A stretch of DNA of 39,251 nt. It comes from Chloroflexota bacterium. Its GTDB lineage: Bacteria; Chloroflexota; Dehalococcoidia; UBA6926. Shown here piece after piece: positions 1-39,251 of this stretch. The notes below the pieces were generated by a model. It did no database searches and had not been told where the DNA came from. It saw only the letters and a program-made list of their open reading frames with translations. A program made the translations under genes and the position numbers. The stretch spans positions 1 through 39,251 of the forward strand of contig JAPOOK010000029.1 of NCBI GenBank assembly GCA_026713485.1, read 5' to 3'. Position 1 is the first letter of the stretch. Every line of letters begins with the position of its first letter.

Positions 1-780
1 GAAGTAACCCAGGGAATTCCGGTCTCCTGCGATACCGCGCACCAGCACGTTGTCGTCAGAGGACGCGACGTAATTGGATCGAGAAACCCCCTCATCCCCG
101 TTCACCACGTCCGTGAAGTAGTCAAACGTGCCGGACTCCGTATCGGGTCCGTACAGGTTGATCGGCTCATTAGGGAAACTGGAGCGCACGTCGTCCCATG
201 AATCCACAGTGCTGTCCGGCTTCCAGATTTCATTGAGCTCGGCCACCGTCAGGCAGTTCACGAAGTCGTTCTGCGTGCTGACCATCACCGCCAGCCCGTC
301 CAGGGCCACCGTCAGCGGGATGAAGTTGATTCCGTTGGCAACTGCTGCTCCCGCCTCACTGTCCTTGATCGGGCGGGAAGCGTCGGAGATCTCCGTCTCA
401 CCAACCGTGAATCGCTTGAATCCGCCTCCCGTGCCGGAGATACCAACGTTGACGCGAACGTCAGGGTACAGGGCAAGGAACTCCTCGGCAACTGCCTCGG
501 AGATCGGCGCAACCGTGCTGGACCCATCTATCTCGATGGTGCCCTCCAGGTCCATCATGGTATCGCTGCTGGACGTTGTGGTCGTCTGCGATGTCGTGCC
601 ACCGGTGGTGCTGGGAGTGGACACGCTTGAGCCACTGCTCGTTGAGGTAGTGCTTGATGAACCGGAATCTGACGCCGATGCCGAAGAATCGTCGTCTCCA
701 CATGCCGCGCCCCCAAGCACGACAAACAATCCAAGGACGCCGACAAACAATAGCCGGCGCCACGTCTTACCTAACTGCAT
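1..780 (-). CDS. pstS: Phosphate ABC transporter substrate-binding lipoprotein PstS (C-terminus beyond window)
   Basis: This is the extracytoplasmic phosphate-binding component of the Pst high-affinity importer. The reading frame runs open to the window edge, so about 260 N-terminal residues are seen and the C-terminus is missing. The start is ATG at 780, preceded by AAGGAGGAACG, a strong ribosome site. Residues 10-26 form a hydrophobic signal segment ending in GAAC with the lipidation Cys at 27. A long Ser/Thr/Gly-rich linker (about residues 30-65) follows, then the mature domain with [10 protein letters not shown] and GISGTGGG, the family's phosphate-loop signatures. A Pho-box-like repeat array lies 66 bp upstream of the start (846-886), which fits induction by phosphate starvation. 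The other pst genes would be expected left of the window. Family assignment is secure; specificity for phosphate is inferred from the motifs and the upstream array. Confidence 0.93.
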
Positions 781-845
781 CGTTCCTCCTTGTCGTCCTG
801 CACTTTGGCTTTCGCCCAGTCTTCTCCACTGAGCGTAGGCAGGGC

Positions 846-886
846 TGATTAAGGACGAGACAACGCTCCGTTAACATGGGATTAAG
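846..886 (-). promoter_or_regulatory. Pho-box-like direct repeat array upstream of pstS
   Basis: Read on the minus strand, four 8-bp units lie at an exact 11-bp period: CTTAATCC (886-879), GTTAACGG (875-868), GTTGTCTC (864-857) and CTTAATCA (853-846). Three keep the TTAA core. The format (8-bp units separated by 3 bp, PyTTAA-like) matches the Pho boxes bound by PhoB/SphR-type response regulators. A possible -10 hexamer, TACGCT, lies 8 bp after the last unit. Its position directly ahead of pstS supports the reading. Binding is an inference. Confidence 0.65.
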
Positions 887-973
887 GCATCCTCGTAATC
901 CGATGGTTTCGCCGTGCCACAGGCCAGGGCGAATTCCTCGCCGCCCCCGGGACATTGCTTGAACTTTGCTCTC

Positions 974-997
974 AATCCGGCCAAAGCCGGAATCCAT
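974..997 (+). repeat. Degenerate dispersed palindromic repeat (CCGGCCAAAGCCGG type)
   Basis: This is a member of the family seen at 10366, 17817, 22033, 30256 and 37854, with core CCGG-CCAAA-GCCGG followed by AATCCAT. It lies between the end of polA and the pstS upstream region. Apart from this and the Pho-box-like array, the 781-1016 gap shows no gene. Confidence 0.6.
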
Positions 998-1016
998 GGG
1001 GTGGCTTCCGGCCCGG

Positions 1017-3830
1017 CTACCCCATCTGCCCCCAGGACGGCCCGGCCTTAACGTCCACCACGAGCGGCACGTCAAGCTCCGGCATTACTGCGGGCATCAC
1101 CTCGTCGACGATGGCGGTCAGCGCATCCCGCTCATCCTCAGGCGTCTCGAACAGCAGCTCATCGTGAATCTGCAGCAGCATCTGCGTCTGCATCCCCGTG
1201 TCGTCAAGCCGTTCCTGCATTCTCAGCATCGCCAGCTTGATAATCTCAGCCGCCGTCCCTTGCACGGGCATGTTGATCGCCATGCGTTCCGCCGCCGCCC
1301 GAGCCTGCTGATTCGACGCTGTCACCTCGGGGAGGTATCGCCGTCGCCCCATCAAAGTCTGCACGTATCCGTTCTCCCGAGCCCCCGCGATGGTGTCATC
1401 CATGTATTTCCGTACCTGCGGGAACCGCTCAAAATACGCATCGATAAAGGCGTCCGCCTCCTTACGCTCGATCTCAAGACGCGTCGCCAGCCCGAAGCCG
1501 CCCATTCCATAGACAATGCCAAAGTTAACGGCCTTCGCAATGCGTCGATGTTCAGACGTCACATTGTCCGGCGGAATGCCGAGCACCTGCGACGCCGTCG
1601 ACGAGTGAATATCCTCGCCCGCGTGAAACGCATCCTTCAATCCCGTGTCATCCGAAAGGTGTGCCAGCACCCGCAGTTCCACCTGAGAGTAATCCGCCGA
1701 AACCAGCAAGGCCCCGTCTCCCGCGATGAATGCCTCACGGATTCGCCGACCTGATTCCGTCCGCACGGGGATGTTCTGCAGATTTGGGTCCTGCGACGCG
1801 ATCCGTCCGGTCGCGGAGCCCGTCTGATTGAAGCTCGTGTGAATCCGCCCCGTTCCCGTGTAGACCTCTTTGGGGAGCGAATCTACATACGTGGAAACCA
1901 GCTTGGAGAGCTCACGGTACTCGAGGATGCGCTGCACGATGTGGCCATGCTCGTCCGCGTTCTTTGCCAGCCATTCGAGCACGGCGGCGTCCGTCGAATA
2001 GCCGGTCTGTGTCCGGCGCCGCGCCGGCAGTCCCAGCTTCTCGAAAAGCACCTCCCCCAGCTGCTTGGGGGAATTAAGGTTAAAGACAAGAGGCTCGTCC
2101 ATCCCGGCTGCTGCGCCGGACTCGTCATAGATCTCCTGCGTCATCTGATCAAGATTCCCGTGCATCTCCTCGGACATCCGCCCTAACAAACCGGTGTCCA
2201 ATCGCACGCCGTTTCGTTCCATCGTTGAGAGCACGGGCGCGAGCGGCATCTCAAGGCCCTCAAAGAGCGCCTGTGCCGCCTGTTCTTTGAGGACCGGCAC
2301 CCACGACTCCATCATCCGAAGCGCGTAATCGGCGGCCGAGCACGTATACCGCATGGCCGTCTCGCCGTCCAGCGCGTGGAATTGGATCGCCTTTGCGCCG
2401 CGACCCAGCAGCTCCTCACGCGTCGGCAACTCCTGACCGTACTCCGACAACACAAGCGCCGGGAGGGCAGTAGACGGCTTCCCCAGCATGTGCGCTGCAA
2501 CGGACGTATCCCAGATGGGATTGCCAATATCTACTCCGGCATTCTCTAGCGGCGGTAGCACCTCCCGTGCTACGTGCATTACGAGTGTTCGCGGCGCGCC
2601 CCCCGGCCCTTCCTCCCCAAGAAAGCGGCCAAGCCTCTGCATAAGTTCGCCACCCGCCGCCAACGGCATACCCAAACCCTCTTGCATCAGCGGCATGTAG
2701 GCAGCCTGCCCCACGGACCACGACAGCCCAATCGCCGCTGGCGTCCCCTCCAACACCCGATGGGACGTTGCCGGCGCCACGATTGAAACATGCGTGGCAT
2801 CCGCAATCTCGGTAAGCAGTGAATCCAACTCATCGACAGTCGAAACGCTCCGATAGGACACATCGGCATCGACCGCCGAAACCGCCGGAGCCGCCGCCTC
2901 CGCGCCTTGTTCGCCGATGTCGGGAATCCGATTCAACAGCGACGTGAACTCCATCTCACGGAAGAAGTCGACGAGCCGTGACCGATCAAAGTTCTCCGTC
3001 CACTGGAGGTCATCCACCGTCACCGGCAGATCAAGGTCGGTGACGATCCGCGTCAACTCCAGTCCCTGCATTGCCGCCTCACGACCCTCGATGAGCCGCT
3101 GCCGTACACGCTCCGGCGTGATGTCATCAATGCGCTCATATAGATCGCCGACGGTTCCGTATTCTTGCAGCAGCGTCGTGGCTGTCTTGGCACCCACTCC
3201 CGTCACACCCGGAATATTGTCAGAGGGATCACCTTGCAGTGCCTTCAAGTCGGGTATCTGTTCCGGCGTAAGCCCGTACCGCTCCCGCACCGCGTCGGGG
3301 TCGAATAGGGACTCATTCCGCGCGCCCCGCTGATATAGGATGCTCACCGTCGGCGAGACCAACTGCATTGTGTCCTGGTCGCCCGTCACGATGATCGTCC
3401 GCAGTCCTTTTTCCGTCGCGCGTCGCGAGAAATGTCCCAGGACGTCATCTGCTTCAAACCCCGGCAGCTCGACGATGGGCAGCCCGATCGTCTCTACCGC
3501 CTCCCGCACTCGTCCATACTGGGAGCGCATCTCATCCGGCATATGAGGACGTTGGGCCTTGTACTCCGCATACATCTCGTGCCGAAACGTCGGGCCGGAC
3601 AGATCGAACGCAACCGCGGCATACGCCGGACGCATCTGCCCTAATACCTTAAGTAGGGAAGCGGACACCCCGAAAACGGCGTTGACAGCCTCTCCCGTCT
3701 GGGAAACAGACAAATGTTGGATGGCATGGAAAGCCCGATGAAACATCGCGTGGCCGTCAAACAGAACAACCAGGCCGTCATCGATCCCGCGTACTCGGCC
3801 GCTTCTGTTTCCTGCCGCTGTCTGTGTCAT
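1017..3830 (-). CDS. polA: DNA polymerase I
   Basis: A 937-residue repair and Okazaki-fragment polymerase. The N-terminal 5'-3' exonuclease (FEN) domain covers about residues 18-310, with FDGHAMFHRAFHA and the VTGDQDTMQL metal site. The middle domain (about 320-520) is a 3'-5' exonuclease fold that lacks the DxE metal motif: the matching stretch reads SIVAPATSHR, so proofreading is probably absent. The polymerase domain carries motif A (DYSQVELR, D713), motif B (RRIAKAVNFGIVYG, K766, F770 and Y774) and motif C (HDELLFE, D890/E891). The Phe in motif B is the residue that discriminates against dideoxynucleotides in E. coli-type enzymes. The length is normal for the family. It lies 33 bp downstream of a small same-strand gene, probably in one transcript. 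Confidence 0.97.
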   Translation of the reverse strand: MTQTAAGNRSGRVRGIDDGLVVLFDGHAMFHRAFHAIQHLSVSQTGEAVNAVFGVSASLLKVLGQMRPAYAAVAFDLSGPTFRHEMYAEYKAQRPHMPDEMRSQYGRVREAVETIGLPIVELPGFEADDVLGHFSRRATEKGLRTIIVTGDQDTMQLVSPTVSILYQRGARNESLFDPDAVRERYGLTPEQIPDLKALQGDPSDNIPGVTGVGAKTATTLLQEYGTVGDLYERIDDITPERVRQRLIEGREAAMQGLELTRIVTDLDLPVTVDDLQWTENFDRSRLVDFFREMEFTSLLNRIPDIGEQGAEAAAPAVSAVDADVSYRSVSTVDELDSLLTEIADATHVSIVAPATSHRVLEGTPAAIGLSWSVGQAAYMPLMQEGLGMPLAAGGELMQRLGRFLGEEGPGGAPRTLVMHVAREVLPPLENAGVDIGNPIWDTSVAAHMLGKPSTALPALVLSEYGQELPTREELLGRGAKAIQFHALDGETAMRYTCSAADYALRMMESWVPVLKEQAAQALFEGLEMPLAPVLSTMERNGVRLDTGLLGRMSEEMHGNLDQMTQEIYDESGAAAGMDEPLVFNLNSPKQLGEVLFEKLGLPARRRTQTGYSTDAAVLEWLAKNADEHGHIVQRILEYRELSKLVSTYVDSLPKEVYTGTGRIHTSFNQTGSATGRIASQDPNLQNIPVRTESGRRIREAFIAGDGALLVSADYSQVELRVLAHLSDDTGLKDAFHAGEDIHSSTASQVLGIPPDNVTSEHRRIAKAVNFGIVYGMGGFGLATRLEIERKEADAFIDAYFERFPQVRKYMDDTIAGARENGYVQTLMGRRRYLPEVTASNQQARAAAERMAINMPVQGTAAEIIKLAMLRMQERLDDTGMQTQMLLQIHDELLFETPEDERDALTAIVDEVMPAVMPELDVPLVVDVKAGPSWGQMG

Positions 3831-3863
3831 CTAACTGGGCCTTACTCTGCGCTGCAAAAGAAC

Positions 3864-4259
3864 TTACGGCGTCGGGACCGCGTCACGATCCTCAGGAAGC
3901 ATCCACGCCCTCAGCGCCAGTGCCCGCGACCTGGCCCGATGAAGTTCCCCCAACGCCTCAATGATTGACCGGGCTTCCGGCCAATCCCCCATGTCCACCT
4001 GGGTCCGGAATGGATGGGTCGTGATGTGAAGGGGCAGCAATTCACCCGCCGTCTCGTGCAGAGGAGCAATCGTCAGAGGATTCTCCGTTAGTGCCCGCCC
4101 CAAGCCGCTGAGGCTCCCTGCGAGGGCTTGCACCCGAGATTCAGCCTCCCCGAGCGCCGCCAACGCCTCGTCATAGCGTTCGTGCAGCGTCTTGGCCTCC
4201 AAGCCGCCCGGCGCAATGCGGTTCGCGCCTGACCTTTCCGGTTCGCGTCGTTGCATCAT
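3864..4259 (-). CDS. Hypothetical small helical protein upstream of polA
   Basis: I do not recognise the family. From the ATG-ATG pair at 4259 it encodes 131 residues, mostly predicted helix, with an Ala/Glu/Leu-rich segment (ERYDEALAALGEAESRVQAL region, about residues 27-60) that could form a coiled coil. There is no signal peptide and no Cys-rich motif. The frame extends upstream to an ATG at 4346, but that would overlap the divergent promoter at 4322-4349, so the internal start is preferred. Neither start has a strong ribosome site. The stop is 33 bp before polA on the same strand, so co-transcription is likely. It might be a DNA-metabolism accessory protein, but nothing in the sequence shows this. 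Confidence 0.55.
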   Translation of the reverse strand: MMQRREPERSGANRIAPGGLEAKTLHERYDEALAALGEAESRVQALAGSLSGLGRALTENPLTIAPLHETAGELLPLHITTHPFRTQVDMGDWPEARSIIEALGELHRARSRALALRAWMLPEDRDAVPTP

Positions 4260-4321
4260 GATTCCGTCACCAGAGTAACGCACAGGTGGTGTCTGCGCCC
4301 GCGATCCAACAGGGTAGGCAG

Positions 4322-4349
4322 TTGACGATGCACCCACTTGCCCCATAAT
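4322..4349 (+). promoter_or_regulatory. Sigma-70-type promoter of solute-binding gene 1
   Basis: TTGACG (4322-4327), a 16-bp spacer, then CATAAT (4344-4349). The spacing and -10 hexamer are identical to those ahead of the four paralogous genes downstream. It faces away from the small gene that precedes polA, so this is a divergent promoter region. Confidence 0.7.
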
Positions 4350-4406
4350 CGATAGGTAGGCGCGGAAAAGGCATTCCTAGGTATCAGGCAGCGAAGGCGG
4401 AAGCAA

Positions 4407-6227
4407 ATGACAAGATTGAGTAGGCTAGGGCTTTTGCTTGCCATCTGCCTTGCACTGCTCATCGTCGCGGCGGCCTGTACCAATGACGACTCGACATCTA
4501 CGTCCACTGCTGAGCCAACTGCAACCGGAGACGACGCAGGCGGCCAAAACGGAGACAGAGCTCGACCCACACCGACGGTGAATCCGCCGGTTCCCACCGT
4601 TCAGCCCGTTGGGACCGGTACTGTCGACGCAATGTCAGTCAGCGGCAAGCCTGTTCCCGCCGCCGCCATGCGCGGAGGGACGCTTATCGCATCTGTCTGG
4701 CATTCAGAGCAGACTTTCAGCACGTGGGAGGATCATGGAGGCGCGTCATTCGTTATGATGCACCCCTTGCATAATCTCCTCCTGCAGCCTCGAACCTGGG
4801 GTGACACCGATGATTTTCAGCAACACCGCTTTCTTGAGGTCCATCCGGACCTGGCTCTGGGGTGGGAAATCTCTAGTGACGGATTCAACGTCACCGTCAA
4901 CCTGAGGAGTGACGTTGTCTGGACAGACGGTACGCCATTAACGTGTGGGGACATTGCCTGGACATATAATTCCATCCGAACCGGCAGAGGCCTGATTCGC
5001 AGTCCGAGGTCCGTTTACCTCGCCTCCGTTAGTCAGGTGCTCTGTGAGGACGATTACACAGTCCGCTTCATCCTCCGTGAACCTCAGGCATCAATCATCG
5101 ATGCGCTTGCACTTCCACACAACATCATTCGGCCACAGCATGTCTACGCCAATGACACGGCGGCCATGCGGGATCGTCTCCCCACTGTCACTACAGGGCC
5201 GTTTGTCGTTTCAGAACACGTGCCTGGCGAGAGTATCACCTATCGGCGGAACGACACTTATTGGGATCAACCCTTTCCATTCTTGTCCGGTCTGCAATTC
5301 GTGATCCTGGCCGAGTCTGCCTTGGCGACCGGACTCCGTTCAGGAACCATCGACGTGGGAAAGCCGTCGGGCTACGCCTATGAGGAAGCGGAAACCCTGG
5401 AAAGTGAATGTGATAACTGCCAGGTATGGCCCCGGGCATTGGCCATGTGGAACACACACCACATTATCCTCAACCACTCCAAGGAACCCTGGAATACTAG
5501 TGGCCTTAAAGAGGTAATTGCCCTCGCAATCGACAACACAAAGAACATTCGAAATGTGCATAACGGCTGGCATTTCCCACCCACCGGTTGCGGCACATAT
5601 CCCTTCTCAACCTGGGCAATGCCGATTGATCGCTGCACGGATATTCCCGGCTTCGGCGATTTCTCCACAAAATCTTCGCCGGCTGCGGACAAGGCGCAGG
5701 CCAGAGAAATCCTCACCGACCTTGGCTACTCGCCGGGTGAGTTGTCCATCTCCATCTTATTTAGCGAAACAACTGAGCAGGATGTACCTGCCGTCATCTC
5801 CGATTTTCAGGAAATCGGCATAAACGCTGCTGCTGTCGTCCTCAACGAACGAGACTTCCTTGCGCGTATCTCCGAAGGAGACTTTGAAGCGGCCGTTCAT
5901 TCTGAATGGGCCATCAGCGATGCTCTGGACATCCTGCTTCTGGGGCACTTTTATACAGGTGGTCATGACAACTTTGGGCAATTCAGCAGTCCGGAACTCG
6001 ATGACCTCATCGACGAAATGGGCGCCACCGCGGACCTCACCAACCGACGGGAACTTGCGTGGGACGCGCTGGAACTCGCGCTCGAACAACAGGCAAAGAT
6101 TGTTGTCTCCCACGGCGTCCTCGTGCCCATCTACAGTGAGCGGTTGCGCGGTGTAATGCCCGGACTTGACTTCCAGGCTGAACACGGCCCTCAACTCCGT
6201 TACGATCACGCCTGGTTGGCACCCTGA
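4407..6227 (+). CDS. Family-5 ABC solute-binding lipoprotein, paralog 1 (divergent member)
   Basis: A 606-residue extracytoplasmic binding protein of the SBP_bac_5 (OppA/DppA-like) family, which delivers peptides, metal chelates or other small molecules to ABC importers. A hydrophobic signal segment at residues 7-23 ends in VAAAC with the lipidation Cys at 24, followed by a Thr/Asp-rich linker. The family block VNLRSDVVWTDGTPLTCGDI is the ligand-domain signature. Paired cysteines (TCGD with VLCED, and GCGTYP with DRCTD) suggest disulphides outside the cell. It is the most diverged of the five tandem paralogs: it has SVSGKPVP where the others have SVSGIPLDPDA, and it lacks their shared DNA block near the C-terminus. 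It has its own promoter, but I see no terminator after it. No permease or ATPase gene is nearby. The ligand is unknown. Confidence 0.92.
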   Translation: MTRLSRLGLLLAICLALLIVAAACTNDDSTSTSTAEPTATGDDAGGQNGDRARPTPTVNPPVPTVQPVGTGTVDAMSVSGKPVPAAAMRGGTLIASVWHSEQTFSTWEDHGGASFVMMHPLHNLLLQPRTWGDTDDFQQHRFLEVHPDLALGWEISSDGFNVTVNLRSDVVWTDGTPLTCGDIAWTYNSIRTGRGLIRSPRSVYLASVSQVLCEDDYTVRFILREPQASIIDALALPHNIIRPQHVYANDTAAMRDRLPTVTTGPFVVSEHVPGESITYRRNDTYWDQPFPFLSGLQFVILAESALATGLRSGTIDVGKPSGYAYEEAETLESECDNCQVWPRALAMWNTHHIILNHSKEPWNTSGLKEVIALAIDNTKNIRNVHNGWHFPPTGCGTYPFSTWAMPIDRCTDIPGFGDFSTKSSPAADKAQAREILTDLGYSPGELSISILFSETTEQDVPAVISDFQEIGINAAAVVLNERDFLARISEGDFEAAVHSEWAISDALDILLLGHFYTGGHDNFGQFSSPELDDLIDEMGATADLTNRRELAWDALELALEQQAKIVVSHGVLVPIYSERLRGVMPGLDFQAEHGPQLRYDHAWLAP

Positions 6228-6287
6228 TCAGCCGCAGAACCCCCGTCCTCAACCATCCTCATTCCCCCCACCCTTGTACTACTAGGA

Positions 6288-6315
6288 TTGACATACCTAT
6301 AGCGGCTGTCATAAT
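6288..6315 (+). promoter_or_regulatory. Promoter of solute-binding gene 2
   Basis: TTGACA (6288-6293), 16-bp spacer, CATAAT (6310-6315). CTAGG-type motifs surround it: ACTAGG at 6281-6286 and AACTAGG after the -10. The preceding 6228-6287 stretch has no other visible signal. Confidence 0.75.
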
Positions 6316-6356
6316 CGATAAATCTAACTAGGTTCTTAGGCAGGAAGGGAGACCTC

Positions 6357-8216
6357 ATGAGCAGATGGACACTGCTCCTTGTCGGGCTTATCGCCACGCT
6401 CGCGCTGCTTGCCGCAGCGTGTGGAACGGCCGAGGAAGACGACGAGGAGACACCCGGGCCGGCGGAGCCCACCGCGACGCCGCTTTTGATTACAGGGAGC
6501 TCGCCAACGGCGGTTCCCGATGATATGGACGACAGCAGGGACGACATGGATGACGACATGACGGACGAAAACGTTTCCGTCAGTGGTATCCCGCTTGACC
6601 CGGATGCAGTCTATGGCGGCACTCTCAAGCTCGCCTATAGGTCCAACAACCCCTTGAACCCGTGGGAAGAGGCGGCCGGGCCCGCATTCGATGTTGGGCA
6701 CCTGCTCAACAACATGTTGATCAAGCCCCGAACGTGGGGAACCGAAGACGATTTCAGAAACAACGCGTTCTTTGAGCTGCATCCTGATATGGCCAGCAGC
6801 TGGGAGCAGTCTGAAGATGGCCTCGCGTGGTCATTCAACCTCCGCGATGGCATTGAGTGGTCCGACGGCGTGCCTATGACGTGTAATGACGTCAAGTGGT
6901 CGTTCGACACAATCCGGCTTGCGAATGATGCCGGACTCCTCCGCAGCCCGCGGAAGACCCACTACCTAGCCATCGATAGCATCGTTTGCGCAGACGATCT
7001 GACCGTGGTCTTCAACCTTCGGTGGGCGAAGCCTGCCGTCCTGGAAGTCATTGGGCAGCCGTACAACATCATCTTCCCGTCTCACATCTACCAGACCGAA
7101 TTCCTGGAGACCGGCAGGCTGAACTCCATGCGGGAAGAGCCCTCCAAGGCCACCACGGGAGCGTTCAGGGTGGTTGAGTACATCCCGGGCGAGGGATATA
7201 CGTTTGAGAAGAACGAAGATTACTGGGATGCGCCGCTTCCCTACGTGGACAACGTAGAAATGATCTTCCTCTCCGGTTCCAACATTCCGCCCGCCCTCCG
7301 CACAGGAGCCGTCCACGTTGGTGATTCACACGGCTACACCGGTGGGCAGGCGCTCACGCTGATCCAGGAGGCAGATGAAGAGGTCTTCAAGATCTACGAT
7401 CGTGTCATTGCATCCTCATTCAGCCCCGCGCTCTTCCTCAACAAGAACCGCGAGCCATGGAATGACCCGGCCGTGAATACCGCATTCGCGCTGGCAATTG
7501 GCAACCAGAACTACGTCACCACCGTCCAGAACGACCTCTTCGTTCTGCCGACGGGCTGCGGCTTCTATCCCACCAGTGAATGGGCGATGCCTGCCGACCG
7601 CTGCGCGGCCATCCCAGGCTACGCGGATGTTTTCGGCGACACACCCGAAGAGCGTCTAGCTCAATCTGCCAGGGACAAAGAGCGCGCCAAGCAGATCCTT
7701 GTAGAGGCCGGTTACACTGGCGAGAACGCGCTCAACCTGAACATGGTCGTGTGGGGCGTGATCCGGGCGGACGGCCCAGCCATCCAGCTGGACTTGCAGG
7801 AAGTCGGCGTGAACGTGGAGATTGTCGAGTTTGACTCCACGACCACCTACACCAAATGGTCGAACGCAGACTTCGACGTGGGAGTCCACAGCTTCTGGAT
7901 CGCCGGAATCGACCCGGACGTGACCCTGTACGAGCACTTCTACACAGGTTCGGATCGCAACTACAACCGCTACAGCAATCCTGAGTTTGATAACCTCGTC
8001 AACACGATGAGTCGAACCCTGGACAAGGAAGAGCGGAAGGAGCTTGCGTGGCAAGCCATGGAACTCGCGTTGAATGACGTCGGTAAGGTCGTCATCTCGC
8101 ACGGATCCTACTACCCCATGGTCAGCGCCAACCTCCGCGGCTACATGCCTGCACCCAACTACCTCGCAGGCTACGGTCCGCAGAAGCGCTACTCCCATGT
8201 CTGGATTGACGAGTAA
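6357..8216 (+). CDS. Family-5 ABC solute-binding lipoprotein, paralog 2
   Basis: A 619-residue lipoprotein with a signal segment at residues 5-21 and lipidation Cys at 22 (LAAAC). An acidic linker rich in Asp and Met (about residues 25-75) is followed by SVSGIPLDPDA, the start of the mature domain shared with paralogs 3-5. The family-5 block LRDGIEWSDGVPMTCNDV is present. Two Cys pairs (TCND with IVCAD, and GCGFYP with DRCAA) are conserved. The C-terminal region carries YEHFYTGSDRNYNRYSN, common to paralogs 2-5. A ribosome site AAGGGAG precedes the ATG. It is monocistronic, with its own promoter and a strong terminator at 8273. Probably a binding protein for an ABC importer encoded elsewhere; ligand unknown. 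Confidence 0.94.
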   Translation: MSRWTLLLVGLIATLALLAAACGTAEEDDEETPGPAEPTATPLLITGSSPTAVPDDMDDSRDDMDDDMTDENVSVSGIPLDPDAVYGGTLKLAYRSNNPLNPWEEAAGPAFDVGHLLNNMLIKPRTWGTEDDFRNNAFFELHPDMASSWEQSEDGLAWSFNLRDGIEWSDGVPMTCNDVKWSFDTIRLANDAGLLRSPRKTHYLAIDSIVCADDLTVVFNLRWAKPAVLEVIGQPYNIIFPSHIYQTEFLETGRLNSMREEPSKATTGAFRVVEYIPGEGYTFEKNEDYWDAPLPYVDNVEMIFLSGSNIPPALRTGAVHVGDSHGYTGGQALTLIQEADEEVFKIYDRVIASSFSPALFLNKNREPWNDPAVNTAFALAIGNQNYVTTVQNDLFVLPTGCGFYPTSEWAMPADRCAAIPGYADVFGDTPEERLAQSARDKERAKQILVEAGYTGENALNLNMVVWGVIRADGPAIQLDLQEVGVNVEIVEFDSTTTYTKWSNADFDVGVHSFWIAGIDPDVTLYEHFYTGSDRNYNRYSNPEFDNLVNTMSRTLDKEERKELAWQAMELALNDVGKVVISHGSYYPMVSANLRGYMPAPNYLAGYGPQKRYSHVWIDE

Positions 8217-8272
8217 TCCAAAGGACGCCTGACACTTCTGAAAACGGCCAAGAGCCGATTCCGAAGAGCGAT

Positions 8273-8311
8273 AATGCCCCTGCCGCACCGGCAGGGGCAT
8301 TATTCCTTTTT
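8273..8311 (+). terminator. Intrinsic terminator of solute-binding gene 2
   Basis: A perfect 12-bp stem (AATGCCCCTGCC pairing with GGCAGGGGCATT, loop GCACC), followed by ATTCCTTTTT. Confidence 0.9.
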
Positions 8312-8315
8312 GCAA

Positions 8316-8361
8316 TACCTAGTATTACAGGGGTTGACACTAGCTAAGCGCGCGTCATAAT
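8316..8361 (+). promoter_or_regulatory. Promoter and upstream element of solute-binding gene 3
   Basis: TACCTAGTA (8316-8324) lies 18 bp ahead of TTGACA (8334-8339). A 16-bp spacer starting CTAGCTA leads to CATAAT (8356-8361). The TACCTAG element sits at the same distance from the -35 in genes 4 and 5, which suggests a shared operator or activator site, unless it is only recent common descent. Confidence 0.75.
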
Positions 8362-8398
8362 GACACAATCGCCCGATTAGAAAAGGGAGGGGGAGGCT

Positions 8399-10255
8399 AT
8401 GAGCAGATGGACATTGCTCCTTGTTGGCTTAATTGCCACGCTTGCGTTGCTTGCAGCGGCGTGTGGTACGGCTGACGAACCGGATGACACACCCGAACCG
8501 GTGGAGCCTACAGCGACCGCGATCGTCATTACGGGGAGCTCGCCAACAGCGGTACCCGCTGACACGAGCGGCGGGAGTGAACCGCCGATGGATGAGAACG
8601 TCTCCGTCAGCGGCATCCCACTTGATCCGGATGCCAGGCACGGCGGCATTCTCCAGACGTCATATACATCCCACAGCCCGAGCTTCGTTCCGTGGGAGTC
8701 AGCAGCGGGACATTCATTCCCTGTTGCTCACTTGCTGAATAACATGCTCATCAAGCCACGAACATGGGGCGATCGGGACGACTTTAGGAACCAGGTCTAC
8801 TTCGAGTTGCATCCTGATCTCGCCGAGAGCTGGGAACAGTCCGAAGATGGAAGGGCCTACACCTTTAATCTCCGCGACGGTGTGAACTGGTCAGATGGTG
8901 TTCCGGTCACGTGCAACGACATCAAGTGGTCGTTTGACACGATCAGGCTCCAGCAAGACGCAGGACTGCCTACCAGCCCGCGCAAGACCCACTACCTGGC
9001 CATCGACTCCATCACATGCCCGGATGACCTGACCGTGGTCTTCAACCTCAGGTGGGCGAAGCCGGCGATGATTGAAGTCATCGGCCAGCCCTACAACGTC
9101 ATCTTCCCAGCGCACATCTACCAGACTGAATTCCTGGAGACAGGCGCGCTGCGGTCCTTCCGGGAGGAGCCTTCCAAGGCAACTTCCGGCGCGTATACGC
9201 TCACTCAGTACATTGCTGGTGAGATCTTCGTATTCGAGCGCAACGATGACTACTGGGACCAGCCGCTTCCGTACCTGGATGGCGTAGAGATGCGATTCCT
9301 TGGCCCAGGATCCTCCCAGCTCCCGCCGGCGCTGCGCGCAGGCCGACTGGACATTGGCAGCACCACCGGCTACACGGGCGGTCAGGCTGACACGCTTCTC
9401 GCAGAGTGCACAGAAATGTGCCAGTTCTGGGAGGACCGCGTCATCGCATCCTCGTTCAGCCCGGCACTCTTCATCAACAAGGAGAGAGAAGGCTGGATGT
9501 CGGATCAGAGGATTCATGAGGCCTTTGCCTTGGCCGTTGACAACCAGAAGTACATCACGACGGTTCGCAACGACTGGTACGAGCTCCCGGTAGGCTGCGG
9601 ATTCTATCCTACCTCCCCGTGGGCCATGCCCAAGGATCGCTGCGGCCAGATCATCGGATTCGCGGATGTTGTTGGCGATACGACTGCAGAGCGTGCCACC
9701 GCCGCCGCCGCTGATAAGGAGCGCGCACGGCAACTGCTGAAGGACGCCGGCTACGATGAGATGAATCCGCTCGAGGTAACCTGGACAGTCTGGGCTCCCA
9801 TCCAGGGTGACATCCCGGCATTCCAGAGCGACCTCGAAGAGATCGGCGTCAAAGTGACTACGGATGTTCAGGAGTCAGCCACTGCGTATGGCAACTGGGC
9901 GACCGCTAACTTCGACTTCGGCCTTCACAGCTTCTGGATCGCAGGCATCGACCCGGACGTGACCCTGTACGAGCACTTCTACACGGGTTCCGACCGCAAC
10001 TACAACCGCTACAGCAATCCTGAGTTCGACAACCTCGTCAACCAGATGAGCCGGACACTGGATCAGGAAGAGCGTAAGGCGCTCGCATGGGACGCAATGG
10101 AAATGGCACTGAGTGATGTAGCCAAGATCGTTGTCTCCCACAGTTCCTACGTTGCGGCGGTCAACAAGGATGTCCGAGGCTACATGCCGGCCCTCAACTA
10201 CCTCGCCGGCTACGGCCCGACGTACCGCTACGCCCACGTCTGGCTTGATCGGTAA
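8399..10255 (+). CDS. Family-5 ABC solute-binding lipoprotein, paralog 3
   Basis: A 618-residue lipoprotein with the same architecture as its neighbours: signal segment, lipidation Cys22, short acidic linker, then SVSGIPLDPDA and the mature family-5 domain (LRDGVNWSDGVPVTCNDI). It carries an extra Cys pair, AECTEMC, besides the TCND/ITCPD and GCGFYP/DRCGQ cysteines. Paralogs 3, 4 and 5 share long stretches, including INKEREGW and RNDWYELPVGCGFYPTSPW, and are closest to each other by eye. A very strong ribosome site (GGGAGGGGGAGG) precedes the ATG at 8399. It is monocistronic between its own promoter and terminator. The ligand is unknown. Confidence 0.94.
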   Translation: MSRWTLLLVGLIATLALLAAACGTADEPDDTPEPVEPTATAIVITGSSPTAVPADTSGGSEPPMDENVSVSGIPLDPDARHGGILQTSYTSHSPSFVPWESAAGHSFPVAHLLNNMLIKPRTWGDRDDFRNQVYFELHPDLAESWEQSEDGRAYTFNLRDGVNWSDGVPVTCNDIKWSFDTIRLQQDAGLPTSPRKTHYLAIDSITCPDDLTVVFNLRWAKPAMIEVIGQPYNVIFPAHIYQTEFLETGALRSFREEPSKATSGAYTLTQYIAGEIFVFERNDDYWDQPLPYLDGVEMRFLGPGSSQLPPALRAGRLDIGSTTGYTGGQADTLLAECTEMCQFWEDRVIASSFSPALFINKEREGWMSDQRIHEAFALAVDNQKYITTVRNDWYELPVGCGFYPTSPWAMPKDRCGQIIGFADVVGDTTAERATAAAADKERARQLLKDAGYDEMNPLEVTWTVWAPIQGDIPAFQSDLEEIGVKVTTDVQESATAYGNWATANFDFGLHSFWIAGIDPDVTLYEHFYTGSDRNYNRYSNPEFDNLVNQMSRTLDQEERKALAWDAMEMALSDVAKIVVSHSSYVAAVNKDVRGYMPALNYLAGYGPTYRYAHVWLDR

Positions 10256-10302
10256 GCCATACCGCTGAGCCGCGTGGCGCGGACGACAAGTCCGAGACCA
10301 CA

Positions 10303-10343
10303 AGAGGGCCCCGATGCACCAGCATCGGGGCCCTCTGCTCTTA
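10303..10343 (+). terminator. Intrinsic terminator of solute-binding gene 3
   Basis: A 15-bp stem (AGAGGGCCCCGATGC with its exact complement 10322-10336, loop ACCA), followed by GCTCTT. The preceding 3' untranslated sequence (ACCGCTGAG...CCACAAGAGG) is shared with genes 4 and 5. Confidence 0.85.
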
Positions 10344-10365
10344 AGTCCCCGCCTCGCGCCACTTA

Positions 10366-10389
10366 GTCATTCCCGCGAAAGCAAGAATC
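10366..10389 (+). repeat. Dispersed repeat (GTCATTCCCGCGAAAGC type), degenerate
   Basis: It begins GTCATTCCCGCGAAAGC, but the right arm is decayed (AAGAATC). It lies in the 280-bp gap between paralogs 3 and 4. That gap also holds an extra CTAGCTAG motif near 10402 and an AT-rich stretch (10430-10450) ahead of the next promoter. Confidence 0.55.
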
Positions 10390-10453
10390 TTGTACTCCAG
10401 TAACTAGCTAGATGCGGAAACGTCATCTACCTCTCATATATCATCCTCTTTAG

Positions 10454-10499
10454 TACCTAGTATTCCGAGGGTTGACACTAGCTAGGCGCACGTCATAAT
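10454..10499 (+). promoter_or_regulatory. Promoter and upstream element of solute-binding gene 4
   Basis: TACCTAGTA (10454-10462), TTGACA (10472-10477), a 16-bp spacer starting CTAGCTAGG, then CATAAT (10494-10499). It is almost identical to the promoter of gene 3. Confidence 0.75.
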
Positions 10500-10535
10500 T
10501 GCCTAATCACGTCTTACCTTGGGAGGAGAATAACT

Positions 10536-12404
10536 ATGAGCAGATGGACATTGCTCCTTGTGGGCTTAGTGGCCACGCTTGCGCTGCTTGCGGCTGCGTG
10601 TGGTACGGCCGAAGAGGACGAAGACACGCCGGTAGCGGAAGAACCTACCGCGACGGCCATTGTCATCACAGGGAGCGCAGCAGACACTCCGGAGCCCGAG
10701 ACGGGCGATGACATGGACGACGAAGACGATATGACGATGGATGAAAACGCCTCCGTCAGCGGCATCCCACTCGATCCGGATGCCAAATACGGCGGCACCC
10801 TTCAAATCTCGTACACAAGCCACAGCCCGAGCTTCGTGCCGTGGGAATCGGCAGCCGGCCACTCATTTGAAGTGGCGCAAATGTTGAACAACATGCTGAT
10901 CAAGTCGCGCACGTGGGGCACAGAGGAAGATTTCAATAACTTTGCCTACTTCGAGTTGCACCCTGACCTCGCCACGGATTGGGAACAGTCCGCCGACGGA
11001 TTGGCGTACACCTTCAACCTGCGGGACGGCGTGGATTGGTCAGATGGGGTGCCGGTCACGTGCAACGACATCAAGTGGTCGTTTGACACGATCAGGCTTG
11101 CGCAGGACGCAGGTTTGAGCACGAGCCCACGAAAGACCCACTACCTGGCAGTCGACTCAATCGTTTGCCCGGATGATTTGACAGTGGTCTTCAACCTCCG
11201 ATGGGCGAAGCCGGCCATGATTGAAGTCATCGGCCAGCCATACAACGTCATCTTCCCGGCGCACATCTACCAGACAGAGTTCCTGGAGACCGGCGCGCTG
11301 CGCTCATTCCAGGACGAACCCTCCCAGGTAACGACCGGCGCCTACAGGCTGGCTAACTACATTCCGGGTGAAGTATTCACCTTCGAGCGGAACCCTGACT
11401 ACTGGGATCAGCCGCTCCCCTACCTTGATGGCGTTGAAATGCGATTCCTTGGCCCCGGCTCGTCCCAGATTCCACCGGCGCTGCGTGCAGGCCGTCTGCA
11501 CATCGGCAGCCCCAACGGATACACCGGGGGACAGGCGGACACTCTCCTCCAGGAGTGCACAGAAACGTGCCAATTCTGGCAGAACCGCATCATCGCCTCC
11601 TCCTTCAGCCCCGCCCTCTTCATCAACAAGGAGCGGGAAGGCTGGATGCAGGATCAGAGGATTCACGAGGCCTTCGCACTGGCGGTTGACAACCAGGCAT
11701 ACATCACCACCGTTCGTAACGACTGGTACGAGCTCCCGGTAGGCTGCGGATTCTATCCGACATCCCCGTGGGCTATGCCGAAGGATCGCTGCGGTCAGAT
11801 CACCGGATTCGCGGATGTTGTTGGCGAGACGACTGAAGAGCGAGCCGCTGCTGCCGCTGCTGATAAGGAGCGTGCACGGGAACTGCTGAAGGAAGCCGGC
11901 TACGACGAGATGAATCCTCTCACGGTCGACTTCACAGTGTGGTCCCCAATCCAGGGCGACGCCCCGCAGTTCATCAATGACCTTGCGGCCATTGGTGTCA
12001 CTGCCGAGGCGGATGTGCAGGAGTCTGCTACCGCTTACGGTAACTGGGCGACAGCCAACTTCGACTTCGGAGTCCACAGCTTCTGGATCGCGGGAATTGA
12101 CCCGGACGTGACCCTGTACGAGCACTTCTACACGGGTTCAGACCGCAACTACAACCGCTACAGCAACCCTGAGTTCGACAACCTCGTCAACCAGATGAGC
12201 CGGACATTGGACTTTGAGGTGCGCAGGGAGCTTGCCTGGGACGCGATGGAGATGGCGCTGAATGACGTCGCCAAGATCGTCGTCTCGCACAGCTCCTACG
12301 TGATGGCCATCAACAAGGATGTTCGCGGCTTTATGCCAGCCATCAACTACCTCTCCGCTTACGGACCACTGAAGCGCTATGCCCACGTCTGGCTTGATGA
12401 GTAG
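10536..12404 (+). CDS. Family-5 ABC solute-binding lipoprotein, paralog 4
   Basis: A 622-residue lipoprotein with lipidation Cys22. An acidic linker containing a run of Asp/Glu/Met (about residues 58-70) leads into SVSGIPLDPDA. The family-5 domain has LRDGVDWSDGVPVTCNDI, Cys pairs TCND/IVCPD, QECTETC and GCGFYP/DRCGQ, and the C-terminal YEHFYTGSDRNYNRYSN. The ribosome site GGGAGGAG lies 7 bases before the ATG. It differs from paralog 3 mainly in the linker and in a stretch around residues 455-485, where the ligand-facing lobe may vary. It has its own promoter and terminator. The ligand is unknown. Confidence 0.94.
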   Translation: MSRWTLLLVGLVATLALLAAACGTAEEDEDTPVAEEPTATAIVITGSAADTPEPETGDDMDDEDDMTMDENASVSGIPLDPDAKYGGTLQISYTSHSPSFVPWESAAGHSFEVAQMLNNMLIKSRTWGTEEDFNNFAYFELHPDLATDWEQSADGLAYTFNLRDGVDWSDGVPVTCNDIKWSFDTIRLAQDAGLSTSPRKTHYLAVDSIVCPDDLTVVFNLRWAKPAMIEVIGQPYNVIFPAHIYQTEFLETGALRSFQDEPSQVTTGAYRLANYIPGEVFTFERNPDYWDQPLPYLDGVEMRFLGPGSSQIPPALRAGRLHIGSPNGYTGGQADTLLQECTETCQFWQNRIIASSFSPALFINKEREGWMQDQRIHEAFALAVDNQAYITTVRNDWYELPVGCGFYPTSPWAMPKDRCGQITGFADVVGETTEERAAAAAADKERARELLKEAGYDEMNPLTVDFTVWSPIQGDAPQFINDLAAIGVTAEADVQESATAYGNWATANFDFGVHSFWIAGIDPDVTLYEHFYTGSDRNYNRYSNPEFDNLVNQMSRTLDFEVRRELAWDAMEMALNDVAKIVVSHSSYVMAINKDVRGFMPAINYLSAYGPLKRYAHVWLDE

Positions 12405-12453
12405 TCCAGACCGCTGAGGTGATGTGGCGAGGATAGTAAGTCCATAGACCACA

Positions 12454-12495
12454 AGAGGGCCCCGGGGCAACTGCCCCGGGGCCCTCTACTTTTTG
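12454..12495 (+). terminator. Intrinsic terminator of solute-binding gene 4
   Basis: A 16-base arm AGAGGGCCCCGGGGCA pairs with TGCCCCGGGGCCCTCT, followed by ACTTTTTG. The loop is very small, so the top pairs probably open. The promoter element of gene 5 starts at the next base. Confidence 0.88.
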
Positions 12496-12541
12496 TACCT
12501 AGCACTGCTAGGGTTGACACGCGTTATGGCCTAGTCATAAT
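12496..12541 (+). promoter_or_regulatory. Promoter and upstream element of solute-binding gene 5
   Basis: TACCTAGCA (12496-12504), TTGACA (12514-12519), a 16-bp spacer, then CATAAT (12536-12541). The spacer differs from those of genes 3 and 4 but still contains CCTAG next to the -10. Confidence 0.75.
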
Positions 12542-12579
12542 GTCATAATCGTGTTTCATTCTTTGGGGGGAGGGGAATC

Positions 12580-14424
12580 ATGAGCAGATGGACATTGCTC
12601 CTTGTCGGTTTGGTGGCCACGCTTGCTCTGCTTGCAGCCGCGTGTGGCACGGCCGAAGAAGATGAGGAGGAAACAACACAACCGCCGGAGCCCACCGCTA
12701 CGGCGATCGTCATTACGGGCAGCGCTGCAGATCCTACGGCAACACCCGAAATGGCTGAACCGATGGATGATCCTGATACCTCCGTTAGCGGCATCCCGCT
12801 TGATCCGGATGCCAAGTATGGAGGCGTCCTGCAAACGTCGTACACGTCCAACAGTCCGAGCTTTGTTCCGTGGGAGTCGGCGGCAGGGCATGCCTTCCCC
12901 GTCGGCCACCTGATTAACAACATGCTTATAAAGCCACGGACGTGGGGAACCAGGGAAGACTACAACAACCTGGCCTACTTCGAGTTGCATCCTGACCTCG
13001 CCACAAGTTGGGAACAGTCCGAGGATGGACAGGCGTACACGTTCCAACTGCGTGACGGCGTGAATTGGTCGGATGGCGTCCCGGTCACGTGCAACGATAT
13101 CAAGTGGTCGTTTGACACAATCAGACTCCAGCAGGATGCAGGGTTGCCCACCAGCCCACGCAAGACTCACTACCTGGCTGTCGATTCAATCGTCTGCCCG
13201 GATGACCTAACCGTGGTCTTTAACCTCAGGTGGGCGAAGCCGGCCATGCTCGAAGTCATCGGGCAGCCGTACAACGTCATTTTCCCCGCGCACGTCTACC
13301 AGACGGAATTCCTGGAGACCTGCGCGCTGAGGTCCTTCCGGGAAGAACCCTCCAAGGCAACCTCCGGCGCCTACACCCTGGCCGAGTGGATTCCCGGCGA
13401 GTCCTTCACGTTCGAACGCAACGCTGATTATTGGGATCAGCCGCTTCCGTACCTTGATGGCGTTGTGATGCAATTCCTTGCAAGTTCAGCCGTCCCAACT
13501 GCGCTGCGCGGTGGCCGGCTGGACATTGGAAGTGGCAGCGGCTACACCGGCGGGCAGGCGGATACGCTCATCCAAGAGTGTCAAGACACCTGCCAATTCT
13601 GGGATCGCATCATTGCATCCTCATTCAGCCCGGCCCTCTTCATAAACAAGGAGAGAGAAGGCTGGATGCAAGACCAGAGGATCCATGAGGCTTTTGCATT
13701 GGCCGTTGACAACCAGAAATACATCACAACGGTTCGCAACGACTGGTATGAGCTCCCGGTAGGCTGCGGATTCTATCCCACCTCCCCGTGGGCCATGCCG
13801 AGAGAGCGCTGTGGTCAGATCATCGGCTTTGCCGACGTGGTTCCTGAGACCCGCGAGGAGCGCGCGGCCGCGTCTGCGGCTGACAAGGAGAAGGCCCGGG
13901 CATTGCTGGCTGAAGCCGGGTACACGGCAGAGAATCCGCTTGAGGTGAATTGGACGGTGTGGTCGCCCATCCAGGGTGATGTCCCCGCCTTCCAGAGTGA
14001 CCTTGAGGAGGTCGGCGTGAAGGTCAACGCCGATGTCCAGGAGTCGGCCACCGCATACGGGAACTGGGCGACAGCCAACTTCGACTTCGGAGTCCACAGT
14101 TTCTGGATCGCGGGAATCGACCCGGACGTGACCCTGTACGAGCACTTCTACACGGGTTCCGACCGCAACTACAACCGCTACAGCAATCCGGAGTTCGACA
14201 ACCTCGTTAACCAGATGAGCCGAACCCTGGATCAGCAAGAGCGCAAGGAGTTGGCGTGGGACGCGATGGAGTTGGCGTTGAGTGAAGTCGCCAAGATCGT
14301 CGTCTCTCACAGCTCCTACATCCCGGCGGTCAATAAGGACGTTCGCGGCTTCATGCCGGCCCTCAATTACCTCGCGTTCTACGGGCCGCAGGGTCGCTAT
14401 TCCCACGTCTGGCTTGATCGGTAA
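12580..14424 (+). CDS. Family-5 ABC solute-binding lipoprotein, paralog 5
   Basis: A 614-residue lipoprotein with lipidation Cys22 and a Pro/Thr-rich linker, then SVSGIPLDPDA. The mature domain keeps LRDGVNWSDGVPVTCNDI and the paired cysteines (TCND/IVCPD, QECQDTC, GCGFYP/ERCGQ). An additional unpaired-looking Cys occurs in TEFLETCAL, where paralogs 3 and 4 have Gly. One short loop (FLASSAVPTAL) is shorter than in paralogs 3 and 4 (FLGPGSSQ...), which may change the ligand pocket. The ribosome site GGGGGGAGGGG precedes the ATG. It has its own promoter and a palindromic terminator. It is the last of the five-gene array; the selenocysteine tRNA follows on the other strand. Confidence 0.94.
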   Translation: MSRWTLLLVGLVATLALLAAACGTAEEDEEETTQPPEPTATAIVITGSAADPTATPEMAEPMDDPDTSVSGIPLDPDAKYGGVLQTSYTSNSPSFVPWESAAGHAFPVGHLINNMLIKPRTWGTREDYNNLAYFELHPDLATSWEQSEDGQAYTFQLRDGVNWSDGVPVTCNDIKWSFDTIRLQQDAGLPTSPRKTHYLAVDSIVCPDDLTVVFNLRWAKPAMLEVIGQPYNVIFPAHVYQTEFLETCALRSFREEPSKATSGAYTLAEWIPGESFTFERNADYWDQPLPYLDGVVMQFLASSAVPTALRGGRLDIGSGSGYTGGQADTLIQECQDTCQFWDRIIASSFSPALFINKEREGWMQDQRIHEAFALAVDNQKYITTVRNDWYELPVGCGFYPTSPWAMPRERCGQIIGFADVVPETREERAAASAADKEKARALLAEAGYTAENPLEVNWTVWSPIQGDVPAFQSDLEEVGVKVNADVQESATAYGNWATANFDFGVHSFWIAGIDPDVTLYEHFYTGSDRNYNRYSNPEFDNLVNQMSRTLDQQERKELAWDAMELALSEVAKIVVSHSSYIPAVNKDVRGFMPALNYLAFYGPQGRYSHVWLDR

Positions 14425-14474
14425 GCCATACCGCTGAGCTGATGTGGCGCGGATAGCAAGTCCGAAGACCACAA

Positions 14475-14515
14475 GAGGGCCCCGATGCAGCTGCATCGGG
14501 GCCCTCCACTTTTTG
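14475..14515 (+). terminator. Intrinsic terminator of solute-binding gene 5, perfect palindrome
   Basis: A 32-bp perfect palindrome (14475-14506, half-site GAGGGCCCCGATGCAG), followed by CACTTTTTG. Only 10 bp separate it from the 3' end of the convergent selC gene, and an AAAAA run on its other side could let it act in both directions. Confidence 0.88.
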
Positions 14516-14524
14516 TAACCAAAA

Positions 14525-14622
14525 TGGCGGGAGTAGGAGGGAGTCGAACCCACCGGGGACGGCGCTGGCCGCCCCCCATCGGGGTTGAAGCCCGTGAGCC
14601 CCACCGGGAACTATCTACTCCC
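14525..14622 (-). tRNA. selC: tRNA-Sec (anticodon UCA), selenocysteine tRNA
   Basis: A 98-nt gene on the minus strand. The 8-bp acceptor stem GGGAGTAG/CTACTCCC is perfect, with discriminator G and an encoded CCA (14525-14527). The D arm has a 6-bp stem and a 4-base loop (AGTTCC-CGGT-GGGGCT), typical of bacterial tRNA-Sec. The anticodon loop is CTTCAAC with TCA at 14588-14586. The variable arm is a long G/C hairpin with a CAGC loop, and the T loop is TTCGACT. An 8-bp acceptor, extended D stem, long variable arm and UCA anticodon together separate it from tRNA-Ser and from ordinary suppressor tRNAs. It implies that the genome decodes UGA as selenocysteine. selA, selB and selD are not in this window. 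Confidence 0.93.
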
Positions 14623-14731
14623 GCGCTAAGCGGAAAACCTACCAGATCCCCTCTCTGACGACGGAGGGGGGCGTCGCTATTCAGTGGAACATTATCCCAA
14701 GGGAATAGTAACCTCAAACGCCGTGCGGCCA

Positions 14732-15649
14732 CTAAGAATGTTCGGCGATGTACTTCTCAGCGAAGATCGCGGCTGTCGCGCCATCGCCAACCGCGGACGC
14801 GACCTGTCGCGCAGACTGTTGCCGAACGTCACCCGCCGCGAACACACCGGGGAACTTCGTCTCCATCTTCAGGTTCACGTGCAGATGCCCTTGCTCATCC
14901 GCAGGCAGCTTACCCTTCAGGAACTGCGTGTTCGGCGTCAGGCCCACATAGATGAATACCCCGTCGACGTTCCTTTCGGAAAGCGAGTCCTGCGTCACGT
15001 CCTTGAGCACCAGTTTGTCGACAAGGCCGTTGCCCTTGATCTCCTGAACTGTAGTGTTCCACAGGAAATCCATCTTCTCATTGGCGAACGCACGCTCCTG
15101 CAGGATCTTCTGTGCCCGCAGCTCATCACGCCGATGGATGATCGTCACCTTGGACGCGAAACGCGTCAGGTACGCACCTTCCTCAACGGCCGCGTCGCCG
15201 CCACCGACAACCACAAGCTCCTTATCGCGGAAGAATGCCCCGTCGCACACCGCGCAGTAAGAGACGCCGCGGCCGGAGAACTCGTCCTCGCCCGGCACCT
15301 CAAGCTTGTTGTGCATGGAGCCCGTCGCAATGATTAGCGTCTTTGCCCGGATTTCGCCGTCATCCGTCGTGACGACCTTGTAGTCGCCCTCAAGCTCGAC
15401 GTCCTCCACCTCGGCGTACTCCACGTTCAGTCCGAACTTCTCAGCGTGGTCCATCAACTTTTGACCGAGCTCCGGCCCAAGGATGTGCTCAAAGCCCGGA
15501 TAATTCTCCACGTCCTCCGTCACAGCAAGCTGCCCACCAACGAGGCCGCGTTCGATCAGCAGGGTATTCAATCGAGAGCGCGTGCCGTACAGTCCGGCCG
15601 CCGCCCCCGTCGGGCCCCCACCTAGAATGATCAGATCATAGGTATCCAA
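14732..15649 (-). CDS. trxB: Thioredoxin reductase (NADPH)
   Basis: A 305-residue FAD flavoenzyme that reduces thioredoxin with NADPH. The FAD-binding Rossmann motif ILGGGPTGAAAG is at residues 8-19. The redox-active CAVC disulphide is at 132-135 (CATC in most homologs, with Val a tolerated variant). The NADPH motif VVVGGGDAAVEEG follows at 146-158, and the C-terminal FAD motif GVFAAGDVR is present. The start is TTG at 15649, justified by the GAGGTGAG ribosome site and by the closeness of the FAD motif to the N-terminus; no upstream ATG fits. It is downstream of trxA on the same strand, forming a complete thioredoxin reduction pair. Confidence 0.95.
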   Translation of the reverse strand: MDTYDLIILGGGPTGAAAGLYGTRSRLNTLLIERGLVGGQLAVTEDVENYPGFEHILGPELGQKLMDHAEKFGLNVEYAEVEDVELEGDYKVVTTDDGEIRAKTLIIATGSMHNKLEVPGEDEFSGRGVSYCAVCDGAFFRDKELVVVGGGDAAVEEGAYLTRFASKVTIIHRRDELRAQKILQERAFANEKMDFLWNTTVQEIKGNGLVDKLVLKDVTQDSLSERNVDGVFIYVGLTPNTQFLKGKLPADEQGHLHVNLKMETKFPGVFAAGDVRQQSARQVASAVGDGATAAIFAEKYIAEHS

Positions 15650-15680
15650 CTCTCACCTCACAGTGCCACTCATGTGAGAA

Positions 15681-15713
15681 GACGCCGTCCAGACAGGTGT
15701 CTGAAACGGCGTC
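15681..15713. other. Long hairpin between trxA and trxB
   Basis: GACGCCGT (15681-15688) pairs with ACGGCGTC (15706-15713), enclosing CAGACAGGTGTCTG, which forms a second stem of 5-6 bp. Neither strand has a clear T run after it, so it may be a weak trxA terminator, an mRNA-processing site or a decayed repeat. Confidence 0.55.
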
Positions 15714-15786
15714 CGCCCGAGTTCCTCGAAATAAGCAACCTTTTAGCCGGTCCCGCCCATTCACGGGAACCAATCAGGGCCGCTTG

Positions 15787-16119
15787 CTAAACGGTAACTA
15801 CCTTGGAGAGGAGGCGATCCTTGATCGCCTTCTTCGGCATCGCGCCCACAACCTGCGCCACGGGCTCACCGTCCTGGAAGACCATCAACGTCGGGATGCT
15901 CATCACCTGGTACTTCAGCGCAATGTTTGGCGCCTCGTCCACGTTCAGCTTCGTGAAGCCCATGTCGGTGGAATACTCCTCCGCGAGCTCCTCGACGATT
16001 GGCGAGACGATCTTGCACGGGCCGCACCAGGGCGCCCAGAAGTCCACGAGCACCGGCTTCTCCGCGCCTAGAACCTCACTCTGAAAGTCGTTCTCGGTCA
16101 CATCTTGCAGCTTTGCCAT
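15787..16119 (-). CDS. trxA: Thioredoxin
   Basis: A 110-residue cytoplasmic disulphide reductase. The active site WCGPC is at residues 31-35 within VDFWAPWCGPCK, and the cis-Pro site SIPTLMVF follows at the usual distance. The start is ATG at 16119, preceded by GGAAGGAAGG. The frame extends upstream to 16236, but that extension has no thioredoxin homology and the total would exceed the family's normal length. Its electrons should come from the TrxB encoded 138 bp downstream. Confidence 0.97.
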   Translation of the reverse strand: MAKLQDVTENDFQSEVLGAEKPVLVDFWAPWCGPCKIVSPIVEELAEEYSTDMGFTKLNVDEAPNIALKYQVMSIPTLMVFQDGEPVAQVVGAMPKKAIKDRLLSKVVTV

Positions 16120-16429
16120 CCCGGACCTTCCTTCCTGGTTCGTTACCCCACTATGGGTACAGTCTATCCTCACACGCAACAACTCGTTCTTACCGTGCGG
16201 GCATATCAGTATACGAAATCTACCCAAAGCTGTCATTCAATCCCATTCCCCTCCCATTCAAAAGGCCGCCCACGCCGGAACGCGGCCTACCAGCCCAACA
16301 GGCTCACTCAGCGCCAAGGCGAACCGAGAAAAACCCCTCGCGCGGGTGTATCATTGCGGTACGGCAAGGCGTGACCGTGCTCCCTCAAGGTGGGCGCGGC
16401 GCTGGCCTTCAAGGGGAGGTGGGGAAGAA
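16120..16429. other. Divergent intergenic region with one GCCGGAACGCGG repeat
   Basis: 310 bp between trxA (minus) and the hydroxylase FAD subunit (plus). It holds a GCCGGAACGCGG repeat at 16274-16285 inside a GGCCGC/GCGGCC hairpin, with a related GGCGAACCGAG half-motif at 16318. TATCAT at about 16349 is a possible -10 for the plus-strand genes, but no convincing -35 is seen. No gene is visible. Confidence 0.5.
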
Positions 16430-17308
16430 GTGCGTAACTTTGACTATGTAGCGCCCACGTCGCTCGCTGAGGCGGTTCAGGCCTTTGGACAAGCTGGCGA
16501 TAAGGCGCGTGCCCTCGCAGGCGGCACTGACATCATCGACCAGATCCGAATCGGTCGCAGGACCCCGGAACTGCTCATTGATACCAAGCGTGTGCCTGAA
16601 ATGATGGTCTTTGAAGGTGATGGCGCCGGCGGACTTCGCATTGGCGCAGCGCTCCCACTGTCGCGTGTGCGGGACGATGCAATGGTGCAGTCTACCTTTC
16701 CCGCTCTTGCGACTGCGTCCGGCCTCGTGGGTGCCGTCCAGATACAGAATCGGGCCACACTCGGCGGCAATGTCGGCAACGCCGCCCCTTCAGGTGACAC
16801 AATCCCGCCGTTGGTGGTTCTCGGGGGCACGGTCGTCATTGCTGGCCCTCGTGGCACTCGTGAAGAACCTGTTGGAGACATCTTTGCCGGGCCCGGGCAG
16901 ATGACGCTCGCCCCGGATGAGTGCCTCGTCGAGTTTCGCGTCCCGGCGCCGAAAGCCAACAGCTCCAGCTACTATGTGCGCTTCATCCCGCGCGCGGAGA
17001 TGGACATTGCGGTTGTTGGAGTTGGTGTCGCACTGACACTTAACGGAGGCGGGCAGATTGAGGATGTGAACATCTCGCTCGCATCCGTCGCCCCAACGCC
17101 TGTCCGCGCGACCGATGCCGAAGACGTGCTGCGAGGAGAGACGCTAACCGCGGCGCTGGCGAGAGAAGCCGGTGAGCAGGCGGAGCATCACGCGTCGCCC
17201 ATCTCCGACGTGCGCGGCTCGGCCGACTATCGGCGTGAACTTACGAAAGTCCTGACACGCCGAGCTGTCGCCGCATGTGCCGCCCAACTCGGCGTCAACG
17301 TCAGTTAG
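16430..17308 (+). CDS. Molybdenum hydroxylase FAD-binding (medium) subunit, CoxM/XdhB-like
   Basis: A 292-residue flavin subunit of the xanthine dehydrogenase/CO dehydrogenase family, passing electrons from the iron-sulphur subunit to the terminal acceptor. The FAD-binding domain shows LAGGTDIIDQIR (about residues 24-35) and TLGGNVGNAAPSGD, the two pyrophosphate/isoalloxazine motifs. A CO_deh_flav_C-like domain follows. The start is GTG at 16430 (VRNFDYVAP), with a GGGGAGG/GGGGAAG ribosome site. The in-frame ATG 84 bases upstream would add an Arg-rich tail with no homology. The 2Fe-2S gene begins 10 bp downstream. The molybdopterin subunit is not next to it but lies 6.4 kb away. Confidence 0.92.
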   Translation: MRNFDYVAPTSLAEAVQAFGQAGDKARALAGGTDIIDQIRIGRRTPELLIDTKRVPEMMVFEGDGAGGLRIGAALPLSRVRDDAMVQSTFPALATASGLVGAVQIQNRATLGGNVGNAAPSGDTIPPLVVLGGTVVIAGPRGTREEPVGDIFAGPGQMTLAPDECLVEFRVPAPKANSSSYYVRFIPRAEMDIAVVGVGVALTLNGGGQIEDVNISLASVAPTPVRATDAEDVLRGETLTAALAREAGEQAEHHASPISDVRGSADYRRELTKVLTRRAVAACAAQLGVNVS

Positions 17309-17318
17309 GAGGACAGAC

Positions 17319-17801
17319 ATGACAACTACGAATCGACGCATCGTCCAATTCACGGTCAATGGCAACTCGGTGGAAGTCGCCATTACCCCTCGGCAGACAC
17401 TGCTTGAGGTGGTCAGGGACGATCTCGGCCTCACCGGTGCGAAGGAAGGATGCAGCAACGGCAACTGCGGCTCCTGCACAATTGAGGTTGATGGTGTCAC
17501 CATCAACTCCTGCTGCGCTCTTGGCGTTGAAATGGACGGCAGGGAAGTCAACACCATTGAAGGCCTCGCGCCGGGCAATGACCTTCACCCAATTCAGAAG
17601 GCCTACATGGAGAACGGCGGTTTCCAGTGCGGCATCTGCACACCGGGATTCATCCTGTCCACCGATCATCTCCTCAAGATGATTTCGAATCCAACGGAAG
17701 AGGAAATCAGGCTCCACCTCGCGGGCAACCTCTGCCGCTGCACCGGCTACGACAAGATCGTCCGATCCGTGCAGGCCGCCGCCGAAGACATGAATTCTTA
17801 A
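17319..17801 (+). CDS. Molybdenum hydroxylase 2[2Fe-2S] (small) subunit, CoxS/XdhC-like
   Basis: A 160-residue iron-sulphur subunit. The N-terminal plant-type ferredoxin domain has C45, C50, C53 and C65 (GCSNGNCGSC then the CC pair). The C-terminal helical domain carries C104/C107 (CGIC) and C139/C141 (CRC) for the second cluster. The pattern and length match the family exactly. ATG at 17319 follows AGGAGGACAGAC, a near-perfect ribosome site; the frame runs further upstream only by overlapping the preceding gene. It acts with the subunits encoded at 16430 and, by inference, 24242. Confidence 0.96.
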   Translation: MTTTNRRIVQFTVNGNSVEVAITPRQTLLEVVRDDLGLTGAKEGCSNGNCGSCTIEVDGVTINSCCALGVEMDGREVNTIEGLAPGNDLHPIQKAYMENGGFQCGICTPGFILSTDHLLKMISNPTEEEIRLHLAGNLCRCTGYDKIVRSVQAAAEDMNS

Positions 17802-17816
17802 ATCCACCCTCCCCTC

Positions 17817-17866
17817 TTTCCGGCGAAAGCCTGAATCCATCCCCTCTCTCGATGGGAGAGGGTAGG
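17817..17866 (+). repeat. Dispersed palindromic repeat plus CCCTCTC/GAGAGGG hairpin
   Basis: TTTCCGGCGAAAGCCTGAATCCAT (17817-17840, in two parts: left arm TTTCCGGCGAAAGCC, right arm TGAATCCAT) belongs to the dispersed family. It is followed by a hairpin with arms CCCTCTC and GAGAGGG. The right arm runs into the purine-rich ribosome site of the next gene, so translation initiation there may be affected. Confidence 0.6.
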
Positions 17867-17880
17867 GAGGGAGGAACGCC

Positions 17881-19422
17881 ATGACCCAGACGCAATCTGC
17901 CGCCACCCTAGTTCGTGGGCGCTATGTTCTCACACGAGCGGAGCACGATGGTGCCGCCACCCTGCTCAATGACGCCGCCGTCGCCGTAGCGGCAGACGGC
18001 TCCATCATCGAGGCCGGCAGCTTCGACGATCTCCGCTCCCGCCACGCCGCCGCAGACGTCATCGGCGACGGCTCCCATTTCGTTCTCCCGGGCCTCGTCA
18101 ACGCCCACCACCATGGTCGCGGCGTTTCCTACATGCAGTTGGGACAGCCCGACGGCGCGCTCGAGACGTGGCTGAATCTGGCGTGGGGTCGCAAGCCCAT
18201 GGACTCCTATGTCATGGGCCTCTACACTCTCATGCAACAGCTCCGCTCTGGCACCACCGCCGTCATGTTCAATCAGGCCGGCCCACTCTCCGAGGCCGAG
18301 GGCACCCTGACCGCTTTCCGTGAAGTGGGTATGCGCACCGCGTTTTCCATCGGATTCCGCTCCCAGTGCTTCCTCGTCTACGGCGACGACGATGAGTTCC
18401 TCGCCGGCCTCCCGGATGATCTCTCGCAGACTGCCCGAGCCGTCGTGGAAGGCTCTCGCGTCGCCTTTGAGGACAACCTCAACCTTGTTCTAGACCTCCA
18501 CGAGCGATATGAGAAGCCGGATCCGCAGGCCGTCCGTATCCTGCTCAGTCCCTCCGGCTACCACTGGGCGGACGAAGACACCCTCCGCCGCATCGTCGAC
18601 ACCGCGCGTGCCAACAACATGGGCATCCACACCCACGTCCTTGAGACCGTCTACCAGCGTCTCTATGCCAACCGCACCACCGGCCAATCCCCCGTGCAAC
18701 GACTCGCGGACATCGGCATGGGCGGCCCCGGCGTCTCCTACGCCCACTGCGTCTGGGTCACGGAGGATGACATCCGCATCCTCACTGAAACCGGCACCTC
18801 AGTCAGCCACAACGCCAGCTCCAACCTGCGACTCCACAGCGGCATCGCCCCTGTCCGCGCCATGCTGGACGCCGGCGTCAACGTTGGAATCGGCACGGAC
18901 AGCGTCGGCATCAACGACGACGATGATCTGCTGCAGGAGATCGGCCTCAGCCAGCGTCTCCACCGCGTGCCGGGCCTCGATAACCGTCACGTCACTCCCG
19001 GCGAACTGCTACACATGGCCACGCTCGGCGGCGCGAAAGCCCTCACCCTTGACGAACACATAGGCAGCCTCGAGCCTGGTAAACGCGCCGATATCGTCAT
19101 GCTCAACTGGGACCGGGTCTCCTACCCCTATCTCGATAGCGAACTTGATCCCCTTGAAGTTCTGGTCTCGCGAGCCCGCGGGCGCGATGTGCGAACCGTC
19201 TTGATCGATGGCCGCGTCGTCTATAACAACGGCGAATTTCCCACACTCAACGTCCCCGCCATCACCATGCGCATCCAGGAAGTCCTACAAGGCCCCCCAC
19301 CCCCGGAAGCCCTAATCCGTCGACAAGCCGCCCAAGCCCTGGATCCCCACATCCGCGCCTACTACCGCGACTGGCAACTCCCCGACGGCCCCCAGCACGC
19401 GCTCCGCAACGCCCGCGCCTAA
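17881..19422 (+). CDS. Amidohydrolase, ATZ/TRZ (chlorohydrolase/aminohydrolase) family
   Basis: A 513-residue metal-dependent hydrolase of the subfamily that deaminates or dechlorinates N-heterocycles (guanine or 8-oxoguanine deaminase, adenosine-type deaminases, atrazine hydrolases). The metal site starts with LPGLVNAHHHG (H76-x-H78). IHTHV (about 250-254), SYAHC (about 286-290), SHNASSNLRLHSG and IGTDSVGIN with its catalytic Asp near 340 complete the family pattern. The C-terminal beta-sandwich (SLEPGKRADIVMLNWD) is typical. ATG at 17881 has a GGGAGGGAGG ribosome site. It lies between subunits of a molybdenum hydroxylase and ahead of two M20 proteins, which suggests a shared role in breaking down a nitrogenous heterocycle. 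The exact substrate cannot be read from sequence. Confidence 0.92.
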   Translation: MTQTQSAATLVRGRYVLTRAEHDGAATLLNDAAVAVAADGSIIEAGSFDDLRSRHAAADVIGDGSHFVLPGLVNAHHHGRGVSYMQLGQPDGALETWLNLAWGRKPMDSYVMGLYTLMQQLRSGTTAVMFNQAGPLSEAEGTLTAFREVGMRTAFSIGFRSQCFLVYGDDDEFLAGLPDDLSQTARAVVEGSRVAFEDNLNLVLDLHERYEKPDPQAVRILLSPSGYHWADEDTLRRIVDTARANNMGIHTHVLETVYQRLYANRTTGQSPVQRLADIGMGGPGVSYAHCVWVTEDDIRILTETGTSVSHNASSNLRLHSGIAPVRAMLDAGVNVGIGTDSVGINDDDDLLQEIGLSQRLHRVPGLDNRHVTPGELLHMATLGGAKALTLDEHIGSLEPGKRADIVMLNWDRVSYPYLDSELDPLEVLVSRARGRDVRTVLIDGRVVYNNGEFPTLNVPAITMRIQEVLQGPPPPEALIRRQAAQALDPHIRAYYRDWQLPDGPQHALRNARA

Positions 19423-19473
19423 CCCCCATGCTGTACTATCCCCATAACGTGTCAACACACAAGGGGGTGAGTG

Positions 19474-20715
19474 ATGACAACGGACATCGGCGCGCAGATA
19501 GACGCCCACATCGATGAAGCAGAAATCGTGGAATTGATGCGGCGGCTCCATCAGCACCAGAGCTTCCCGCCGTATGAGGCAAGCGCCATGGCTGAGCTAC
19601 AGTCGTGGCTCGCAGAACGCGGCATCAATGCCGATCTTATCGATTTGGCTGATGAGCCAAGTCGTCCAAACCTGTTCTATAGGATGGAGGGCACGGGCGG
19701 CGGCAAGAACGTCATGTTCAACGGACACATGGACATTGATCCCGTCCCTATGAACTTCGAGGGTGATCCGTGGGAATTCAAGATTGAGGACGGCAAGGTG
19801 TACGGTCACGGCCTCGTCAACATGAAGTCCGGCGTCGCCGCCGCGGCGGCAGCCTTTATCGCCCTCCACAGGGCTGGCATCCCCATGCGCGGCGATGTGC
19901 TGATGACCGCCGTTGTTGGCGAGCTGCAGGGTGGATCAGGGGCCGTCGACCTTGTGCAGCGCGGCCTGCTGGGCGATGTGTGCATCATCCCCGAACCCAG
20001 CGACATGGAACTGCTTCTACTTCACGCCGGCGCAATCCAATTCCTGGTCCACACCTATGGCGAATCGGCGTGGATCGGCGCGATGCACAACATGAAGCAC
20101 GTCAACGCCGCTGAGAATCTTGCCCGTATTGTCATCGCCCTCAAGGACTTTGAGTTCGATTCCCCGCGGCGTGAGGAGTTCCCCGGCCTGCCACGCCTCA
20201 TCGTCGGCGGCATCAACGGCGGCATCGGGCGCCAATATGCACACTGGCGGGCTTCTTATGTCCCTGATTTTGCGTCTGCCATCCTGGAAGTGCGCGGCCT
20301 CCCGGAACAGGACTACGATGACATCCAACGTCAGATTGAAGACGTCATCAGGAGCGTTGCCGATGGCGATCCCGATTTCAAATGGGAGATTGAGCGGCCA
20401 CCTGCCACCAACGCGCCCGAATGGCAGAGCCTAAAAACCGAAGCCTATGGCATTGACCTGCCTCTCGAACACTTCCTGAACCAAACCATCGCCAAGCACC
20501 ACCGTGAGGTACGGAACGAAGACCCGGGCTGGATGTCTTCCAACGCCTGGGCTGATTCTGGCCATTTCACCAACGCCGGCTGTGTGTCAGTCTGCTACGG
20601 ACCCAGCGCTCAAAGGATGTTCATGCGGGAGTACGGTGTGGAGGTGAAGTGGGTGGTGGACTGCGCAAAGATCATCGCCCGTGCCGCCGTCGACATAGCA
20701 AATATGGACAAGTAA
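19474..20715 (+). CDS. M20-family (ArgE/DapE-like) protein, copy 1, with altered metal-site residues
   Basis: A 413-residue member of the M20 metallopeptidase/deacylase family. The first zinc motif GHMDIDP (H85, D87) is intact, and EP (E174) is kept. Other positions differ from the family: the bridging Asp in G-x-G-x-x-D-M-K is Asn (GHGLVNMKSG, N116); the Glu-Glu pair is Glu-Leu (VGELQGG, E150/L151); the dimer-domain His appears as Trp (GESAW, W200); and the C-terminal segment reads GPSAQRMFMREYG, with no His. ATG at 19474 follows AAGGGGGTGAG. It is about 85-90% identical by eye to the next gene. It may bind a single metal, act on an unusual amide, or be non-hydrolytic. Confidence 0.88.
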   Translation: MTTDIGAQIDAHIDEAEIVELMRRLHQHQSFPPYEASAMAELQSWLAERGINADLIDLADEPSRPNLFYRMEGTGGGKNVMFNGHMDIDPVPMNFEGDPWEFKIEDGKVYGHGLVNMKSGVAAAAAAFIALHRAGIPMRGDVLMTAVVGELQGGSGAVDLVQRGLLGDVCIIPEPSDMELLLLHAGAIQFLVHTYGESAWIGAMHNMKHVNAAENLARIVIALKDFEFDSPRREEFPGLPRLIVGGINGGIGRQYAHWRASYVPDFASAILEVRGLPEQDYDDIQRQIEDVIRSVADGDPDFKWEIERPPATNAPEWQSLKTEAYGIDLPLEHFLNQTIAKHHREVRNEDPGWMSSNAWADSGHFTNAGCVSVCYGPSAQRMFMREYGVEVKWVVDCAKIIARAAVDIANMDK

Positions 20716-20780
20716 CCCAATCATGCTGCCGTAACACCCCCTCTCGTGGTAACGTGTCCGCACAACACAGGGGGTGTGTT

Positions 20781-22019
20781 ATGACAACCGACATCGGCGC
20801 GCAGATTGACGCCCACATCGATGAAGCAGAAATCGTGGAGTTGATGCGACGGCTCCACCAGCACCAGAGCTTCCCGCCGCATGAGGCCAGCGCCATGGCA
20901 GAACTCCAGGCGTGGCTCGCAGAACGCGGCATCAATGCCGATCTCATCGACGTCGCAGACGAACCCGGCCGCCCGAACCTCTACTACAAGATGGCGGGTA
21001 CCGGCGGCGGCAAGAACGTCATGTACAACGGCCACATGGACATTGATCCCGTCCCGATGTACTTCGAAGGCGATCCGTGGGAATTCAAGATCGAAGACGG
21101 CATGATCTACGCCCATGGCCTCATCAACATGAAGGCCGGCGTCGCGGCCGCAGCCGCAGCCTTTATCGCACTCCACCGCGCCGGCATCCGTATGCGAGGC
21201 GATCTCCTCATGACTGCCGTCGTCGGCGAGTTGCAGGGCGGTGTAGGAGCAGTAGACCTCGTCCAGCGAGGCCTGCTTGGCGATGTCTGCATCATCCCGG
21301 AGCCGACCGGCATGGAACTCCTTCCACTCCACGCGGGCGCCATCCAATTCCTCGTCCATACCATTGGCGAGGCAGCGTGGATCGGTGCGATGCACAACAT
21401 GAGTTACGTCAACGCCGCCGAGAAGTTGGCCCGCATCATCACCGCTCTCGAGGGCTTTGAATTCGATTCGCCTCGACGCGAAGAGTTCCCCGGCCTCCCA
21501 CGCCTTATAGTTGGAGGCATCAACGGCGGCATCGGCCGGCAATACGCCCACTGGCGCGCCTCCTACGTCCCGGATTTTGCGTCTGCCATCCTTGAGGTCC
21601 GCGGCCTCCCGGGACAGGACTACGATGACATCCAGCGACAGATCGAAGACGTCATCAGGGGCGTCGCGGACGGTGATCCCGACTTCAAATGGGAGATCGA
21701 GCGCCCTCCCGCTACCAACCGCCCCGAATGGCAGAGCCTGAAGACTGAGGCATATGGCATTGACCTGCCCCCGGAGCACTTTCTCAACCAGACCATCGTC
21801 AAATATCACCGTGAGGTCAGGAACGAAGAGCCAGGCTGGATATCCTCAAACGCATTCAACGATTCCGGCCACTACACCAACGCCGGCTGCGACTCCCTCT
21901 GCTACGGCCCCGGAGGCCACACCATCATCCGCGAGTACGGCACCGAGATAAAACGCGTCGTAGACTGCGCCAAAATCATAGCCAGAGCCGCCGCAGAAAT
22001 GGCCAACATGGACAAGTAG
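20781..22019 (+). CDS. M20-family (ArgE/DapE-like) protein, copy 2
   Basis: A 412-residue tandem duplicate of the preceding gene. It carries the same changes at the family metal positions (GHGLINMKAG with Asn for the bridging Asp; VGELQGG with Leu for the second Glu; GEAAW with Trp for the dimer-domain His). Unlike copy 1 it keeps a His in the C-terminal segment (GPGGHTIIREYG). The start is ATG at 20781, preceded by CAGGGGGTGTGTT. The frame is open upstream to 20649, but that part overlaps the end of copy 1 and is not homologous. The leader of copy 1 (AACGTGTC...ACACA...GGGGGTG) is repeated here, so the duplication included the leader. Confidence 0.88.
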   Translation: MTTDIGAQIDAHIDEAEIVELMRRLHQHQSFPPHEASAMAELQAWLAERGINADLIDVADEPGRPNLYYKMAGTGGGKNVMYNGHMDIDPVPMYFEGDPWEFKIEDGMIYAHGLINMKAGVAAAAAAFIALHRAGIRMRGDLLMTAVVGELQGGVGAVDLVQRGLLGDVCIIPEPTGMELLPLHAGAIQFLVHTIGEAAWIGAMHNMSYVNAAEKLARIITALEGFEFDSPRREEFPGLPRLIVGGINGGIGRQYAHWRASYVPDFASAILEVRGLPGQDYDDIQRQIEDVIRGVADGDPDFKWEIERPPATNRPEWQSLKTEAYGIDLPPEHFLNQTIVKYHREVRNEEPGWISSNAFNDSGHYTNAGCDSLCYGPGGHTIIREYGTEIKRVVDCAKIIARAAAEMANMDK

Positions 22020-22032
22020 ACCTGCCGTCCCC

Positions 22033-22058
22033 TCATTCCGGCGAAAGCCGGAATCCAT
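22033..22058 (+). repeat. Dispersed palindromic repeat (best-preserved copy)
   Basis: A clean inverted repeat: ATTCCGGC and GCCGGAAT around GAAA, ending ATCCAT. A GC-rich CTCCCCGCGGGAG hairpin follows at about 22071-22090. It lies after the second M20 gene and could end its transcript. Confidence 0.7.
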
Positions 22059-22218
22059 CGGGAAATCTCCACTCCCCGCGGGAGCGGGCAAGGGTGAGGA
22101 GGCGCAGAATTGCTCATCCCCCCTCGCCGCGTTGCCCCTTGGCACGCAGATTCCCTAAGATGGTATAGCTTCAAATCATTCACCAGACCACGAAACACGA
22201 AATCCGGGACGATAACCA

Positions 22219-22380
22219 ATGGCCACCAAATCAAGACGGCAAGAAAAGAAAGAGACTCCTTCGGAACGTTTTGAAAAGGCCGTTGCCAAGGTCATGGCTC
22301 GCCAAGAGCGGGCAAGAGAGCGCCAGGAACGCAAGCAACGCGAAACTGAAGCTGCTCAGCCCCCCGCCAACTCCTCCTGA
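22219..22380 (+). CDS. Possible small, highly charged protein (53 residues)
   Basis: ATG at 22219 to TGA at 22380 encodes a Lys/Arg/Glu-rich peptide (for example RQERARERQERKQRE) with no Cys and no membrane segment, probably a single basic-acidic helix. There is no clear ribosome site. It lies in the 415-bp gap between the second M20 gene and the DUF262 gene, on the same strand as both. I do not recognise a family. The charge bias and clean frame argue for coding, but short ORFs like this can occur by chance. Confidence 0.35.
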   Translation: MATKSRRQEKKETPSERFEKAVAKVMARQERARERQERKQRETEAAQPPANSS

Positions 22381-22434
22381 ACCAGATTCCGCCCTTAGTT
22401 CACTAGCTCAAACAACTCGCTCCTTGGAGGCCCC

Positions 22435-24102
22435 ATGCCTGCGAAGATAACTGCGACCGAACAGAATCTAGTTCATGTGTTTGGTGATGGATACTTCTTC
22501 GAGATTCCCCTGTACCAGCGCCCCTACGCTTGGACAGAGGAGCACGTAGAGGCGCTTCTCGACGATCTGCAAGATGCAATGAGGCACGACAGAGAAGAGC
22601 CGTACTTTTTGGGCAGCGTTGTCCTGATCAAGAATGACGATGATCCAAGGAGCGAGGTCGTCGACGGGCAGCAGCGACTAACCACCCTTACGATGCTTTT
22701 CTGCGTGCTTCGTGACCTCTCCGATGATGACGAACTCGATGAATTTGTGCGTCAGGCTGGTAGTGTGGTCAAGGGCACCCAAGACAGATATCGACTTACT
22801 GCCAGACGCCGTGATCAAAGTTTCTTCGAAACTCATATTCAGAGGAAGGGCAGCCTCAATCAATTCCTTGATCTCGACCCAATCGATTTTTCCGACAGCC
22901 AACGGCATATGTTCGAGAACACCAAATATCTGAGGGACCAGCTTGTCCAGCTAAGCAGTGAGGAACGAAAGGGACTGGCTATATACGTTGCCCAGCGATG
23001 TTTCCTAGCGGCGGTGTCTGCCTCGGACGGAAACTCTGCGCGCCGGATATGCTCGGTGATGAACGATAGAGGTCTTGATTTATCGGCCACTGATGTATTG
23101 AAGGCAGAGATACTAGACGCTATTTCGGACTCTGATACTCAAGACGAATATGCCGCTAAATGGGAGAGCATTGAGGAAAACCTCGGGCGCGATGACTTCA
23201 GGGACCTTTTTGCCCACATACGGACGATTCATCGTAAGGACAAGCTGCGTCATACACTCGAGGAGGAATTCCGAGATTACGTACTTGGCGACTTGACATC
23301 GGCCAAGGCGACGGCGTTCGTGGATGAGGAACTTGAACTCTATGCAGATGCATACGAGATGGTATTGAGATCAACGTATGAGAGTACTGAAGGCGCTGAC
23401 AAGATTAATGCCTTACTGCGTCATCTAAACAGGCTAAACAACTTCGACTGGATACCCCCGGCAATGGAATATTTTCGTCGGATGAAAGGTCAGCCCGACA
23501 AACTGCTCAAATTCAGCCTAGACCTCGAAAGACTCGCCTACGGGCTATTCATCCGAAAGGCAAACGTCAATGAGAGGATTGATAGGTATTCGAAGGTGAC
23601 TAGCGCCATTCAGAATGGCGAGAGCCTTTCCGATGATGCCAGTCCACTTCAGCTAACAGCCGACGAAAGGAGTGAAATCCTAGCAACCCTCAATGGAGGC
23701 ATTTACGATCAGTACCGAGTTCCTGCGCCTTTGTTGCTAAGACTAGACAGCATATTGGCGGAAGGCGGAGTCAGGTACCAACATCCTATTATCAGCATTG
23801 AACACGTCTTACCACAGAATCCGGCTGAAGACTCACAGTGGATGAAATGGTTTCCCAATGAAGACGAGCGCAAGCGATGGACCCACCGGTTGGCGAATCT
23901 CGTACTACTTTCGCGACGCAAGAATACACGAGCATCCAACTATGACTTTGAGCGCAAGAAGAGAGAGTATTTTCAGAGACAAGGCACCACCACTTTCGCC
24001 CTTACTACGCAAGTAGTTGACCAGCCCAGTTGGAATCCAAATGTATTGGAGCGACGCCAAGAGGAATTGATTGCTACGCTCAAGAGAGAATGGCGCCTCT
24101 AG
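22435..24102 (+). CDS. DUF262-DUF1524 protein, GmrSD-like type IV restriction candidate
   Basis: A 555-residue protein with two recognisable ends. The N-terminal DUF262 domain (ParB-like fold, GmrS/GmrD N) has IPLYQRPYAW (24-33) and VDGQQRLTTL (76-85), a nucleotide-binding/NTPase signature. The C-terminal DUF1524 HNH-type nuclease has SIEHVLPQN (His457), HRLANLVLL (Asn488) and a closing Asn with YDFERKK (about 497-507). This single-chain layout is that of GmrSD-type modification-dependent nucleases and related phage-defence proteins. Ribosome site TTGGAGG precedes the ATG. Codon use (many ATA, CTA, AGA, GTA) and lower GC differ from both neighbours, which suggests horizontal arrival between two parts of a metabolic locus. 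Confidence 0.87.
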   Translation: MPAKITATEQNLVHVFGDGYFFEIPLYQRPYAWTEEHVEALLDDLQDAMRHDREEPYFLGSVVLIKNDDDPRSEVVDGQQRLTTLTMLFCVLRDLSDDDELDEFVRQAGSVVKGTQDRYRLTARRRDQSFFETHIQRKGSLNQFLDLDPIDFSDSQRHMFENTKYLRDQLVQLSSEERKGLAIYVAQRCFLAAVSASDGNSARRICSVMNDRGLDLSATDVLKAEILDAISDSDTQDEYAAKWESIEENLGRDDFRDLFAHIRTIHRKDKLRHTLEEEFRDYVLGDLTSAKATAFVDEELELYADAYEMVLRSTYESTEGADKINALLRHLNRLNNFDWIPPAMEYFRRMKGQPDKLLKFSLDLERLAYGLFIRKANVNERIDRYSKVTSAIQNGESLSDDASPLQLTADERSEILATLNGGIYDQYRVPAPLLLRLDSILAEGGVRYQHPIISIEHVLPQNPAEDSQWMKWFPNEDERKRWTHRLANLVLLSRRKNTRASNYDFERKKREYFQRQGTTTFALTTQVVDQPSWNPNVLERRQEELIATLKREWRL

Positions 24103-24103
24103 G

Positions 24104-24123
24104 CCTCCCTCCCTCCCTCCCTC
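24104..24123 (+). repeat. CCCT tetranucleotide tract
   Basis: About four and a half CCTC/CCCT units begin one base after the DUF262 stop codon. The rest of the gap up to 24241 holds only the GGAGGT ribosome site of the next gene and a possible TAAACT -10 near 24144. Confidence 0.7.
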
Positions 24124-24241
24124 GCCCCCACGCGCGCGATGCGCTAAACTAACCCTGTCGTCGTATAGCCTCGTCTCGGACTGGACAAGCGGCGGCAGAG
24201 GGACGCGGCGCATTGGCGCGCCGCAATGGAGGTAAACACAC

Positions 24242-26518
24242 ATGGTTGCAACACCTGAAAAGCCCATCGGACAGCCAATCGTGCGCGTCGATGCCGTTGA
24301 GCGCGTCAAGGGACGAGCCGTCTACGCCCCGGATCTCACGTTGCCGGGCACGCTGCACTGCAAGATCCTGCGTAGCCCGTACGCCCACGCCCGCATCAAG
24401 AGCATGGACACCTCCGCCGCGGAGGCCTATCCCGGCGTCCAGGCCGTCGTCACCCACAAGGACCTGCCAACGCTCGAGTCGGACGAGCAGGTCGGTGGTG
24501 AGGTCACATTGGACGCCGTCTATCTGCGCCAGTTCCTGATGGCTTCGGATCGCGTCCTTTTCCATGGCCACCCCGTCGCCGCCGTCGCGGCTACGTCCCC
24601 GCACATCGCGGAAGAGGCCCTTGAACTCATCAAGGTCGACTATGAGCCGCTCCCGGCCGTCGTCGGCATCGAGGACGCCATCAAGGACGATGCGCCTATT
24701 ATCCACGAGGAAGTCCGCACACGCGGCCTCGAGGGGCGCAGCGACAAGCCGACCAATATCTCCGTCCACATGGAACTCGCCCGCGGCGACGTCGCCAAGG
24801 GCTACGAAGAGGCAGATGTCGTCCGTGAGGGCGAATACCGCGTCGGCATGGTGCATCAGGGCTACATCGAGCCCCAGGCCTGCACCGTCGATGTGGACGC
24901 CACCGGCCACATCACCATCTACACGACAACGCAGGCATCCTTCGCCAACAAGAGCCAGAACGCCGCCCTGCTACAGCTTCCTCTGAACAAGGTCACCGTC
25001 GTGCCCTTGGAGATCGGCGGCGGCTTCGGCGGCAAGGGATTCACCGTCCCTGAGCTTCCGACGGCACTGCTCGCACTCAAGACGGGCGCACCCGTCAAGA
25101 CCGTCCTCAGCCGGGACGAGGTCTTCCGTGCCACCGGCCCCGCGCCGGACGCATACGTCTGGGTCAAGGCAGGCGCCAACAAGAAGGGCGAGGTCACCGC
25201 ATTCGAGGCCAAGTTCTACCTCGATGCCGGATGCCTCCCCGGCTCCGCTCTCTACGTGAACAACATTCTCGTCGCCGGCCTCTCACCCTACAAGCTCCCC
25301 AACTTCCAGGCCGATGGCTACGACGTACTCACTAACAAGTCTCGCTCGCAGGCCTACCGCGCCCCGGGTCTCCCGGAGGGTGCATTCGCCATCGAGACGA
25401 TGATGGACGAGCTTGCCCAGGCGCTGGACATGGATCCCATCGATCTCCGTATCGCCAATATGACGGAGGACGGCGAACCGATGAGCGATGGCATGGCCCT
25501 GCCAGTCACGCGATTCAAGGAAATCCTCGAGACCGTCAAGAATCATGACTCCTGGACATCGCCCGTGCCTGAGGGCCGCGGACGCGGTGTTGCTATTGGC
25601 ATGCGCCGAGAGGGCTCCGGCACCTCCACCGCAACCATCCAGCTCAATAAGGACGCGACGTTCAGTCTGATTGTCGGGTCCGTTGATCTCACCGGCACGC
25701 GCACATCCATGGCGCAGATCGCCGCCGAAGAGCTTGGCGTCACCGTCGAGGAGGTTCGCTCCACCGTCGGTGATACCGATTCCGTCGGTTACAGCGATGG
25801 CTCCTGGGGCAGCCGCATAACCTACGTCACCGGCATGGCCGTCAAGAATGCCTCCGAAGACGTAATCAGCCAGCTTAAGGAGCTGGCCGCCGAGGGATTC
25901 CAGGCGAACTCTGAGGATGTTGAGTACTCGGATCGCACATTCACTCTGCGTGACAATCCGGAGCAGTCAATCACACTCTCAGAGCTTGCGTTCAAGAGCG
26001 TTGGAATGGGCTTGGGAGCAGTCATTGGCAATGGCCTCGCCACTGGCGTCCGACCCGTCACCAGCTCCGGCGTACAGATCGCCGAGGTTGAGATTGACGA
26101 TGACACCGGCCGCGCAACCATCGCACGCTACACCGCTTTCCAGGATCCCGGCCGTGCCATTAACCCGATGGCCGTTGAGGGCCAGGTGCAGGGCGCGGTT
26201 GCGCAGGGTGTCGGTTGGGCGCTCTGGGAGAACTATGAGTGGGGCGAGGACGGCATTCTCAAGAACGCCAATTTCCTCGACTACCGCATGCCCACCGCGC
26301 TTGACCTGCCGATGATTGAGACCATCTTCGTCGGCGGCCCCGCACCGGAGAACCCGCTTGGAGTCAGGGGTGTCGGTGAAGTGCCGATCATCCCGCCGCT
26401 CCCGGCCGTCGGCAACGCCGTCAGCCGCGCGTCGGGCATCCGCCACCGGGAGATCCCCCTCAATCCCGAGCGCGTCTTCTGGACCACCCACAATGGCGGC
26501 TCCAACGGCGCCAAGTAA
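24242..26518 (+). CDS. Molybdenum hydroxylase molybdopterin-binding (large) subunit, CoxL/XdhA-like
   Basis: A 758-residue catalytic subunit of the xanthine dehydrogenase family, which hydroxylates heterocycles or aldehydes at a molybdopterin cytosine dinucleotide centre. The cofactor loop GGGFGGKG is at about 259-266. The active-site loop reads AYRAPGLPEG (about 371-380), not the AYxCSFR of form I CO dehydrogenase, so it is not a true CO oxidiser. The catalytic Glu is in RGVGEVP (E713). Length and domain order are normal. The start is ATG at 24242 with a GGAGGT ribosome site. The matching FAD and iron-sulphur subunits are encoded at 16430-17801; no other copies are in the window, so they probably form one enzyme. 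Substrate unknown. A strong terminator follows. Confidence 0.94.
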   Translation: MVATPEKPIGQPIVRVDAVERVKGRAVYAPDLTLPGTLHCKILRSPYAHARIKSMDTSAAEAYPGVQAVVTHKDLPTLESDEQVGGEVTLDAVYLRQFLMASDRVLFHGHPVAAVAATSPHIAEEALELIKVDYEPLPAVVGIEDAIKDDAPIIHEEVRTRGLEGRSDKPTNISVHMELARGDVAKGYEEADVVREGEYRVGMVHQGYIEPQACTVDVDATGHITIYTTTQASFANKSQNAALLQLPLNKVTVVPLEIGGGFGGKGFTVPELPTALLALKTGAPVKTVLSRDEVFRATGPAPDAYVWVKAGANKKGEVTAFEAKFYLDAGCLPGSALYVNNILVAGLSPYKLPNFQADGYDVLTNKSRSQAYRAPGLPEGAFAIETMMDELAQALDMDPIDLRIANMTEDGEPMSDGMALPVTRFKEILETVKNHDSWTSPVPEGRGRGVAIGMRREGSGTSTATIQLNKDATFSLIVGSVDLTGTRTSMAQIAAEELGVTVEEVRSTVGDTDSVGYSDGSWGSRITYVTGMAVKNASEDVISQLKELAAEGFQANSEDVEYSDRTFTLRDNPEQSITLSELAFKSVGMGLGAVIGNGLATGVRPVTSSGVQIAEVEIDDDTGRATIARYTAFQDPGRAINPMAVEGQVQGAVAQGVGWALWENYEWGEDGILKNANFLDYRMPTALDLPMIETIFVGGPAPENPLGVRGVGEVPIIPPLPAVGNAVSRASGIRHREIPLNPERVFWTTHNGGSNGAK

Positions 26519-26538
26519 GACCAAGATCCGAAAGTAAA

Positions 26539-26578
26539 GCCCCCTCCCGGCTAACCGGGAGGGGGCCTTCTCTTTATT
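26539..26578 (+). terminator. Intrinsic terminator after the molybdopterin subunit
   Basis: Stem GCCCCCTCCCGG with CCGGGAGGGGGC, loop CTAA, followed by CTTCTCTTTATT. It separates the plus-strand catabolic block from the convergent transporter gene. Confidence 0.88.
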
Positions 26579-26583
26579 CAGCC

Positions 26584-27336
26584 CTAAAACGGCACAAGCG
26601 TCGTGCCCAACGAAATATCAGACATCAGAGCCGCCCCAAACAGCACGCTCGCTGACCCCGCAACTGCCGAAATCGCGAGGTTGGCTGCCCCCTTGTTCCC
26701 CACAAGAGCGAACGGCACGCCCAACAAGACCGTGATTATCCCCATCGAGAGGACCGTTCCAACCCCGAACAGGACCAGATACCCGATACCCGCCCAGAAC
26801 GATGGCAGCGTCTGCAGCAAAACAAGCATTACCGCCGCGCTGCCTGCCAGACCGTGTACGACGCCGATCGAGTAGGACTTCACCCGGAAGAACGGCCGCC
26901 CCAGGTGAAAGAACCCGTGCCCGGACTCCACCCCCGCCTCCGCTTCCGCAGCAGGATCATGCGACCCATGGATATGCACGTGGTGGACGGAGTCGTGGCT
27001 ATGCTGATGGACGTGCAGGCGCCCACGGGCCAGGTTCCAAAACACCTGCACCCCCAGAAGGACCATCATCACTCCAACCCCGAACTCAAATACGTGCGCC
27101 ACCGACTCATAACCGTCCAGCAGCCCACGGAACGCCAGGATGACGACCCCGAGGATCATCAAGGGAGTCGTATGGCCAAGCCCCCATGCGCCGCCCACCC
27201 ACAAGCCGCGCCACACATTGCGATCCTCACCCACAATCGTCGACACGGCAACGACGTGATCAGCATCCGTCGCATGTTTCAGCCCAAGCAAGAAACCCAA
27301 GGCCAGTGCCGCCAGAAAACCAGTCTCCACATCCAT
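26584..27336 (-). CDS. NiCoT/NicO-UreH-like nickel/cobalt transporter
   Basis: A 250-residue inner-membrane protein with about six hydrophobic segments. The first helix carries LKHATDADHV, the HX4DH metal signature (H21, D26, H27) of nickel/cobalt permeases and UreH-type relatives. A histidine-rich central loop (HVHQHSHDSVHHVHIHG, about residues 112-128) would bind metal ions. A second HGLAGSAAVM motif follows. The chosen start is ATG at 27336 (MDVETG). The frame begins at a GTG at 27348, but the GGAGGGTGA ribosome site overlaps that codon and fits the ATG better. Direction of transport (nickel or cobalt import, or metal efflux) is not shown by sequence. Confidence 0.85.
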   Translation of the reverse strand: MDVETGFLAALALGFLLGLKHATDADHVVAVSTIVGEDRNVWRGLWVGGAWGLGHTTPLMILGVVILAFRGLLDGYESVAHVFEFGVGVMMVLLGVQVFWNLARGRLHVHQHSHDSVHHVHIHGSHDPAAEAEAGVESGHGFFHLGRPFFRVKSYSIGVVHGLAGSAAVMLVLLQTLPSFWAGIGYLVLFGVGTVLSMGIITVLLGVPFALVGNKGAANLAISAVAGSASVLFGAALMSDISLGTTLVPF

Positions 27337-27460
27337 TCCCAGAATCACCCTCCAACTTCTATAAACCTACAACCATAGTAGCGCCCCAACACTACCCTCA
27401 ACTCGCCGTCCTCCGCGTCGAATCCGAGCTCAGCTCAGTTGGTGGCAACTAGCCAACACA

Positions 27461-27511
27461 GCCGGAACGCGGAGTTCCAGCTCTACAGGCATCTATCGGA
27501 GATCGCGACCT
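27461..27511 (+). repeat. GCCGGAACGCGG...GATCGCGACCT dispersed repeat
   Basis: GCCGGAACGCGG (27461-27472) is followed by a GATCGCGACCT half 40 bp after its start (27501-27511), directly abutting the stop region of the phosphotriesterase-family gene. GGAACGCGGAGTTCC within it is palindromic. It is the same family as 30917 and 30987. The 27337-27511 gap holds nothing else I can name. Confidence 0.6.
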
Positions 27512-28474
27512 CTAAGAATCACCAGCCAAGAACCGCCGCGGATTCTCCACCGTTATCAAACGGATCGCCTCGTCCCCCACGCCCATCTCCCGCAGATAGG
27601 GCACGAATCGACGTCCGACAAACGCATACCCGTCCGGGTTTACTTGCCGATGCTTCTCCTCAGGAGCCCCCCAGGAATCATCCGGGTGCCTCTTCACCGA
27701 CCAGTCATGCGACAACATCAACTGCCGCTCAAAACCCGCGTCGAGTAGTCGCTTCACCATGTCGGCCTTCTCGCGCCACGGCTCATTCAACTGGTGTCCG
27801 GGCAACTCATCCATCCCCAGGAAGACTCCCTCCCGCGCCAGGTTTGCCAGATACTCAAAGTCCGTCGCGTCCGATGAATGCCCGATGCACACGCGCGAAG
27901 GGTGAACCCCCTCCTCGGCGAAGATGCGCCACTGCGACTCCCCAACCTTGTTCAGAGGTTGCGTATGCGTCGTGATCGGAATTTCTGTCTCATTCGATGC
28001 CCGCGACGCTGCTCGCAGCACCATCGCCTCCGCGTCTGAAAGCTCATAGTTGTTATCTGCGACCTTTATCATCCCCGCCTTGATACCCGTCCCCTCGATC
28101 CCCTCCACAATCTCACGCACATAAACCGCCGCCATTCGGTCGGGGTGTGTGAACCAAATGAGACGAGGAATATCCACGTACGTTCCCGTCGACGCGATGA
28201 TATTCACGCCGGAGCCCTCGGACACACGCTTCAACATCAGGACGTCACGACCCAGCTCGAAAGGTGTGGCGTCCATGATCGAATCCAGACCCTCAGCCCG
28301 CGCCTCGGACAGCATCGCAATGCCCCCCGACTCAATCCCTTCCCAGTCCATCAGCTCTGGATACGTCGCCTTGATGCCCGGGAACCCGACAATCACATGC
28401 TCATGTGACAGGGTGAACCCCAACTCAGAAGCCGCCACCGGCCCTCTAACCGTCTCCACCATCTCCCGCGCCAT
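27512..28474 (-). CDS. Phosphotriesterase-family metal-dependent hydrolase
   Basis: A 320-residue TIM-barrel hydrolase of the phosphotriesterase-homology/PLL lactonase family. Expected binuclear ligands are present in order: SHEH (H24, H26), the carbamylated Lys in GMIKVADN, PITTHTQP, CIGHSSDATD and MLSHDWS (Asp). This set makes an active enzyme likely. The start is ATG at 28474 with a GGGGGAGGT ribosome site. Homologs include lactonases and paraoxonase-like enzymes, and annotation as a true phosphotriesterase is not warranted. It is transcribed divergently from the ACT-domain gene, with 44 bp between the starts. Confidence 0.92.
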   Translation of the reverse strand: MAREMVETVRGPVAASELGFTLSHEHVIVGFPGIKATYPELMDWEGIESGGIAMLSEARAEGLDSIMDATPFELGRDVLMLKRVSEGSGVNIIASTGTYVDIPRLIWFTHPDRMAAVYVREIVEGIEGTGIKAGMIKVADNNYELSDAEAMVLRAASRASNETEIPITTHTQPLNKVGESQWRIFAEEGVHPSRVCIGHSSDATDFEYLANLAREGVFLGMDELPGHQLNEPWREKADMVKRLLDAGFERQLMLSHDWSVKRHPDDSWGAPEEKHRQVNPDGYAFVGRRFVPYLREMGVGDEAIRLITVENPRRFLAGDS

Positions 28475-28506
28475 GACTACCTCCCCCTCCCGTCATTGCC
28501 GTGTCG

Positions 28507-28512
28507 TATCCT
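28507..28512 (+). promoter_or_regulatory. -10-like element, probable leaderless start of the ACT gene
   Basis: TATCCT ends 6 bases before the ATG at 28519, so transcription would begin at or next to the start codon. No ribosome site is present. A -35 hexamer is not evident. Confidence 0.45.
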
Positions 28513-28518
28513 ACCCCC

Positions 28519-28779
28519 ATGTCACCCAACGACGACAACACCCGCGTCATCCTCACAGCGATCGCTGTCGATCTCCCCGGCATAGTGGACGATATCCTTG
28601 GCGCTATTGAACGCGCCGGCGCCACGATTGAAACGACCTCCGTCGCTTCACTTGATACCGCAGTCAGCGTCACCCTCCTCCTCCATGTCCCTCGAAGCGG
28701 CACAACCCCACTCCGTGCCGCCCTCGTCGGCCTTACCGTCGAGAGGGACATTAAGTTCCACGTAGACGACATGCCCTGA
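28519..28779 (+). CDS. Small ACT-domain protein
   Basis: An 86-residue protein consisting of one ACT-like regulatory domain. VDLPGIVDDILGAIERAGAT matches the typical D-x-PG-I-V start and first helix, and TVERDIKFHV the end of the fold. ACT domains bind amino acids or other small ligands and usually act as dimers. No catalytic domain is attached. The start is ATG at 28519, not the in-frame GTG at 28501, because a -10-like TATCCT lies just 6 bases upstream (leaderless). Its target is unknown. The next gene starts 29 bp downstream with its own -10-like sequence. Confidence 0.75.
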   Translation: MSPNDDNTRVILTAIAVDLPGIVDDILGAIERAGATIETTSVASLDTAVSVTLLLHVPRSGTTPLRAALVGLTVERDIKFHVDDMP

Positions 28780-28795
28780 CCCACACTCCCCTGCG

Positions 28796-28801
28796 TACAA
28801 T
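28796..28801 (+). promoter_or_regulatory. -10 element TACAAT, probable leaderless start
   Basis: TACAAT ends 6 bases before the ATG at 28808, the same spacing as for the ACT gene. There is no ribosome site between them. A good -35 is not visible. Confidence 0.5.
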
Positions 28802-28807
28802 GCTCCT

Positions 28808-29332
28808 ATGGACTCATCAACCCGGATCCTTGTCGGAATTGTCGCCGCGGTCATTGTTCTTGTCGTCCTGGCAATCGCCCTCCCCCGTCTCATTCAGGAG
28901 GAGGAGGCCGACTACCCGCCCAACACGCCGGAGGGCACCGTCCAGCGATACATCCGCGCCATGATCGACAAAGACGTCGATACCGCCCTCGCCCTCATGA
29001 CCCAAGAGAACGCCGCCGCCTGCGTCGAAGACGAAATCCGGAATCGCTTGCGCTACTCCTCCTACGATGACAACCGCGTCCGACTTGGCGATGTCGAGGA
29101 GATGGGCAGTGACACCGTCATCATCACCGTCGGCGTCACGCATCGTCGCGAGCCTGGCCTCTTCCAGCTCCCCGAAGAGAGCAACACTACCGAGTATGCA
29201 TTCGACCTCCGACGCTCAGCCGACGGCTTTTGGCTCATCTCAGATTCGAAATGGCCCATAGCGCTTGGATACATCCGCGAAGACTTCTGCGAACGCGAAC
29301 CGCCCCCCACACCGTCAGTATCCTCATCATGA
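28808..29332 (+). CDS. Membrane-anchored small protein with NTF2/DUF4878-like domain
   Basis: A 174-residue protein. Residues 7-27 form one transmembrane anchor (ILVGIVAAVIVLVVLAIAL), followed by an acidic stretch and TPEGTVQRYIRAMIDKDVDTAL, the helix typical of NTF2-like/DUF4878 lipoprotein domains. A C-terminal beta-rich part ends in DGFWLISD, then a Pro/Ser tail. Two cysteines (CVED and FCERE) could form a disulphide outside the membrane. The stop overlaps the start of the next gene (ATGA), so the two are translationally coupled. The domain call rests on pattern only; the function is unknown. Confidence 0.7.
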   Translation: MDSSTRILVGIVAAVIVLVVLAIALPRLIQEEEADYPPNTPEGTVQRYIRAMIDKDVDTALALMTQENAAACVEDEIRNRLRYSSYDDNRVRLGDVEEMGSDTVIITVGVTHRREPGLFQLPEESNTTEYAFDLRRSADGFWLISDSKWPIALGYIREDFCEREPPPTPSVSSS

Positions 29333-30876
29333 GCATTCCTCAGCGTTCATACGTCTATCTCGCCGCCTTTGCCGCATTCTGGCTCCTTCTGCAGGGCGCC
29401 TACGGCCTTGCCACCGATCTAACCAGCTCATTGGGTGGTCTCCTCAGCGGCGACACACCGGACGCCACGTGGATCGCTATGGTCATCGTCGCCCTTCCGG
29501 TCTGGCTCGCACATGAATTCCTGCTCCGTCGCGCGTCAACCGGCCACCCCGACGAAGTCGCCTCCGCGCTCCGCAAGCTATACGTCCACGCCGCCCTCTT
29601 CCTCGCCGCCCTCTACATCTTCTTTGGCGCGCTGGAGATCGTTCAGGGTGTTCTCGGTGATGTGTCGGGTCTCGACCACATCGGTGGAGTCGCTGCAGCC
29701 TCTGCCCTGTGGTACTACCTGTGGCGACGCGAGATTCTCGAAGGCCAGCCGGGTAGCCGCGCCCGGACAGTCCAGCGGTGGCGAATCTACGGTCTGAGCG
29801 TCCTCTTCCTCGCCACCGCCGTCACGGGGGCCTTCTGGATCATTGCTGCCCTCGCCTACGTCGCCTCAGGCGTCGCTCTAGAGGACTCAGACCTGCTAAT
29901 CACAGGCGAGACAGGGCTGGACGCATTGAGAACAACCGCCTCCTGGGCGCTCGCCGGAACCATTGCATGGGCCATCCAATGGCGTACCATCGCCGAGCGG
30001 GACGAAGAATCGGTCCTGCGTCAGGTCTACCTATATGGCTTCGCATTCATCGGTGGCGCATCCCTAGCGCTCTGGGGAGCGGCAGCAGCGATCTACTTCG
30101 TCATTGCCAAACTTGTCGGCGCAGACGACACCACAACTACTATCGCCTACATCAGGCAATTCATCCTGCCCGCCGTCGCCCTTCTGATTGGGCTCGCCCT
30201 CCTCGCCTACCACTGGTCAATCATTCGCCGGGACGCCACCCGCAAATCCATCGCCGTCATTCCCGCGCAGGCCGGAATCCATCCCTCGTCCATCACCGAA
30301 TCCCCCCACCTCTCAGTCACATTCAAATACATCATGTCCGCCGTCGGCCTAATAGCCCTCGTACCGGGCGTCATGGTTCTTATCATGACCGTCCTCTTCC
30401 TGCTGACCGAAGGCGACCTCCTCTCCCCGGCAAACGACGACGCCGAAGCACTTGCCGTCGCCCTAACCATGATTATCGTCGGCGCGCCCCTCTGGTTTAC
30501 GTTCTGGTGGCGCGTCGTCCGCGCCGATCCGAATAGCCTCATCCGACGCATCTACCTCTACGTCGCCCTCATTGCCCTCGGCGGTACAACCCTCATAACC
30601 CTCATAACCCTTCTCGCTGCCGTCCTCACAGAGATCCTTGGACAGGGCTCAGGTTTCCTTGACGATGCCCTCATCCCCGGCCTCTCAATCGTCCTGCCCG
30701 CCGCCACATTCTTCGCCTACCACGTCCTCATCCTCCGCGAAGACTCCCAACGCACCCCCTCCGTTATTCCGAGCGCAGTTGAAGAATCTGAAGACCAGAT
30801 TGCCCAGCCAACCTCCGTTTCGCCGATTCCCGGCCCTCCATACATCCTCCCGGACTGGAAACCCCCACGCCCCTAA
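29329..30876 (+). CDS. Multi-repeat integral membrane protein (DUF5671-like) with in-frame palindromic-repeat linkers
   Basis: A 515-residue membrane protein with about 12 hydrophobic segments arranged as six two-helix units of 75-95 residues. Unit starts resemble each other (RSYVYL, LRKLYVH, VQRWRIY, LRQVYLY, a divergent fifth, IRRIYLY), and unit ends share a basic xW/Y...RR motif (HEFLLRR, YLWRRE, WRTIAERD, YHWSIIRRD, WWRVVRAD, YHVLILRED). The pattern recalls DUF5671. The linker after unit 4 reads VIPAQAGIH (from residue 310) and the tail after unit 6 reads VIPSAVEES (from residue 479). These are translations of two dispersed DNA repeat families. The start is ATG at 29329 in the ATGA overlap with the preceding gene; the frame upstream to 29230 is that gene's shadow. 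Function unknown. Confidence 0.82.
   Translation: MSIPQRSYVYLAAFAAFWLLLQGAYGLATDLTSSLGGLLSGDTPDATWIAMVIVALPVWLAHEFLLRRASTGHPDEVASALRKLYVHAALFLAALYIFFGALEIVQGVLGDVSGLDHIGGVAAASALWYYLWRREILEGQPGSRARTVQRWRIYGLSVLFLATAVTGAFWIIAALAYVASGVALEDSDLLITGETGLDALRTTASWALAGTIAWAIQWRTIAERDEESVLRQVYLYGFAFIGGASLALWGAAAAIYFVIAKLVGADDTTTTIAYIRQFILPAVALLIGLALLAYHWSIIRRDATRKSIAVIPAQAGIHPSSITESPHLSVTFKYIMSAVGLIALVPGVMVLIMTVLFLLTEGDLLSPANDDAEALAVALTMIIVGAPLWFTFWWRVVRADPNSLIRRIYLYVALIALGGTTLITLITLLAAVLTEILGQGSGFLDDALIPGLSIVLPAATFFAYHVLILREDSQRTPSVIPSAVEESEDQIAQPTSVSPIPGPPYILPDWKPPRP
30256..30282 (+). repeat. Dispersed palindromic repeat inside a coding region
   Basis: GTCATTCCCGCGCAGG followed by CCGGAATCCAT, inside the multi-repeat membrane protein gene and in frame (VIPAQAGIH). 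It lies in the linker between the fourth and fifth two-helix units. Confidence 0.75.
30763..30789 (+). repeat. Second-type dispersed repeat inside the same coding region
   Basis: GTTATTCCGAGCGCAGTT followed by GAAGAATCT, in frame (VIPSAVEES) just after the last membrane unit. The same type occurs between genes at 37767-37815. Confidence 0.72.
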
Positions 30877-30914
30877 CGCCACCACCCACCGAGAAAAGTC
30901 CGGAATAGACTGCC

Positions 30915-31038
30915 AAGCCGGAACGCGGCGGGCCATCTACACTGACCAACCAAAGCCCGATCGCGAACTAGGAAAAGACCTTCGAAGCCGGAACGCGGAA
31001 CACGAACTAAACTGGCCCAACAACAACGATCGCGAACT
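30915..31038 (+). repeat. Two tandem copies of the GCCGGAACGCGG...GATCGCGAACT repeat
   Basis: AAGCCGGAACGCGG occurs at 30915-30928 and 30985-30998, each followed after about 30 bases by CGATCGCGAACT (30958-30969 and 31027-31038), giving a period of about 70 bp. The middle parts are diverged. With the promoter at 31048 this accounts for the 307-bp gap before dgt. Confidence 0.65.
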
Positions 31039-31047
31039 TTAAAACAT

Positions 31048-31076
31048 TTGACACCCTCGGTATGCATGGGTATCGT
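31048..31076 (+). promoter_or_regulatory. Probable promoter of the dgt-dnaG-rpoD operon
   Basis: TTGACA (31048-31053), a 17-bp spacer, then TATCGT (31071-31076). It lies 107 bp before the dgt start. The sequence between holds a small CCCT/AGGG hairpin followed by TATTTTTATTT, which could attenuate transcription but is weak. Confidence 0.55.
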
Positions 31077-31183
31077 TGTTCCTGAACCCTTGACAGGGGC
31101 TATTTTTATTTGTGCTGAAAGCTGTTCACCGGGCTGGTCAGGAACAGCAAAGCACAGGAGAGGCCGGGAAAACGACGCAGTCG

Positions 31184-32269
31184 ATGAACGATCATCGTAT
31201 CCGTCTACGCCTTGAGCGGCTGGAGCAGGACACCCTCTCCCCGTTTGCTCAACTTAGCCGTAAAACGCAGGGACGGCGCGTTCCCGAAGAGCCTTCCTTT
31301 ATGCGGACCGAGTACCAACGTGACCGTGACCGTATCATCCATTCGAAGGCATTCCGACGCCTCAAGCACAAGACACAGGTATTCATCGCCCCGGTCAGTG
31401 ACCACTTCTCCACTCGTCTCTCTCACACAATCGAGGTGGCACAGATTGCGCGCTCCATAGCCCGTGCGCTCCGCCTCAATGAGGACCTCACGGAAGCCAT
31501 CGCGCTAGCACATGACCTCGGTCACACCCCATTTGGCCACTTAGGGGAAGAGTTCATTGACGCGCGTATCTCAGGCGGCTACCGTCATGCGGAACAGAGT
31601 CTGCGCGTGGTCGACATTCTCGAAAAAGAGGGCAGGGGCCTCAACCTCACGTGGGAGGTTCGGCAGGGCGTCCTCAACCACTCCAAGGGCCGTGGCAGTC
31701 TTCGTCCCATCCGCCGCGCCGAAGCCGAAGTCACCCTTGAAGCCGAAATCTGCCGCCTCAGCGACGCCATCGCCTACGTCAACCATGACATTGGCGACGC
31801 CATCCGCGCCGGCGTTATCGATCCTGATGACATCCCCGTTCACGTCCGCCGGACACTCGGTAGCCGTCATGCCGAACGCCTCAACACAATCATCGCTGAC
31901 CTCGTTGAAACCTCGTGGGCCGTCACCGGTGAAGGCGAATCCGTCGGCGCAGATCGTCCTTCCATCGAAATGAGCCAGTCCGTTCTCCAGGCCGTAATCG
32001 ATCTGCGAGAGTTCCTCTTTGACAACGTCTATCTCGTCGCCGCGCGTGAACAGAGTGAAGACCCACTCAACATCCTTGAGACACTCTGGGACGCCCTCGT
32101 CAACAACCCGGAGCTGATACCGGAAGGCTACGCCCGTCCCGGAGACGAGCCGAACCGACGGGCCGTCGACTACATCTCTGGTATGACCGACCAATTCGCC
32201 GCGCGGGTAGCCCAGGATCTTAGAGCAGGCCGCGTCCCTGAGATGCCGTTGGCTGAGGTGGCGCTATGA
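31184..32269 (+). CDS. dgt: dGTP triphosphohydrolase-like HD-domain protein
   Basis: A 361-residue HD-superfamily dNTP triphosphohydrolase that splits dGTP (or other dNTPs) to the nucleoside and triphosphate. RDRDRIIHSKAFRRLKHKTQ (46-65) is the family's N-terminal signature. The HD metal site is H81 (RLSHTIE), H110-D111 (AHDLGHTPFGH) and a downstream Asp near ICRLSDAIAYVNHD. ATG at 31184 (MNDHRIRL) is chosen because homology starts there. The frame opens at a GTG at 31112, and neither has a strong ribosome site. It is first in the dgt-dnaG-rpoD operon; its stop overlaps the dnaG start (ATGA). Confidence 0.92.
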   Translation: MNDHRIRLRLERLEQDTLSPFAQLSRKTQGRRVPEEPSFMRTEYQRDRDRIIHSKAFRRLKHKTQVFIAPVSDHFSTRLSHTIEVAQIARSIARALRLNEDLTEAIALAHDLGHTPFGHLGEEFIDARISGGYRHAEQSLRVVDILEKEGRGLNLTWEVRQGVLNHSKGRGSLRPIRRAEAEVTLEAEICRLSDAIAYVNHDIGDAIRAGVIDPDDIPVHVRRTLGSRHAERLNTIIADLVETSWAVTGEGESVGADRPSIEMSQSVLQAVIDLREFLFDNVYLVAAREQSEDPLNILETLWDALVNNPELIPEGYARPGDEPNRRAVDYISGMTDQFAARVAQDLRAGRVPEMPLAEVAL

Positions 32270-34173
32270 CTGTCGTTGATGACGTCAAGGCCCGCACCGA
32301 CATTGTCGACCTTATCCAGTCGCGGGTGCCGCTGAAGAAGGCCGGTCGCAACTTCAAGGCCAACTGCCCGTTCCACAATGAGAACACGCCCTCGTTCATC
32401 GTCTTTCCTGAGCGCGGCTCATGGCACTGCTTCGGAGCGTGCGGCACCGGCGGGGACGCCTTCTCATTCATCCAGCGCGCGGATAACCTCACCTTCTCGG
32501 AAGCATTGTCACGGCTCGCCGAGCGCGCCGGCGTCACAATCCCTGACAACCGTCGTCAGGACGAAGCCCAACGAAAAGAGAACGATGTCCTGTACACCGC
32601 CCTCCAGAATGCCGCCGACTATTTCCATCGCATCCTCACCCACTCGCCCGCCGGAGAGCAGGCTCGTCGATACCTGCAACAACGCGGAATCAACGACGAG
32701 ACTATCAATGACTTCCAGCTCGGCGTGGCCCCTAGAGGTGGAGGTTCCCTCAAGGCCCACCTCGCTGACCTTGGCCACACGGAAGAGCAGATGATTGCCG
32801 CCGGGCTTATCATTGAGCGCGATGGCGATCGGGAGGGCTCCTACGACCGTTTCCGGGAGCGGCTCATGTTTCCCATTCGTGACGGCAAGGGCCGAGTCAT
32901 CGGTTTCGGTGCCCGCGCCCTTGACGATTCACAGCCCAAGTATCTGAACTCGCCGCAAACTCCCCTCTTTGACAAGAGCGGCGCCCTCTTTGCCATCGAC
33001 CGCGCCGAGCAGGTAATCCGTGCCGAAGGCGAAGTCGTCCTCGTTGAGGGATACATGGACGCCCTGCAGGCCCACCAGGCAGGCTTCGGCAACGTTGTTG
33101 CCATCATGGGCACCGCCCTAACCGAGCGACAGGTTAGCCTCGTGCGAAATATGGCGCGTCGCTACGCGCTCGCGCTTGACCCTGACACGGCGGGAGAAGA
33201 AGCCACACGTCGAAGCCTTGAGGGAGCCTTTGACATCTTTAGACGCGAGGTTGTCCGTGTTTCCAACTCCGCCGTCCCTATGGGTGTCCGGCGTGAACTG
33301 CCCAAGCTCCGAATAATCAATCTCCCGACTGACCGCGACCCTGACGATGTGATCCGCAACGACCCCGATGACTGGCGCAAGCGCGTTGAAGAAGCCACCC
33401 CGATCCTCGCTTACCTCATCCAACGCGAAGCCGCTCAACCGGAGGCCGCAACACCTGAGGGCAGGCTGGAAGCCGTAAACCGAATCTTTCCCCTCATCAC
33501 CGCACTTGATAACCCATTTGAACAACAGCAGGCATTCAGCAGCCTTGCCGCCGCCCTCAAGATTGAGGAGCGAACCCTTGAGGCAGCTGTCGGACGCCCT
33601 GAGCGCCGCCAACGCCCGCGCCGCCAGGATCAGGCCAACCGCTCGGCGCCCACACAGAACGGTGAATTGCCGGCCATCGGCGCAGACGCCCTCAAAGAAA
33701 ACCGCAGCGATGCTATTGAACGACAGCTCCTCGCTCTCGTTCTCACTTATGACAATGAGATTTTTGACGCGTGGCAGCGCCTGGACCTGCCTGAAGTCCC
33801 GCCACACTTCTTCTGGGATCCGCAGTTCCGCGACATGTGGCAGATTCTCAACACCGCTGATCCGGTCACACGCGCTGAGGTCCTGGTCAGCTCCGACGCG
33901 GAAGACCTCCGAAAGGACATCCGATCTCCACTTGACCGCCGCGGCCAATCAAAGGCCCTAAGTGATGTTGTCCGTGGCATGTGGGAACGCCAACTCAAGA
34001 AGGATGAACTTGAGGCTGCAGAGGCCGTTGCATCACTCGCCGAAGATGATGGCGAAGAGGCGGACACGCTCCGTGCAATCACCGATGAGATGAGAGCGCA
34101 ATTCTCTGAGCGAATCGAACAACTACGAGCCGTCCAATACGGCACGTGGAACAGAAACACCCGCAACGAATAG
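32266..34173 (+). CDS. dnaG: DNA primase
   Basis: A 635-residue primase making RNA primers at the replication fork. The N-terminal CHC2 zinc finger has C34, H37, C55 and C59 (CPFH and CFGAC), a C-x3-C spacing in place of the usual C-x2-C (CFGCG). The catalytic core includes FGARAL, the TOPRIM Glu in LVEGYMDAL and the DPDTAG Asp pair. The C-terminal region (about 470-635) is the helicase-interaction part. The start overlaps the dgt stop, so translation is probably coupled. rpoD follows 17 bp after the stop. Confidence 0.97.
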
Positions 34174-34190
34174 AGGAACGGAGGAACAGT

Positions 34191-35696
34191 ATGACCTGGC
34201 AATCCGGTGTGATTAACCTCGGTGACGAAGAGGCCGGCTCCCTTTCCCAGAAGGTCGCAAACGGCGTCGTCACTCTGGACCCCTCGGCCTCCTCGGCGCT
34301 TCTTAGGGCCTTGCCCAATAATGGAAAACCTGAAGTGGACTGGCCTGCGTCCCGCGAAGAATGGGCGGAGGCCCAGCGTATCGAGGCAGAAGCTGAAGCG
34401 AATATTGCGGATGCTGAATCGCTTGACGATCCCGTGCGCATGTACCTGCGTGAAATCGGACGTGTTGATCTCCTCAACGCTCGTCAGGAAAAGAATCTGG
34501 CTCGCAAGGCTGAGGGTTGGAAACAACTTCATGAACTTGAGCTCCAGATCCGCCAAACAACAGGACGCAACGCCTCCATCGGTGATATCGCTATCCACCT
34601 TCTCAACAAACTCACAACCCATGGTGAACTCGCCAATATCATCATTGAACACCTCGAACTTGAGACCCCATGTAACCTCATCACCCTCAAGGAATCCCCG
34701 GAAGTCCAGAAGACCATCGACATCGAGATGCACCACGAACTCGCAGAGGAATTTGCCACCAAGCTGGGCCGCGAACCCGAGGACGTTGAGAAGGAGATTA
34801 TTGAATTCTCCCTCCAGCGATGGCTGCTTCCCACACCCTTCCTCCGCACCTTCGCTCCTTCGCTCACCTTGGAGACCATCCCGTTCTTCCTCTCCACCCA
34901 GGACATTCACGAGGCCGTCGAGATGACGCAGGAAGAATGCCGCGAATATCTTGATGAGATCCGCCGCGACGGTGAGATGGCCCAGCGCCGCATGACGGAG
35001 GCCAACCTCCGCCTCGTCGTCAGCGTCGCCAAGAAATACATCGGACGCGGTATGAACCTCCTCGACCTTGTCCAGGAGGGCAACATCGGCCTCATCCGCG
35101 CCGTCGAAAAATTCGATTACCGTAAAGGCTTCAAGTTCTCAACCTACGCCACGTGGTGGATCAGGCAGGCCATTACTCGCTCCATCGCGGACCAGGCCCG
35201 CACCATCCGTATCCCTGTCCACATGGTTGAGACCATCAACAAGCTCCTCCGTGAGAACCGCCGCCTCGTCCAGGAACTCGGGCGTGAGCCGACCACAGAG
35301 GAAATCGCCGAACAGATGGAGATCACCCCGGACCGCGTCCGTGAAATTCTCAAGATCTCCCAGGAACCAGTCTCCCTCGAAACCCCCATTGGTGAGGAAG
35401 AAGACTCTCACCTTGGCGATTTCATCGAGGACAAGGCAGCCCTCGCTCCCGCAGACGCTGCCTCCTATCAACTCCTCAAGGAACAGATTGGCAGTGTGCT
35501 CGACACACTCAGCGGACGCGAGCGACGGGTCCTTCAGCTCCGCTTCGGCCTTGACGACGGGCGCAGCCGCACGCTGGAAGAGGTTGGACGCGAGTTCAGC
35601 GTTACACGCGAGCGTATCCGTCAGATCGAGGCCAAGGCGCTGCGTAAGCTCCGACACCCCACCCGCAGCCGCCGCCTCCGTGACTTCCTCGCGTAA
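34191..35696 (+). CDS. rpoD: Primary RNA polymerase sigma factor (RpoD/SigA)
   Basis: A 501-residue housekeeping sigma-70. Region 1.2 is at 80-110 ([11 protein letters not shown]). A long non-conserved insert at about 111-265 separates it from region 2 ([20 protein letters not shown], 271-290; [20 protein letters not shown], 308-327). Region 3 begins at [10 protein letters not shown] (341-350). Region 4 has the [20 protein letters not shown] helix-turn-helix that reads the -35. There is no classical acidic region 1.1. The start is ATG at 34191 with a GGAGGAACAGT ribosome site. This factor should recognise the TTGACA/CATAAT promoters seen in the window. Confidence 0.97.
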
Positions 35697-35745
35697 TTAG
35701 GGCTACCTTTGGCCAAACGCCGCAAGGGATAGAGTAGCTGCGGTC

Positions 35746-36927
35746 TCAGCGTCTCCCGCCCAGTGACCGAACGCGCCGAACGATTTCCGGCAGGATTTCA
35801 AGGACGCGGTCTACGTCCGCATCAGTATTCTCACGCCCTAGTGTGAGGCGGAGGCTGTTGCGTGCTAGCTCAAGTGGCTTTCCCATCGCGATGAGGACGT
35901 GGGATGGGTCGATTGAGCCGGATGTGCATGCGCTGCCGGATGAGGCAGCGATCCCCGTTATGTCAAGATTTATGAGAACCGATTCGATCTCCACTCCGGC
36001 GAATGAAATGTTGACGTTGTTGGACATACGGCGAGGGTCGCCCAGTGGAGGCCCGTTGAGGTGGGCATCGGGAATCGTTGAGAGGATTCCCTGACCTAGA
36101 CCTGCCGCCAGTTTAGTGATGTTCGGGACTATTTCGGCGCGCGCGCTGTCGGCCATCTCAAGGGCCAGGCCTGTGCCAACGATACCGGCGGTGTTCTCAG
36201 TTCCGGCGCGGCGATTGCGTTCCTGGCTACCTCCCATGGTTTGTGGCTGGAAGGGGGCATCACGGTCCAGGAAGAGGACGCCGACGCCCTTGGGGCCATG
36301 AAACTTGTGGGCGGAAAGGCTCAGCATATCGATGCCGAGCGCCTGCGCGTCGAGGTTCAGATAGCCCGCTGCCTGCACTGCGTCCGTGTGGAAGACAATG
36401 CGATGCCCGTGCGTGTCTTCCGCGTGGCGGATAGCGGCCGCAATTTCGGGAATCGGCTGGATAGTACCGGTCTCGTTGTTGACGTACATGATGGTGACGA
36501 CCGTCGTTTCTGGCGTGATGGCGTCGGCGACCTGCTCAGCGGAGACAATGCCCTCGCCGTCCGGCCTGAGATAGGTCACAGAGAAACCCGCGTTGTTCTC
36601 AAGCCACTCGCAGGTATGGATAACGGCGTGGTGTTCGCTGGCGGAGGTGATGATGTGATTGCCGTGCTTTTTCAGGGCGTATGCGGCGCCGCGAATGGCC
36701 ATATTGTCTGAATCTGTGCCGCCGCCGGTGAATATTATGTCACCATTGCGGGCGTTGAGGACACCGGCCACCTGGTCACGCGCAGCGTCGATTGCGCGGG
36801 CGGCGTCCTGACCAAGGCCGTAGATGCTGGAAGGGTTGCCGTACTGCCCGGTGAAGTAGGGGAGCATGGCCTCGACGACACGAGGATCGACGGACGTGGT
36901 GGCGGCGTGGTCAAGGTAGATGGTCAT
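35746..36927 (-). CDS. iscS: Cysteine desulfurase (NifS/IscS class I)
   Basis: A 393-residue PLP enzyme that takes sulphur from cysteine for Fe-S clusters, tRNA thiolation or molybdenum cofactor. YLDHAATT opens the protein, SEHHAV (H99/H100) stacks on PLP, SAHKFHGPKGVG holds the PLP lysine (K208), and the persulfide Cys is in SSGSACTSG (C334). The start is ATG at 36927, preceded by GGAGGAGGT. The upstream in-frame extension to 37089 lacks homology. Whether it is IscS or NifS in role cannot be told, since no scaffold gene is adjacent. It converges with rpoD, with 49 bp between the stops and no clear terminator. Confidence 0.94.
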   Translation of the reverse strand: MTIYLDHAATTSVDPRVVEAMLPYFTGQYGNPSSIYGLGQDAARAIDAARDQVAGVLNARNGDIIFTGGGTDSDNMAIRGAAYALKKHGNHIITSASEHHAVIHTCEWLENNAGFSVTYLRPDGEGIVSAEQVADAITPETTVVTIMYVNNETGTIQPIPEIAAAIRHAEDTHGHRIVFHTDAVQAAGYLNLDAQALGIDMLSLSAHKFHGPKGVGVLFLDRDAPFQPQTMGGSQERNRRAGTENTAGIVGTGLALEMADSARAEIVPNITKLAAGLGQGILSTIPDAHLNGPPLGDPRRMSNNVNISFAGVEIESVLINLDITGIAASSGSACTSGSIDPSHVLIAMGKPLELARNSLRLTLGRENTDADVDRVLEILPEIVRRVRSLGGRR

Positions 36928-36961
36928 CGAACGTACACCTCCTCCCCCCTTGGCGTTGCAC

Positions 36962-37236
36962 TCACAAAACCGGGCTAGGGACAGTATAGAGGTGTGCCAC
37001 CGTGCTTTGATGCTGGGTGACAAAACTGCTAAATGTGACACCCCGCCTTGACCCATCCCAAACGCCTGTCCTAAAGTCACCCACAACAAGCCAAACCCCG
37101 GCGGCGAGGAACGTCGACAACCCCGCCGCCACTACCATCCCTGGGAGCGCAAAAAGGAGGGCGCCCCCTGCAAGGAACGCATCCGCTGTCAGGATTCCGA
37201 AGTTAACCTGCGGGAGAACGCGGCTATGCGGTCGCA
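36962..37236 (-). CDS. Possible small membrane protein upstream of the cysteine desulfurase gene
   Basis: From an ATG at 37236 this frame encodes 91 residues with two hydrophobic segments (FGILTADAFLAGGALLFALP and STFLAAGVWLVVGD), which is unlike the low-complexity shadow frames nearby. It ends 34 bp before the cysteine desulfurase start on the same strand. There is no ribosome site, and the frame stays open upstream to 37420 with Arg/Pro-rich sequence, so the start is uncertain. I do not recognise a family. Confidence 0.35.
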
Positions 37237-37728
37237 TAAGGCCGTAAGCGACAGCGCCCCGTCCAGATGCCTCCACCGTTCCCAGGCCAACGCCGTGACC
37301 CGAGCGGGGGCGATGAGAGAAGACGCGTGCTCCACACGGGTCGAGCCCACAGGCTCCGGCAAGTGGATCGCATGGCGTCCGATGATGACGTGGCAGCAGC
37401 ATCGGGCGAGCACGGATCAACCGTCTGGCATGCGCTCGTATGTCAGGCGAGGGACGGACTCTCGGCCATGACGAAACTGTCCGCCGAGAGCTTGGCCCGC
37501 GCCGGTGCCACCATGCCGGACGCGCGCCGCACGGGCGAGTCTATGTTTGGCGCAGCGCAACCCGCCCAAGCGCAGGGACGTCCCCCTGGCGCGACCCCAC
37601 CCGAGCTCGAAACCGCGCCGCCAACGGACCCCACGCGCAGCCCCGGAACCGACAGCGGATGTGTCCCCCAAGTCCCGCCAACCCGAATCATCAGGAAGGA
37701 GAAAACCCACAGCAGTCAAAGACAAAAT

Positions 37729-37751
37729 CCCTCCCCCCTTGCGGGGGAGGG
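37729..37751 (+). repeat. CCCTCCCCC/GGGGGAGGG hairpin repeat
   Basis: A nine-base perfect inverted repeat around CTTGC, followed by CTAGAGTGGGG. It resembles widespread intergenic hairpin repeats. Confidence 0.6.
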
Positions 37752-37766
37752 CTAGAGTGGGGACAT

Positions 37767-37815
37767 GTCATTCCGAGCGCCCCCATGTGTCATTCCGAAC
37801 GCAGTCGAGGAATCT
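37767..37815 (+). repeat. Two copies of the GTCATTCCGAGCGC repeat, one truncated
   Basis: GTCATTCCGAGCGC (37767-37780) is followed by a fuller copy, GTCATTCCGAACGCAGTC then GAGGAATCT (37789-37815). It is the same type as the in-frame copy at 30763. Confidence 0.7.
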
Positions 37816-37853
37816 AAAGAACGCGGAACGCAACCAAACCCCGTACCGCCACA

Positions 37854-37880
37854 CTGGATTCCCGCGAAAGTGGAAATGAC
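37854..37880 (-). repeat. Dispersed palindromic repeat, reverse orientation
   Basis: CTGGATTCCCGCGAAAG followed by TGGAAATGAC, the inverted form of the 10366-type element. It ends 11 bases before the nadE stop codon and could serve as its 3' structure. Confidence 0.65.
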
Positions 37881-37891
37881 AGGTTCGTGAT

Positions 37892-39251
37892 CTACCCCGG
37901 TCTGTAGCGGTTGACGATGGGGAGGCGGCGGTCTTTTCCGAAGGCGCGTTCTGTTATTTTGACCCCCGGGGCGGCCTGGCGGCGTTTGTATTCACTTATG
38001 TCTACTAGCGTTGTAACTCGGGCGACGACGTCTTTATCAAAGCCGAGTTTTTCGATCATGTCCTTCGGGGAGACATCGCGCTCCACGTAGGCTTCGAGTA
38101 CGGGATCAAGCACGTCGTAGGGTGGCAGGGAGTCCTCATCGAGCTGGTTCTCGCGGAGCTCGGCGGTGGGGGGGCGGTCGATGATGGCCTGCGGTATGAT
38201 GTCGTGCCCGGCCTGTTCGTTTCGCCAGTTTGCGAGTTGGTAGACAAGGGTCTTTGGGACGTCCTTGATGACAGCAAAGCCGCCCGCCATATCGCCGTAC
38301 AGGGTGGCGTAGCCGGTGGCGTATTCACTCTTGTTGCCCGTTGCGAGGACGATGCGGCCGAACTTGTTTGAGATAGCCATGAGGATGTTGCCACGGGCGC
38401 GGGCCTGCAGGTTTTCCTCGGCGACGCCTTCCTGCGTGCCGGCGAATAGGTTGGCCAAGCCATCACGGTAGGCGTTTGTCATGTCTTCAATGGCGATGAT
38501 CTCAAAGTTGATGCCGAATTTCTCACAGAGGGCGCGGGCGTCCGTGACGCTCTGATCCGCGGTGTAGCGAGAGGGCATCGAGACGCAGAGGACGTTCTCC
38601 GGGCCAAGGGCATCGGCGGCGACGGCGGCGGTGAGGGCGGAATCGATGCCTCCGGAGAGGCCGATGACGACCTGAGAAAAGCCGCTTTTTCGAACATAAT
38701 CTTTCGTTCCTTTGACAAGAGCGTTATAGACCTCTTCAACGGGTCCCATGGGGGTCGTCATAGGGTTGGCGTGCTGCGTTTCAAATAGGGGTTTGCGGTA
38801 CGACCCCTCCTCTTCCTGCTTTGTGACGGGAATCACAATGTAGTCTGCAAAATGTGCGTTTTGGGGGTCATCCGGGTCTACTACAGCGGTTTGGGACACA
38901 GTGTCCGCCTCAGCGAGCGGGAGGTCGGCGAGGATGAAGTCATCGTCGAACTGCCGGCCTGTGGCGATGGTCTTGCCGTGTGGGTCGAAGATCATGCTCG
39001 CGCCGTCGAAAACGAGCTCGTCCTGGCCGCCGATCATGTTGACGTAGCAGAGGAATATGCCGTTGTCGGCAGCTCGCTGGCTCAGCATGTCCTCGCGGAC
39101 GGCGCGTTTGCCGCGGTAGTAGGGGGAGCCGTTGATATTGATGATGACCTGCGCGCCGGCGGCTTTCTGGACGTTGGTGGGGCCGAGATCAAACCAGATG
39201 TCCTCGCAGACGTTGACGCCGATGCGGGCGCCACCGATCTCATAGACGGGA
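37892..39251 (-). CDS. nadE: Glutamine-dependent NAD+ synthetase (N-terminus beyond window)
   Basis: The visible 453 C-terminal codons cover most of a two-domain enzyme that amidates nicotinic acid adenine dinucleotide to NAD+. The nitrilase-type glutaminase domain shows its nucleophile in VNVCEDIWFD and the INGSPYYRGK segment close to the window edge. The synthetase domain has the PP-loop VIGLSGGIDSALT, then SRYTADQSV, LATGNKSEYATGY and the C-terminal DRRLPIVNRYRPG. The frame stays open to the last base, so the true start lies right of the window; internal ATGs such as that at 39088 fall within the nitrilase domain. The 3' flank is repeat-rich. Confidence 0.96.
   Translation of the reverse strand, partial: PVYEIGGARIGVNVCEDIWFDLGPTNVQKAAGAQVIININGSPYYRGKRAVREDMLSQRAADNGIFLCYVNMIGGQDELVFDGASMIFDPHGKTIATGRQFDDDFILADLPLAEADTVSQTAVVDPDDPQNAHFADYIVIPVTKQEEEGSYRKPLFETQHANPMTTPMGPVEEVYNALVKGTKDYVRKSGFSQVVIGLSGGIDSALTAAVAADALGPENVLCVSMPSRYTADQSVTDARALCEKFGINFEIIAIEDMTNAYRDGLANLFAGTQEGVAEENLQARARGNILMAISNKFGRIVLATGNKSEYATGYATLYGDMAGGFAVIKDVPKTLVYQLANWRNEQAGHDIIPQAIIDRPPTAELRENQLDEDSLPPYDVLDPVLEAYVERDVSPKDMIEKLGFDKDVVARVTTLVDISEYKRRQAAPGVKITERAFGKDRRLPIVNRYRPG

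Follow-up and report, generated by a model that had tools for sequence, protein, structure and literature searches.

Copies of CGTC REPs inside genes have already been published, including RPE-4 and RPE-6 of Rickettsia; for these repeats, insertion into flexible linkers and DNA repair genes has been discussed, no dedicated transposase is known, and published cases lie mostly in alphaproteobacteria (Di Nocera et al. 2013, PMC3733652). Here we describe two repeats, elements 1 and 2, that are translated in frame within a DUF5671 membrane protein gene. The window, meaning the whole stretch of DNA analyzed, is 39,251 nt long.

Element 1 has the same tag, stem, loop and tail as CGTC family 1 (Di Nocera et al. 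2013), which includes Neisseria dRS3 and Rickettsia conorii RPE-6. The likeness extends to dispersed intergenic copies, the lack of an associated Y1 transposase and in-frame units within genes; the differences are the host, here an uncultured member of the Dehalococcoidia (Chloroflexota), and one mismatch in the stem of element 1. CGTC-1 REPs carry an unpaired terminal tag, CGTC or the variants TGTC and CCTC, and a short unpaired tail resembling CCA; they are predominantly head-to-head dimers, and neighbouring copies were seen in this genome. The Rickettsia palindromic elements (RPE-1, RPE-4, RPE-6) are likewise small palindromes found between genes and, in frame, inside genes for conserved enzymes. 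However, the present host is not Rickettsia, the closest relatives found for it being Dehalococcoidia metagenome-assembled genomes (MAGs), the longer RPE-1 is a different element, and the five in-gene CGTC copies found here use three reading frames. GTAG REPs with RAYT transposases are also short tagged palindromes, sometimes intragenic, but the tag here is CGTC/TGTC and no Y1_Tnp gene was found in the source genome (G000) or in two congeners (G003 and G004).

No report of in-gene CGTC REPs for Dehalococcoidia was found in the open-access literature. Insertion of REPs in frame has been reported chiefly from Proteobacteria and Rickettsia, along with a few other phyla; the present results add Dehalococcoidia and provide clean cases with empty sites in congeners, above all pgk. 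They also call for caution in annotation: when peptides such as VIPAQAGIH, RHSRESGNP, MDSGFRRNE and VIPSAVEES turn up in predicted proteins, they may stem from translated repeats and need not be motifs.

Two repeat types in the DUF5671 gene

The features of the window on which the comparison rests are as follows:

29329–30876, + strand: DUF5671 membrane protein gene, 515 aa (ORF, Pfam PF18920, orthologs in G003 and G004)
30255–30281, + strand: element 1, CGTC-1 type REP (one mismatch to the genome consensus, hairpin fold, family anatomy, absent from orthologs)
30762–30823, + strand: element 2, VIPS-type family (two mismatches to the family core, downstream profile, absent from orthologs)
974–995, + strand: CGTC-type element, intergenic
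22035–22056, + strand: CGTC-type element, intergenic, just 3' of the ORF at 20649–22019
37792–37815, + strand: VIPS-type element, intergenic (partial copy from 37770)
37855–37881, − strand: degraded CGTC-type element, intergenic (read from sequence)

The DUF5671 ORF opens with an ATG at 29329, which overlaps the stop of the ORF at 28808–29332, and its stop ends at 30876. Pfam PF18920 matches the 515-aa protein in four stretches (E = 2.1e-42), and the codon-usage score is positive to either side of element 1. An Rfam search of the gene region gave no match. The initial annotation had placed VIPAQAGIH at residue 310 and VIPSAVEES at residue 479, both in frame, and this was confirmed: residues 310–318 (codons 30256–30282) lie ahead of the Pfam stretch at 332–459, residues 479–487 (codons 30763–30789) lie past it, and each segment corresponds to a copy of a repeat dispersed in the genome. 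The AlphaFold model of the protein has a mean pLDDT of 43.5, too poor for placing linkers, so that the coil predicted at 310–329 and 475–515 is only suggestive.

Element 1 is a textbook CGTC-1 REP. It reads CGTC ATTCCCGC GCAG GCCGGAAT CCA, with the tag at 30255–30258, arms at 30259–30266 and 30271–30278, a 4-nt loop at 30267–30270 and the CCA tail at 30279–30281; the AT-led stem of 8 bp contains one C–C mismatch. The element is one mismatch from ATTCCCGCGCAGGCGGGAAT, a pattern for which 0.00 chance matches are expected in the window at up to three mismatches. At the same threshold the family occurs at 64 places in the 1.9-Mb genome, against none for the reversed control pattern. Conservation across these copies begins at the tag (94–98% per position over 64 copies) and drops off past the tail, where other copies end in CT or CC. 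The consensus ATTCCCGC/GCAG/GCGGGAAT folds into an 8-bp stem with a 4-nt loop (−13.7 kcal/mol, z = −3.25), and the hairpin of element 1 is weaker, at −7.5 kcal/mol. As expected of CGTC-1 REPs, the tens of copies are dispersed and mainly intergenic, with few in genes. CGTC elements are open in five of six reading frames.

Element 2 belongs to a different type. Its sequence ATTCCGAGCGCAGTTGAAGAATCT (30766–30789) is two mismatches from the family core ATTCCGAGCGCAGTCGAGGAATCT, which occurs at 35 places genome-wide (control pattern, 0). The family tag is [C/T]GTC, and element 2 has CGTT. The initial annotation ended this repeat at 30789; that position is indeed the end of the core (30762–30789, read as VIPSAVEES), but the next 34 nt are also repeat-like, to about 30823 (through EDQIAQPTSVS). 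The family is conserved further downstream as AAAG.CTCAATTGC.., giving a conserved repeat of about 40–60 nt, and the 34 nt 3' of the element 2 core scored higher on this downstream profile than all 78,275 other 34-mers of the window. About 60 nt encoding VIPSAVEESEDQIAQPTSV thus look repeat-derived, and the extension carries further amino-acid changes (AAA to GAA).

In the VIPS-type consensus, pairing is limited to 5 bp plus 2 bp interrupted by mismatches, and its −4.3 kcal/mol does not improve on shuffled sequences; the element 2 copy no longer folds into the family hairpin. The type shows the CGTC/TGTC tag of the CGTC REP superfamily and lacks its 8–9 bp stem with a 4–5 nt loop; because the published CGTC families have longer and better-paired stems, we file the VIPS-type family as CGTC-like and not as a member. 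It is open in four of six reading frames. Searches of the open-access literature gave no match for the VIPS-type sequence or for translated REP peptides, and the family is apparently without a published name. A third, related repeat family, ATTCTGAGCGCAGCGAAGAATC, has about 26 sites in the genome. Another dispersed repeat, with core AAGCCGGAACGCGG, occurs at 16260, 27447, 30903 and 30973; two tandem copies lie just 3' of the DUF5671 gene, and elsewhere some VIPS-type copies are followed by a motif resembling this core.

Intergenic copies of both types are likewise present in the window, as first reported: CGTC-type copies at 974, 22035 and 37855–37881, and VIPS-type copies at 37792 and, in part, 37770. 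The label of mobile repeats was not borne out, since no Y1_Tnp/RAYT-type REP transposase was found in the source genome, G003 or G004.

Orthologs and other genes with in-frame elements

A whole-genome search recovered DUF5671 orthologs from two genomes of the same genus, G003 (65% identity) and G004 (49%), and none from the genomes searched further out in the family and order. A genome-collection scan identified the ortholog contigs as belonging to the Dehalococcoidia MAGs SB0661_bin_39 and Plut_88869. Had the orthologs carried the same peptides, the proposed repeat origin would have failed; both VIPAQAGIH and VIPSAVEES are missing from each, in a comparison that comprises these two orthologs only. 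Relative to G003, the net excess is 15 nt (5 aa) at element 1 and 18 nt (6 aa) at element 2. Because the linkers vary in length, an exact target site, empty site or duplication is unreadable at this locus, and a loss along the lines leading to G003 and G004, in place of a gain, retains a small probability. The G004 ortholog (L062, contig C83) lies within an open frame of 716 aa, which has a long additional part at its C-terminal end.

The absence in G003 is not for want of repeats, since that genome holds 66 CGTC and 36 VIPS elements elsewhere. G004 holds 2 and 0, respectively, and none of either type was found in four other genomes of the order. Because congeners differ so widely in load, the genus is suited to asking how CGTC REPs spread.

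We then examined the sequence surrounding each of the 131 element sites, listed the spanning ORFs and scanned 50 of the larger ones with Pfam. This replaced the codon-usage score as a finder of in-gene elements, which had missed the alkZ-like gene. Six elements lie inside four conserved genes, namely DUF5671 (two), pgk, nadE and an alkZ-like gene (two). The genes other than DUF5671 are as follows:

L113, 336–1775 (contig C32), + strand: pgk with in-frame CGTC element (Pfam, congener alignment)
37892–39251 of the window, − strand: nadE (NAD synthetase), truncated at the contig end (overlapping PVYEI ends; CN_hydrolase, E = 5e-18)
L100, 1642–3066, − strand: alkZ-like (DNA-glycosylase-like) gene with two CGTC elements in frame

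The figure of six is a minimum because the count rests on Pfam-recognisable ORFs; GIY-YIG, epimerase, NYN and enoyl-CoA hydratase-like ORFs were left uncounted since the element lies only upstream of the domain, probably in a 5' leader. Coding DNA is strongly depleted of elements: at the coding fraction of the window (0.86), about 113 of the 131 would be expected to fall in it by random placement, against 6 found inside conserved genes.

The pgk gene provides the clearest case. A 93-nt insert, HGNSPAPHSATTRHSGEGRNPSRGPTGPQPP, lies in frame between LAQHA and RAGATV and holds a perfect CGTC element, and the empty site is preserved in both congeners (LAQYARAGATV in G003, LAQHARAGATV in G004). The G003 PGK is 89% identical over residues 51–395, and the alignment of the protein to solved structures is split at the insert. 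Both DUF5671 and pgk therefore show the pattern that defines Rickettsia palindromic elements, an in-frame repeat in a conserved gene that is absent from orthologs.

The nadE gene is divided between two contigs: the N-terminal portion is found where contig C40 begins (L094, 2–496, − strand), and because PVYEI is common to both ends, the contig of the window and C40 adjoin. Its in-frame CGTC element is read as RHSRESGNP (VVVGYPL-RHSRESGNPESPL-IFNGAAV). In the same loop G003 has PHSGESRNPS, from a different CGTC subtype, and G004 has none; G003 contigs end near the nadE element. The two elements of the alkZ-like gene read DSGLRRND and DSGFRRNE. The gene also contains at least two other repeat-like stretches in frame (HPHPNPPPSRGRG and LALRQAQGERG). 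Neither element is present in G004; in G003 the first site is occupied by two stretches derived from CGTC elements. CGTC elements within genes thus use three frames, giving VIPAQAGI, RHSRESGNP/RHSGEGRNP and DSGLRRND/DSGFRRNE.

Origin of the translated segments

Taken together, the DUF5671 gene of this lineage very probably took up two dispersed, mostly intergenic palindromic repeats, which survived where the frame and a flexible linker allowed. The original proposal that non-coding repeats had entered this coding sequence twice is thereby supported by the dispersed, mostly intergenic families, the orthologs lacking the peptides and the empty site in pgk. The two, a CGTC-1 REP and a related repeat with a CGTC/TGTC tag, would have arrived by DNA-level insertion at tolerant sites, the linker before the Pfam unit at 332–459 and the C-terminal tail. 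A net addition divisible by three would lengthen the protein without ending it; that it was lengthened and not terminated follows from the repeats being open in several frames. The added peptides would be neutral passengers, and insertions elsewhere in genes would have been purged, leaving those in loops, linkers or tails. Insertion is the natural reading because pgk has an empty site, and the use of three reading frames favours insertion at the DNA level over the spread of a peptide. The simplest account has the elements inserted as DNA and then lost wherever they were harmful, and it needs no function of the added peptides.

A broader form of this account is put forward only tentatively: in this Dehalococcoidia genus, several repeat families may repeatedly lengthen the same tolerant loops, so that linkers would be hotspots of ongoing growth, with the undescribed VIPS-type repeat moved by an unknown enzyme. 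It draws on the nadE and alkZ-like genes, in which repeats occupy matching places in two species, with differing subtypes in nadE.

That the peptides have been taken into use, with VIPAQAGIH and VIPSAVEES now kept as linkers by protein-level selection, is unlikely. The core codon stretches differ at four positions from the family sequences that match them best, and each of these is a synonymous change in a third codon position, where about 25% of random changes would be synonymous; the peptides are intact although element 1 retains only a weakened hairpin and element 2 has lost its own. However, this pattern does not show selection on the peptides, because there are only four changes and one ancestral base is uncertain: should the C variant (GCC, Ala), which is commoner, be the ancestor of element 2, one change would be nonsynonymous. 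The amino-acid changes in the element 2 extension and the different frames used in other genes likewise argue against it.

An action of the elements at the RNA or DNA level within the gene, through a hairpin, pausing or mRNA stability and with translation incidental, is very unlikely. The strong consensus hairpin (−13.7 kcal/mol, z = −3.25) and the intact palindromes kept by pgk and nadE are consistent with such a role, but in DUF5671 itself the weakened fold of element 1 reaches only −7.5 kcal/mol and element 2 is without the family hairpin.

That the segments are ancestral linkers resembling repeats by chance or convergence is extremely improbable: linker length is variable and the orthologs number two, but the DNA-level matches go far past chance, including the CGTC tag of element 1, and the match of element 2 runs 34 nt past its core. 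A repeat-mediated chimera in the metagenome assembly is barely credible, for although the assembly is fragmented (72 contigs) and the contig breaks in nadE fall at a repeat or close to one, DUF5671 and pgk each continue in frame across the element with the expected homology, and synteny downstream of the DUF5671 gene is the same as in G003.

The window contains two further groups of repeated genes. Four tandem similar genes of about 2 kb each at 6270–14506 look like ABC-transporter solute-binding proteins; they have a conserved upstream stretch with TTGACA and CATAAT, and strong GGGCCCC hairpins follow some of them. A tandem pair at 19471–22019, with 88% DNA identity over the best 300 nt, looks like M20-type peptidases.
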